Below are positions 1 to 64,000 of a stretch of DNA of 64,000 nt, one piece after another (positions within the stretch are counted from its first letter, which is position 1; each line of letters opens with the position of its first letter). A program made the position numbers and the translations under genes. Source of the stretch: Lepraria neglecta (taxonomy: Eukaryota; Ascomycota; Lecanoromycetes; Lecanorales; Stereocaulaceae); NCBI GenBank assembly GCA_033220425.1, contig CM065646.1, positions 5,587,501-5,651,500 on the forward strand, read 5' to 3'. Below the pieces are notes generated by a model that was not told the origin of the DNA, ran no database searches, and saw only the letters and a program-made list of their open reading frames with translations.

Positions 1-1
1 C

Positions 2-553
2 ACTACTGCAATTGTCCCCTCTTTCTACCCTCTCGCTCCATCTTTCGAACCCAAGAAAAGCAACGCAGGACTCGTCATCGGCATCCTAGCTGACGATGTC
101 CGTTTCTCAACCACCAATCTAGCGGACTTGCTACCCATCCTCTCCGCCCAGCAGGTCTCATATGAAGTTGTATCCACACATATCGGGCCTCTAAAGACTG
201 GCGTCTATTCCAACCAGTCCTTTGTCACTACATCCAGCGTCTTTTACGACGCCATCATCGTCGGCGGTGTAGTCGCCGGCACGAGCAACAGCAGCATTGA
301 CGCGACAGCCAACCCACTTGCGTTGTTCGAGGTGGAACAGTTCATCCAAGAGGCTTATGGGCATGGGAAGGCTATTGCGGCGTTGGGAACGGGCGTGGCG
401 ACGTTGCAGGCCATTAATGTTGACGTTGATTCTTCGATTGGGGTATATCAGGGTACTGCTTCGTCGGCCGTGACAGATGTTCTGAATGCGCTTTCTGGGC
501 CGGTTAGGTTTCCGCAGAGGTTTCCGGTTGATGATCCTAGTATCTGCCTGTGA
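2..553 (+). CDS. Large-subunit catalase, C-terminal part (partial)
   Basis: This is the 3' end of a gene that enters from the left edge. The frame is open from base 2 to a TGA at 551-553, giving about 183 residues. It matches the C-terminal flavodoxin/DJ-1-like domain that only large-subunit (about 80 kDa) catalases carry: a beta-strand start 'GLVIGILADDV', then 'YDAIIVGG', and near the end 'GHGKAIAALGTG'. The haem-binding catalase core would lie upstream, outside the window. Large catalases break down hydrogen peroxide and are often linked to conidia or secretion in fungi; which type this is cannot be told from the tail alone. No intron is seen in this part. The family call is fairly secure; the exact paralogue is not. 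Confidence 0.8.
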   Translation, partial: TTAIVPSFYPLAPSFEPKKSNAGLVIGILADDVRFSTTNLADLLPILSAQQVSYEVVSTHIGPLKTGVYSNQSFVTTSSVFYDAIIVGGVVAGTSNSSIDATANPLALFEVEQFIQEAYGHGKAIAALGTGVATLQAINVDVDSSIGVYQGTASSAVTDVLNALSGPVRFPQRFPVDDPSICL

Positions 554-1051
554 TAAAATCCAAATGTATCTGCAATATGTGTTTTTGGAACGGAGCGCAG
601 CGTCGAAGATTTGACGGACTAGCTCGTAATCGTGGAGAGGGGATTCAAGGATAGCGCGAATTGATTGCTACTTCGAAGCTTAGACACCAGTCTATAATGA
701 TACTATTAAATATGTTCTCTCACAAAGGTCTCGATGTTTGGGCAAGTTGAGTCGGGATAGTATCCATCTATAGGCAGACAGCATCCTACTAGCAAATCTT
801 CCTTTCGTTATACAACAAGGTATATTATGTTATACGTCTTCTCGCCGTTGCTCAGAGTGCGAAACACGACAACGTAATCAACCAATTTGTGCCCAAGATC
901 GTCCTGGTGCCCCAAGAAGTGTTTAATACATTTTTTGAAATTAAGCCCTGTAGGGCTGACGGTTGAGGGCTGAACCCTTCTAGAACCGTTAACCGCGATA
1001 TCAAATTGACACCAGAGACTCTCGCATCGTTACTATATCCATTCCACAAGA
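554..1051. other. Intergenic, no gene seen
   Basis: About 500 bp between the catalase stop and CGI121. It should hold the catalase terminator and the CGI121 promoter. An AT-rich stretch lies near 690-850. No coding frame of note was found on either strand. Confidence 0.6.
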
Positions 1052-1829
1052 ATGGCAGCTCTCCAGACCTTGCATCTAGCTCACCTTCCTCCAGACCTTG
1101 CTGTCCACGTAGCTCTCTACACCGACGTACGAAATGCTTCGTTCCTGCGGGATCAATTGCTTCAAGGGAACCCAGACTTTGAATACGCTCTCGTTGATGC
1201 AAGCGTAGTATGTAACGAAAAATCTCCATTGAAGCAATCTATCAAAATGTACTGATAGCAGCAGTAGATACTTTCAACCACCCATGCCTTAGCAGCAGTC
1301 TTCAGAGCCGCGAATGACCACCTCAAGGGACGATTGAAGAGCAGGAACGTGCATAGCGAAATCGTATTCAGTCTCGGCGCTAACAATAATGTATGCCTTT
1401 GCTCTGTTCTCGATGCCGATAAGTATAGTGTCTCAGAAACTCATGCAAACACTTTTGCAGATAGCGCAATCCCTCCGCACATTCGGAATCACACCCACCA
1501 CCACCAATCTCCTGGCCATTAAGCTCTCTACCGACCCAAGCATCACATCATCGACCATCTCCGAACATCTATCCGCCTCGATACAAGGCATACAGGTTGA
1601 ATTCAACGACGCCAAATTAGCGGGACTAAACAATATAGCGAAGATTCGGAAATTATACAAACTAGGAGGCGTTGGAGAGGAGGGATCAAAGGGGAAACGG
1701 AGACGGAAAGACGGAACTGTCGAAAGCAGCGGCCTTGTGGATGGGACGGCAGCCAAGGATGCTGAAAGGGAAAGGAGGGAACTTGAGGTTGCGATATTGG
1801 GCCTGATGGCTTTGAGGGGCGCGGTATGA
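1052..1829 (+). CDS. CGI121: EKC/KEOPS complex subunit Cgi121
   Basis: Cgi121 is a small subunit of the EKC/KEOPS complex, which makes the universal t6A37 modification on ANN-decoding tRNAs and also affects telomeres and transcription. Three exons give 208 residues: 1052-1211, 1293-1390 and 1461-1829, with introns 1212-1292 and 1391-1460. Family marks are '[16 protein letters not shown]' at the N-terminus, '[12 protein letters not shown]' before the first intron, then '[17 protein letters not shown]' and '[15 protein letters not shown]', and the closing 'GLMALRGAV'. The first donor could instead be GTATGT at 1208, but only the GTAACG donor at 1212 keeps the frame into exon 2. A lysine/arginine-rich insert (KGKRRRK) sits near residue 155. 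The length suits the family, and the gene looks whole. Confidence 0.85.
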
Positions 1830-2605
1830 ATGGTTCCATCTCGGACTGTATCTATCGTCTATCCCAGCGGCGCCAACGACCTCCAGGGAAGCAGCAACTG
1901 CTCTTCCGACGATCTTGCACAATGATTCAAGCGCACTTTTCGGGATAACAACCGAAGATTTGGTCTATCCATCGCGTCTAAGCCATGTCCTTTGGCAAAA
2001 CCACTGCTCCGAAGCACCTGTTTATCCCCTGAATCCAGCTTCCGAGACATCCTGTTTGGCAAAGACCCCGCTCCTACACAGCCATTTGCACCCTTTCTCT
2101 TGCTCCCGAGACTTACGTTCTGGCTCTAAACAATTTCTTCGAATGGTAATGCCGATACCAAAATCTGACAGGTGTACGTACTTTTCGGAGGGTTGTCTTC
2201 CCCATTGGGACCACTGTCTGAGTCCTGAGACCCATTGCAGGAACAATGACTCAGGCTGTGCCCCCCAAAATATGTCTCAAAACTCTTTCTTCTATCCATA
2301 GAGAAGCATGATTGATCATGCGTACTACGAAGTAGTGACCAGGATTAGTCCCGTCAGAGGCGAGCAGAGCAGGAGCAGTGGGGAGCAATGAAGCCCCGAG
2401 TGGAAGCTAATACTACACACCTGCACACACCCCTTCGACGAGTATTCCTCCTGCGTAGAGTGTTGCTCCATCCTCTACTTGCGATAGATGACCTCCCGGT
2501 AGGGGAAGATACCCAACACCGACGCAACTATGAGCTCGCAAAGCTCAAGCCAAACAGACCACAACAAAGAAAAACCCACTATTCATAAAACGCAGTTCAG
2601 CAGAC
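1830..2605. other. Intergenic, no convincing gene
   Basis: About 780 bp with several short overlapping frames on both strands (for example 1915-2301), none with splice signals or a recognisable family. Nothing further is supported. Confidence 0.5.
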
Positions 2606-3162
2606 ATGACAACAAGCATACCAGCCCGTTTTACAAGCCGCAGAACAGATCGACCAGGCTACACCGATAGTCCACCGATCATGCTCCTGAGAATCACAGA
2701 CCGCGGCGTTGCCTATGCTCGCGGATGGACTCGCCTAGTAGATATCGACCACTTCACTGCACACAGCAACAAGGCGGAGCTCATCATGGCCGAAATAGTA
2801 GCCACCGTACTCTATAACCACCACCCATACACCCTTGACGCGTTTCTTAATATGGAAACACGGCCAAATTTCAGTTTCACACGGAAGGAGTACGATCCCT
2901 GCAAACTAGATCTCTATATCCAACGCCGCAGAGATAGTAGAGTGCGACATATCGTGATTGTATGTCGATGTTACCTTTCATGAGCATACAGAGGAGAAAG
3001 TTGTGCTAACAGCGAATCCAGTGCGGTTACCGTACCTTTGGCGGAAGCACGCATAGGCCATATGACATTTCGGGATACGAGTGGGAGTACGCCATCGAGA
3101 CTACTGGGCGATGGGACGCCATTGAGGTTACACTCACCTTTCAGTGTCCCGAGGTAAGTTGA
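2606..3162 (+). CDS. Unknown protein, copy 1 of a three-member local family
   Basis: Not recognised as a named family. Two exons (2606-2959 and 3022-3162; donor GTATGT, acceptor CCAG) give about 164 residues. The gene is clearly related to two others in this window: all three carry 'PGYTD.PP' or a derivative, a 'VD(I/V).(H/K)FT' segment, a helix like 'MAEIVATVLYNHHPYTLDAFL', a strand like 'FSFTRKE', and an intron-linked 'CG' motif (CGYRT here, CGHLN and CGFLR in the others). The intron position before CG is shared with the copy at 12.6 kb. A GTAAGT at 3154 may start another intron, since an open frame (VEHEIVDLAIRF...) continues in another phase to a TAG near 3279; the true 3' end is therefore uncertain. 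This is the only copy without an obvious break in the conserved part. It lacks the long low-complexity N-terminal region of the other two. Confidence 0.55.
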
Positions 3163-3673
3163 ACACGAGATCGTGGACTTGGCGATACGTTTTGGCACCG
3201 AGCTGTCTCTTGCCAAGGTTGGGGAGGAGGACGGTAGCGCGGTTCAAGCTTGGTAGTCCTGCAATTTACAGGCCTGGGATCGTCCGCTGTGGAGGGGTAG
3301 CAAAGGGAGGAAGTGATACCACAATCAAGAGAAGTCAGCGAGCTTTCAGGCAAGGGATACATGGGGCAAGCAAGAGAACCTTTGATGGGTCTAGTAATAG
3401 CATTCTGACATAGTAATACCATCGCTATTGGCAACGAAGCATTGTATACCAATAGATCTCACACTTCGTACAATTCGTAAAGGAAAATTTTCATTCCTGG
3501 GAAGGCACATATCGACTGAGTCAGAGCTCGGATGGCATGGATGTAGGCTTGTGGGCACGGTAATATACTCTCTAATGCTATGGCAACCCAACTGTGTCCA
3601 ATGACTATGAACAACGCTCATTTCCATACATTGCTCCCGCCCAAGTGACAGTCTTCACATCGCTTCGTCATAC
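3163..3673. other. Intergenic, convergent gene ends
   Basis: About 500 bp between the unknown gene and the end of SLX4, which converge here. Part of 3163-3280 may still be coding for the upstream gene if the GTAAGT at 3154 is used as a donor. Nothing else was recognised. Confidence 0.5.
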
Positions 3674-6355
3674 CTACCATCTACTCCTAGCTCCACCTCT
3701 CAGGTTCTCCCTCCATAGACAGCACACGCTCCTCTCCTCACACCACGCCTTGACCAAGCCTGGCGAAACTTCTTCATCCTCACCCACTCTCCCCAAGCCT
3801 TCTGTATTCAGCCATACCGTTAGATCTTCCAACACAACAGGCTCGTACATGAGTATCTTCTCATGGAACGTCAGATTCCCAACATCACTAGTAGGCGGGA
3901 ATGTTGTGATTGCTTTACTCATGTTTTCGAAAAGGCGCGTTCGGGCTCCCTTGTCTGAATCGGTATCGCTAATAGTAGAGGCACCAAGCGATTGGCTAAG
4001 TGGAAGTTGACCAGGTGACTTGGGTGGGAAGCGTCTGCGTGGTGGAGATGGAGTTGGTGGACTTGAGTCATATATCTCGTCTCCTGCTAACGCAGCCGCT
4101 TCAGCCCGTGATCCTTTTGGTGAGGTCGCTTTCCGTTTTCGCCTTGGGGACGAAGTTGTCGCCGTCGAGTCTTTCCTTGGTCGGCCGCGAGGCTTTTTGG
4201 GGGTCATGTCATTCGCTTCCTCGGCACTTGGTACTTTTGCGGCTGCTGCTTTGGATGGCCTTCCCTTTTTCTTCGCCGGGCTGCTTCCCTTGGACTGCTC
4301 ATCTACAGCATTATGTGTTGTAGGCTGTGGAACATTGGCGTTGACTGGGACTTCTTCTAACGCCATAGCCACTTTGCTTTCCCAACATCGTTCCAGCAGC
4401 ACAATCATCGCTTCCCTCCTCTTGATAGATTTGAAGCCATACGATGCAACTTCTTTGCTCAACTGTACATCCGTGAAACCCTTGTAATTGGGCATTTTAT
4501 CTAATGCAGGCTTTGCGCCAGCGGCTTTCTTGACTGGGGATCGGCTCTTTGGGCGTTTCTTCAGCGCGGCTTCGGCCACAGACCGTGGTATCACCAGCTC
4601 TGGCTCTGGCTCTTGAATCTGCTGCTGTAGTGCAGGCGTTGCATCGAGATTGAGCGTTGGTACGCTTTGGAGATCTGCAAGCTCGTTGCCTGGCCTACCG
4701 TCTTCCTTCGCTTTTTGCTGGATCTCGCCTACTTTTGGTACCATCGGGACTGCGATAGAATGAGCTACAATCTTATGCGGCTTCGGTGTAACCGACAGAT
4801 CCACCACCTCCGCATTGAGCAGCGCGCCACTCAAGTCTCGAGACGCGACAGACCAAAGGTCCCTTGATCGTGTTAATGCTGATGAGTTGTATGGCTTGAA
4901 TTTCGCTGATGGCACAGCTGAAAGACCCCATTCATCATCTATATACTCCGATTCATTCATAGCCTTCTGGGGATTCTTCAAGAAGGTTGGCGAGTCCTCC
5001 CGTGCGAGCTGGCTGGAGGTACCAAAGAGCACTTCTTGATCGCGTGCAGTCTTCATAGCCGACTCAGGTGAAAGTAAAATAGGCTGCTTTTGTTTCTTCG
5101 CTTTGGCCGTTGTGGATCTTGGTTTCGCCGTCTTCTTCACTGGTGATCTGCGCCTTACAATTACAGGCGTCTTAGTTTGATTAATTTGACCGTTTGTGTC
5201 AGGTTCAGACCCTACAACAGAGGCTCCAAAGTACTGCAGTACTGACCGGGTTTCTAACGATTCAACAGCCACAAAGGGAGCGGTGGCCTTGCCCGTGACC
5301 GTCTGAGGCTTCCTCTTTGGTGACTTGGTTCTTTGAGATTTTTTGGCTGGAGGGGCACAGACTCCATTCACGAGCTCAATCTTCCTCCTCTTGACCATTG
5401 CTTCACCATCGACTTTACGTGTTACCTCAAAAGCGGGTGCTGAGCCATCGTCCTTCTGCGCGAACCCAAAATCGCCCAAGAGCTTACCAATGCAAGCAAC
5501 TGGTAGCACCTTTGCTGCAGGCGCGTCCGAACAAGGGGCGGACGCCGTGGATCTTTCAACATCATCAGAATGGTTGGGGGCTTGCATTGTATCCCTGACT
5601 GGAGTCCACTCCTTCCTCAGTGGAATAGCTTTCTCCAGACATAGCTCACGAAACTCTTCCCGAGCTTGTGCATCCTCAGCTTGCGTACCAACTGGTAGCT
5701 CAGCCAGAGTAGCAATAGGTTCCTTTGGTTTCTTTGTAGTGGACGCCGCCTTCTTGGGTTTATCGGTGGACCTTGCAGCGCCAGGCTTTGTGATCTTGGT
5801 CTTCTTGATCTTGGTCTGCGTCTCGCCCTCGTCCTTGCTCTTCTTCTTGCGAGATTTCTTCGGGGGTAGAGTATCACTGTCCTTCACCAGAATTGCAGAT
5901 CCCTTCGATTCTACAGCGACTATGTCCCTCTTGATAGGCTCCGGGTCCTCCTCTTGCGAGACCCCAGGCTTCCTGAACGTAGGCACCTTCTCCTCCCCCC
6001 TTGCCTTCGTACCCTTACCCGGCAACTTATTGCCATTCCCTAATCCATATCTCTCCTCCAATCCCAATCTCTTAACGCTCGGCTGCGACGCGTCCTCACC
6101 ACTTGACCGGACCTGTCTATGGAGACTCGATGCGCTTGAGAATTCTGGCAAAGCATCCGCAGGACTGGGCGTTGCCTTGCTCCCACTCGGCGGGCGAAGC
6201 GGCATGCTAGAGAACAATTGCGACAGCGAGGGTAGACTAGGCGACGAAGACATGTCGGCAGATTTCGTGTGTGGATGGGTGAACGCCATTGCGGAGTGGG
6301 GAGGCGAGGAGGAAAGGACGATTGTAGATGTGCCTGCCATTCTGGCGCAGCGCAC
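3674..6355 (-). CDS. SLX4: Structure-specific endonuclease subunit SLX4
   Basis: SLX4 is the scaffold partner of the SLX1 nuclease. The complex cuts branched DNA such as flaps, replication forks and Holliday junctions in the nucleus. The single-exon frame codes for 893 residues and ends in TAG. The diagnostic part is the C-terminal conserved domain (about residues 800-893) with 'FHEKILMYEPVVLEDLTVWL' and 'VKAWCEERSVCCLWR', which binds SLX1. Two AT-hook-like motifs (KKKGRPSK near residue 697, KPRGRPRK near 722) and a SAP-like helical segment near 621-665 ('KGFTDVQLSKEVASYGFK') support DNA binding. The rest is low-complexity and basic, as usual in fungal SLX4. A second ATG five codons in (MAGTSTIV) may be the real start, since it resembles other fungal N-termini. 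The long open frame on the opposite strand is a shadow. Confidence 0.93.
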   Translation of the reverse strand: MRCARMAGTSTIVLSSSPPHSAMAFTHPHTKSADMSSSPSLPSLSQLFSSMPLRPPSGSKATPSPADALPEFSSASSLHRQVRSSGEDASQPSVKRLGLEERYGLGNGNKLPGKGTKARGEEKVPTFRKPGVSQEEDPEPIKRDIVAVESKGSAILVKDSDTLPPKKSRKKKSKDEGETQTKIKKTKITKPGAARSTDKPKKAASTTKKPKEPIATLAELPVGTQAEDAQAREEFRELCLEKAIPLRKEWTPVRDTMQAPNHSDDVERSTASAPCSDAPAAKVLPVACIGKLLGDFGFAQKDDGSAPAFEVTRKVDGEAMVKRRKIELVNGVCAPPAKKSQRTKSPKRKPQTVTGKATAPFVAVESLETRSVLQYFGASVVGSEPDTNGQINQTKTPVIVRRRSPVKKTAKPRSTTAKAKKQKQPILLSPESAMKTARDQEVLFGTSSQLAREDSPTFLKNPQKAMNESEYIDDEWGLSAVPSAKFKPYNSSALTRSRDLWSVASRDLSGALLNAEVVDLSVTPKPHKIVAHSIAVPMVPKVGEIQQKAKEDGRPGNELADLQSVPTLNLDATPALQQQIQEPEPELVIPRSVAEAALKKRPKSRSPVKKAAGAKPALDKMPNYKGFTDVQLSKEVASYGFKSIKRREAMIVLLERCWESKVAMALEEVPVNANVPQPTTHNAVDEQSKGSSPAKKKGRPSKAAAAKVPSAEEANDMTPKKPRGRPRKDSTATTSSPRRKRKATSPKGSRAEAAALAGDEIYDSSPPTPSPPRRRFPPKSPGQLPLSQSLGASTISDTDSDKGARTRLFENMSKAITTFPPTSDVGNLTFHEKILMYEPVVLEDLTVWLNTEGLGRVGEDEEVSPGLVKAWCEERSVCCLWRENLRGGARSRW

Positions 6356-6762
6356 GGCGCGCAGAAGGAGGAATGAGCGCGTCAGGGTTGGACTTGCATT
6401 CTTAGCACTCCGTTGATGCCTCTTGCGTATGGAATTGGTTGTATTGCTGGAGGTTTACAGGTCCAACCATTGGGTGGCGATGGTGGATTGAAATTATTCA
6501 GACGACGCAGATTTTACTAATCCCACACAAACACGCCTCGCGATGGCATGTGACACTTGGCAGTCTATATAAGATACAAACAAAAACTAACAAACCCTCA
6601 ATTCTAATAAGATAGGCATAAATACTCTATCTAAAAATTCTCACTAACTATTTCGCCCGTCAAGCTTCCCCAGAAATACTAACAACAGCCATCTACAAAG
6701 ACAACACTACATACTTCGCACAACAATTTGTCACAAATGCCACTACAACCATTGCCATCGCT
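6356..6762. other. Intergenic, SLX4 promoter side
   Basis: About 400 bp upstream of SLX4 and downstream of the decayed gene. AT-rich (for example 6560-6650). No gene seen. Confidence 0.5.
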
Positions 6763-7982
6763 TCACCTATATCCTCTAACACCATAGCCAGAGTAGTATT
6801 TATCGGAGTCGTCGCTATCATACCCAGGATGACGTGGAGGATCGGAGCCCATGAGTTGCGCCATCTGAACCTACTTCTCATACTCCTGTTCCGCCATTTT
6901 CCAACGTTCTCTATCCTTCTTTGAAAGCTGCTTCTTTAGCTTGTCGACGTTGATGTCGTCTGGGTCCTTCTGATCCAAGCGTGTTAGATCGTCACCGCAC
7001 CAGTCCTTGACCTTTCCGGTGTGACGCGCAATACATTTATAGCAAAGTACACAAACCCGGGCTCTTGTCGGCTGAGAACAGCCCAGCTCAGAGGGATGAA
7101 TCGTTTGATTTTCATGGATTCTTCATCATCATCCTTTTAGCGGCTTTTCGCCTTACGTTTGCCTGCAGCGCGCTTCGAGACAGGACGACGGTCATCGTCG
7201 TCATCCTCATCATAAACAGGCTTCTTCATTAAAGCTTGGGACTCGCCACCACGACGGACCAAGGCTCGAGAGTCACTATTATCAGACTCATCGTCGTCAT
7301 CATCGTAGACCGGCTGCTTCTTTTTCTTCAAAGTCTGAGGTTTTCCAGTGCGGCGGTTCAAGGCTCGGGAGTCACCGTTGTCAGACTCATCGTCCTCATC
7401 ATCGTAGACAGGTTTTTTCTGCTTGGAGGCCTAAGCTTTTCCACCGCGACGAACCAAAGTTCGAGAGCTGCCGTCATCAGACTCGTCCTCATCACCACTC
7501 TGGTCTCGCGCACGTCTGTCATGATCACGTCCAGATCCTCTATATTTATCATTGTCATCGTAGTTGTGACGTCGATGTTGGTCTCTTTCCGTCTCCCGAC
7601 CAGATTCTCTATCGCCCCGAGGATGAAGCATCACCTACTTGCGGTCATCACCTTCGTCGTCGTGTTCATCATGGTACTTCTTGGCCCGAGCACGCTTTTT
7701 CTGATGGCGTGAGGACTCTGGGGATTCTCTGCCTCTGTCACCGTCGTGTCGAGACTGGGCATGAGAGCATTTTCCTAGCTGGAGGCCCTTGTTGGACTTC
7801 TTCGCTATGGATTTCGAGGAAGGAGCTGGTTTCCGCTGGGTAGAGTCTCCACTCGATGCTTTGGCTGTTTTAAGGCTGTGGATATCAAGATCATCCACGG
7901 AGTCGTTGCCGTGATAAGCGATCGCGAGCGGCTTCTTCTTTGGACGGCTTGTTCTAGGTTCTTTGTATGGAGTCCGTGGCAT
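6763..7982 (-). pseudogene. Decayed repeat-containing acidic/basic protein gene
   Basis: Not a recognised family. From an ATG at 7982 one frame runs to 7137 (282 codons) but is cut by in-frame TAG at 7635 and 7431 and then ends in TAA at 7137. The product would be highly charged, with a repeat of about 34 residues: an acidic 'KPVYDDEDDESD' block, then 'SRAL' and 'RR.G..Q' linkers, present about three times. At the second TAG the matching position of the two other repeat copies is Gln, so the stop most likely arose from CAG. Further on (about 7070-6763), in another frame, coding-like sequence continues with cysteine pairs ('VCVLCYKCIARH', 'DWCGDD') and a charged helix ('VDKLKKQLSKKDRERW'), with another TAG at 6871. 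I infer one gene of at least two exons that has lost its frame. Readthrough or mRNA editing is possible but less likely. Confidence 0.55.
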
Positions 7983-8583
7983 TTTGCCAAGTTTATGAAG
8001 GTTGGGAAGTCTTTGCTTGGAAACAAAGGTTCTGTGGTAGTTCGAAGTGTATTTGGGTCACCGGCTTCAGTTTGGGGATGGAAATGTTGAAGTTTGTAGG
8101 CAAGCTGAGGACAGGTTTATAAAGATCCTAATTAGGACACATAAACGCCAGGGTTCTCGAAAAGTGGCCGATATGACTCCTTCTGGAGTCAGCAGACCAC
8201 ACCAGGTTCAGCCGAGGGTGACTATGATACGAGCCGAGCAGTTCCTCAAGCGATGTGCATGGTTCAAGGAAAAATCATAGAGCCGTCCCAGGGCAAGGTT
8301 CTGGAAGGCCGAAACAAGACCAGGGTTTTCGTCCAAAAATTGATAATCATACCAGTAGGGCCTATACAGCCCTGATTCGTTGCTGGACGGGTGCGTTGAA
8401 GCAGAGGTAGCGATACCCGGAAATTCCAAGCCGATACTGACTCAATGCTGGATGAGGTCGAGTTGGACGGCATGTATTGGCATCAACGGCGGTAATCCAG
8501 GCCGAATGCCCCTTCAGCGTTTCCTAGCCTCCTCAAACATCATAGCATGGAGGCACTGAGCAGGATCAATGCCGATCATCCAT
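7983..8583. other. Intergenic, no gene seen
   Basis: About 600 bp between the start of the decayed gene and the end of the Tim17-family gene. Short overlapping frames on both strands (8047-8280, 8208-8429) show no family features and are regarded as chance. Confidence 0.5.
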
Positions 8584-9264
8584 TCAACCATTCATCTCCT
8601 TAAATTCAATGTGATCACGGGGCCTTCCCAGCAGGAAGTCTACATATCCCAATCGTCGACCTCGCGCTAAGCCCAGTGCATCTTGTACCAGGCCAAAAGA
8701 TAAGCCGCCGAGTAAGCCGACTTTGGTCGTACGTGCTGCGGTGGGAAGGGGAAATTTGTCTGTTTTAGAGTCGGTTAGCTAACGAGTTTATTCGTAGTAC
8801 AGTTTTATCTCAGAAGACGTACTCCAAGCACTAAAACCCCCCGAGATGCTCAGCCCAGCAACAACAGTAGATAAGAAATCCTTGGTCCCTCTCATCCGAT
8901 CTACAGACTCTTCAACCAAGAAGAATGATCCAGCCCAGAAAGCTATCTTTGATCCCATCTTCATGCCCTCTTTGATGCCCCCAAGTATCATATGGTAATT
9001 CTTGCTTTTGTGATACAGGTACCATCCTGCGGATGTTGTAGGGAATCTGTGCGAATTTTCGGCTCTAAAGCGAAGACCAGCTGTCTTGCTGCCATGGGAG
9101 AGACCCAAGGCCAAACCAGTCGCAAAAGCACCGGTGGTGGCAGCTGGAAGACGAATGTAGAAGGGTATTGATAGTCGGTTTTCGTGGATTGGAGTTGGTG
9201 GGAAGGGATACGGAAACGCTCGTGGGATCTCAACTGGAGCTTCTCGCTCATCCATGGCTGGCAA
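8584..9264 (-). CDS. Tim17/Tim22/Tim23/Pmp24-family membrane protein
   Basis: Two exons, 9264-8823 and 8759-8584, joined across a 63-bp intron (donor GTACGT, branch GCTAAC, acceptor AACAG), give 205 residues. The first exon alone would end early at 8788, but the second supplies the conserved family end ('FPLPTAARTTKVGL', 'GRRLGYVDFLLG'). The core 'GGIKEGMKMGSKIAFWAGSFFLVEE' followed by 'STVVAGLS' is the glycine-rich helix pattern of the Tim17/22/23 fold, and 'ATTGAFATGLALGLSHG' forms an earlier membrane segment. Members are inner mitochondrial membrane translocase subunits or relatives in mitochondria or peroxisomes. This protein resembles the little-studied fungal relatives rather than Tim17, 22 or 23 themselves, so a role in import is inference. 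The gene is divergent from the small gene at 9445, sharing about 180 bp of promoter. Confidence 0.75.
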
Positions 9265-9444
9265 TGCTGGGCAAGACTCTTACAGCCTTCTCGCAGCTAG
9301 CGGAAGAGCTCAATGGGATGTAGTGCCACAGTTCACCGTCGAAAACGGAATTAATCCCGCTATATTGATATGTCGACACCAAATACTCAACGCGTTCTCG
9401 CCAGTCGAATTCTTGAACTTCTCCAACAAGTAACAGGTTTCATC

Positions 9445-9964
9445 ATGGTACGCACGAGCTCCTAAGATCTACCATTCAGTATACTAACTCTGTTTGACTT
9501 AGCCCCCCAAAGCACCGAACCAACAGCAGTGGACGCTGCGATTCAAACAACACAAAACCACCATCCTCCTCTTCGTAACCCAAAGCCAGTCCTTCACGTC
9601 AATAAAAGAAGATCTATTGGAGTCCATGAAAGCTACAGGGATCAAAGATGTAAACGGCTATCTTCTGCCATCAGATCCAGAAGCTATCGTCTTCGGCCTG
9701 CCAATAGACAAAAACGACCCAAGCAAAGGATGGGTGCCTTTAGAGATACCTGAGGTGTCGGACACGGATACGAAGGGGAAGGGTGTCAAGAAGGGCAGCG
9801 TGCTGAATCAGAGTCCTCTGGGTGCTGGTCTGAAAGATGGGGCTATGTTGGCGTTCAAGTTCAAGGACCCAGATGCTCAGGATGTGATGGAGCTGGATGA
9901 TGAGTGGGATGTTGTGATACCTAAATATGAGGATGAGGATGGGAGTCAAAGCCAGGACCGATGA
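9445..9964 (+). CDS. Small conserved fungal protein of unknown function
   Basis: The first exon is only the ATG (9445-9447); a 55-bp intron (GTACGC...TTAG) follows and exon 2 runs 9503-9964, giving 154 residues. Placing a start codon alone in exon 1 explains why a good frame opens without its own ATG at 9503, and yields the natural N-terminus 'MPPKAPNQQQWTLRFKQHKT'. The N-terminal half alternates strands and a helix ('TTILLFVTQSQSFTSIKEDLLESM'), which looks like a ubiquitin-like fold, but this is only a guess from the pattern. The C-terminus is acidic (KYEDEDGSQSQDR). I recall similar short proteins in other filamentous ascomycetes, without known function. It shares a short promoter region with the divergent Tim17-family gene. 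Confidence 0.7.
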
Positions 9965-10419
9965 TGAGACAGGAAAGTCTACGACTGTATGATACTCAGG
10001 ACCAGAACCAAGCTCCGGCATGAACGACGAAATCTACCACCTCAAAAGCAAAGTGATCTAGTGCTCAGAGCACTCTACCTTTGTTTACTGGACTCCTTGA
10101 CTTCTGCAAATATTGCCTTGTTCCATTGCTGCACTTTCATTTTCGCTTATTCTCCTCTACAGAATGGTCGGTCGTACAAAACTCGCACCTTCGTTTCGTT
10201 TGTGCTCGTTCTTTTTCACTGATCCCTCTTAAAGAATCATCTATCATGCATAACTTGCATATCTCTTCAGTCATGATTTGAGGAGACATCAAGAGATCCT
10301 GCCCTACTCGATTTAGGGTTTCGCCTTCCAATCTCATATACACCTCGACTCACTGCTGCCTATGTTGAGGTGGCTCGCCCTCACGTTGCCTTTGCTCGAA
10401 TCGACGACTGCCTGTCCCC
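9965..10419. other. Intergenic, no gene seen
   Basis: About 450 bp, pyrimidine-rich in the second half (10120-10330), as is common upstream of fungal start sites. Probably the promoter of the next locus. Confidence 0.5.
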
Positions 10420-12010
10420 ATGGTAAGTCACCCATAACCTCACATCACTGGTTCACATTCCTGAGGTTCTCTAGATGGGACCACTAGGAGACGATACCAA
10501 CATGGCCAGTAACAACGAAGTAAATATGGCATTGATGCCAGGCTTCACAACTGAGCAAACAGCGACCCTTCAGGCGATGCTCACAGTGTCTGTTGCCAAA
10601 GCCTTCAAGGAAATCATTGGCTCTGCAAGCAGTCTTTTGGAGACACAAACCCCCAAGAACGAATCTCAATCGTCTGATTCGAAGCAGATCAACAAAGCAT
10701 CATCTGCACCTTCACCAATAGCCTCGGCTCGTTCTGAACCAACCATCATTAATTTGGAGGAAGATGACCTCAAGGTCGAAGACGCGAAAGATGTCAAGCA
10801 AATCAAAGAAGAAAAACTCTCGGTCCAAGACGCGTCGCGCGTGAAGAAGATCGACAAAGGAAAACGCAAAGCAGAGCCCTTGGATCAGCTTCCGGCTTTG
10901 GCAGTGAAGAAGCAACGCTCAAATCAGAACCATTCACTGGATCTTTCGTTAGATCCGAATGAAGTAGACGAGTAGCCAGTTTTGCCCACCGCTGCTTCCG
11001 TGCAAAAGGCTCTCTCGCCCAATGCGGATGAAGCAGATGCGCAGCCAATTCCTTCCACTGCTGAGTCTACACAAACAGTTGTCTCACCGCATTCCGATGG
11101 ACCAGAGGTGCTGCAAAATTCTTCCATTGCTGCTTTTACACCAAACGCTATCTCATCAAATGCAGATGAACCAGTACAGCCAACTCCTTCCACTGCTACC
11201 TCAGTAAAAACAGCCATACTCGGATTATTCAGACTTGCAGCCGGCCTTCATCATAGCTGCTTCAGTACAAACATGTGTCTTGCCAGAAACAGATAAACAG
11301 AACATGCAGCTTGACGCCGCTCCGCCGACTACGCCAAGCATTTACTCCGACAAATGTCCAAAACTGCCAGCAAGACGAGGTTTTAGGACGTGGACACCTT
11401 ATTGATGTCGACGCATACATGGCGCTGAACGGAGATTTCGATCTGAAATTGGCGGACGTGATTTACACTGTCCTCTACAAGTTTCACCCCAAGGTCCTTG
11501 ACGCTTTTCTCGATGTCAACAGTCATCTCGAATTCCATTTCGAGCGGAAAGAGAGTCCCGACAGTGATAATCTCAACTTTTGTATTGAGCGGGATAACAC
11601 CACCGTCCATCTAAACTTTTCAGGATGTTGACAAACGTGATGCTAATGGATTTTTCAAGTGCGGCTTCCTCAGAGAGAATGGCTTTATCGACACAGAGAA
11701 GGATACAGAGCCAGCCTCAAAGAAGAAGAAAACGAAGCATGAGCGGTCAAGATGGGGTGTCGTGAGTGATCATCGGGAGATCTAGGAAAAGGTAGACTAA
11801 TATGGCGAGACAGTACGAGGATGCGTTCGAGAAGAAAGCAATGGGCAAACGGAAAATAATGTTCACATACGTGATGAAGCCAAGGGGACAATGGGTGCCG
11901 AAGACGTATAGCGGCATTGGCTTCAGAAAGTATCTAGAAAAGCAGCGACTGAGGAGTTGGCAGGCGACTTCGGTCGTCTCGTCTTGGAGGAGAAGCTGTG
12001 GGCCGCCTAG
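10420..12010 (+). pseudogene. Decayed member (copy 2) of the local unknown family
   Basis: Related to the genes at 2606 and 12598. A possible ATG at 10420 is followed at once by a good intron (GTAAGT at 10423, TCTAG at 10474); the frame then opens at an ATG at 10475. The N-terminal part is helical and includes a nuclear-type basic motif (KIDKGKRKAE). The frame meets a TAG at 10973, yet coding goes on in the same frame with a tandem repeat of about 22 residues; the repeat copies have Gln where the stop lies. Later the signal moves to a second frame (about 11229) and a third (about 11395), where the conserved domain appears ('LADVIYTVLYKFHPKVLDAFLD'). Then 'FKCGFLRE', a well-formed intron (GTGAGT at 11761 to ACAG at 11812) and a last exon ending near 12010, which also needs a frame change. 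At least four breaks, so I call it a pseudogene. Confidence 0.6.
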
Positions 12011-12597
12011 AAGGGTGTCGTATTCGTGCTTACCAAGTACTTGCTTGAGCTTGCTCGTCAAAGAAAGCGCCCGAGGAAGGCTGGGAAAAAATAGGGATCA
12101 CGCTCCAGGTCTTTCAATCGCACAAATTGAGATAGCTTTCCATCTTCAGAAATCGCGCTCATATGCATACATTCGATCTGGTAATTTTGGAAATAGTGAA
12201 TTACATTCAACCCACGGATCTGAATTCACTTCTGCTCAATTGACATCATCTGTACTCCCTTTCCTCCATTCACTTCCCTACCTTCACCGAAGTACTCTAC
12301 AACTAGTCAGCATTTCCCTCTCATCGACTCTCGTGTTCTATCCCTACTACAAAGGCTTTATTGCGGTCGCTGCTGGAACCGAACCTGATCCTTCTTTGCC
12401 CTGACCTACAGCAAGCGGACTGCTTGACTTTCACGAATACAGTCATCTTTAACTTACAGGCCCTTTTCTCACCCGGCTCGACTTCTTCAAGAGTACCACT
12501 AGCTGAGGTAAAACACTCGCGACCTTGCGACCAGCGTCTGAGTTCTTTATCTTTGTCTGAAATTTTCATCGCCCAGGACTTCAGCTTATCAGCCACC

Positions 12598-14426
12598 ATG
12601 GACCGTTCCCCTACCCCAGCACCAAGCCTCCTCTCCTCCCTCGAGGCAATGATCCAAGCCTCAGTAGCGGCAGCTCTTCAGCATCAGCTAGGCCCTGTCA
12701 ACAAGCCTTTGAATACTCAGATGGAAGAGGCGATCACTGCTGTTCTCGACAGACAGCTTGGTTCTCGGAGGGATTCACTAAACGCTGAGATCGAAGCCAC
12801 TGTTGACGCCGCCTTGGACCGACGCCTCAGTACCATGAGTAGCACTCTAAATACTCGATTCAGACCCTTGGTAGAAGCTGCACTTGAGAGACGACTCGGT
12901 CCTGTTGGCAGTCCACTAAACGCTCTGATCACGTTGAATGTACCTCAGCCAATCAGTACGACTCTTACAAAAAATCATGGCCTTGTGGTGCCGCAGACCG
13001 CACTAGCTGTACCCTTGACGACTGACCGCATGCAAGCTGTCGTTGCCACGCAGCGCAAGATTACGCCAGAGCCGAAAAAAGGAAGCCTCAAAGGAGCCAG
13101 AAATGTCATATCGGAAATTTGTGGGAGGTGTAGAGGTTGTGAATCTCAAAGCAGCAGGTGGAAGTAAACTCAGGAATACTAGTCCAGCGAGTGTCCAGAA
13201 AGCAACACCGCGCACGCTAGATAGCATTGAGAAAGCTACAACTCGCTTTGATGAAGGGAACGCCCGGCCTGTTGAACAAGGCTCTGATGCTGTGGAGAAA
13301 GTGAAGGTCGCTAAGATTGACAGAAATTCGGAAGAGGATGACTTGGAAGACGGCGAGATTCTGGTGGTTGACCCCAACGAAATCAAGGTGCAGCCATCTC
13401 GGGAGCAGAGAAAAGTCAAGGAGAAAAAGACGGGCAATGTGGCTCTTAACGAAGACGCTTTGAGCTCCGACGATGAGGAAGAGGACCGGGAAAACGGGGA
13501 GGGCCTCTTTTCATGGAGGAAGATGAAGTCATTCCAGGGCCGAGCACAAAAACAGGCTCGGGAAAGCGCAAAGCAGATGCAGTGGAAGGCATCTCGGGTT
13601 CATCAGATACCAGCAGCTCTGCAAAGTTCCTAGCGGCAAAGAAAGCAAAGAAGCAGGCGATGATACCGGGATACACGGACGGTCCGCCGGTCCAATTTCT
13701 CAAGGTCACCAACAGATTGAGCAAGAAGGCCAATCTTCGAGGCTATCTTCGTACTGTCGATGTCCAGAAGTTCACTAAGGACAAGAATAAGCAGAAGCTC
13801 ATAATTGCAGATATCGTCGCCACGGAGCTTTACAAACATGACATGGAGACCTTGAACAAACTTCTTGATCTGCAAGACGGCTTCACCTTCAGCTTCGTGC
13901 GATGGTAGACCAATTGGGAGAAGGATGACAAAATCAAGCTTTTCTCCATCCAGAGGATGGGTAATGTGGTTCGGGTACGTATCAAACCATGTCCAACGGG
14001 GGGACCAAGCTGAAAGCTCTTGCAGTGCGGACATCTGAACACTCCAAGAACGATCATTCTTCCTCATTGGCAGATCTGGAACTTTTGCTTCGTGTACTAG
14101 ATTGAAGCTAGCGGGGGATAGACTCCGGACAGTTTCACAGATACCCGGACATCAACGTGAAATCAAAGAAGTCGATTGAGGATTACGCAGCTACGGATAT
14201 TAGCCTTGTCCTTTGCAACAAGATATGGGTGGAAGGAGATGCGGCGAAGATCGAAGTCAATGTTGGGGCAGACGCGACGGTTCGAAAGAGTCTGGAATTT
14301 AATATCGACCCGGCACATGGGAAGGAGCGTCGCCCTGATCAATCTACGAAAGGCGATGATAGTGAAGAAAAGGGTTCGAAGTGGAAAGATTTGACGGGTA
14401 GCGGCCTTGAGGCATTGATCTCTTAG
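12598..14426 (+). pseudogene. Decayed member (copy 3) of the local unknown family
   Basis: Begins at a good ATG (CACCATGG context) at 12598. The N-terminal part carries three to four helical repeats of about 27 residues ('AALERRLGPVGSPLNA', 'AALDRRLSTMSSTLNT'). The coding signal shifts frame beside the A-run at 13075 and again near 13500. It then gives a basic motif (GSGKRKADAVE) and the conserved domain ('PGYTDGPPVQFLKVTN', 'LIIADIVATELYKHD'). A TAG at 13906 interrupts that domain, but homology continues in the same frame ('KDDKIKLFSIQRMGN') up to a GTACGT donor at 13974; the acceptor TTGCAG leads to 'CGHLNTPRT', matching 'CGYRTFGG' of copy 1 at the same splice position. A last open exon lies around 14160-14426. 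Two frame shifts and one stop in a domain shared with copy 1 argue for decay. Sequencing errors at homopolymers could explain the shifts but not the stop. Confidence 0.6.
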
Positions 14427-14790
14427 ATAGCAAAAGCCAGTCGATCTGAACAATGCGCAACCCGTTTTCTACCGCGAGATAACAATGTCTTCTCACTGCT
14501 GCGATAGTATGCCCTTTACGATGGTCTGATTTTGGGCTTCAGACCTGCCGCGTTGCCCAGTCGACAGCGGCTAAATCCCAGAATGGTAAAGCGCGACGGC
14601 CCAAAATCAATACCAGCAATCGTCACATTTGGCGAGGCGCAAGAGGCAGTACATCAACAGCACCGGTACCCATTCCTTTTTGGCTTCGTGCCGGGCATCG
14701 CATCCTTGTGTCTGGTGTTCCTCTTTTCATTCTTCGCCTTGCTTGTGCTGAGCTCGATCCCACGCAAGCAATTGCGTGTTGATATGTACA
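14427..14790. other. Intergenic, kinesin promoter region
   Basis: About 360 bp. A short frame over 14532-14804 predicts a hydrophobic helix but has no ATG and runs into the kinesin start; it is taken as chance. CT-rich sequence at 14680-14760 fits a promoter. Confidence 0.5.
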
Positions 14791-17700
14791 ATGACGGCAT
14801 CTGATGGAGCTTCTTCGATCAGTGTCGCTATCAGAGTCCGCCCGTTCACTGTAGGCTCACTGACAAAGATTGCCATGCCATAGCTAATCCCAAGGTCACA
14901 GGTCCGAGAAGCTGCGCAGTTAACACATGTTCCTGACGGCCCCCTCTTCCTCGGCGATGGCTCACTTGCCGGAGCCCCAACACCCTCGTTGAAGCAGAAA
15001 GGAATTCGACCGGTGTTGAAAGTGGTGGATGATAAGTGCCTGTAAGCTCTCTTATGGACAAGCAAAGGCCGTTCTTATAGCTGACCCTCGCAGCGTATTT
15101 GATCCTCCAGAAGACCATGCCATCGCAAGAGGAACAAAATCTGTCGGACCCAATGGCAGAAGATCAAAAGATCAGGCATTCGGGTTTGATCGGGTATTCG
15201 ATGAGAACACGACCCAGGCTGAAGTCTACGAAGCTACGACGAGGAATCTGCTGGACAGTGTGCTTGATGGCTACAATGCTACAGTATTTGCGTACGGAGC
15301 GACAGGATGCGGGAAAACACATACAATCACTGGGACTGTGCAAGCACCAGGTGTCATCTTCTTGACGATGCAAGAGCTCTTCGATCGGATAGGCGAACGT
15401 CAGGATGAGAAAGTGACAGAGGTTTCTCTATCCTATCTCGAAATATACAATGAGACCATCCGAGACTTGCTGGTACCTGGGGGAAGCAAGCAAGGCCTGA
15501 TGCTGCGAGAAGACGCCAACCAGGCAGTTTCAGTGGCTGGTCTGTCGAGCCATCACCCTCAAAACGTACAAGAAGTCATGGAAATGATTGTCAGAGGGAA
15601 CGAGTACCGGACGATGTCACCAACCGAGGCCAATGCCACTTCCTCTCGATCTCATGCTGTACTACAGATCAATGTCTCGCAAAAAGATCGGAACGCCGAT
15701 ATCAACGAACCCCACACAATGGCCACACTCAGCATCATCGATCTAGCAGGAAGCGAGCGAGCAAGCGCCACAAAGAATAGAGGAGAGAGGCTCCAAGAAG
15801 GTGCAAACATCAACAAATCATTGCTTGCTCTAGGAAGCTGCATCAACGCCCTTTGCGATCCCAGGAAGAAGAACCACATACCCTATCGAAACTCCAAGCT
15901 CACCCGATTGCTCAAATTCTCGCTTGGGGGGAACTGCAAGACTGTCATGATTGTCTGCGTGAGCCCCTCGAGCCAACATTTCGATGAGACGCAAAACACG
16001 CTACGATACGCGAATCGTGCGAAAAATATCCAGACCAAAGTCACAAGAAATGTCTACAATGTCAATCGCCATGTCAAGGACTTTCTGGTCAAGATCGATG
16101 AGCAGATGGCTCTCATCAACGAAATGAAGCAGCAACAGAAAGATCACGAGGGCGTTGCATTTGCTAAATTTCAACGGCAAGCCGAGAAGCGGGATATGGT
16201 TACAAGAGAGTGTGTCGCTCGAATCCGTAGTGCATACGAGAACTCGGAGAAAGAACGCGCTGAAAAGACGTCTAACATGAAGAAGCTGCGACAGATCGAG
16301 AGGAGGATAGCCACGATTTCGTCTTGGGTTGCCGCGTTCGACCAGGTCTGCGACAACGCCGAAGACGAGAGCGTCCTTCACAATATTCAGGCAATGCGCA
16401 AGACTGCACAAGGCATACTGCTCGAGCTCGAAAGCAGTAGGCACCATTATCACCAAAGGCTTACGAAGAGCAACTGGGAACGAGCCATTGACTCAGCATT
16501 GCAGAACGGAATCAAACAGCTCAAAGAAGCGGACGGGAGAGATGATGGACACGACGCAGCTTCGCTCTGCAAAGAGGTCGAGCTTCTGAAGGCTAACGCA
16601 GATCGAGAATCTATACTCACGGTGGCTGAAGAGGAGAAAGGCGGCGACGCAGCCACCGTTCAAGTTCTTCTGCAAGCCCATTTCGAGACCATTGCTGCCA
16701 TCCACAGCATCATGAAAATGGACGAGGAAGCGGCGATTGAGGCCGCAAAGATGATTCTTGGCAAGATTCTCAATGGCTGTAACACAGTGACATCTCATAT
16801 CATCAAGCCTGATGGCAGCCTCATGCCTTCCGAGGCGTTCCCACCCACACGCTCCGGAACTCCTAAGCGAAAGAAGGTATTTACTCTAGGGAGACCGTCG
16901 CCTCTCAAACCTGTGATGGCGCCCTCGTTTGCGGACATTTCAAACTTCGGTTCTCCGGTCCGTGCTTCTCCCAAGCGGCGCAAGGCTGTAGCAGCTAAGA
17001 AAGGCGTTTCCTTCACACCCAAGAAGAAGTCGCCTGTGAAAGGACTGAAGAGAGGCGTACGATGGCGCGACGACACTGAAGAAGGCGCGCTCGCAGAATT
17101 CGAGAAGACTCCCCAGCGGACAAACCTCACTCCTGATACATCCTCTATCGAGCCTACCGTACCTCTTCCACCTCCCTCGTCCACCTCTCTTTTAGCGAAC
17201 CAGCCAATGCTTTCATCAGACTCTACCGACTCTTCTCCCATACCTGCTCCGCCGGTCCCATCGACTGAGACCAAGCCAAAACACAATCGCTTCAAGGCTG
17301 GATTCCTTGCTAAGAGGATCGATGGTTCACCATTACCTCCCACTCTTACGCAGTTTTCTTCGGATTCTGATACATCACCATTGCGAGACATCGACCCTAG
17401 CAAAGCTGTGAATCGGTCATCTCTTTCTTACGTCGAGAACGTGACGCCCAACGATAGTGCGAATAACTCTGGTTCAGATGGGGAGAATAGGTGGAATGCA
17501 AACAAGAGCGATGCTATGCAGATTAAGACTGCGATCAAGCGAGTGTCTGCAGTTGCACCATCGGGCGTAAATGCAGTTAATCGTCACCGTCGGCGAAGCC
17601 CAACCAACGCATCATCGGGAAGCCCTCCTAATGACAGTGCTATGTTCACGGCTTCACACGCACGTCGTATGGTGAAGAGCGAGAAAGAGAACGACTTCAA

Positions 17701-17896
17701 GGCCAGCATATTGAGCCCACGTACAGCGCCTGTGGTCAAGCATGCGGCCTCAAGAAGGACCACTATGGGAGAGAGCAGACCAAGAGATGCGGCTGTGATC
17801 GATAGAGGACCAGTGCGCCTGAGCACTACTGTGATGGGGAGCGGAGGTAATCCTCGGGGGAGTCTTCTTGTTGGTGGGAAAGGGTCTTGGAGATGA
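14791..17896 (+). CDS. KIP3: Kinesin-8 motor protein (KIP3 type)
   Basis: Kinesin-8 motors walk to microtubule plus ends and control microtubule length, spindle position and chromosome alignment. Three exons, 14791-14850, 14902-15041 and 15094-17896, give 1000 residues. Exon 1 supplies 'SVAIRVRPFT', the first strand of the motor. Exon 3 has the P-loop GATGCGKTH (about residue 135), switch I NATSSRSHAV (about 247), switch II DLAGSERAS (about 283) and 'NKSLLALGSCINAL'. The order 'YRNSKLTRLLKFSLGGNCKTVMI' and the neck region after 'ANRAKNI' fit kinesin-8 rather than other N-kinesins. A coiled coil follows the motor (about 360-500), then a long basic Ser/Pro-rich tail ('GTPKRKKVFTLGRPSPLKP', 'KRGVRWRDDTEEG') of the kind that binds microtubules or carries CDK sites. 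Without exons 1 and 2 the first motor strand would be lost, which supports the splicing model. The 202-residue frame antisense to the tail is a shadow. Confidence 0.92.
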
Positions 17897-18380
17897 AACC
17901 TTTCCTCTGATTCATAGGTATATTTTCGTTCTGGACACCGTTAATGGACCATAATCAGCCATGATGCATTTAGCAAGGCGTTCACTAGGGCATGGAAGGA
18001 TAGCAGCCATCGATCAATGCACAGACTTTTGTACAATAATAGCATATCCGATCATCCAGAAGCATTGTTATTCACTGACGAGAGGCAGACCAAACGTCTA
18101 AGCCTTCTCAGGTATTTGTCAATATCATTTCAGCATTTGTTTGACCGGAATTCCAAATATGGTGATGTTTAGAATGATTCCAGATCATGAACGCCACCCA
18201 GCTTACTCAGCCATGATCGTTGACGTAGAGCGGGATCAATTCCAACAAGCCATAGTAAACATCTTCTTTATAAATACCCCCAATTCCTTCTCCCATCCAA
18301 CCCCTCAAACCATCACCCTGCCTCCCACACTCCACCCCCAAACCCTGATCCTCCTCACCCTCACCCTCCTAAGCATCTAC
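17897..18380. other. Intergenic, MsrA promoter region
   Basis: About 480 bp. It ends in a pyrimidine-rich tract (18290-18375) and holds the TATA-like box listed separately. A frame that reads in from 18141 in phase with MsrA is most likely 5' untranslated. Confidence 0.5.
18269..18276 (+). promoter_or_regulatory. TATA-like box upstream of msrA
   Basis: TATAAATA, about 105 bp before the MsrA ATG and followed by a long CT-rich stretch. Position and sequence fit a fungal core promoter; use is inferred. Confidence 0.45.
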
Positions 18381-19073
18381 ATGGCCAGTACCCCCAACTT
18401 CCTCACCCGCCTTCTCCGCCCTTTCACAACCTCAACCAGCATGTCTCTAAACCCCCAATCGGGCGCCGCCCAATCCCTGCCCGAGAACGCACAGAAATGT
18501 ACCGTAGCAGCTGGATGTTTCTGGGGCGTCGAACATCTCTTCCGCAAGAATTTCGATGGGAAAGGCTTGCTGGATGCGAGGGTCGGGTATATTGGTGGCG
18601 ATACGAATAATCCTAGTTATAGGGCTGTTTGTTCTGGTCGAACAGGCCGTAAGTCTCCTCTGACACCCTTTCAAGCTATGTATAAATCGATGCGCATAAC
18701 GTGCTAACATGGCTCGCCAGACGCCGAATCCCTCCAAATCTCCTACGACCCCACCGCCCTTTCCTACAAAACCCTCCTCTCCTTCTTCTACCAAATGCAC
18801 GACCCCACCACCAAGAACCGCCAAGGTATGGACACCGGTACACAATATCGGTCTGCGATCTTCTATCATAATGAGGAGCAGAAGAAGGAGGCGGAGGAAG
18901 TGACGAGGAAGGTGCAGGAGCAGTGGTGGAAGCAGGGGACTGTGACGACGGAGATGCTCCCTGCGGGGCAGTGGTGGGATGCGGAGGATTATCATCAGTT
19001 GTATTTGGACAAGAATCCGGGGGGTTATGAGTGTCCGGCGCATTATGTGCGGAAGTTTCCGGAGCTGAAGTAG
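18381..19073 (+). CDS. msrA: Peptide methionine-S-sulfoxide reductase MsrA
   Basis: MsrA reduces methionine-S-sulfoxide in proteins and as free amino acid, a repair step after oxidative stress. Two exons, 18381-18648 and 18721-19073, with a 72-bp intron (GTAAGT...GCCAG), give 206 residues. The catalytic GCFWG motif (Cys near residue 53) is intact, as are 'GYIGGDTNNPSY', 'MHDPTTKNRQGMDTGTQYRS' and the closing 'CPAHYVRKFPELK'. The first about 20 residues ('FLTRLLRPFTTSTSM') look like a mitochondrial targeting peptide; a second ATG at residue 21 could give a cytosolic form, so one gene may serve both places. The C-terminus has no resolving-Cys tail beyond the single 'YECP'. It ends in TAG, which confirms that TAG is a normal stop in this genome. 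Confidence 0.93.
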
Positions 19074-19763
19074 GAGGCTCTTAGGGGATCGTTTGGGATG
19101 GGGAAAGGTAGGTAAAAAGTGTATGTTATGATTGAATGAGACGCTCTCTTGTTTGATGAATAATGTTTATCAATGACTAAACTGGTCTTGGTTTTTTCTA
19201 TCTATTGAGCTTGTGATGGTAGCTCTGAGACAGAAGTAGACAATGGAAGGGATCTATTCCATGTCCATGTCCATGTCCATGTCTAAAAGTTTGGTCTTAC
19301 AATGTCACAACATCGCACCGAGTGCAGAAGCAGCGCTTGTTCTTAGTCATTCCCACATTCGCTGGAAGTACATGAGTAGCTACTCAGTATCAACATCTCG
19401 TCTGCAACGGGCCAATCTTTCGGTCAACAGCCTCCAAAAGTATGGCTTTCAATCCAGCATTTTGCAAATCAGTGCATTGTGAAACTCTATACATACATGC
19501 TATCAATGAAACTGTTGCTAATCATCTATCTAATACCCCTTTCAAATATATACGAGAACGATATCTAACCCGTTACTCGCCTGCGCATCTTGCAGTTGCA
19601 TTTCATGAGCACGTTGGAGCAGTATTGCGCCGCATTCTTCTGCACGTTGCTCGCCAGGACACACTGTGACATGCCCCCAACCACAGCCATTATGGCAGTC
19701 ACAGTTCCGCGCTTGACACGATTGTAAACATCGCATCCTCTCCAGACAACGGGAAAGAAACCA
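19074..19763. other. Intergenic between convergent genes
   Basis: About 690 bp between MsrA and the multi-exon gene, which converge. It holds a short hexamer repeat at 19258. Frames on both strands over 19540-19790 lack family features. Confidence 0.5.
19258..19283. repeat. Hexanucleotide microsatellite (TCCATG)n
   Basis: Four and a third perfect copies of TCCATG in non-coding sequence downstream of msrA. Probably a simple slippage repeat. Confidence 0.9.
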
Positions 19764-22700
19764 TCATAACTCGTAGCAATGGGCATATTTGCCCCTGGTA
19801 AGACCGAAATCCCTCACCACAACCCCCTCAAAATTAATTCTCTTCTTCATCACTTCCTCATGATCCATATCCTCACCGAAAAAGGGGATCTTCATCACCG
19901 TCAAATCTCCGTCTGCAGCTCCAGCAACTGGTGTCGCGGTCACGTTGTTGCTAGGCAGGATCATCCAACGCGAAGGTAGTCCATATTTGCGCACAGTCTC
20001 ACGGGCATTCTTCATCCATGTCGCACTCATCAAGTCGGCCATCACCACCCTTCTGCCCAATTCGGGTCCACGGTTTGGCGGAACGCATTCGTGTCCGGCT
20101 TCAGCCATCTGGCCTGCTGGGTACCATTTCTTATCGCAGAGACAGAACTCTGTTCTCTCAAGATCATTCTCCTCGACTCCCTCCAAGGCATTGTTCACGA
20201 ATCGCTGAGTCTGGACGTGCAGAATGTCTTCCCTTAGGCGTGTCGAGTCCGCATTCTGGAAAGCGGTAGCTCGGGCACGGGCGCGGGGGTTGTACATGTT
20301 AGGGAAGGTGCCATCTGGGCGCTGAGGCTTAGGGCGAAGAGCGCCGTCGCCGTGGAAGAGACCTATGCTGCTGTTGTAATGCATGCCTGCTAGGGAGCCA
20401 TAGAGTGGTGTGACGTATGGGTCGGGGTTGGTGTTATAGTAGCGGTCTGAGTGGTCTTCGAAAGCTTCGTCCGGAAAACGGGGCTTGTAGTTTTGGAAAG
20501 CGGTGTTGGGGTCTGTGGGGGTTGTCAGTCATGTGTCGGGAAAGAGTGGGCATTGTCGCCATTAAAGGAGGGTGAAAGGAGGGAGTTGGGATATCATGTA
20601 TTGTAAGAAAGGAGTCAAATACCTCCGTATTTATCGATTTCGTCGTAGACGGACATCAATGCCGCCATCTCCGCTTCTGCTTCGGCCTTTTCTTCTGGGC
20701 TCAATTTGCGGAGAGGTGGATTAGGATCACCGAGTCCTGTGGCACTTGTTAGGTAAATAGTCTTTTTAAGCTTAGGAAAAATTGGGTGATTACCTGGAAT
20801 ATCAGAGAAACGACTAGCATGACCACCAGCGGGGCCGACTAGTGGGATAGAATAGCGGTCTGTATATTGTGAAGCTGTTAGGACTGTCATAATAAGATTC
20901 TGACGAAGGATGAGTTTCTTACCTGGTTGAGGAGGGGTGTTATTGGGCATGTTGCCAGAATCTGCTGCCGGACGCGCAGTGCTGTTGAATTGAGCCAAGA
21001 CGTCCAACGTATTACGCGGAAGCCAGCCCTCAAAACCTGCTAATCGACCGGGATAGCGCCCTACATGTTGCAATAGCCTTCAGTATCGAGACCTCAGAAA
21101 TTGAAGAGGAGAAGGCGTTCTCTTACCTGACTGAGAAGGCAGACCACGAGGTATCGGGCCGTAAGGCCCATAGGGAATTTGCGCTGCTTATTGTTACACC
21201 GGTCAGAAATAAGATCTTAGAAGTCAGCCGCAGGATGAGTCGCTTACCTGGCTGAGAGGGCGGAGCGCCTAGGCACGTGCCATGCATCGTGCCATATTAA
21301 TAAGGATCATTCGCCCGGAAGGGGATACATTGTCCTGTTCGTTGCAAAGCCAATTAGATAAGCTACCTCAAGAACCTAGCAGGGATGAGATTGCTTACCT
21401 GGCTGAGGTGGTGGAACACGAAGCATCATACCATAGGGATCATCGGCCCGAGAAGCATTCGCACGAGAGGCACGTGGCCCTATTGTTGTAATTTCAATTA
21501 CGAAAGCTACGTCTAGGATTAAGTAGACACGAGGTTGCTTACCGGGCTGGGTTGGTGGAACACGAGGCGTCTCTTCATTGAGATCAGGTGCCGAATTCGA
21601 ATATCGCCCTGCAAGTTATACCAGTAGTCAGGAAAGTCATAGAAAGATCGAGCAGACGATGGGCTCTTACCTAGCTGAGATGACCGAGCACGAGGTGTTG
21701 GGCTGCCGGAGCTAGCTGTCGGAATGGAACGTTGCGCTGTAGACGGTGTCAAGCGAGGGGTCTCAGCCGCTGGAGGGCTCTTCGATTGCTGTCCAGGCAC
21801 GAAAACTGGTGCCGTGGGATTCATAGCAAAGGACGCTGCCTCATGAATCAAAGCCGCTGCCTCGGGGTTCAAGGAGGCGTCGTCGTCCTTGTCCTCGCGG
21901 GAAAGTCGCGCGTGGTTGAGGTACTCTGCATCAGGCTCTGCAATCTCATAGCCTAAGGCGGCGCTGTAGTAGGGGTGGTCCAAGGCAGCTGGCTCGAATT
22001 CTCTATTACCGATGTTGGAGTCGATAGGTGTGGGGACAACTGGAGGACCTGCTTTGTAATATTGGTAATCACCAGACTTGTCACATCGATAAAGATCTTC
22101 CGCCTGCTCCGCCTCTTCCAACGGATTCTTGATCGTTGTGTTCCCGAGCTTTGGCTTGAGGACGAGGTATTGAGCTATGGGATCCACTAGATCCATGTTT
22201 ATGGCGCAAAGGTGTCTTAGAGGTTGGTGAGTTTCTTGTTGTTGGAGGGTTTTGGGTTCTAAGGTAAACAAAATGTGTGTAAGTGATTGAGTGGGTTGAA
22301 TAGCTCAAAAAAAGGAATACCGCAAGTGTGCAAGCAACTATTGGCGAGCCTTTTTGCCACGGCAAGTAGAGCGCCGTTCTTTTGCAAACACTTTTGTAGT
22401 GTGGCAAAGTCTCTGGCACTCTGCATGTTGGCCTGAGATTATGGAGCGCGTTCTTCAACTGCCACTACTCTCCCAAAAGCAAGAGAAGAAATAAAAGAAC
22501 AGAAATTTTGTTTTTGAAGGGTTCTTGCTTACCTTCGTGATCCTCCTCTTCTTCTGTCTCTTCATCATAGTAACTACCCAACCCGTCCGCCGTTGAGTCT
22601 GGTTCACCAAGCAGTCCATTAACAATGCTGTTGTACGATTCTTTCAAGTTCTTCGTGAAAAAATGTTCTTCCTTTTCTTGATGGGTTAAGGGTACATCGC

Positions 22701-22824
22701 CTCTAGCGATGGAATCTGGAGGAAATATGAGGCTCTTCTCGAGACGTGTCTTCTGGATCCAACCGTGTTCGTCTGGCTCGTAAAAGCCTGGGTACACGTC
22801 CTCACGCTGTTGATTTTGAGACAT
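19764..22824 (-). CDS. Unknown protein; ten exons, all introns phase 1; PAM2-like motif
   Basis: Family not recognised. My model has ten exons on the minus strand: 22824-22533, 22258-21671, 21608-21543, 21479-21399, 21268-21248, 21186-21127, 21060-20923, 20859-20794, 20736-20623 and 20512-19764. Every intron interrupts after the first base of a codon and every internal exon is a multiple of three, so the frame holds throughout (724 residues). Small exons encode related Pro-rich ends such as 'RVPPPQPG', 'RVPPTQPG', 'GAPPSQPG' and 'NTPPQPG', which looks like exon duplication. Exon 5 is only 21 nt; a longer version of it would contain a TAA. Exon 2 carries 'AMNPTAPVFVPG', close to the PAM2 motif that binds the MLLE domain of poly(A)-binding protein. 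The last exon has a Cys/His set ('CLCDKKWYPAG', 'GHECVPP'). Joining exon 1 across a 274-bp intron is the weakest step; translation could start instead at 'MDLVDPIAQYL' near 22196. Confidence 0.6.
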
Positions 22825-23438
22825 GATGGGCTTCGTTATACTGGTCTGATGAACTCGCTGTGGTTCTTGAAGTAGTGGGTCAGCTATCTCCTTCAACACG
22901 GTAGTCAAAAAACGAGTCTCAGGGTATGGCATACCTTTCAATATCTAAGATGTCTCACGAGCCGCTGATAGCTATCGAATAATAGCCATAGCCAAAGCAA
23001 GGCGATGCGTTGGTATATTTATGTTGGTATGAAGGTTGGTAGCCGGAAGGGAAGGGTGTTTTGTAGAATCCGGTATATGGTGTTGATTCCTTAGCGCCCG
23101 GCTAGCGTGTTTACTTTGGTGATTTCTTTGATATTGTCCTATAGGGCGGATTGGGGGACGTTGCAGAGGTCGAACACAAGTGTGATGGGCATGAGTTCAC
23201 GACGTTAGACAAGGGGAAGCCTTTAGACCCGTCTTCTCAAACCAGATGCTTTCCTGTTCCTCCAATTCACCTCTCCAAGCTATCCAACTCTGCATCCCAA
23301 GAAGCACCCACCACCCGAAGAAGAAAAATCCAACGAAGACGAGACCCATCCAATGATCTGAAAAGTTGTGTCGACTTCAAGACTGTATCAGGACTGATCC
23401 ATTGAGATCCAACGTCTTCCAACGTCTCCAGCCCTCCT
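22825..23438. other. Intergenic, no convincing gene
   Basis: About 610 bp. The upstream frame of the multi-exon gene stays open to 22941 and may be 5' leader. A short frame at 23151-23405 shows no splice or family support. Confidence 0.5.
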
Positions 23439-23929
23439 CTAATCTGCGAACCAGTATCGAATCACCCTATCCACGCCCTCCACGAAAGCCCAGAAGCTGA
23501 ACACCAGCAACGTCAGGGTCAGCATCACTGGTAAAACCGCACGCTCCTTTGGACTCAAGTCAGCAAGGAACTACTACATCGTTCATGAAGCATATCGAAT
23601 CTGAAAGCTGGAAGGAGTCATACCCCATCACGTCTACTGTCGTCAACAAACTCCTCATCTATCTCCTCGGCAGAGTCGTGCTTCTCAACGGGGCCAGGCT
23701 GCATGGCAGCTATCTCTTGACCCTGTAGGAGATAGATTGAGCGTGGCTCTAGGTCTTCGTCGGAGCTTGCCATGGCTGTTTGAGATGAACGTAGTTGCGT
23801 TGAGGCCGCTAGATTATGAGCCTCCTCAGGACCATACATATGATAGTCGAACCAGTCTTTGGGGACTGTCATTGTTGGTGCCGGCGTGGTTGGTTGTTGG
23901 TGATAGCTATGCGCTCGAATCCCGCTCAT
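23439..23929 (-). CDS. Small predicted tail-anchored membrane protein
   Basis: Unknown family. Two exons, 23929-23624 and 23546-23439, joined over a 77-bp intron (GTATGA...AAAG), give 137 residues. Exon 1 is soluble and acidic ('SSDEDLEPRSIYLLQGQEI', 'EEIDEEFVDDSRRDG'). Exon 2 supplies a C-terminal hydrophobic helix 'VMLTLTLLVFSFWAFV' followed by 'EGVDRVIRYWFAD' and the stop. A single helix at the very C-terminus is the layout of tail-anchored proteins in the ER, outer mitochondrial or peroxisomal membrane, but which one cannot be read here. Without splicing, exon 1 would stop after 103 residues and lose the helix. The splice acceptor was chosen because it keeps the frame; a nearby AG seven bases upstream does not. 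Confidence 0.55.
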
Positions 23930-24194
23930 TGTGACATACTGTGGGATTCAAGGATGGTGTGCCAAAGCTGCGAATGCTTGGGGGTTGACAGTGCAAAGCT
24001 CGCGAGCGTGGCGGCCTGGGCCTACAAGATTGGGTAAGATTACAATCTGGAGTGGCAACAGATCACGAACCACACAACATAACCACACAACATAAACACC
24101 TACGACAAGGGTCTTGGGAGCCGCCCACCATGCACGAGAGCCGAGTCATAATCTATACCGTGTTGTTCTCGTGCTGAATCAGTTCAATCATGTT

Positions 24195-25914
24195 TTAGAA
24201 TCTACGTTTTTTCTTTGCCCCAGTATGGCTCTGACTCTCCAGCTCACGCTTTAATTGCTCCCTCTTCTCGTTGGCTCTCTCTTGCTCGGTCTCTCGAGGA
24301 GGTGAAGGGGCTTGGAACTGGGTAGTAACTCTACCAAGTCTCGCGATTTCGGGAGTTTTTGGTGTTGATTCCCTCACATTTCCTTCCTTGCCATCAGGCT
24401 TATTACTGGGCTGCGCCTCAACAGAAAGCGGTGGTTCACTCTGGCGAGCCGCGCCTTGCGAGCCACGTCCTTTACCAGCATTACCTTTCCCACCAATCTT
24501 GCCAAGCTTAGGCTTTGGCTTTGGCATGGAAGGAACTTGATCGATTGTTTTATTATTTGAGGTTGCCTTTGAGCCAACCATGGCATCTTCGTCCACATCC
24601 ATGGCGTCTTCATCGGAGCTTGAAGTCGCGTCATGCATTTTTGAAAAACCTTGGGGTTTTGACAAAGAGTCTTTGTTCTTCAGTGCGGCGCCCTCCACGT
24701 GGCCACCTTCTTGAACCCCAGCTGTCAGAGGCGTTTGAGCAGTCTTTTGAGCACTCGCACCACCAATTTTCGACCTCGCTACAGCCCGTGGCGAGACCTT
24801 TACGGGCTTAGACGGCTGGACGTCAAAATCACTATCATCAGTGGTGGAGCCATCATCCTCTAGGCGTTCGGCTGGGCTTGGACTTGGATCTTTTGATTTG
24901 AGATCCAAGCCTTGTCCCTTACTCGCTCCTAGCTTTACTTGTCGTTTTGGCAGTGTCAACTGTGTCTGGCGATGACATTAGCTGCCTGTAAACAAAAGAT
25001 GACAATATTTGTGAACATACTTGAAAGTAACCTTCAACAACCTCATTCTCCTCTGGTTCAGAAGTTGGTAGCAGCGAAGTGGCGGGTGTCTGTTGAGAGT
25101 TTTCGTGCCTTAGATTTCTCCACCAATCTCCATAATCTGGAGAGTCTTGAATTTGAGACTCTCCAGAAGGCTCTTGAGAGTCCGCTTCAAAAGCATTTGA
25201 TACCAAATCCTTCAGTTCCTCCAATGACTTGCCATCTCTCCCAATGCGATTTTGCCATTGCTCAAGATTGAATTCGCTGAGTCCGTTTACTGACTTTCCA
25301 ACTACTTGTCTCGCATTTGCTCCTGGTCTTGCGTGCGGCGCGCCCGGAAATACTTTAGTCAAATCGACGCCTTCAGATTGCATCTTTTCGATAATTTTGC
25401 TGATGACGTTGTCCTTGTATTTCAGTTGTTGCAGAAGAGAAGCTTTCTCGGCCCTCGCGGTTGACTGCTGGCTTAGCAGAGGTATTACGAATTCGGTGGT
25501 CAACATGGATTGCGGTGCAGGCATGAGCATTATTTTCCATTCGAGAGGATTGAGAGGACCCGGCAAAGGAGTTGAAGTCTGTAGAATGAGATGCTTTTTA
25601 TTGTCATTTTGCACAACTTCCACACTCGTTCCAGCTCGCTGAACAAGAGCATCCTCTATACTCTGCAGGAAGAGTCGAAGTTGGCTAGTATCTTCGCTGG
25701 GGTCGATGCTAGTATCTACGCTGAATGCCCTCTGGATGATCTGTCTCCGGTCCATGGACTCGATCCAGATATGGGTAAGGTCCGTGAGCCATACCTTATA
25801 GCTGGAAAGTCCAAACTCCGTCTTGATCAGAAGCGGTGGAATAAGAACATCCTTGTGGCCTATTTGTAACGGTTTCCACATCGGACGCATGGTTGTGGAA
25901 ACATCAAAGCCCAA
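24195..25914 (-). CDS. NEJ1: Non-homologous end-joining factor NEJ1/XLF
   Basis: NEJ1 (XLF, Cernunnos) works with Lif1/XRCC4 and DNA ligase IV in joining double-strand breaks. Two exons, 25914-25021 and 24965-24195, with a 55-bp intron (GTATGT...GCCAG), give 554 residues. The N-terminal head has the XLF pattern 'MWKPLQIG', 'LLIKTEFGLSSYKVWLTDLTHIW', then the stalk helix ('EKASLLQQLKYKDNVISKIIEKM', about residues 155-180). The middle and C-terminal parts are disordered and rich in Ser, Pro and Lys. The protein ends in 'GAKKKRRF', a basic cluster with a terminal Phe that matches the Ku-binding motif at the end of human XLF (basic residues then Phe). It is long next to yeast Nej1 (342) and human XLF (299), which is usual for filamentous fungi. 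It is divergent from cactin with 270 bp between start codons. Confidence 0.85.
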
Positions 25915-26184
25915 AGGCTCGATGGATCGAGTTTGGAGAAACTTGGGCCCTTAAAACGGCAAGCAGCTAAGTGTTTAAATTACGCGCTAGCTTATATTAC
26001 ATCTTGATCTGCACTACATTGAACACTAAGGCTATTTCGAGCCTTTAGTCTTGTCACATACTAACTCTACGACTTCACTTAATCGATTAGAGTACTAAGT
26101 ATCCTAAATACGACTAAGACTTTTAGATCTGCCTGTAGATCGTTACCTCACCATAGAGTTCAGAAGTCGAAAGACAATTCTACA

Positions 26185-28154
26185 ATGTCTATGCCTGAAT
26201 CTCGGAAACGTTCCCAACCCTCCTCTCCACCTCCATGGCAACGCCCACGCCCAGCCAAGGACCATCGCCGCCATCCGGATCAGAACAGCCCAAGGCACAT
26301 AAATGATGGACATGCTGGAAGTGAGGAGATCACTGCAAGGAAGGAGCAAGAGACCTTTGCAAGAGAGCAGACACGTTTGAACCAGATACAAGAGGCTGAG
26401 CAGATGAGGGAGTGGGTCTCTCGTGAAGATGATTTCGTGCTACAACAGTCCAAGAAGAAGGCTCACATACGCGTCAAGGAAGGACGAGCGAAATCTATCG
26501 ACTGGCTTGCTGTCACACTGGGTGTTATTGATACTACAAGGGATCTCTTGGAGGAAGATTCTCCTGAGTCAGACGTAGACGTCGTGGATCCAGCCGGTAT
26601 TTTCGAGGGCCTGTCTTTGTCCGAGCTGCAGGATCTGGGAAAAGACATTGATACTTACATGGCATTGGAGTCAAATCCAAGTAATCGCCAATATTGGAAT
26701 GTAAGATACCCTGTCGTCTATAGCTCTGAATTACGACTGACTTCCCTCAGGCACTCAAAGTAATATGCAAAGATTATCAGGCCAAATTAGCACCTGCAAC
26801 GACGCAAGGCCGGCCGAACAGCTCAGTGTCTGCTGATGTCGACCGCTTGTTGAGCCCAAAGTCACTTAAAGAGCTGGAAGTCTTGGAGCAACAGATCAGT
26901 GGGAAACTGCAATCCAATGAGCCAATCGACGTGGAATATTGGGAGCAGCTACTACGCAACGTGGCAGTATACAAATCCAGAGCGGAGCTAGACGCCGTGT
27001 ACAAAACCATCATCGAGAGTCGTCTGAATGACCTCCGGCAAGAGCAGCGCGGACAGGCAGAGGAAGCTAAGGAGAAGTTACGCCTCGTTCTCACCAACGT
27101 CGAAAAAACAAGTGACGGAGTAGATGAGACGCTAGATGCAAAAAGCGGCGCCCCACCTGGCCAAAGAATGGCAATGCGGTATTCTAAGGAGCTAGATCCG
27201 GAGCCCCTTCTGAAAATACGGGCTGAGGACAAAGGTCTCGATGTCCTAGATGAGAAAGAGTTTATGGACAAGATTGTGAGTTTGACGCTACGATGCTACA
27301 CTTCGTTCCGATCTTTGACTAACGATCTTGGCAGGCTTTGGAGCGCCAAAGAGTACTTAAACTGAGATACGTGCCCCTACGACAAGCCCAGTCAGACAAA
27401 CGAACCCTTTCATCAGCCCCAAAGGTGCAAGAAGCGCCTGTTAATAGTGCTTCACGCTTCGCACCAACCACCCATGAAAACTTCTCATCAGCCACCAAAG
27501 CGTTGTATGAACGAGAGGTTGCCAGGGGCGTCCAGGAGGATGAGGAAATATTCGCTGGTGAGGAAGAGGTGTCTTCAGCATCGAAACCTCAATGGGCCAG
27601 CAAATACCGGCCAAGAAAGCCTCGATATTTCAATCGGGTTCAAATGGGATATGAGTGGAACAAATACAACCAAACCCATTATGACCACGACAATCCACCG
27701 CCCAAGGTCGTCCAAGGTTATAAGTTCAATATCTTCTATCCGGACTTGATCGACAAAACCAAAGCCCCAACTTATCGCATCGAACGTGAGAACGGACGTA
27801 AACGAGGAGAGTCATTTGCTCCCGCTGGGGAGGAGGACACCTGTCTCATACGCTTCATTAGCGGCCCTCCGTACGAAGATCTGGCCTTTCATATAGTCGA
27901 TAAGGAATGGGACTATAGTGCTAAGAGGGAACGTGGGTTCCGAAGCAGTTTTGATAAGGTATGTCATTTGATCTAGTAACAGTATCTTAGTATTCCGACT
28001 TCCTTTGCTTCTTCCTGGTGCTCCCGGCTGTGGCTAACTGACCGTCTAGGGCATTCTGCAACTCCACTTCCAATTCAAGAAGGTCAGTTTTTCCCTGCTG
28101 GCTTCCCTTCAAGACCGATGGCTGAATACTCCCTAGGTCTACTACCGGAAATAG
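26185..28154 (+). CDS. cay1: Cactin, spliceosome-associated protein
   Basis: Cactin joins the spliceosome around the second step and is needed for accurate splicing and telomere upkeep in fission yeast (Cay1). Five exons, 26185-26700, 26751-27275, 27335-27958, 28050-28082 and 28137-28154, all phase 0, give 571 residues. The C-terminal cactin domain is unmistakable: 'MGYEWNKYNQTHYDHDNPPPK', 'GYKFNIFYPDLIDKTKAPTY', 'AGEEDTCLIRFISGPPYEDL' and 'VDKEWDYSAKRERGFRSSFDKG', ending in 'QFKK' plus the final exon 'VYYRK'. The middle cactin domain lies in exons 1 and 2 ('REWVSREDDFVLQQSKKKAHIRV'). The last two exons are tiny (33 and 18 nt) and would be missed by simple gene finding. The N-terminus is short next to animal cactin and lacks a long RS region. 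Promoter region shared with NEJ1. Confidence 0.93.
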
Positions 28155-29416
28155 ACATGGCCAAGCTAGTGCTGCTAACAATATTCGAGTCTGAGCTCTG
28201 TATCATACCCGATAGAAAGACCTTCACCACGTCATAGCAGTGAGAGAGGGTGAAATGGAGAAATTGCCCAATGATCATTATCCCCGTCATTATGATCCTG
28301 AAATGTCTAGTCTGCAGCAGCAGTATCATAGAACTAGATGCTCCACCTGCGTGGTGTTGCAATCATTCTATGATGCGGAACATCCTATCAAGCTAGAGCC
28401 ACTGATGGCTCATTCCTTATCCCCAGATTTCAAGTATCAACCAACGCAGGCACCCTCTTCTGCCGCAAATCATCTGAGCCCAGGTCGTCTGCATCTCACA
28501 ACAGGGCTGATTCTAATGACCTGATCTAGGAACGAAGAATCTCCTGTTGGTTTACGCTTTCCAGTATCGGAAAAACAACCTGGGCTTCGGGTTCCTGAGG
28601 TAGCCGCGGACCGGAGCTGTCATATTGGCGCCTAAGCTAGGAGTATGCAGCTAGAGATTGGTGAATGACATTCTATACTTGTTCTAGTGCCTTGGCAGCT
28701 GTGGAGTTGCCTCCCATATCTCCACAGCTGTTGGGCCTGCGACCGATGCGGCTTTCCGATGTCCAATAAGCACATGCCGGGAGAGTCCCCGAACTTTACC
28801 TGATGACCTGTACTGAACAACCATAGGTAAGTACCCGGCCGCAAATTTCAGAGGTGGTCATGACCGGGATGGGACGGCGGGCAGAGATTTATTGGACAAC
28901 AGATCCCGGCTGATATCTAAGGCGAAGTAGCATGATCTAGGGCAATATGACGCAGATAACCTCTAGAGCCGCTCATAGAGAGCTAGCCATAGATTCTCCT
29001 AACCATCCTAAGGTTGTTTGCTACCGGCCAGGGTCTGCAGTAGGGAACCGAGCCTACTGCACATTGTTTAGGAATTGTGAGCTGGCCGCCCTGTGATCAC
29101 TGAGGATGGCGTTCACTATCTACTTGCATGGACTTCATAATGTCCCATAAGATGTCATTCATGCCTATCTTCATTCATACCATGACTTCTATGCGCAAAG
29201 TTCCTTACACCGATAATCCCATTGTCCAAACTAAGACAAAGGCATAACCGTCTTCTAGTGGTCTTGGAAGACGAGATCACTGCAACACGTTTCCATACAT
29301 TATCTCCTCATTGCGCTTGCAATAAAGATTGGTCTTCTGTCTTAAACAACTCTCATCCTACCATCACCCATCCTCAGAGCAGACGTCAAACGTTCGAACA
29401 CGACCCTCATATCACT
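28155..29416. other. Intergenic, forkhead gene upstream region
   Basis: About 1.26 kb. Long for this gene-dense part of the window and so a likely regulatory region or 5' leader for the forkhead gene. A frame at 28240-28524 has no family likeness. The frame leading into the forkhead gene is open from 29222 but has no ATG before 29417. Confidence 0.5.
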
Positions 29417-30845
29417 ATGTCTCCCATGCTTGACAACTCAGATTCAGTTGTCTCGGATTATGGTCAAAGTTTCAAACATGATACTAACGACCAAACTCCC
29501 ATCACCACAGAGCCTTTGTTCCCATGGAACGACTTCCAGCAATCAGCGGCCTTTGGAAAGGAACCTTTCACTCCCTCTGAGACAAATTATTCTACTCCGC
29601 AGCTTGCAACCTTTTCTAGAGCTCCTGAAGCTCAAGCACCAAGCGGGCACGATGCGTGGAGCTATGGAGCCCGACAGGAATCGATGTTTCCGCACCCATC
29701 TTTAACATTCCAGCAACACGAGGCTTTCCGTTTCAATCATGGCCTCCCAGGATCCGTCAGCGCGCATTCATCAATTCGACGGCCTATCCTGCCCCTACCC
29801 ATGCGCCAGCGGCCACTCTGGACGGACTCTACAGTTGCTGATACCATGAACGAGATGCTCATGTCTGAGCCCCAATACTCTCAAAGCTTCCCCTACGACG
29901 CAGCCCATCAAATGGCCCCATGTATGTATTCCACCTCATCAGATCGACTTCCTAATTTTAGGTCCGATATGAGAACAACCCACAGGGATTTCGGCGATGA
30001 GTTAACGGCAGATGGTTGCGAGACCGATGGCGAGAGCAAAGACGGCAACCCGCCCTATGCGAAACTGATATACCAGGCGTTGATGGATGCTCCGGAGCAC
30101 AAGCTGGTCCTTCGGGATATCTATGCCTGGATCGCACAGAACACGGACAAGGCCAAAAACCCCATGAACAAGGGATGGCAGAACAGTGTTAGACATAACC
30201 TTTCCATGAATGGGGTAAAGTCCTTTGAGTCCGCGCAAATTCGTGATAAATGCTGACGATTTGAAGTCTTTTAAAAAGGTCGATCTTGTCGATCCCAACA
30301 ATAAGTCAAAAAAGGGTTACATCTGGGTTCTGGAGCCGTCTGCAGTGGGACATGGAATACAATCAACGACAAGGTACAGGCTGAAGCCAGGCAAGAAAAA
30401 TGACCATACAGATGGAGTAGACCTGAAGAGGCAACGAGCTGGAAAGAGAAGAGGCAAGGCAGCAAGAAGAAGCGGCAGAAACAGGAGCTTGACGAGGCTC
30501 AACGATCCCAGATTTCCCCACTACCCTCAGAGCGCTGGACGGGACTTAGCTCTCAACTTCCCCGCAGAGTCAGGCAACCAACCATCGCCCAGTATGGATC
30601 TGAACAGCCCCGCTAATCTGCCTTACTATTGCCTGCCAACACCACCGTTATCCACTCAGTCCCCCCTTCCGGAGAATTCATCCTACGACTATGGTAACAA
30701 TCTAGGATGTCCGGAGACCCAACCGCCCGATTTCATGCTCAACGACGCCTTCGAGCTTGAACGAGAAACCAGGTTCCCATCTAATCCTAGGAGCAGCAGG
30801 TTTGAAGATCAGCTTTTCGGCAACGGTTTGACTTGCCTTCCATAA
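29417..30845 (+). CDS. Forkhead-box transcription factor
   Basis: Two exons, 29417-30214 and 30267-30845, with a 52-bp intron inside the forkhead domain, give 458 residues. The domain (about residues 212-305) reads 'PPYAKLIYQALMDAPEHKLV', 'LRDIYAWIAQNTDKAKNP', then recognition helix 'GWQNSVRHNLSMNG', and after the intron 'SFKKVDLVDPNNKSKKGYIWVLEP'. The N-S-x-R-H-N-L-S core that contacts DNA is intact. A strongly basic stretch follows ('GKRRGKAARRSGRNRSLTR'), a likely nuclear signal. No FHA domain is present, so it is not a Fkh1/Fkh2 or Fhl1 type; it is nearer to the single-domain fungal group (Hcm1, Sep1, Mei4), but which one I cannot say. If the intron is missed the domain is cut before wing 1. 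The start is the first ATG in the frame; the upstream open frame lacks one. Confidence 0.88.
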
Positions 30846-33800
30846 TACATGAGTCGAAAATGGTGCTGCAACTGCATTAGCGTTTTGATGCTTCCATAAT
30901 CGGGGAACACAGCATGGCAATGATTTTAACGGCGGCCTTCTGGCTTTACAATGCAAATATAGCGGGTGTTTTTAGTCGAGCGTTTGTCAGCGAGGAATGC
31001 GCGCGCTGTAGCGATACCACTTCAATCTGTTACATAGTCCAATCGTCATCGCGGTTGTGTAGGTGGTCTAAACCAGTGGCTTCAATCCTTTCGCATGTAT
31101 CAAGCCATATGTAATACTCATTTCCTTATGTGCTACAGTTTGGCGCTTTGGCCTTGGTAACAACAATGACTTGCAGTTGGTCTAGATCTCCAGAACGTAG
31201 GGTTACGCGCTGGAAGCTTCCTTTGCGGAAGGAAACCTTCCTGGTCTGACTTTGGCTTGCATGGTTATTCTGGCTGAGATCTAGATAATGCTGCAGGACA
31301 ACGCGTTTCATGGGTCGCTCAACAGGCTCCAAACTCCACGCCAATGCTCATTTGCTTGCAGCGAGCTCCAACATCGTCTATGTCAAGAGAATGTTGCTAA
31401 CCGCTAGATACAGAACACGACTGACCTCTCGAATCCAGGCCATAACCACGTCTGATGCGCACTGAACAGTCCCCATCGCTTGGCGGCAGGCTTGGCATAT
31501 GGAGACCATTGACGGGAAAAGCTGACATTTTATTTCGGTACCGCCCTCGCCTTTGTATAACCAACCACTGACGAACTGGGTTACACAGTAAGCCAACAGC
31601 CCTCATGCTTAGCGTTCTTTGTTGCAATCTGGTTGCCTGATTGCTCTTTATGCGATTCCATTGTCTTTCTCCGCTAGCCACAGGCAGAATTGTTAGCAAG
31701 TAGACAGAGATGTCTATTAGTACTCCATAGATTCCTATCTTTTAGCTAGTCAGTCAATTGAGTGCTTTCTGCCATTGCAACATTCTCTCCCTCGAGAGGT
31801 CGAGTAATGCTAACGGAGTGTGCAAGGAAAAGCTGCAACCCTAGACCTTATTGATCCTTCGCATCGACCTAGAACATGGGATCGCCTCTTGTGGTTGTAT
31901 GGGCTAACCTCAGCAGAAACAATGGCCTAGGACAAGTGAGTAATGGCAGGTTCAAGGGTCGTACCGATCTATCAATATGACGCTAATCCTGCACACCGAT
32001 CTCTCTTGTCAAAACAGCCCAGCGGTCGGGCTTGCACACGCGGAAGTCACGGCCGATGAGTGGGCTACAGTAGCGCACGCACTTGAACCTAGAAGGGACT
32101 ACCTCGTCAAGCCATTCGAGCTGCATCCCGGTTGGAAACAGCCTGGGAATTTTACACCAATGGATCATGGACGATCATCAGCTCAGGATCGTACTGATGG
32201 TATTATCACGATCAAGATCTCCATTGCTCAAGACGTGAGGCTACACTTGGTACGGGAGGAGTACACAGATGACCAGGTACATGGGAATTGCAAATCCGGG
32301 GCTGTGAAGGCTCCAAGGAATTTGATGCACCCTTGGAGTCATGCTGAATTATTGTATAGGTATATGCGGACGATGAGCTCAATAACGTCGGATTCTATCT
32401 GCATGTTCAGAAAATGGGATCGGTTGTACTACAAGAAAAGTCTTAACGGACTATGGAAGATCAACTACATGGCCCTCGTTCCCCACAAATCCTTAGCGGC
32501 TTGGGCTAGAAACTCAATCTGATAGCTCGCGATGCGTTGATCCATGGTGTGTGTCCGGCAGCAATATGACGTTCATCTCCCAAATAAAATATTCCAACAC
32601 CAAAATAATGGACTGCTAATGGAAAGCGGGGGAGACTTCCCGCTTAATGATAACCTTCTACTAATTTCAATAAGGTAGCTAAAGTTTCTGCAAAGCTAAC
32701 AGGCTGTCAAGCCTGCAGAATGGCGCCAGCCTTCGGCACTTCCTGCGGAGGGCATGCAGGTAACCCGTCACTACTGCAGCCACCAAGCCCCTCAGTCCGT
32801 AAATGGAAGAATGCATGAAATCCTGGGAACTATCCATTAATATTTCGGAGGAAAGGGTGTGATGGAAAATTATTGCTTGAAGAATCATTGCAGTTGAGAG
32901 TGCCATGTTATCGTCGGGGATGCAGAGCCTCAACGAAAATCTCTCGGTAAGTTCCACCGTATGTTTAATATTGTGCTATAGATCGTCAATGACTCACTAA
33001 TTTCCGCCATTTCCGCCAGATAAGCACTCCTTGGAGCTCTCCGAGACAATAATTACCACCCGAACGACCTCTGAGGCTGATCGTTTCTCTGTAAGATAAA
33101 ACCCAATGACCTTTCCGGCGGAATGAAGTGGCAATATGTAGAATCAGCAGATCGTCACCTACGAAGGCTGCCCCGACCAGGGCCAAAACGCGAGAGAGCT
33201 TTCAACCTTGCAATACCTGGGGTTCAGCCAGCCATGTGGAGGGCGTGATCTGAGTGCCATTTCTGGACACACTTATTGTGCACTAGCTACGCTCCTTCAG
33301 GCTATTTTTTCCGAAGTGCAGAGGCGCGATAGCACCGGTATCGACGTGCGTGCTAGATAGGTCTGTCAGCAAGTCCATTAATAATTGGAACTGTATTAGA
33401 AATGTTTTCAGCCTCATCGTTGCTAATCCTCTCTTCTGCACAGATGTTCGATTCATACTCTCAGACCCTGCCCCATGCTAAGCGAGATCCATTCTCAAGT
33501 AACAGCGCATTATCGAGGAGGGTCTACTCAGGAAAGCGTTGGACTCGTCGACACTAGTCTTTGAGTAAGCCTTGTCACAAGACACGATCCTCTGAGAACC
33601 CTAGAGAGCAATATGCAACAGTAGCCTATTTCATTTCGCGCCAAATTTCCTGTAACGCGCGTATTGTACAATCGTATCGCCCTGAACAACTGCATCACCT
33701 TGAGGATAACAACACTGGCTACTTCAATCACCAGTTCCATCGCTTACACTTCTCGTACTCCTTCAACAATACGTGTACGATGTCTGCCAAGAGCACTCTC

Positions 33801-34988
33801 CAAGTGCCACATCCACCCGACGGGGTTCTCGTACAAGAATTTGGACAATGACCACTCTAGTTCCGATTACTTACGGACCAAGAACTACGATCGCTCTACA
33901 CAGATCAGATGGCTGTATGCGACAGTACTGCTCGGAACTTTCTATGTCTGTGTCAACGTCATCTGAGGATGAGTGACTTGATGGACTACCTACATTCACG
34001 ACATCCCTCTGCGTCCGATCTATGACACATCTTGGGACCAAACCGCTCGATGGATCTCGCAAGAGTGGCGTGATTTGGCTAAGAAGATATTGATAGTGTT
34101 ATCGAAAGTCGTTGACGGCCTGACACTTCCACGAAAACGCACGCCACAAAAATCGGAACGAGGAAGAAGTGGCGGGCTACGACTCAAAATGCAAGAGATG
34201 CTTCATATCACTCATTCGAGAAGAAAAGTCATATCACGCTAGGAGAATCCGAATGACTAATGTACGAAAACCAGTGTTGCTCCATCCATCACCCGACAGA
34301 ATGACTTAGAAGCTTACGCCTCACACCTTTTACCACCGCCACCTTCACTTATCGTCCGAGGAGGACAGCCTCCCATTTCCCGAGGTGACAAAACAAGCAC
34401 CACCGCACGCAGCGCCACCACGCAGTCCAAATCTTCCATTCGGAAAGTCTTTGTCATTAGCAGCATACCCTTCACGACCAAAGTTTGGCGGAAGCCCACC
34501 CGATACAAAGTCCAAGATCAGGCCGCGGCACCAGTGGCGCTGCTGATATGATGGTATCGGACTCACCATAACAGGTCAACATGCACTCGCATGACATGCC
34601 CCGCAACGACCCAGCAGTGCATCAGCACCTCAAAGCTGCACACCCCTGAAAACAACCTGTACTTGGGCCCATCCCGGTCGCGCGGCATTAGAAGGATCGC
34701 CAGGCACTACGACGCAATGTCAATGTTCCCACACAGCACCATGATCTAAACACCATTGCTAGCTTTGGCTGCGCGGGTTACGCCTTCCTCAAGTAATGGA
34801 TTAGGCAAACGAGCCATGGCTTGTAAGCTAAATAGAAGTAGATGGCTATGGAACCCAAACTACAACAGTCGGTGCAGGAGGGACACAGCGTGGGGCTTGG
34901 AGGCATCAGTGTCCTAAGCGATGATACCTTGGGCAGATGGTTGGTGTCTGACGGTGGTCAGTGCGCGCAAAAGTACCAAGCGGACAAG
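30846..34988. other. Gene-poor stretch before the transposon nest
   Basis: About 4.1 kb with no gene I can support. The longest frame (31977-32522, plus strand, 181 codons) starts without good context and resembles nothing known to me. Around 33780-34242 there are short coding-like pieces in different frames, one with a hydrophobic helix ('LYATVLLGTFYVCVNV', 33905-33965) and one open for 80 codons (34003-34242, 'ARWISQEWRDLAKKIL'); they could be exons of a small membrane protein or the remains of one, but I could not join them with convincing splice sites. The rest looks like degraded DNA. Confidence 0.4.
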
Positions 34989-34993
34989 GAAGT

Positions 34994-35028
34994 TGTTGGA
35001 AATCGCTTAGTCAGCACTGTCTCCGTTA
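34994..35028 (+). repeat. 5' LTR of the outer Copia element, left piece
   Basis: First part of the 5' LTR, interrupted at its TA by the Fot1-like transposon. It continues at 37967-38039. Comparison with the 3' LTR shows the cut point exactly. Confidence 0.85.
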
Positions 35029-35074
35029 ACGTAATCTACCCCCTAGTTGGCCACACCCCCTAGTTGGCCAGTGC
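35029..35074 (+). repeat. Left terminal inverted repeat of the Fot1-like element
   Basis: 46 bp, exact reverse complement of 37919-37964, with an internal tandem 15-mer. Confidence 0.92.
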
Positions 35075-35270
35075 TCTACCCTGAAATGCAACTAACGTAT
35101 GAAATATCAACAAATTTCCATAGAATTAAGCTATTTACAACTAGAAATCAAGCTATACGTGTCGGACATACCCTGGCATTATGCTCCAGCGAGCTATATA
35201 TACTACATCTTGGTGGCGCGCGGCCAGAAGCTTACGCAGCAACTCCGCTCAAAACAGCTTTATCAGCTAC

Positions 35271-35462
35271 TGTCGCTATGGTGTAAGCGTTGCAATGTAT
35301 CAATGAGATCTATGAATGTGAACAGCCTAAGGAGCCAGAATCTATGGAATGAGGCTCCTAATATACATGATGGAGTGTCAAACAGTAGAAGACGCTAGAA
35401 TGTTGACAAAGAAATGGTGATAAAGGAAAATGGCAAAGGAAAATGGCAAATAGCATACAACA
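35271..35462 (-). repeat. LTR (3' side on the minus strand) of the inner short element
   Basis: 192 bp, same sequence as 36165-36356, preceded by target copy GCTAC. Confidence 0.88.
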
Positions 35463-36164
35463 CACCCCCCAGCTTGAGCGCTGATGCGATCAGGCTGTAA
35501 AAATCACACAATGAGGGTTGAAATGTCGGCCATGTTGAGGAGTTTGATGAAGTTTTGGTGCTTTTGAATTGGTAAAGCTTTGGTGAGGCCATCTGCTGGC
35601 ATATCGGCCGTTGGAATCCATGAGGCTGTGACCCGTTTTTCCTGGATTTCCTGCCTAAGCCAGCAACTATGTACGTCTATATGCCGCAGACGCGTTGAAA
35701 GTGTCGCTGGCTATGTTAAGACGTTTGATGAAAGGTAATGGTAGGACGAACTGCCTAATAAAAAGGATCGTCTATGGCGGTGATGGATTTGGGAGGATGG
35801 GGTTGTTGGAATGGTAGGATTTGGTGGTGGAGTGAGTATTGGCTCAGGATCGAGCGATAGGTCTATGAGATCCCAAATGATGGCTCAGGATCGAGCGATG
35901 GGTCTATAAGATCCCAGATGAAGGCTTCTTTCCTCCTATCTTGCTAGGGCTTGGATAGCCTTGGGGTTCTTGTTGATACGTAGTCACAGGGCTCGGCCGC
36001 TGGATTAGCTACGCGATGTGGTGCTGTGGCTGATGGTGCCTGATTGATGATGTGGTTGAATGGTGGTGAGGCTGAGGCTGTTGATGAAGATGATGCAGCG
36101 GTGGTAAGCTTAATATGGTCTAGCGCAATTAAGCGAACCAGTTGGGGCAAACCGGGCTCATAAC

Positions 36165-36356
36165 TGTCGCTATGGTGTAAGCGTTGCAATGTATCAATGA
36201 GATCTATGAATGTGAACAGCCTAAGGAGCCAGAATCTATGGAATGAGGCTCCTAATATACATGATGGAGTGTCAAACAGTAGAAGACGCTAGAATGTTGA
36301 CAAAGAAATGGTGATAAAGGAAAATGGCAAAGGAAAATGGCAAATAGCATACAACA
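36165..36356 (-). repeat. LTR (5' side on the minus strand) of the inner short element
   Basis: 192 bp, same sequence as 35271-35462, followed by target copy GCTAC. Confidence 0.88.
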
Positions 36357-36625
36357 GCTACTTAAGCTCTTTTAACTCGATCTCGTCCTTCCTCCGCAGT
36401 TAGAACCCCCCTACTAGCTATATATAAGCGAGAAGTTTCTCGCTTGCGCTTTTAACGCGTGCTTATAGCCTATAGATCCTTGATTTCGCTGGCTAAAAGT
36501 GCAGCGTTATGTATAGCCATTTGATACCCTTTGACCACCCGCTTCAGCGCCCGTTCCGTCGGACTTGGGGGGCTTTTCGAATGCCGTTTTAGTCATCCCT
36601 TGATTGTAGTATATTCCTGAGCCAA

Positions 36626-37880
36626 TTAAGCCACGGTGTAGGGTGTTTTGGGGGTTTGGCGGGCTGCTATAGCCGTCTCCGATGTAGGAGGGGTGGGCGT
36701 CCGTAGCTTGAGCTGGAGACGCGAAAGGACTCGCTCAGGATCAAAAGGCACCAATCCAGCTGCAGCAAATCCGCTGTAGATATTTAATAAGTTCAGGGCT
36801 GCTGCGCGGGCAGGTTTAAAAGCCTCCAAGAAGTCGAGCTTGTCGATATGGTTGCGTCCAAGCTGCATACAGATTTCTACCTGATGTCTATACGCGCGTT
36901 TCAGCGGCGAAAAGCAGCCGACGTCCAATGGCTACAGCAGATGCGACGAATACGGTGGTATATATAAAGTTATAATCGCGTTGTCCAGGCAGAATCGATC
37001 GAACTCGGGGGTCGCGTGGCTTCCATAGCCGTCCAAGATCAGTAGTCGATACCGCCCAACCGCACGGGCCTTTGTATATTCATTGAATACGGTCTGGAGC
37101 CAAATCAGGCCAATCTTGTCAGTGGTCCATCCATTTTTACTAACAGCAATCGTCCACTGCGGTGGCAGGGCCTCATACCACGTAGCCTGATGTATCTTGC
37201 CTGCGAAGATGATCATAGGAGGTAAGGCCCAGCTACTGGCGTTGATAGCTTCCACGGCTGTCACCCATTCTCGATTCCCTGGCTGTGTAACTAATGCTTT
37301 CCCGGCTCTTTATGACCCTGTTACTACTTTGGCAGTGCCTATAACCCCTATTTGGAACCCCGTTTCGTCAAAATTGTAGACGTCTTCGTCCGGGATACCA
37401 TATTTCGCCCGCGTATTCTTCACAAGTCGAAACCAGTCACTTATAGCCTTAGGGTCCTCATATAAGGCCCGTTGGTAGTTATACTTCCGTGTATATTTCG
37501 ATTGAAGCTGCTTATAACGATTAATAAATTTGCGGACCCAATTTTCGCCTATAGTAGATAATATATCGATAGGGGATGCAGCGCGCGCTGAAAGAAGAAT
37601 ATCAGCCATTTTGCGTACAGCAGAGATCCTAGGTAGAAACCCCCGTTCGCCTATAGATAGAACCTATTGAAGAAGGGCTTCTTCTTCCGTAGTGAGGAGC
37701 TTTCGATTTACTATTTGGGATTATTGACGCGTTGGCTGTCCACAGAGACGATTGGTTAAAGTTGAGCGAGGGACGTCGTAGGCGAGGGCTGCGGCGCGTA
37801 TACTTGGAGATGTATTACTATGAATAGCTTCAATGGCTTGAAGAATTCTAGCTTCCTGATCGCTTTTGTGGTTGGGTGGC
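36626..37880 (-). pseudogene. Fot1/pogo transposase, interrupted
   Basis: A DDE transposase with an N-terminal CENP-B-like helix-turn-helix. From the ATG near 37880 it starts 'MPPNHKSDQEARILQAIEAI' with 'SIRAAALAYDVPRSTLTNR', then the second HTH ('EEEALLQ' onward). Catalytic parts are seen: 'YNFDETGFQIG' (first Asp), 'LILDGYGSHATPEF' (second Asp) and 'PLDVGCFSPLK' (third Asp). About four in-frame stops (TAA or TAG) fall where relatives have Gln, Arg or Trp; each can be reached from those codons by C-to-T on one strand or the other, some needing two steps. The pattern suits repeat-induced point mutation. No intron is needed. The element cannot make its own transposase, though the TIRs are perfect and could be mobilised from elsewhere. 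Confidence 0.85.
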
Positions 37881-37918
37881 ATTTTGGTGTTTTGTTGAAA
37901 GTCGCGTTTTCGTGGGAG

Positions 37919-37964
37919 GCACTGGCCAACTAGGGGGTGTGGCCAACTAGGGGGTAGATTACGT
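37919..37964 (-). repeat. Right terminal inverted repeat of the Fot1-like element
   Basis: 46 bp, exact reverse complement of 35029-35074; followed by TA and the rest of the split LTR. Confidence 0.92.
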
Positions 37965-40402
37965 TAAAGTCTCTGCATGCAAATAGCTTCTTCTTCAATC
38001 AACTCAATGAACAACACCTTCTGCCCTATAATTTCATCAGATTATGAGTCCGGCAAGCTGAGTGATTGCTTATTGGTTGAATTGATTCCGGAAAGAGGTC
38101 CGTAACCCCTTATAGTGATTGCAGACAAAAAATAATGCAAACCTCAGAACTCTGTTAAAACCGCGTCATCTTCTACAAAAGACACCGAATACCCTATCCT
38201 CTATTATATCTATTACCTACGAACACGTCAACCCTATATACTTCAGAACCATATGCTATTATGTCCGACAACACATCTTCCGGAGGCTATGGAGTCTGGA
38301 AATTCGACAAGCTTATTGGCACGGACAACTACCACCTATGGGCGAGAAGCATAAAGAGACTGATGAAGTGGGAAGGCTACTGGGAAGTCGTTAACGGCTT
38401 AGAGTTCTATCCAACCCTATAGACTGAGGAGAAAGACGATACTGGGAAGGTTACGAAAGCGGCCCCTACTACAGCAGAGAACACTGAATTTAACGAATTC
38501 ACAAGGAATGGAGTGTTAAGAACCGGAGAGTAGCACAGCTGCTTATTATGTACTGTATGGATAAGCCTGCGTCTATAATCGAAGATATGGAGGATATCTT
38601 CTCTATTTGGTGCATGATTAAAGAAAACTATTAAGACTCAGGCTTTACTGCAAGATATACAGCTTTTTAGAAGCTAATAATAACAACGGTCGGAGACTAC
38701 GGAGGCTTAGTGGACAGCTATATATATGCGATCCGCACTAATGTAAAGGACCTCAAAAATATGAATGCTACCGTCCCTGATTGGATCCTGGTCTTAATAT
38801 TACTTAACAACCTTGATGACAAATATACAGACTTCGTCTACCGAATAGTCCTTACGGCTACTGGAGGACTAGACTTTGAAGAAGTCGTCAAGCCTCTCTA
38901 TGAGGAAGACCTTCTGGCCAAGCGAGAAGTTATATCGATAGCTATGGCTGCTGCCTGTGTAAAGGGCTTAAAAAAGACCGAAATATACGAGGAAGGAGTA
39001 TATAGGCACTGCCCTAAAGGGAAGAAGAAGATGTACCTAAGGAGCAAGGTTTACTGTAGATCCATCCACGAAGACAGTCTGAGTCCCGCCCAGTCAAGAT
39101 TCGCAACCAACTGCCCGATTCTTCCAGCGTCCATATGGCCTTAATAACACTACTAATGTATAAGGTTACCGACCGGATCATTGATTCTAGATGCACCAAT
39201 CATATATATCACGATCGGGAAGACTTCATCAACTACACGCCTCTTGGCAAGGCTATCTATATTGCTGAGGATGTGTCCGAACGCTCTACAGATAACATCG
39301 GCGACAGTACTGATTACGTAGATGATGGGGGTGATGTTGGATTCATCCACTTCTGCCAGACAGTACTGCCGGCGACTCAAATTCGGAAGAAGTTGCAACA
39401 CTAGGGCCACCGGAGCAGACCTCAAATAAGGCTGATGCCCTAGAGGAGTAGGATCTAGTAGAAGTACTTCCTGATAGGCCGGAGACTCACCCAGATCCAA
39501 GTACCGATTCTACTCATCGCTCGCAAGAAGGAGATCTCTCAAAAGCAAGCCCAAAACGAGAGATGGAAGAATCCTAAGGACTGGGTAGAGGGAGTAGTCT
39601 CTACAGCCGATCAAATCATCAAATCAGGAGAACTATACTGCCGCTTAGCCAGTGTAACGGACAGTCTTAGCCTTGCCGTTGGAATTCTTTCTTGATTTGC
39701 TCATAATCTAAATAAGACGCACCTTACTGCAGCTAAGCAGGTCCTCCGATATCTCAAGGGAAAACTGGACCGAGGAATTATCTACGGTGAAGGACAAGGC
39801 TTTATTGGATACACGGATGCTGACTGGGCTGGGTGATAGAACAACGAGAAGATCGACTGGTGGCTACATATTTACCCTTCATGGGGGTGCTGTCAGTTGG
39901 TCCTCCAAGCGTCAACCCACCGTTGCATTATCCTCCTGCGAAGCCGAATATATGGCACAGACGCAGGCTTCTAAGGAAGCTATTTAGATAACTCGACTAC
40001 TTGCAGAGTTAGATCCTGGGCATCAAGCACCGGAGATACCGGTTACTATAAAGGTAGACAATCAGGGAGCAACTGCACTGACTAAGGATCCAAAATTCCA
40101 CACTCGGACCAAGCATACCAATATCCAGTGGCATTTCGTATGTGAGAAGGTTCTCAGCGGTGCAGTGGAATTCAAATATTGCCCTACAGACCAAATGGCT
40201 GCTGACGGACTCACCAAAGCACTGGATAAAGTCAAGTTTAGTAGGTTCGTGAGGCTAGTAGGGATGCCAGAAGATATCAACCCACGGGAACGAAAATTGA
40301 GAGGATGATAGTCCAGAAGGAAGAGTTGCATGGAAAACACCATAGATTTTCTATTTTTAGACTATTTGGCGATAGTGACAGTGGCATGCACTCATGGGGG
40401 TG

Positions 40403-40516
40403 TGTTGGAAATTTGCTTAGTCAGCACTGTCTTCGTTAAAGTCTCTGCATGCAAACAGGTTCTTCTTCTTCTTCAATCAACTCAATGAACAACACCTTCT
40501 GCCCTATAATTCATCA
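40403..40516 (+). repeat. 3' LTR of the outer Copia element
   Basis: 114-bp LTR, TGTTGG...TCATCA, followed by the target copy GAAGT. It includes a longer CTT run than the 5' LTR. Confidence 0.85.
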
Positions 40517-40521
40517 GAAGT

Positions 40522-41193
40522 AGGAACGAAGAGGAGAATGAGGGAAAGGAAGGGAGGGAGGATATACGAATGCTGATGAATTTTCAGCGCTGACTTGCTG
40601 GAGTCGCTGTAACAAGGGATAAATCACGTCCGGGCAATGATATAAGAAGGCGGCCGTGGACGGTAGAATATGTAATGTAGCAGTGGAGAATAGAAGCAGA
40701 TCGTTGACTCTTTGAGCTGGGACTTCAACAGGCGGTCGGGGAAGGGCTTCGCGCATGATTAGGAATGTTGCGCTGCCCGTCGAAAGCGCCTTTCGAGGTG
40801 ATAGGTATCTGACATCCGGAGCATCCGGAGGTGTGCAGAGAAATAAGTAGGGTGGACAGAAGAAGGCTGTATAAATGTCGATGGCTTTCCATTCGACGAG
40901 GGCTGGTTAGCTACCTCTACGCAAATGGTTCAGTTGGAATCTTAAATTTTATGTCCCAAAAGTTCCTAGCGAAAACATTGTATATAACTCCATACACGCA
41001 CGTCCATTGTCCCAAACTCAAAACGCAGCACAGCTCTCGAACTGATTGCATTCCTGTGCCATACCACTCACCTCCATTCCAACTCTCCCAGCTACCAGCA
41101 TTGACAGAAATAGACAAAGCCCCAACTTACAACTCCTGCAAGCCATCGCGACCCACCCCCTCCTCAATCCCCACTCTATCCCCCAACCTAGAC
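40522..41193. other. Intergenic, no gene seen
   Basis: About 670 bp right of the transposon nest. Some short frames, none supported. Confidence 0.45.
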
Positions 41194-41760
41194 TCACGGA
41201 TTAATAGGCAACAAACACCTCCTCCTAGCATCCTGAACATCTTCACACTTCGGATCCGTCGCCACCAACCCATGCTGATTCGCATAATTAATATAAAAAT
41301 CCCCATATCCATCATCGCCAAAAAAGTCATCCCTAGGATGCATGCTTAGCGTCTAAGGCAGGAATGAGTCGACATCCTGACAGGTCTCCCCACATAGTAC
41401 CCAGTGGGTCCAATAGCCTGGGTTAACTGTTCCACGGTGGTCTTTGCCTTGGGTGACAAATTCGTTTAGACGCTTGGGGCGTAGAATTCTTCGTTGCCTA
41501 GGACGATGCTGAAGTGGGTGTCAGGTAAGTCGGCTCTTTTGCCGTAGCCGTCGTCCTAGAGGGCGAGGGTGGGGGTGGTGGGGAGATGCATAGTGGGTTG
41601 GTTGCCGAAGTTGGGTGGGAATTGTTGAGTTACTCTTGAGGGGTGGGTTGCAACAGAGGAGGAGACTTCGTTCGAGGTAATATGTCTCGATTTTGTCTTG
41701 CGGTGTAAGAAGGAATAAGCGTTTTGAGTGGAAGGAAGTTGTGCCGGTTGAGTCTTGCGG
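41194..41760 (-). pseudogene. Decayed host gene, small Cys-containing protein of unknown family
   Basis: Reading the minus strand from about 41760 gives a coherent protein-like sequence across two frames: 'DDGYGKRADLPDTHFSIVLG', then 'NPGYWTHWVLCGETCQDVD', then 'HPRDDFFGDDGYGDFYINY' and 'PKCEDVQDARRRC', ending near 41194. Conserved-looking aromatic and Cys residues suggest a compact, perhaps secreted, protein, but I see no signal peptide and recognise no family. The frame is broken several times: three in-frame stops, all TAG or TAA, and one shift between the two frames. The motif DDGYG occurs twice, hinting at an internal duplication. I judge it a recent pseudogene; introns could account for part of the breakage. 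Confidence 0.45.
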
Positions 41761-42873
41761 TTTTCAGTGATCCCAAGACCTATGGAAGGATGCGAATTTT
41801 CCTTGGTTGCTGAGTCTCAACCACCTTATTTATACCCATCCGCGCACCACTCTCAGTGCGTCTCTCGGGTCCTCCGTCCAAGCTTGGGATTCTTTGTACG
41901 CTTATGCCATAGTAGGATAGGCTGGTCTATCAGGTCTTTGTGGGGAAAGGGTGTCATCAGGGGCCATGGATCCCGTCCAACGAATTATAGCTGGGAACTG
42001 GCAACTGCCCTGACGCGAGTGTAAAAACACTTTTAAACTCGCCATGGATGTAACATTCTCAAATATATCATTCGCAAAACATTCTGTTGCTTGGCCTGAT
42101 ATTATGGCATGTTACTATTATTCTTCGGCAGCTTCGAGTCTCGAGGAGCATGATTTGCTCATCGGTAGGGGCCATAGCCAACAGCGTATAGCTCTCACGA
42201 GTATCAAAGCCCAGGTAACGAGCAACTAGCTCGCATATTGAGGAGTCAATTAGTTTTACGAAGGCTGAGTTGAATAGCTAAAGCATGAAGGCACGGAGGA
42301 ACTGCACTGAGGAACGCAGTGAAATACGCTAAGCCTAATACGGTCTTAGCGCTAAAAATCTTGGCAAAGTTCAAGTCGAGTACAGCTCAAACACCAACAT
42401 CTGAAATTTCTGTCAAGGCGGCCGGCCACCCCCGATCTCCTAGGAACTCGAATCTGCATTCGCATTTTTTGCAGAAACGCATTATGGAAACCACAGAAAG
42501 AGTAGAATTGCATAGCAAGAACATGTACGAAGTCATTTAGTGCCTCTTTAAGACACGCAGGTGGCTCCTCGGTGGCTTTCATGCACCTCCGAGGATCTCC
42601 TATCAAAACAACGTGCGAATCCCGATATGGTAACACTCTTCGGCACTCATATGCAACCCCCACGCACTCGTATGTACACTTGCGGCGCTGCCGACGCCAT
42701 GCACATCAAACCAGCAAACATTGCATACCGAATCGACTCTTTCCAACCAAACCTAACCATGTAAATGCTACCGATACCATGAAACTCCTTTTCATCATCG
42801 TCAAACATTACCACCCTGTTCAATACCTTCCTGCCCAACACTTCCTCTTCTTCTAGAAGACCTGCCTTGATCT
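41761..42873. other. Intergenic, downstream of IQGAP
   Basis: About 1.1 kb. Short frames on both strands (42319-42540, 42352-42663, 42561-42764) without family likeness. Nothing supported. Confidence 0.45.
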
Positions 42874-45800
42874 CTAGTCCTTATCCTTGTAGAATTTTCT
42901 CATGATCAAGTGCAGGAATAAGTTGACATTGACCCTCACTTTCCCATCGGGGAAGAACTCCATGAACTGCGTGTTGTTGTATTGCGCCTGTAACAAGTCG
43001 TCCAGAGGTATCTGCGCACTAGCACCAGGTATCGCAATCGGCCCATTGCTGCCTTCAATAGTGAAGACACCAACTTCATTCGAAGAAAACGTGAGGTCGA
43101 TCTTGTCCCAATGATGCTCACTGTAGCCAGCCCATGCAATAAGAATCCCACGATTCGCAAGGTCTTGGGCTGAGTATTTGAACGAGCCAAATTTTGGTAC
43201 CCGGCCGGACTTTTGGAGTTCGCGCTCGTGCTCCCACTGTTTGGTGAAGGGCATGAGGAAGCGCTTTTTGCCTTTCTTGTTCTGGAGTGTGACCATGGCT
43301 TGCTCAATGTAGTCATTGTACGTCTTGAGTTGCTGTTCCAGATATGTGGCTTGGTCGTTAAGACGAGCGAGAGTGAGGCGGACAGTCTCCAATTCGCGCT
43401 GACGTTGGATACGTCGGCGATGTTTCGTTCGTATGTCGACAGCAATGGCATTGAGGAGGTCTTGGTAGTGGTTATGGCGAGTGAGACGACCGAAATGCTC
43501 GAGTCGAAGGATGTTTTCAAGGGCGGTGCGTTTGAGCTCGGCGTAGCTCATTGCCGAAATATCGACAAGCGTATTGGCCTCCGCATATGCGCCACGCTTC
43601 CTGCTTCCCGCTGAGAGCTCGTCACCGACCAGCATTTCCCAGCGATCTTCGTCTTCCATAGTAATAGGCTTGACCATGATTTGCATCAAGTCACCACCCG
43701 ACTGCACTCGGATAATGTATAGAATACAGCGTTTGGTCTCCATGAACAGTGCTTTGACTTCACCCTCGGGATCTATTCTCCCATGTCAGTCTCTTCTGAA
43801 ACCAGGACACCTAGGATATCATACCTTCAGCTTCGTGGAGCTTGGGATTCAACGTGAGACAGATCTCAGACGTGCTGACGTTCTTAAGCTCGTTTTCGTT
43901 ATTCTTCACATTACCAAGCTCGCGAATGACTTCTTGTAGTATATCATCCCGGTTGGGGCAGATGTATGACACGTCAGCAGCTACAAGATGATGGACCGAG
44001 AAGATGTCCGACATCTTGATGTACAAGGTGGGCTTTGTCCGCGAGTACAGGTCGTTGAACTCATCGATATCGAACTGGGTCTCAGCACTTGGCACATCGA
44101 TCACTAACAGAATCTGGTTAGCATGGTACCGGTTGAGATTCGAGTCATTCAGGAAACTTACAACTGCCCCAGATCTCACCAAGTCGCTCAATTGACTCCC
44201 CAACGTAGCTGTTGAGCGGTTGAAGGAAGATGTTCTCGCCACCAAACAGTCTTCCAGCTGCAGCTTGGCCGACTACTTTGGATACCTCACCAATGTTCCT
44301 CTTGTGCTCCTGGGAGATGCCTCGATCTATGACTCCAAACTTTTCTGGTTCAGTCAGAGCAGGTTGTAGGTAGCCCTTCCACACCCAGTGGCCAACAATC
44401 TGTAATATGTAGCCTTGCTCTTCGTGTTGGAATCTGGAGCTCAGGGTCTGGAACATGTGTTGCGCAATGTACCGGACCCCGAAAGGCATCTTTTGCAGGT
44501 GATCCTCGAGCGCCGCAAAGAATTGATCTGCAATGTCTCGAAGATCTTGGAGATGGGCAATGAAAGTACGCTTCGTTTCTGGGTCACGGATGGCTGCTTC
44601 GCGGGGTATGTCTGGGCTTCGCTGGCTCCTTTGGCCTGTACGGAGCTGCTCATTCTCGATAGCAGATAGGTAGATCTGCATTGGGTCACTTTCGAGGTCG
44701 AGCTCTGGGTTATCGATGATGCCCTCTTTGATGATGGGAGAAAGTATGTCGCGCATGTACTTTCGATCTCGTGGTGACTTGATGTAGGCGCCGAACAGCT
44801 TGGCCCAGAAGAAGTTGCCCCTTAGGTAATCTTGTATAGAAGGACAGTTATCAATCTCTTCTTTCATTGCCCGGGTGATGAGTTTGATGAGATAGTATTC
44901 TTCTCGCCTCTTTTGAGCGTATCCAAACAATCCCATCATTAGATGCTTGACTCGCTCGCACTCCTTCTCCGCAGTAGCTTGTTCCCGAATGCGTTTGAAT
45001 AGCCGAGCTAGATATTGAGGCTGCGTCTGTAATATAAAGAAGAGCTCTTGATAGTGCTCTAGCTTCTTTCTCGAATTCTTGTTGAGTGCTTTGAGGTCGA
45101 ATGGATCCTTGGAAGAGATTTCGGTGTTGGTCAGAAGATGACCGGCAGCACCCCCGAAATGCTTTTGATGCTTGACTACTTCATCCAGCGTGATCTTGTT
45201 CTTGACCAGGAGGGCGATTTTGATGTCCAACTGAGCAATATACTGATCCGCCATCTCATTCTGCCGCACATGTTGCACGACGGTCTTTCGGAGTCTTTCA
45301 AACTCCACCTCTTCGTCGAAGTCGAAGTTACTGTCATTCAGTAAATGCACAAAGCCCTTAACAGTACCAACAGGTGGATTGGCCCCAGTGGTCAAGCTTT
45401 TGTAGGCCTCGCCTTGCAATTTCGCGCGAACAAAGCTTTGCACCTTTACGACTTTCTCCATATTGGCCTTGAAGAATCGTTGCTTCTCCGCGTATTTTGC
45501 GCGGACTAGGATTCCTCGGACGGCAGCCTGAAGTTCAGCTATGCTAGGCTCTTCGTCTTCTAATTGATTGAGGAGATCGCCGACATCTGATCTGATCATC
45601 ATGGCCCTCGAAAGCGCCTGCAGATGGAATATCTCTGGAGTGTTGGATATCAGATCCTCGCGAAGCTTTCGTTGCGAATTCCTGAGATGCTGGCCTCGAA
45701 TACAGGCTTGTAGCAATGCCACCTGCGGCGCGTGTCTTCTCAGGGCCTGAAAATCACTCAAATACCTTCTCCGCAGCAGATAGCCGCGGCCTACAGCCTG

Positions 45801-47990
45801 CATAGCAATGTAGGTTTCCTCTGCATCTCGGAGTGATGATTTCAATTGGAGCAGGTCTCGCCGTAGAGCGTCTCCGCGTACAATGGATTGGGCAGCAACA
45901 ATGGACTTTTGCTGACGGCAGAGCTCATTCCTAGTCTCTTCAAGCCGTTTCCGACACAGATATCCTTTCGAATTCGATTGTAATGAGCGCCAGGCCACGT
46001 CCAAGTTCCTCAAAGTCTGTGCTTCTTTTGCGAGTTTCTGCCGTTTTGCTGTCGCCCTTGCTGCTGCTTGTAGAATCGTCACGGCTTTCTCCGTTTGCTG
46101 CAGGCGTTGCAGGTCGTCTTGAACTCTTTGGCGCTGAAGCATTCCCCTGATAGCCGCTTGTAGACCGTTCACTGTTGCAGCAGCATTTCTAGTCTCTTCA
46201 TACTGCTCATAAACCACATTCCGTCGTAGTGCGCCCCGTATGGCAGCCTGCAAGAATCGGACGCCGGACTCTTCTTTTCTTGTGCGTGACTTGAGATACT
46301 GTGTGTCGACCCTAGCCTTTCGCGCTCGCACAAGACTTTGTAAAGCAACTACCTCCTTCTCCCTATGCCTCCACCTTTCCTCATTGCCTCGCTGGCGGCT
46401 CCGTAACATGAAACCTCGTGCCGCACTTTGAAGGTCCACAGAGAAATTCTTCATACTCAAGCGATAGTCCGCAACCTCTCGTGCCCATTTCCCTCTCATT
46501 ATAGACTGAAGACCCACGAGCAGTTCTTCCGAGTCCCAAAGACCTTGCATCTTGTTTCCTAGCCCCATCCGAACAAGGGATCCTCGTATCTGCGATTGAA
46601 GGTCTAGTATCATCATCTCCTGCTCTGATAGCTCTCTTGCTATTCTCTCATCTTCCGATTCCATGGGCTCCGGCCCCGGCTCTGGTTCTGCGCCAAAGCT
46701 TGCGCCCATGCCAGAGAAGCTAGGCATACTAACACCTGCCTTGTCTAGGCCTTTTTGCATCTCTTCCAGCTCGTGATGTTCGAACTCGAGTTGGCCGACA
46801 AGATTGCCTATCCGGAAATCCACTATGCCCTTTCGGTATAGCAGCCATGACAGCGCGTGAATGCAGTAGATGACTTTAGGAATGTTCTTTTTCTCGTAGA
46901 GGTCGATCAATTCGAAGCGGAAGAGCTCAGGGAGTTCCATATCAGCCAGGAATCGGAAGAAGAGAGCGATGTTGTCTGAGTGACGGAATTGGAGCTTATG
47001 ATGTCGAAAGATACGTATTGGCTGATCAGGGTAGAAAGCTTGGACAATTTCCGCGAGGGTAACTCCATCCCGCAAGGCTTCTTCCAATTGCACGATCGGA
47101 GGTAATGTCTGGTGTATGATATCCTCTATCCATTCCTTTGCTTCTCCAATATGGCAGAGGTACTCGTAGGCCTGCAGGAACTGTCTTTGTTTTTCCATCC
47201 AGTTGTTTTCTGACCACGCCGATGCCCTGACATTGCTCGAGGCTCCTGTTGATTTGGTTGCTCTCGTGGAGTCTGATCGCTTCAGCTGTCTCCGGCCCGC
47301 AAGGCCAGCAACCGATGGCGACATCATTGCGAAGTCCTCACCCGATCCGTTCTGGGCAAATTTCGAGAGGGTTTTGAGATATGGTGTAGATGATTTCTTG
47401 AGAGTGGTAAGATCAGGCGAAGTAAGACTGGGCCCGTGAGGACTCGTGTGATTGTGCTGGTGTTGCCCGTTCCTGTACGACGCAGACGACATAGGTGTGA
47501 TAGACCCAGCCCGATCTAAAGTCATGGAAGTTGGCCTGGCTGGCTTGGGTGCACCGGCGTGGGAGAAATAGTCGTGCCCATCGTAGTGATGTTTTGGAAG
47601 CTCGGCAACGCTTTGGTCATAGATCTTAGGCTTGAGCGTCGGAGCAGGAGGAGAGGAGCTTGGCGCTTGCGGTAGTGGCCTGAGCGATTGTCTCGCAGTC
47701 TTGTATCCTGAAGAAGCGGTCATATCAGATCGACTTGACTCTTCTCTGGCGGTAGCGCGGGTTGGAGACATGTCGCTGATGCCCCGTTTGTAGCCGGCCC
47801 CAAATTGTTGATATGTGCTGGAGGTGTTGGAAGACATGGTGCTAGTGCGGCTCGGAGGAAAAGGGTTCGATGACGAAGAGTAGGCGGAAGAATTCGTGGA
47901 GGCGTTTGATGGCGCATAGCGCAAGGGACTCGATCTGCCAGGAGAATGGTCTGTCGACTTAGATTGTTGAGATGATTGAAAGTAGGCCAT
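42874..47990 (-). CDS. IQG1: IQGAP-family cytokinetic ring protein
   Basis: IQGAP proteins (yeast Iqg1, fission yeast Rng2) gather actin, myosin light chain and calmodulin at the division site and guide contractile-ring or septum assembly. Three exons, 47990-44162, 44103-43825 and 43772-42874, give 1668 residues. In order: a Ser-rich disordered N-terminus (1-255), a calponin-homology domain (about 261-390, 'IHQTLPPIVQLEEALRDGV' to 'HALSWLLYRKG'), a long run of IQ-like repeats (about 460-840, for example 'LQAAIRGMLQRQR', 'LQAVVRG'-type units) for calmodulin-like light chains, a GAP-related domain (about 960-1280, 'YIAQHMFQTLSSRF'), and the RasGAP C-terminal domain in exons 2 and 3, ending 'LFLHLIMRKFYKDKD'. 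Both introns are phase 1. Length and domain order are normal. Divergent from IMP dehydrogenase, 494 bp apart. Confidence 0.94.
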
Positions 47991-48484
47991 GACGACCTCA
48001 GTCGCAGATTCCCTCGTTCCGCTGAAAGCTCGGTAGACCCTTTCTTATGCCCTGACCTAGCGAATGGCACCTGCATTCCTTGTCAAAACACAATGGCAAT
48101 TGTTCGTTCCATTAATGCTATTTTGATTTTCAGAGGATATGACATTCTTCGGAAAGCGGTTTCTGGACCTATGATTTTTCACAGACCGTTAATATCACAA
48201 CGTAGCGAAGTCGTAGAGATGTTGACCATTTGAGAAGGCCAAAATAGAATTGTAAACAATGACGATAAGCGGGCGCTTTTCCTATCGCGCTTAGCGTGTC
48301 GCGGTTAGCTTTCCGCCCACTATCAAAATTCTCGAGGGGTCCAACGCGAACTTTTTCTCTTCTTTCTTGGGAGAAGGTGACTTCAACCCGTCAGCACTAC
48401 GCCGTGATTGAGGCCGACAGTTGACTATATCTTGCTTGGACGATCACAATTGCATTGCCCTCCTCACAAAAGAAACTTCGAGCC
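47991..48484. promoter_or_regulatory. Shared region between IQGAP and IMP dehydrogenase starts
   Basis: 494 bp between two divergent start codons, so it must hold both promoters. CT-rich sequence at 48350-48375 faces the IMP dehydrogenase start. No specific factor site is claimed. Confidence 0.6.
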
Positions 48485-50380
<1,896 letters not shown>

Positions 50381-50549
50381 AGTAGGTGGCCTTGCTTGAC
50401 TGGAAAACAAAGTTCATCCCTCCTTACTCTTACTCTCAAGCGGCGTGATCAAATCTTTCGGTTCTTCTCGAAGTCGTCTTCTACCACCATCTTTCCCCTT
50501 AACTCCATAACAATCCATCAACCTCTTGCTCAACGTCCTCAGCAGGCTC

Positions 50550-51227
50550 CTAAAGCACACACTCCGCACACAACCCCGCCGCAGTCATCGGAAAACACCT
50601 CCCCGCCTTCTTAAACTCCTTACAGCAAACACGAATCACATACCCCTGCTTCTTAACCCTAACAACACAACCCGCTGTATACCCCCACCTCCCATTCTTC
50701 ACACTACACTCAATACACCAACGCCACGGCAACACAGTATCACTAACCCACTGAATTGCATGATCGGAGAACTTGGTTCGGGGCCGGAGACACAGGCATT
50801 TTGCGCATGCATGGGTATCCTGGCCCACGCTCTCCGTGTGGTCTTGTCACGCGTTCTCTGTGGAGCACGGATTGCAGGAGTATTAGACGGTATTTGTTAG
50901 GGTAGACAAAAAACTTAAATATACTAGTAAACAACAAAAATCATTAAACACACTAATTATAGTTTTTATTGAGGAGTGAAAATGGTGGGATGTTAGTTTT
51001 AGGCGGATTATGGATGTTGTGGGGAGGAAATTGGTGATGATTTTGAGGAGTTCGGGAGGGAGGGTTGAGAGGGTGGTAGTAGTAGCATGGTGGGAGTTGG
51101 GAGAAGTGGGTTTGTGATAGGAGGTTGTTGCTGTGAGCGGGGAGATAGGAGTAGACGGGGACTTGGAGGTGAGTGGTGTGAGGAAGATTGAATTGCATGT
51201 GATTGCTAATGCGGAAGACTTAATCAC
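50550..51227 (-). pseudogene. F-box family member A, apparently decayed
   Basis: The F-box core 'LSTLPPELLKIITNFLPTTS' with 'LKLTSHHFHSS' is plain at about 51075-50985, and a Cys-rich tail typical of the local family lies at about 50830-50550 in another frame ('HACAKCLCLRPRTKFSDHA', 'WRWCIECSVKNGRWGYTAG', 'RVCCKEF'). F-box proteins bring substrates to SCF ubiquitin ligases. I find no ATG in frame with the F-box and no clear intron joining F-box and tail, so the gene is probably broken, though an unseen first exon and an intron could restore it. Relatives are at 51.6, 52.3, 53.3 and 59.7 kb. Confidence 0.5.
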
Positions 51228-51572
51228 TGAGCGTTTTAGGATGCTTTGCGAGTAGTTTTGAAGGCTTGTGTGGGAATCTTCGTACTATTTGACAGATCTA
51301 CTAATCTCCCCTTCCTCAGCTTCCCACAAACTGATCAAGGCGCCATCCATCTGCCAATCATCGTCTCAAGCTTCAAAGCCAGGGTTTCAATCCACACAAA
51401 GTCCCAATATCTTCCGCTTCGAGCTCGGGGGACCGCTACCCAATCTCCCTAGCTTCTTGCAACCAGTGCATACCACATATTCAAAACCATAAAGCCAGAA
51501 ATTATCGCCCGGTAAGTAGCCTTCTCGATTGTTGCTGATGCCGCAATCGACGCACTGTCTTAAGCGACCCTC

Positions 51573-51929
51573 TTAGTTGCCGTCTTTGATTTCCCAATTA
51601 GCGTATTTATATAGTAAGCGGGGCGAGGCTGAAGACTCCATGTCTGCGAAGTTCACGTACTGGCGGAGGGAAAGACATGCCGTGCAGGCAAGCCATCTCG
51701 GGTATAAGGGAGCTGACTTTCGTTGGAGGAGTAGGGTTGTGCGCGCGGAAGCTGGGAGAGGGCGACATTTGGGATTGTTTTGTGGAAGTGGGGGTTCGTA
51801 AGTTTGAGGCAGATAGAGGAAGAGAGGGTCGAGTTTGGATATGACTGCGAGATGTAGCTCCGTAGGAAGACGCAAAAGTGGTGTCTGTGAAGCCATGTTG
51901 ATTTCTGTGTTTGGGAGTAGGGCCGACAT
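51573..51929 (-). pseudogene. F-box family member B, frame-shifted
   Basis: Starts at an ATG at 51929 (or 51896) with 'LLRLPTELHLAVISKLDPL', an F-box start. The next conserved part ('SSICLKLTNPHFHKTIPNVAL') is in a different frame, and the cysteine part ('RWLACTACLSLRQYVNF') is back in the first frame. Compared with neighbour C ('LATELQLKIISQLDPLSRIYLKLTNRHFYN...FACFTCVQIR') order and spacing match, so this looks like the same gene with two opposite frame shifts. A short intron is unlikely because the lost frame carries conserved residues. Confidence 0.55.
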
Positions 51930-52282
51930 TCAGCGGCTTTGAGTTGGAATTGAACCAGGTTTGGTAGGAAGGACAGAGGGCTAGAGCCAGAGGTGAATAT
52001 TTTTGTTAATACCTGCGTTAGAGAGCCAGCAAGTTGTTGTGTTATCAACGCTTTGATACGTAATAACAATATACATATGCTCATTGGGAGAATCTAATCT
52101 TTGCTCTATGATTATGTGTTGCCCTCAAGCAAGGTCTTGCATGCAATTGCTGTAGCTCTCTCTTCATGCCCCATCACACATCCGCACCTGACCTTTGATC
52201 ACACCCCCCACTACCGTCTGCATGAGCTTCCAAGACACAACGCTGATACAGGCCAGGACCCCGTCCTTCACACTCTCCCATC

Positions 52283-52699
52283 TTAGCGAACGTTTCGCAA
52301 TGCTTGCAGACCACATTCTATGCAATATCTCCTCGAGTCAGAGAATCTCGATTCAAGTTGTTGGTCGTTGTCGAAGTTCGATCTGCAGCGAATTTGAACG
52401 CAGGTGAAGCAGGCAAAGTAGTCGATGCCATTTTTGATGCCTTTGGTAGAGATGATGCGAGCGTGCAATTGGAGTTGTGCGAGATGGAGCTCATCCTTGG
52501 ACAGCGCAGGGATGATATTGTAGAAATGGCGGTTCGTGAGCTTGAGGTATATGCGCGAAAGGGGATCGAGTTGGCTGATAATCTTGAGCTGCAATTCTGT
52601 GGCAAGGTTGAGTAGTGATGCTGATCTGTGCGACTTGTCGCTGGTTATGGAAAGTTTTCTTGGTAGTGGTATGACTGCAAGACTGGATTGTCTTGTCAC
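52283..52699 (-). CDS. F-box family member C, start not found
   Basis: Open for about 138 codons with 'LLNLATELQLKIISQLDPL' and 'YLKLTNRHFYNIIPAL' (F-box), then 'ACFTCVQIRCRSNF' and 'RRYCIECGLQALR' (two Cys pairs). There is no in-frame ATG anywhere in this stretch; the frame begins after a TAA at GTG. An upstream exon ending at the AAG|AT near 52702 is conceivable, or the start has been lost. The product would be a small SCF adaptor with a zinc-binding type tail. Closest to member B. Confidence 0.45.
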   Translation of the reverse strand: MTRQSSLAVIPLPRKLSITSDKSHRSASLLNLATELQLKIISQLDPLSRIYLKLTNRHFYNIIPALSKDELHLAQLQLHARIISTKGIKNGIDYFACFTCVQIRCRSNFDNDQQLESRFSDSRRYCIECGLQALRNVR

Positions 52700-53291
52700 A
52701 TCTTAGAATGATGTTTTGTTTGCTAATGGATCGTGCAGTCGGGACTTTCGTGATCTGTGCAAGCCAGTGAAGCGTCATCATCGATCACGTGAAGAGAGCA
52801 ACAAACAAAATGTGCTAAGCTTGATGATCATGAAGAATTGTTGATATTCGAAGGGCAAGACATGCTTTACAATTGCGATCTGTTGTTGCTACCATAACTC
52901 CAGCACAGAACTTGTAAAGAAGGTTGCAAGCATGATATTGCATACTGAGTCTTTGCATTGCAAGCGACATTGATAGAAATACGACTTCTCCTGCGGGTTA
53001 TTCAAGTTTCAATTCCGTGAGCACTATGCTGTACTCTCCCTTTCGTCAGGACTTTCTCTGCGAAGAACTATGCTATTAAACGCGGCAAGCTACCAGTATT
53101 CATGTGAGCTCCTTCCTCAACCACCCAGCCCTCGCTCAACTGCCAAGTCTGCTGACACTTTCCCTGCTCAAGTGTCAACAGTACTAGCATATCTAGTGAC
53201 ACTTTCAGCTCGTGCTTCTACAAAACCATGGGTTGGTACCTGGATCTTCTCTCCTCGTTCCCAACGCAGTCCTTCCTTCAAGTCAACACCA
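52700..53291. other. Intergenic between divergent F-box genes
   Basis: About 590 bp. The frame leading into member D is open from 53070 but the first plausible start is the ATG at 53292. No other signal. Confidence 0.45.
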
Positions 53292-53621
53292 ATGGACCCA
53301 ATCCCTCAAATTCAGGCACCTAACGCGAAGCCCACAATGTCTTCTACCTCGCCTTTGATGATGCTACCCTCTGAGCTGCACCTGGCGATCGCGGACGAGC
53401 TCGGTTTCCCAGACAATATGTGCTTTCGGATGGCGAATTGCCACCTCTATAGCCTCATAGCACCTCTCACCTACCAACAGGGACTTCAGGCCGAGTGGAC
53501 CCCATTTGCACTTGAGAATCACCTGAAAATATGTCAGTATTGCACTCGTCTCCGACCCCTTTACAAATTCTTGGAGAACCCCAATAGGCGGGTGCCTTAT
53601 TATACTGGGCGATATATTTAG
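53292..53621 (+). pseudogene. F-box family member D, cut by a transposon
   Basis: ATG at 53292, then 'LMMLPSELHLAIADELGFPDN' and 'CFRMANCHLYSLIAPLTYQQG' (F-box), then 'HLKICQYCTRLRPLYKFLEN' (first Cys pair), nearest to member E at 59.7 kb. The frame stops after 109 residues at a TAG made of the TA target dinucleotide plus the first base (G) of the inserted Mutator-like element. Member E goes on for another 100 residues with three more Cys pairs, so the C-terminal half is missing here. The sequence beyond the transposon shows no clear continuation. The N-terminal F-box part could still be expressed. Confidence 0.65.
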
Positions 53622-54514
53622 GCTTCCCCTCAGCGTACACCCTGTTTCAATAGGCGTACACCCTATCTCACTAGGCGTACACCCTTTCAGAACGAGGTAT
53701 ATAATCTATCTAACAAATTACTCCTAGCAAAGAATAGAAGCTCCAGCCGGCCAGTTGTCTGATTGCTGTCTAACCTCACGAACCAATCGTCTCGCTGATG
53801 TAATTGCCTCAGAAGAGCCTGGACCGGAGTCAACGTGCCAAGTGCTTCTGCCCTTACGTTTGCCTTAATATTGTAGATGTCAGAAGGCGTCAGGAAAGGA
53901 TTCTCTTCGTCTAAGCCGAGACGTAGGGAGGCGAGGACCTTGGCCGGCTTCGAGCCTGTCCGTGATTGGTTGATTATAGCCTTCTCCTGTTCTTTCGTCC
54001 TAGCAATCTTCCGCAGAGAACTATGAGACCCCTCAATGGTAGGCCCGTGATTATGGCCACTATGAGTGATCTTATATTGCCAAATCTCCTCCTCCGTCGT
54101 ACGCCAGGCTATAATCTTGAAGGGACAGTCGATGAGAACACTGTCGGTAATACGTTTTCCAGTACTCTTGCTGTTCTTCTCAGGCTTGCCCCCGCGGTCA
54201 CATCATATCCAAGCTCTGCGGTCAAGTTTAGTCTTTTTGAATTTTTTGGTGCGTCCTTTAACTACGGCGTAGCCCTGCGGGCCCGTATACCACTGAATCC
54301 TAAGGATGAGACTGTCGAGCAGAGTGTCTTTCCAGTCCGCCGGCGGCGGTTGTAGATGCATAGCGGTGGGGATAGAGGTGGGAGAGAATATAATGAAGCC
54401 TAGGTGTTTTGGTGGGGAGATCTGAAAGGGTGTACGCCTAGTGAATTCGGGGGTGTACGCCTAGTGAGATAGGGTGTACGCCTACTGAAACAGGGTGTAC
54501 GCTGAGGGGAAGCC
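53621..54514 (-). mobile_element. Mutator-like DNA transposon, internally shortened
   Basis: 894 bp with long inverted ends: 53621-53695 matches the reverse complement of 54422-54514, both starting GGCTTCCCCTCAGCG and built of tandem units of the type TAGGCGTACACCC (the right end has one extra unit). Inside, the minus strand reads like the N-terminal part of a Mutator-like transposase with a FAR1/WRKY-type zinc finger: 'PFKIIAWRTTEEEIW', 'THSGHNHGP', 'PSDIYNIKANVRAEALG', 'LLRQLHQRDDWFVRLD'. The catalytic DDE part is absent, so it is non-autonomous. Flanking bases share only TA; the 8-10 bp duplication expected for Mutator types is not seen, so the family call rests on the coding remnant and the class is not certain. 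Confidence 0.7.
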
Positions 54515-54516
54515 TA

Positions 54517-55084
54517 ACTTTATGGATAGCATATTATCATTGTGCCTAGCCGCTTTGACAACATCACCGAGGCGTCAGAACGATCCCGCGTGACATGGGC
54601 CTCTTGTATGGTACGGCTCGTACTTCTGTTAGTGGGAATGGCCACACGGTGCCAATTCGGGCATGCTGTGAGACCCTATGCGCACCCTCAAACACACACT
54701 CTCGCAGTCTGCTTTCGTGCCGTCTAGATGCGCTCTCGGAAATGTGGCGACTTCGAGAATGTCTCCTGATGAAACAGCGAAGGAGTGTGGTTCCCGTGAT
54801 TGCGACACACTTTGGTTGATCCATTGCTCGTCTGATTGTGATTGTTTGCAGCTGCCCTTGTTCCTGTGATTGGTGGCTTTCAGCTTTTTGACACTATATC
54901 GCTCTAATTTAACCGAAGAAGGTTAGCCGTTCCCGGAGGACAGTCATTCCCGAGTTCCCGACATCTACATCGGCATCCTATCCATAGGTTGAACTTGCAA
55001 TACCTTGATCTCTGACCCATCACTAACGGCATCATTGCTAGCAATTGGCCAAAACCCAAAATCAAGACTGAAAGAACTCAGCTC
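54517..55084. other. Intergenic, oxidoreductase promoter region
   Basis: About 570 bp between the transposon and the FAD-linked oxidoreductase. May contain remains of the cut F-box gene, but no homologous Cys pairs could be read. No other gene. Confidence 0.45.
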
Positions 55085-56660
55085 ATGGCAGTCGAATCTT
55101 TCATATCATCGCTTACCGGCAGACTGTCATCCAAGGCTTCCATTCTTACAGATCCCGCAGACCCAGCGTTTCAGCTCTCACTACAGCGATGGTCCGAACT
55201 TGGTGTCCAAACTCCAGGAGCCATTATCAAAATTGCGACCGAGCTTGATGCCATCACGACAGCAAGTACTTGTACCCTTAGAGATCGCTATCTGTGCTTA
55301 CGAGGTGTATCTGCTAGGTGGAAGCCGCTTTTAAGTATCACGTAGCCCCAGTGGCTGTGTGCGGAGGACACAGCCCTTGGTCAACTACCGGAAATGAAGG
55401 ATTTGTCCTTGATCTCACTGCCTATAAGTCTATAGCGATCGCCACCACGACCAAGTCTGTCACAGTTACAGGAGGGGTCTTGATGAAGGAACTTTCGACA
55501 GCACTTTCGGATGTAGGTCAATGCACAGGTATTGGAGCTTTGAAAACAAATAGTCATAGGAAATGCAAACTGATTTTGACTAGCCCTTGGCAATGGAAAT
55601 ACGGTCGGCGTCATCCCATATTGTCTTGGGGGAGGTATCAGCATCGCGACTGGCCTGATTGGCTTTGGGTGCGACAACATCCTATCCGCCAAGGTTGTCT
55701 TGCCTAATGGGCAGTTGGTCTTTGCAAGTGAAGAGGAGTGGCCAGATCTTTTCTGGGCCCTTAAAGGTGCAGGACAGCATTTTGGTCTAGTCCTTGAAAT
55801 AACACTCAGGACGTATCCTCTTTCCATTTACGGAACCCCAGAGGGAAGGCACTGGGTTGGAAACTTCATGTATCCACTTGAGCGTGCCGAAGCGGTATGC
55901 AAGGAAATGGAAACTCTGATGGCAGATACCAAAAATTTGACCGCGGGGCATCTCATGGTAATGGCTCCCCCACCAAGCTTCCAGCCGATCATTGCAGTGT
56001 CACCACATTACTTTGGTGATCCGAAGAACGCACCAGCTGCATTCGGAGCCTTGGATAAACTTGGACCGATAGCATTCAACGCAACGACACCTTTGGTCCC
56101 TAATCTCAGCGATCATCTTGATTTTGCTTGCCAAAAAGGGGACTACAAACGCTTCAGTCTCGCCGGTTTACAAGAATTTAAAACAGACAGATTCCTGCAA
56201 GTAATCAACCTATTCAAGGAATTGTTCGAGACTTGTCCGGATGCAGGCGCCTCGGGGTACTTTGTAGAATGGCATTCCAGAGCAAACGAGATCCCTAAAC
56301 CGGAATCAGAAAGTGCGTTCAGCCATCATGACGTGTATATGTGGGTGTAAGTTCGATCATTCTTGCCGCCGATACAAATCGTCAGGGAAGAAAAGGAAGT
56401 GATGTTAACCGACCCCGCATAGGAACTGTCTCTCTTGGTGCAAGAGCAAAGGTAGTTGCGAGAAGGTCTTCGAACTCGAAAAAAAAGTCATTGACGTTAT
56501 GAGGAGCGGACAAGATCCATCGGAGTATATTGACTATCAGAATTGCAATCGTGAGGATCCCGTAGAGCGGCGATTCAGAGGGAAGGAGAGGCTGGCGAAG
56601 CTGCGACGAATAAAACAGCAGGTCGATCCCCAGGGCGTCTTTACCAAGGAATTTTTGTAG
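55085..56660 (+). CDS. FAD-linked oxidoreductase (PCMH/berberine-bridge type)
   Basis: Flavin enzymes of this family oxidise diverse small molecules, often in secondary metabolism. Four exons, 55085-55261, 55318-55528, 55584-56346 and 56423-56660, give 462 residues. The FAD-binding part shows 'GVQTPGAIIKIATELDAITT', 'HVAPVAVCGGHSPWSTTG' (the His after GG is the usual FAD-linking position), 'FVLDLTAYKSIAI', 'VIPYCLGGGISIATGLIGFG' and 'DLFWALKGAGQHFG'. The C-terminal exon gives the berberine-bridge-like end: 'YIDYQNCNREDPVERRFRG', 'RLAKLRRIKQQVDPQGVF'. The first intron appears to use a GC donor (GCAAGT), which keeps the frame; the alternative GT donor does not. No signal peptide, so probably intracellular. 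No synthase, P450 or transporter neighbours are seen, so no cluster is claimed. Confidence 0.85.
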
Positions 56661-57152
56661 GGTGACAGTGACGACCATATGCATTCAAGTAGCATCTTGA
56701 CGGAGGACGACTTCTTCTGTATCCCTGTGGGCAGATGCATTCAAGCCTTCAAGACAGCTTCTCTGCGACAATTCTAGAGCAAGGGAACTAAAAATGCTGG
56801 AAATCATGACCATTTCACATGTCTCGTTGATTGCTCTTTGCAGAACTCTCACAAGGAACATACTCGAAGTCTTGCATGATGCGGTGGAAAGTACATCTTT
56901 CAATAAAGCCTGGGACCAGGTCAGCTCCTCATTTCTCAAGATACACTTCTTCTATGGACAGCAAGCCATCAATAAGATATAATCAAGCCTTTTAACGCTC
57001 GTTGTGTGATGCAGCTTCCAGAAACAAATACAACATGCTTCATTTCATTCATCAGATTTCGCCGCCCAAGACGGTGGCAAAGTTCATGTTTACGCAAAGA
57101 GAAGTTTGATTTCTTGTACTTTTCGTGTAAATGTCTGAAAGGATGTCTCCGT
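56661..57152. other. Intergenic, convergent gene ends
   Basis: About 490 bp. Short frames over 56685-56980 on both strands are without support. Confidence 0.45.
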
Positions 57153-57581
57153 TCACGAATTGAACCCCCGAATCTTGCCCCCTCTCCTCGCCACCAAATG
57201 CTGCTTTCTCAAGTATACGTCCCAAAACGTCACTCTTCCCCACACAACTCTCCTCAGACCCCAGATTATCGGCCAGGGCATGACGATAATCAAAATGTCA
57301 AGAACGATCGTTGAGGCCGCGAATGTGTAATTGAATGCTACAAGGTTAATGCAAGTGCGATGATTGACACCAACAGAAGTGCTCCACCCCGCGGAGACAG
57401 GCTGGCATGGGAATAGATTCACCAAAGTATAAGCGACTCCCCAGCCAATGTTGATAAGGAGCATGACCCAAGTAGCTCTGTAAAACCACTTTACGACAAA
57501 GATTCTTTGATACAACATTATTATTGAAACCTTTGGGAAGCAAAGGGCGAGTGGGAGTATGACAATGTCGGCGTATCGAAT
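57153..57581 (-). CDS. Pth11-type integral membrane protein, partial
   Basis: Matches the middle of the fungal Pth11-like (rhodopsin-type) membrane domain. After an acceptor (GCAG, 57582) it reads 'IRYADIVILPLALCFPKVSI' and 'LYQRIFVVKWFYRATWVMLL' then 'VNLFPCQPVSAGW', 'NLVAFNYTFAASTIVLDIL' and 'PWPIIWGLRRV', that is four to five membrane helices with the conserved CQPV. Full proteins have seven helices and 350-450 residues; here only about 140 are found. No upstream exon for helices 1-2 could be made out, and the downstream end loses family likeness after 'LRRV' ('VWGRVTFWDVYLRKQ...'). It is probably a remnant, but more exons may exist. Such proteins act in surface sensing in some plant pathogens; that role is not implied here. 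Confidence 0.6.
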   Translation of the reverse strand: MRYADIVILPLALCFPKVSIIMLYQRIFVVKWFYRATWVMLLINIGWGVAYTLVNLFPCQPVSAGWSTSVGVNHRTCINLVAFNYTFAASTIVLDILIIVMPWPIIWGLRRVVWGRVTFWDVYLRKQHLVARRGGKIRGFNS

Positions 57582-59738
57582 CTGCGAACCTTTAAGCACT
57601 CAATCCTGGTTCCCGAGCGGAGGAGATTCTCCATCTTACTGACCAGCCAGAGTCAGCCAACCCGGCGTCCATTCCACTAGGCATTGCCTGACGCGCCTCC
57701 TCGGCCCTGGAGCTCTGCGTCGACGCAGAATTCGCTCGATCCGCTAGGGTCTCTCACGGCTGTCGATACGCGCTAGAATCGGGGTAGATAGGTTTAGAGT
57801 AAGGTCATTCAGGTCCGTTGTACCGTTGGGGGTGTCGGGGGAGTGACGAACGTCAACGCTGGTTGGATGGTTGGAAGTGGTGATCGATGGCCCTCTCAGA
57901 CTCAAAGGGAATAACCTCGTCGGTTGTGAAAGTCGAGTGAGGCCTATGGCTAGTGGTGAAGGGCGCTGCGAGTGTGACTTCGACGCCATGCATAATATTG
58001 CCGTCAGACATGGCTGTATGCTCGTTAGCCGTCATCCTCGAAAAGAGCCAGATCGCCGCCTCGCCACTCCGTACCTCGAGGCAGACTCTATGGTTCGTGT
58101 AGTACTGAGAGGTTGACTTCACTCGGGAGACTCGGAAAGTGCGAAGGTTTCCGGAAAATAGGGGGTTGGTTTATATCGGACGGACTTTCTTTCCAACGTT
58201 GGTTTGGCAAAAGAAGAATGAATGGAGGGGAACCGGCTTACATATCCGCGGCGCTGTTCTCTTACGACGCCTGGCGCTCGAAAAAGGCAAATATGACCGC
58301 CAGCTCTGGACTCTTGTGGGGGCTCAGACCAAACTGTAATGGGGGTAAGCGCCAGGAGTTCGTTGATGGTTCTCTGCTGTGATTGCCGCAATTTCATGTG
58401 GTGAGATCTACGCCTTCGTTATTGGCGTACCGACACGACTCTCCCGGATCAATCCTCTGCATCGATGGGCCCGAAGCTTATGGAATAGGAGACATCCCTA
58501 GTGTTGAGTGGCCTAGATTTTCACCGACTGCACTGCTCCACATATGGTGGTAGCTTCACCAGTCGACGTTTTCGACCTTCTCTTGCCAGCCAGATCCGCT
58601 TTGAAGGATGTTTGGTAGAGTTGAACGGAGTTCAAGGTCATCGTGCCTCAAGTGCAGGTGAAGAATTGTGATTTGAATCTGACGTTGGGGAAGCGAAAGA
58701 AGAGGATTAATTGTATACGCTTATGGGTCGCGCCCACAGCGGCGTTGCCGTGCCTGCACACTTTTCAATGAATGAATCGCTCAATACGTCCTCACTCGTT
58801 CATAAACATGCCTCCTCTTCTCACACCCTAGCCCGCGCTGGTGCCCTTCGAGCCTCGTATTCGACCCACATTCCCTTCCGGCTGAGTCCTCGCTGCGCCC
58901 CACGGAGATATCCATACCTCCTGTCTCCTTAGCTGCTGTTGCCTGGATCTTCGAGCTGAGACTTCTCCAACAGATCGGTGGCACTGCGCCCTCCCCGACT
59001 CACGGCGAGAGACGAGATCGCCGTCTCGATGCCACATCATCAGAAGGATGCTATTGCGGCATCTTTGTCGGCACAGCTAAGCAAATACGCAAACACCGCT
59101 GTCGATCGTGCCGAAGGCTGACTATCCTTCCCTTCTATTTGCTGGCTCTGACTCAGTGCCGCTGCTTGGCTTCATGCTAAGCCCTCCATGTCAGGCCATC
59201 CGATCACGGTTGAGGTGCGATCCCTATCGACGTGGCCAGGCGAGTAAGTGGAAATACCGCACAGACGAGGTTCGAGGCGGCGTATGAGAGAGCCTGTATG
59301 TATCGCTGGCCCCAAAGAATAGACTGTGCAAGGTGAAAGCGTCTGGTCAAGTCTCCATCCAAAGCAAACGAGGGATTCAAGCATACGTATGAATCGCGAT
59401 CGCTGTGGGACTCTCTTCGACTGGGCCGGTGGCGCTGGAGATGCGACAGTGAAGCGCTCGTCGCAGCTGCTAACATGTTCAGGTTCTGGTTTGGTTTTCG
59501 AGCGACGAGTCATGAGACGGATAGCAGGAGCCAACAGCAGAGAGAATGCAGCAACAAAGTCACACTAGATGAAAAGGGGGAGTGCAGATGTGAAGGGAAA
59601 ATTGAAAACAAGGCAGGGATGGAGGGTATTTTATGCGCTGCGAATGGTATCAGGGCCCGGGAAATGTATTGGCATTGGTAGGGTCGGGCCATGTTAAGCC
59701 AGTGCGATATGAGCGAGAGAGAATCTAGGCAGCAATGA
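57582..59738. other. Long stretch without a supported gene
   Basis: About 2.15 kb. Several frames of 60-120 codons overlap on both strands (for example 57853-58122 minus, 58113-58382 plus, 59172-59534 minus), none with introns, family motifs or good starts. Upstream exons of the Pth11-type gene should lie at its left end if they survive. Otherwise nothing is seen. Confidence 0.45.
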
Positions 59739-60341
59739 TTATCGTAAATCCGAAAAACCTGTTGTAGCGCGGTTTTGATTATCGATTGGCGCGCGCACAC
59801 ACCAAAATCTGAACAAAGTCGGCTTTTTACTAGTCACATCAGACAAATTCCAACAGTTCTGGCAAAGTCCCAAGGCCTTTCGAGGGCTAGAAGTCTTGGA
59901 TTCTTCGCAATTTTTGCACATGACATGTCGGTAGCCGTCCCAAGCAACCATGTCACCGATCTTGAGGCTATGCTGTGTGCCCTTGACGGCACAGTCGATG
60001 CAAGTACGGTTGCCGATCACCATACGATTTGGCATGGAAACGTCATCGAGAAATTCGAGAGGCTTCCGAAGGCGAACACAACCTGAGCATGCCATCACTC
60101 GATTGTGGAAGCAGAGATCCGACAGCTCTGCTTCCCACAACTGTCCCAGGTTCATTGGCTTGACGAGCTGATAGAAGTAGCGGCTTGTGAATTTCAAGCA
60201 CATGTTTTCAGGGAACTCGAGGTCTTCGGCGATTCTGAGATGTAGTTCACGCGAGAGCTTCATGATGGGAGTCCCGCGAGGAGGAAGACGTGCTCTGACC
60301 GCGGGAGGGAGCTCGAGGTCGGCGCGAGTTAATCGAGGCAT
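59739..60341 (-). CDS. F-box protein, member E (intact)
   Basis: A single exon of 200 residues with a proper ATG. The F-box is 'IMKLSRELHLRIAEDLEFPEN' with 'CLKFTSRYFYQLVKPM' (about residues 26-65). Four Cys pairs follow: 'CSGC', 'CIDC', 'CKNC' and 'CQNC', spaced like a two-site zinc-binding tail. The F-box binds Skp1 and so the SCF ubiquitin ligase; the tail would choose substrates. It is the only member of the local group (others at 50.6, 51.6, 52.3 and 53.3 kb) that looks whole, and is closest to member D. The C-terminal end ('TSKKPTLFRFWCVRAP') is basic. Its function is unknown; this kind of short F-box/Cys protein is expanded in some ascomycetes. Confidence 0.75.
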   Translation of the reverse strand: MPRLTRADLELPPAVRARLPPRGTPIMKLSRELHLRIAEDLEFPENMCLKFTSRYFYQLVKPMNLGQLWEAELSDLCFHNRVMACSGCVRLRKPLEFLDDVSMPNRMVIGNRTCIDCAVKGTQHSLKIGDMVAWDGYRHVMCKNCEESKTSSPRKALGLCQNCWNLSDVTSKKPTLFRFWCVRAPIDNQNRATTGFSDLR

Positions 60342-61865
60342 CTCCCCGAACGTTCGATGGTCGCCTGGAGCAATACTACCATGTGGAGCTTTGGTACGGG
60401 GGTTGATAGGATTGTCGAATGATAGATGTTGAGTTGGTGAGATATCCTCGTGGGATGGGGGAGCTGTATGGTTCTAATTCTGCAGAAGGTGATGTTTGAT
60501 GATTGAAAGATCAGAAGTGATGCGGTGAGGTCGGTGTCAAACTACTTTTAGGCAGAAAGTTCGCCTTTCGCCGTGAAGTCTCACTGTTCTGTCACTTTTG
60601 CTTTGGCCACGTCCATATCCGAGAGTGAACCAAGCGCTATTACAGATACTTCACACTCCCTGTCTTGACCGTTTCCCCGCAATTTGTCACAGTCGGATTA
60701 CCGCATGTACATCGCCCCATCCCCATGGTCTGCCATAGAACGGCCTCCCCTTCGTTAACCCGAGTTTCATTCTTACGCCGTAGTCTGCGTAGAAACGATG
60801 TGGCTCATCGATCCCGTAGCGACAACGGTGGATCATTTTGTGAGCAAATTTACTGACCGGACGAAGACGATGGCATATATGGCAGGGTAAGACCTTGTGT
60901 ATGATTTCAAAAGCAGAGAACTCGAGCTTGGAGAGCTCAGCAAAAGGGAAGAGGCTGGAGAGTAGGCCAGAACTGACGATTCATCATTTTGAGCTCGAGG
61001 CAGTCTCCAGGTTCCAATTGGTCTGCGATGATAATGAGTATCTCCGCCGGTAGGTCTGTGAAGGACGCTATAAAAGGCATCCTTAAATCTCTTTCCCCAC
61101 TTTCTACCGCGTAATGGACGCTAGATCAATCAGAAGTAGCTTACGACTGGTGGTTCCGTTGTGGGAATGATTCAGCGAAGAGGCTCAACACGTAACAGAT
61201 TCCTGCATACCCTTGAGCGTTGAGAAGACTGCAAAGCTCTTGAAGAGCACTTTCCTTCCATCTGAAACGCCGGCGCCTAATGCGACGTTGTGGTTGTCTC
61301 TGCCTTATTTTGGTAGCCGCCAGCACTGCTGCATCGAAAATTGTAAAGCTCTTTTGACGAATATACGAGAATTTCCACATGCAAAATGTTTTTACTTCAA
61401 ACGAGAGCAGCTGGCCGCACTCGGATATTTATTATTAGCAAGAAATTCTCCATGGGTACCGCCGATCGCAGCCACTTTCTGACGAGGAAGGACAGTTTGC
61501 TCGCGCTCGCTACTACCTGAATATTGCCATTTTGTCGTCATGTTGGATAGAAAAACGCGACATTATACATAGCTGGAGCTGACTGGTAGAGCACGCTCTT
61601 TCCTTCTGGTCTCATCTGAACTTTCAAGGTCCCTGGCATGAGACTACGCCCTATTCCCATCGCTAGACAGAAGAGGCTAGGAACCTTGCAATGAGATATT
61701 TGGAACCTACTTGAAACTCCTCACTACCTCCGATTGAAATGTCAAGGGTCCAAGCCTTGAAAATGTCTGGGTAGCATTGGCCGTTCATCTTGCTTTGGCG
61801 CCTCCTTTGCATCGCCATTGATCGATTAGCTCTGGGGCCCGTCCGTGGGCTATAACCCTTTCGAT
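60342..61865. other. Long stretch without a supported gene
   Basis: About 1.5 kb. Short frames (60665-60856, 61141-61380, 61213-61482) on both strands, no family likeness. It includes the promoter side of F-box member E. Confidence 0.45.
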
Positions 61866-62708
61866 ATGTCTATAAGAATACCGGAATCCGCCTGGAACGA
61901 CAACAGGAAACGAAAGCGGCCCGCCTCTGAGAGCTGTATCGCCGAAGGACCCTAACTACCCTCCAAGAAAGCCAAGACTGTTCCAGCTAGCAACCCAAGC
62001 TGGCTCGAGGGGATTCAGACAGTACGTGCTGTCTCCACTGAGCCTCCAGTTATACGACGTGCCGCCACTGGCCAGGACTGGGCCAAGCCCATCAGAAGAG
62101 CACAGTCTGCGTCGTCTGACGATCGAGGTCAGGTTGAAGAACAGGATTCAGACGGGCCATTTATCGGAGGACCTTCTCGACGACGGGCTACCGACCTATT
62201 CTGCCACAGCGAGAGTCAGCCTCTACTCAGAGAATCCTTCTCTGAAACAAACAGTCCATTTCCTGGACCTCGTGCGCAGGAGGCAATCGTAGCGCCACTA
62301 TGCTGTCGAATTTGCTGCATATCAGGAAGTCCTACCGCGAAGAGGAAAGAGGAAGAGTTCTTCAAAAAAGTACACGTGATGTCTTTGGAGCTTACGGCTG
62401 AAAGCATTCAGCTCTCCTGTTATTGGGCAGTTCGAGGCGAAAGCGGGGATGTCAAATACTGCGGCATGCAGCTTCGTACCTGGACTCCATATGATGGTAG
62501 CCGATACAAGGAGGCGCGTCGCTTTGTCCGCAATGCTCTGGGTTGGGTTAAGGCTCAAGCCTTTGAATGGATCTGCTCCGCTATGAAAACCCTCGAGGGA
62601 GCCGTCAGCCTGTCAGGCCCAACACCGGCCTCCCACCCAGTCCGATCAGCCCAAGACCAAACGACCCACATCTTTCACCTCAGAGTCTCGCTCGTCAGGC
62701 ACCTCTAG
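61866..62708 (+). pseudogene. Open frame with one in-frame stop, unknown protein
   Basis: From the ATG at 61866 a single frame of 281 codons runs to a TAG at 62706, broken only by a TAA at 61953 (codon 30). The start has a basic, nuclear-type motif ('NRKRKRPASES'), and right after the stop 'KKAKT' follows in the same style, so the frame is coding-like across it. Later parts are Ser/Arg-rich with a possible Cys set ('CCRICCISGS') and a helix-rich end ('ARRFVRNALGWVKAQAFEWI'). Not recognised. One C-to-T change (CAA to TAA) would explain the stop; a start at a later ATG would lose the basic motif. It may also be a functional gene with readthrough or editing, but decay is simpler. Confidence 0.4.
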
Positions 62709-63577
62709 TAAGAAGCCAAGTTCGACCAAGATGCGGGAGCTTTTAAACTTGAGTAATGAGGAAGCAGGGGCAGGAAAAGGGTTGCACAGTAGTATAGAAG
62801 GGCTATGACCGGCTGAAAGAGTATTCTGGCGAGAGTGTTCTCGAGTTGAGCAAGAGTTTACCGGTTTCATGATGATCACGATTTCCTTCTATATAGGTGT
62901 TTGTTACTTTCTCTTATCTGTATGAATAGCGGGATGGAATTTGTTTACTTTTCTCAGGTCTGCACGAACTACATAGTCACAAACGAGATAGTATAATATC
63001 CGAGAGTTTCTTAAAAAAGTGTAATGGCTGTGGGTTCAGACTCAGATCTTTCGATTTCGCCTGGCCTTGGGATGGCAATGCGTCACTGGCACATACCAAT
63101 ATAGAGATGCTATCAGGTACCTCTAGGGATCGGGGGCGCACTCTAGTGAGGATGGCCCGCCGATCGCGGACCTCGGCAAATCGACTTACCCCAGAGTTTA
63201 GGTTACAATTGCATTTATTACTCCAGACACAGCTTTCTATGTTCAAGAAAGTGTCTCTACCGGGCGCTGAAACATGTACAAAGTGTCTCCAGCAATATAG
63301 TATACCCCTCCAACGAGCCTCCCTTCGGGGCAATGCGTGCCTGAAGCTTGCCCGCCCTTTCACAACATTCTCTCGTCCATTACCACGAATGTCTCGCTCG
63401 GACAAGGATGAAGAAGCCTTCAGGAACACGATGACAGGACTTCCCCACAAATCGTCGTCTACGAAAGCCCATGCCTCTCCTAAAAAGATTCCCGTAGCCA
63501 GTCCAAGCGCAAGGTACATCACGCCGTCTTCCCCAAGCTCGAAATAATGACACATTATCATCCAATTGAAGCTCTAA
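62709..63577. other. Unclear stretch before the NUDIX gene
   Basis: About 870 bp. Two long frames overlap on opposite strands: plus 63107-63547 (146 codons, with a piece like a mitochondrial presequence, 'LKLARPFTTFSRP') and minus 63561-62977 (194 codons). At most one is real and I cannot choose. The plus frame is in phase with the NUDIX gene and may hold its upstream exon. Confidence 0.35.
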
Positions 63578-64000
63578 CTCGGCTCCAGTATCCTTCTTAT
63601 ATCGCCATCAAACCGTATACTCCTCCTCCACCGCGTCCAAACTTCCACCTCCTTCGCTTCAGCCCATGTCTTCCCTGGGGGGCATCTATCACCGCAGGAC
63701 GGATACCTCCCACCCCTCGAAGACATCCGAAGACACGAAGACAGCAAAGCGTATCGACGAGCAGCAATACGAGAATGTTTCGAAGAAAGTGGACTATTAC
63801 TCGCCAAGCGGCAAGATAATCCTTCTGAATTAGTAGAATTGAATGAGCAAGAACGAGAAGAAGGTCGAAAAGCCATACACTCCGAGAGCATACCATTCGC
63901 GCAATGGGTCCAGAAACAAAAAGGGATAATAGACGCAGATGGACTGATTCCATTCACGCGCTGGCTAACTCCAGCCAACATACCCAAAAGATTTTCCACT
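63578..64000 (+). CDS. NUDIX hydrolase, N-terminal part (partial, NUDT19-like)
   Basis: Open to the right edge. 'SPSNRILLLHRVQTSTSFAS' and 'AHVFPGGHLSPQDG' are the NUDIX strand and start of the box, and 'AAIRECFEESGLLLA' is the catalytic REUXEEXGU helix that binds the metal. The long insert between the Gly-Gly and the helix, and the later 'IPFTRWLTPANIPKRF', fit the NUDT19/RP2 group, whose members cut CoA and acyl-CoA esters, often in peroxisomes or mitochondria. The real start is unclear: a TAA lies at 63575 just before the open frame, so an upstream exon (perhaps within 63107-63547) or a start outside the frame is needed. The C-terminus lies beyond the window. Confidence 0.75.

Follow-up and report, generated by a model that had tools for sequence, protein, structure and literature searches.

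Three nested mobile elements in Lepraria neglecta and a Copia LTR segment hit repeatedly by Fot1/pogo-type transposons

Results

A 64,000-nucleotide stretch of Lepraria neglecta DNA (the window) holds three mobile elements nested in one another: a short LTR element sits in a Fot1/pogo-type transposon, which in turn sits in a Copia-type element. The sequence shows all six element ends and all three target copies, and it confirms the nesting to the base. Our explanation, with a probability of roughly 0.85, combines three successive insertions, mobilization in trans, which we infer, and an LTR segment that was hit repeatedly. A Copia-type element from an internally deleted lineage would have integrated at GAAGT. 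A stop-riddled Fot1/pogo-type transposon, mobilized in trans, would have entered a TA in the repeatedly hit segment of the Copia LTR, and a short LTR element from a 5-kb Copia family would finally have inserted at GCTAC in the Fot-like element by retrotransposition in trans. The features are given below as positions within the window; C1:, C2: and so on denote loci elsewhere in the same genome.

34994-40516, + strand: outer Copia-type element, target copy GAAGT
34989..34993: GAAGT target copy, left, outer element
40517..40521: GAAGT target copy, right, outer element
34994..35028, + strand: outer 5' LTR, part one, up to the TA target
37967..38039, + strand: outer 5' LTR, part two
38040..40402, + strand: outer internal region, Copia-type, 2.36 kb, with gag remnant
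40403..40516, + strand: outer 3' LTR, which doubles as empty site for the Fot-like insertion
35029..37964, - strand: Fot1/pogo-type transposon inside the outer 5' LTR, TA target
35027..35028: TA target copy, left, Fot1/pogo-type transposon
37965..37966: TA target copy, right, Fot1/pogo-type transposon
36362..37882, - strand: transposase remnant with HTH_psq, weak HTH_Tnp_Tc5 and DDE_1 (domain matches)
35271..36356, - strand: inner short LTR element, 1086 bp, inside the Fot-like transposon, target copy GCTAC
35266..35270: GCTAC target copy, left, inner element
36357..36361: GCTAC target copy, right, inner element
35271..35462, - strand: inner LTR of 192 bp, at the element's own 3' end
36165..36356, - strand: inner LTR at the element's own 5' end, identical to the 3' one
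35463..35476, - strand: polypurine tract CAAGCTGGGGGGTG, adjoining the inner 3' LTR (sequence read, labelled by position)
36152..36164, - strand: primer site GTTATGAGCCCGG of the inner element (complementarity to a tRNA anticodon half)

Direct reading bore out the anatomy that a sequence-only reading had proposed, with its six ends and the target copies GAAGT, TA and GCTAC, and its family names Copia and Fot1/pogo were right. The search for empty sites that it had called for succeeded at the two inner joints (TA and GCTAC) and failed at GAAGT. For the TA joint, the outer element's own 3' LTR and further LTR copies provide the site without the Fot-like insert. At the inner joint, the left and right BLAST pieces abut, overlapping by just the two bases present in both queries, in 14/14 other Fot-like copies compared (11 near full length and three internally deleted). 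Uninterrupted GCTAC was displayed in five copies (C4:614, C7:60, C2:1075, C2:4053 and C6:2997); the aligned segments of the other six near-full-length copies begin downstream of the site. A genome search with the host sequence left of the nest (34300-34993) gave no match other than itself, so no empty outer site is demonstrable here. Although all three layers are multi-copy in the genome, an assembly artefact joining unrelated repeats is scarcely credible: matching target copies and matching ends occur at every level, and paired LTRs that are near-identical (outer) or identical (inner) would be unexpected from a misjoin.

The LTR pairs behaved as that reading had described. The inner LTRs are identical over 192/192 bp, and the outer pair differs by three substitutions in 106 aligned sites and by three indels. 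Its view of the nest as a useful clock was overstated: 3/106 outer against 0/192 inner sites gives a Fisher P of 0.045, so the order it had assigned (outer Copia, Fot-like, short LTR element) holds by the nesting alone. Inflation of the outer divergence by repeat-induced point mutation (RIP) was rejected, since the three changes read T to C, opposite to the C to T of RIP, when judged against most other LTR copies; copy L091 has one of the C's. To these claims we add the minus strand of the inner element, the defective lineages of the two outer layers and the shortened form of the inner one, two more Fot-like copies in the same short LTR stretch, and scar-like 4-bp inserts there.

The outer element has TG...CA LTRs and a 5-bp target copy, as expected of the Copia type. 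Its gag piece gave 26.7 bits against Retrotran_gag_2, just below the cut-off of 27, and the two 3' pieces, among the three outer pieces searched, had no domain match; RVT_2 was found in a 5.2-kb relative (E 4.1e-48). Relative to the 5.2-kb relatives, the interior carries three deletions, near 39024-39031, 39262-39268 and 39655-39669. The copy at C6:3916, flanked by its own target copy AAAAG, is collinear with the window element at two places where two 5.2-kb relatives have about 1.1 kb more each. The outer Copia probably comes from an internally deleted lineage and moved in trans. A primer site matching the anticodon half of Met-tRNA is a feature of Copia-type elements. In the window the outer site has two mismatches to the tRNA half; among the outer-family relatives displayed far enough for comparison (others end too early), L081 matches over the full 13 bases, and L090 and L098 have one mismatch each. 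Elongator Met-tRNA was rejected as the outer primer, the pattern-picked loci L076 and L077 being without a tRNA match. A tRNA was found at L075 by the Rfam tRNA model; ARAGORN returned none on L075-L077.

With the inner insert and one GCTAC subtracted, the middle element measures 1845 bp. Its duplicated TA target and terminal inverted repeats (with 68-nt arms that are 87% complementary) are those of the Fot1/pogo group of Tc1/mariner, and 37 genomic ends were found with TA plus the terminal sequence (35 exact, two with one mismatch). The domain search, which took in four transposase pieces, yielded HTH_psq (E 8.6e-7), DDE_1 (E 2.3e-23 and 3.1e-5) and HTH_Tnp_Tc5 (E 4.3e-4, 20.6 bits, below the cut-off of 22.2). 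The transposase is not intact, with nine in-frame stops, the last of which may be the natural end; the element is a non-autonomous copy of its family. All nine stops recur in the copy at C4:3569, which is 99.4% identical to the window copy and lies at a different TA site with unlike flanks. One of them was found, among 12 aligned copies, only in these two. The window copy was probably already stop-riddled before its jump, and was moved in trans by another copy's transposase.

Gene conversion between the two copies could also yield the shared stops. A version in which the stops arose in place by RIP and C4:3569 was then homogenized by gene conversion draws on the raised TpA/ApT of the window copy (1.10) and on two other Fot-like copies that are strongly RIP-like (1.59/0.47 and 1.62/0.42). 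We consider it improbable. The second index of the window copy, 1.06, fails the threshold of <1.03 given in PMC3562529. Moreover, just 11/1824 sites differ between copies that have their own TA and different flanks, which makes shared ancestry before a later jump the simpler account. Across the layers, the two indices were 1.10/1.06 for the Fot-like copy, 1.01/1.09 for the outer interior and 0.63/1.72 for the inner element; the first points to RIP in the two outer layers, the second in neither of them, and the inner element is RIP-like by neither.

The inner element has a 702-bp interior between its LTRs, and stops interrupt the element's reading frames. Primer site GTTATGAGCCCGG is complementary at 13/13 bases to the anticodon half of a CAT-anticodon tRNA (C2:547720-547830). 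The 0.7-kb interior occurs in full three times in the genome, window included. Longer relatives have the element's two ends and a short repeat in common with it, and the one at C1:4043 has RVT_2 (E 2.5e-33). The LTR and ends held in common with this Copia family mark the element as Copia-derived and non-autonomous; by its sequence, it is classed as a short derivative of the 5-kb family, probably moved in trans. TRIM elements have very short interiors, about 100-300 bp. The 702-bp interior exceeds this size and the ends are common with the 5-kb Copia family, so deletion derivative is a better label than TRIM.

Both flanks were read for 17 Fot-like copies, and three of these (window, C4:2862 and C7:1210) lie inside the outer Copia LTR family, at separate loci, in one orientation and within one stretch of about 6 bp. 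The expected count is 0.0018 for 40 LTR copies, each 113 bp long (P about 1e-9), with 40/42 candidates scored, so that LTR numbers are lower bounds; P is 8e-6 if the accessible genome is 20 times smaller, and both values must bear the fact that LTR copies are related rather than independent. Apart from TA and some A/T, the 17 tallied targets showed no strong motif. The landing site has the appearance of a hotspot for the Fot-like family. The common orientation and nearly common place might reflect one insertion copied along with its LTR by retrotransposition or segmental duplication, but such a single ancestor is very unlikely and, on sequence comparison, largely refuted. Identity to the window copy is 95.1% for C4:2862 and 87.1% for C7:1210 (in this comparison the added copies C1:1248 and C2:5546 included short flanks, and their identities are rough), and C7:1210 falls in a different clade, with C2:4053 and C6:2997. 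The target TA in the window differs from that of the other two, the flanks match over the LTR only, and the C7 LTR is flanked on either side by a target copy of its own, ACCTG.

Further traces were found at the landing stretch. Two empty LTRs (C1:4049601 and C2:536112) have TA-GT-TA there, and two occupied ones (C7:1210 and C4:2862) have extra TAAC or ACTA adjacent to the inserted copy. At C2:536 the candidate scar has eight extra bases and the LTR start is damaged, at C4:2862 a single T is added to the 4 bp, and C2:3404 shows just a small change. These 4-bp TA-GT/AC-TA inserts look like excision scars left by earlier Fot-like visits. There is some chance, though a minor one, that they represent instead a preferred target motif of the transposase, or chance indels: TAAC, TAGT, ACTA or GTTA adjoins 4/17 Fot-like insertions, including two with TAAC/TAGT outside the outer LTR family that have no empty relative, and the scar-pattern search gave three matches against two with the reversed control. 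Against this, the 4 bp at C1:4049 and C7:1210 are insertions when set against the remaining members of their LTR subfamily. The central pair was AC or GT, the transposon's terminal bases, in all three search rows, in a pattern that allowed four pairs, and a TA in the window has a chance of 0.0055 of adjoining such a 4-mer, for 4-mers picked after the sites had been seen. A Fot-like copy directly adjoins a candidate TA-AC or TA-GT remnant at both occupied LTRs and perhaps at two further loci, the candidates being C1:5895 and C4:946.

Discussion

A more far-reaching reading is that the stretch of about six bases serves as a reused Fot1/pogo landing pad, the transposon re-entering scars of its own excisions. 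We regard it as tentative and rather doubtful. If true, dispersed retrotransposon LTRs would be docking sites through which a cut-and-paste element cycles. The repeated hits, together with candidate empty and re-entered scars, form a natural experiment on site choice and reuse by a fungal Tc1/mariner element, and our literature search turned up no Fot-like element for which an LTR landing site or re-entry into scars had been described.

Fot1/pogo-type elements of the Tc1/mariner superfamily are known from ascomycetes, and a study of those in Sclerotinia (PMC4188875) describes copies with premature stops there too. The Sclerotinia elements resemble ours in their inverted ends, TA target and transposase with HTH_psq, HTH_Tnp_Tc5 and DDE; the difference lies in the 3/17 copies within one Copia LTR stretch and in the scar-like inserts.

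Nesting as such is ordinary in fungi, and the nest itself is routine. For Mycosphaerella graminicola, 78 nested transposon clusters are described, and no obvious insertion preference is reported for them (PMC4522978). Elements lie within elements in both fungi, and in both the base element's target copies were verified (tabulated there), whereas the present nest shows an insertion preference. It is also small, at 5.5 kb where those clusters range from 7.5 to 63 kb, and it combines class I with class II elements.

Judging by the shared stops and deletions, decayed copies seem to stay mobile in this genome, which undercuts the dating of insertions by their degraded look. Among non-autonomous short LTR elements, PMC3562529 names the TRIM and LARD kinds. 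The inner element is like them in having LTRs, a primer site and a polypurine tract and in its interrupted reading frames, and was likewise presumably moved by a longer relative.

Structure of the nest

The nest formed by the three transposons is ordinary; the landing site is unusual. Reading of the sequence and alignment showed that all six ends and three target copies proposed in the sequence-only reading were present and exact to the base:

34994–40516, plus strand: outer Copia-type LTR element, between GAAGT copies
35029–37964, transposase on the minus strand: middle Fot1/pogo-type (Fot-like) transposon, between TA copies
35271–36356, minus strand: inner short LTR element, between GCTAC copies

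The strand of the inner element was assigned from the position of its primer site, GTTATGAGCCCGG, which adjoins the right-hand LTR; a polypurine tract, read from the sequence, adjoins the left-hand LTR. The primer site is complementary at 13 of 13 positions to the anticodon half of a CAT-anticodon tRNA (locus L075, C2:547720–547830), which matched the Rfam tRNA model (E 6e-9), whereas ARAGORN called no tRNA at this locus. The same anticodon half also matches the primer site of an outer-family relative (L081).

A domain profile search matched pieces of the middle transposase to HTH_psq and DDE_1, with HTH_Tnp_Tc5 below the cut-off. The Sclerotinia Tc1/mariner elements of PMC4188875 have the same three domains. 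The genome (42.0 Mb, 11 contigs) contains 37 Fot-like ends, forming 18 pairs and one single end. The gag remnant of the outer element matched Retrotran_gag_2 just under the cut-off, and two 3' pieces of the element gave no domain match in the profile search; RVT_2 is present in a 5.2-kb relative. The reading frames of the inner element are broken by stops. Three full copies of its interior occur in the genome, counting that of the window, and one of them (C5:4457) is flanked on one side by just 58 bp of LTR. Longer relatives, including a 5-kb one at C1:4043 that carries RVT_2, match it at both ends, over about 237 bp on one side and about 90 bp on the other, and in a 39-bp repeat that corresponds to a pair of 41-bp tandem copies (35840–35921, 93% alike) inside the inner element. 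In the left flank, 24 bp (34117–34140) are similar, in inverted orientation, to sequence close to the right end of the Fot-like element (79%), perhaps as an older remnant or by chance.

Empty sites and relative age

Empty sites were sought for all three targets, as had been suggested, and were found for TA and GCTAC. In a search of this genome, the left host flank hit nothing besides itself, so no empty GAAGT site was demonstrable. The middle-element site is empty in the outer element's own 3' LTR and in other LTR copies. GCTAC lacks an insert in all 14 other Fot-like copies examined, as judged from abutting left and right BLAST pieces that overlap only by the two bases common to both queries; the alignment shows the uninterrupted GCTAC in five of the 14.

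The impression that the inner LTRs are identical and the outer pair differ held on alignment, with 0 substitutions in 192 sites against 3 in 106 plus three indels (Fisher P = 0.045, computed with 107 and 192 sites). In comparison with the majority of other LTR copies, all three outer substitutions read as T to C, which would make repeat-induced point mutation (RIP) an unlikely cause. The Fot-like family does include RIP-like decay, seen in two of 12 copies (indices 1.59/0.47 and 1.62/0.42). By the published thresholds (PMC3562529), the two outer layers pass only one of two and the inner element neither.

Landing site in the Copia LTR

Three of the 17 Fot-like copies with both flanks read are inserted in LTRs belonging to the outer Copia family (window, C4:2862, and C7:1210), in one common orientation. 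The remaining two of 19 copies (L078 and L079), seen on one flank only, were left out of the count; by eye, neither flank resembles an outer-family LTR. The three targets span about six bases. Relative to the unscarred LTR, the window target is CTGTCTCCGT[TA]AAG; at C4:2862 and C7:1210 it is the TA directly after CTGTCTT, or a scar of that TA. Genome searches at these two places gave LTR matches only, with no Copia interior. As read from the sequence, the C7:1210 LTR has target copies (ACCTG) on both sides, and the C4:2862 LTR has GTGGA and TTGGA. For 40 LTR copies of 113 bp (a lower bound, 40 of 42 candidates being scored), 0.0018 such insertions were expected, and the probability of three or more is about 1e-9. 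It rises to 8e-6 with one twentieth of the genome open to insertion, and to 1.2e-4 with one fiftieth. Beside another Fot-like copy (C7:60814–62658), 20 bp match the LTR start of the outer family; the match is too short to count, and the copy may be a fourth case.

Nested clusters are common in fungi. In Mycosphaerella graminicola, 78 were described in PMC4522978, which reports no obvious insertion preference there. Searches of an open-access library turned up no description of an LTR used as a landing site by Fot-like elements.

Scar-like inserts at the landing site

The LTR segment was readable in 39 of 40 rows (all but L114), 36 of them holding no Fot-like element; the rows are not independent, some being the two LTRs of one element. 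Among the empty LTRs, C1:4049 reads CTGTCTT-TAGTTA-TTGAAG, compared with CTGTCTT-TA-TTGAAG in its own subfamily. C2:536 carries TAGTTA at the second TA and has, in addition, eight more bases and an LTR whose start is damaged, and C2:3404 shows a small change that may be a partial scar. TAAC or ACTA adjoins the insert at two of the three occupied sites, and C4:2862 has one extra T; the terminal bases of the transposon are AC and GT. When the genome was scanned for the LTR word with TA-R-Y-TA no more than 14 bases after it, three places were returned, all with AC or GT, against two matches for the reversed control. Such 4-mers, picked post hoc once the sites had been seen, adjoin four of the 17 insertions (P = 2e-6 against a background rate of 0.0055 per TA across the window), and two of 14 when the LTR cases are removed (P = 0.003). 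Since these last two (C1:5895 and C4:946) have no empty relative for comparison, a motif preference of insertion is a possible explanation for their 4-mers.

Probable mobility of decayed or shortened copies

Between the window Fot-like copy and C4:3569, 11 of 1824 sites differ (99.4% identity). All nine in-frame stops of the window copy recur at C4:3569, one of them limited to this pair among 12 aligned copies; the last may be the natural gene end. The two copies occupy different TA sites with unlike flanks. The simplest reading is that the middle element was already broken at its last move and would have been mobilised by the transposase of another copy; gene conversion is the rival explanation for the common stops.

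The outer element is collinear with C6:3916 (87.5–88.6% identity over the first two matched stretches) through two places at which both 5.2-kb relatives compared are longer, by about 1.1 kb each time. C2:3551 also has one of these two deletions and, where the other lies, has about 0.24 kb. None of the four relatives compared has the third deletion (about 0.29 kb), which may therefore be specific to the window copy. C6:3916 has a further loss of its own and a separate target copy (AAAAG, read from the sequence). The outer element, too, would thus come from a lineage that kept moving after it had been shortened.

Three Fot-like copies (C1:5895020–5896157, C4:946250–947396, and C5:524728–525865) have an identical internal deletion (query positions 215 to 922); thus, a shortened subfamily has spread. 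Another, at C2:1055572–1064697, lies in two parts separated by roughly 7.3 kb of other sequence and is probably a second nest in this genome.
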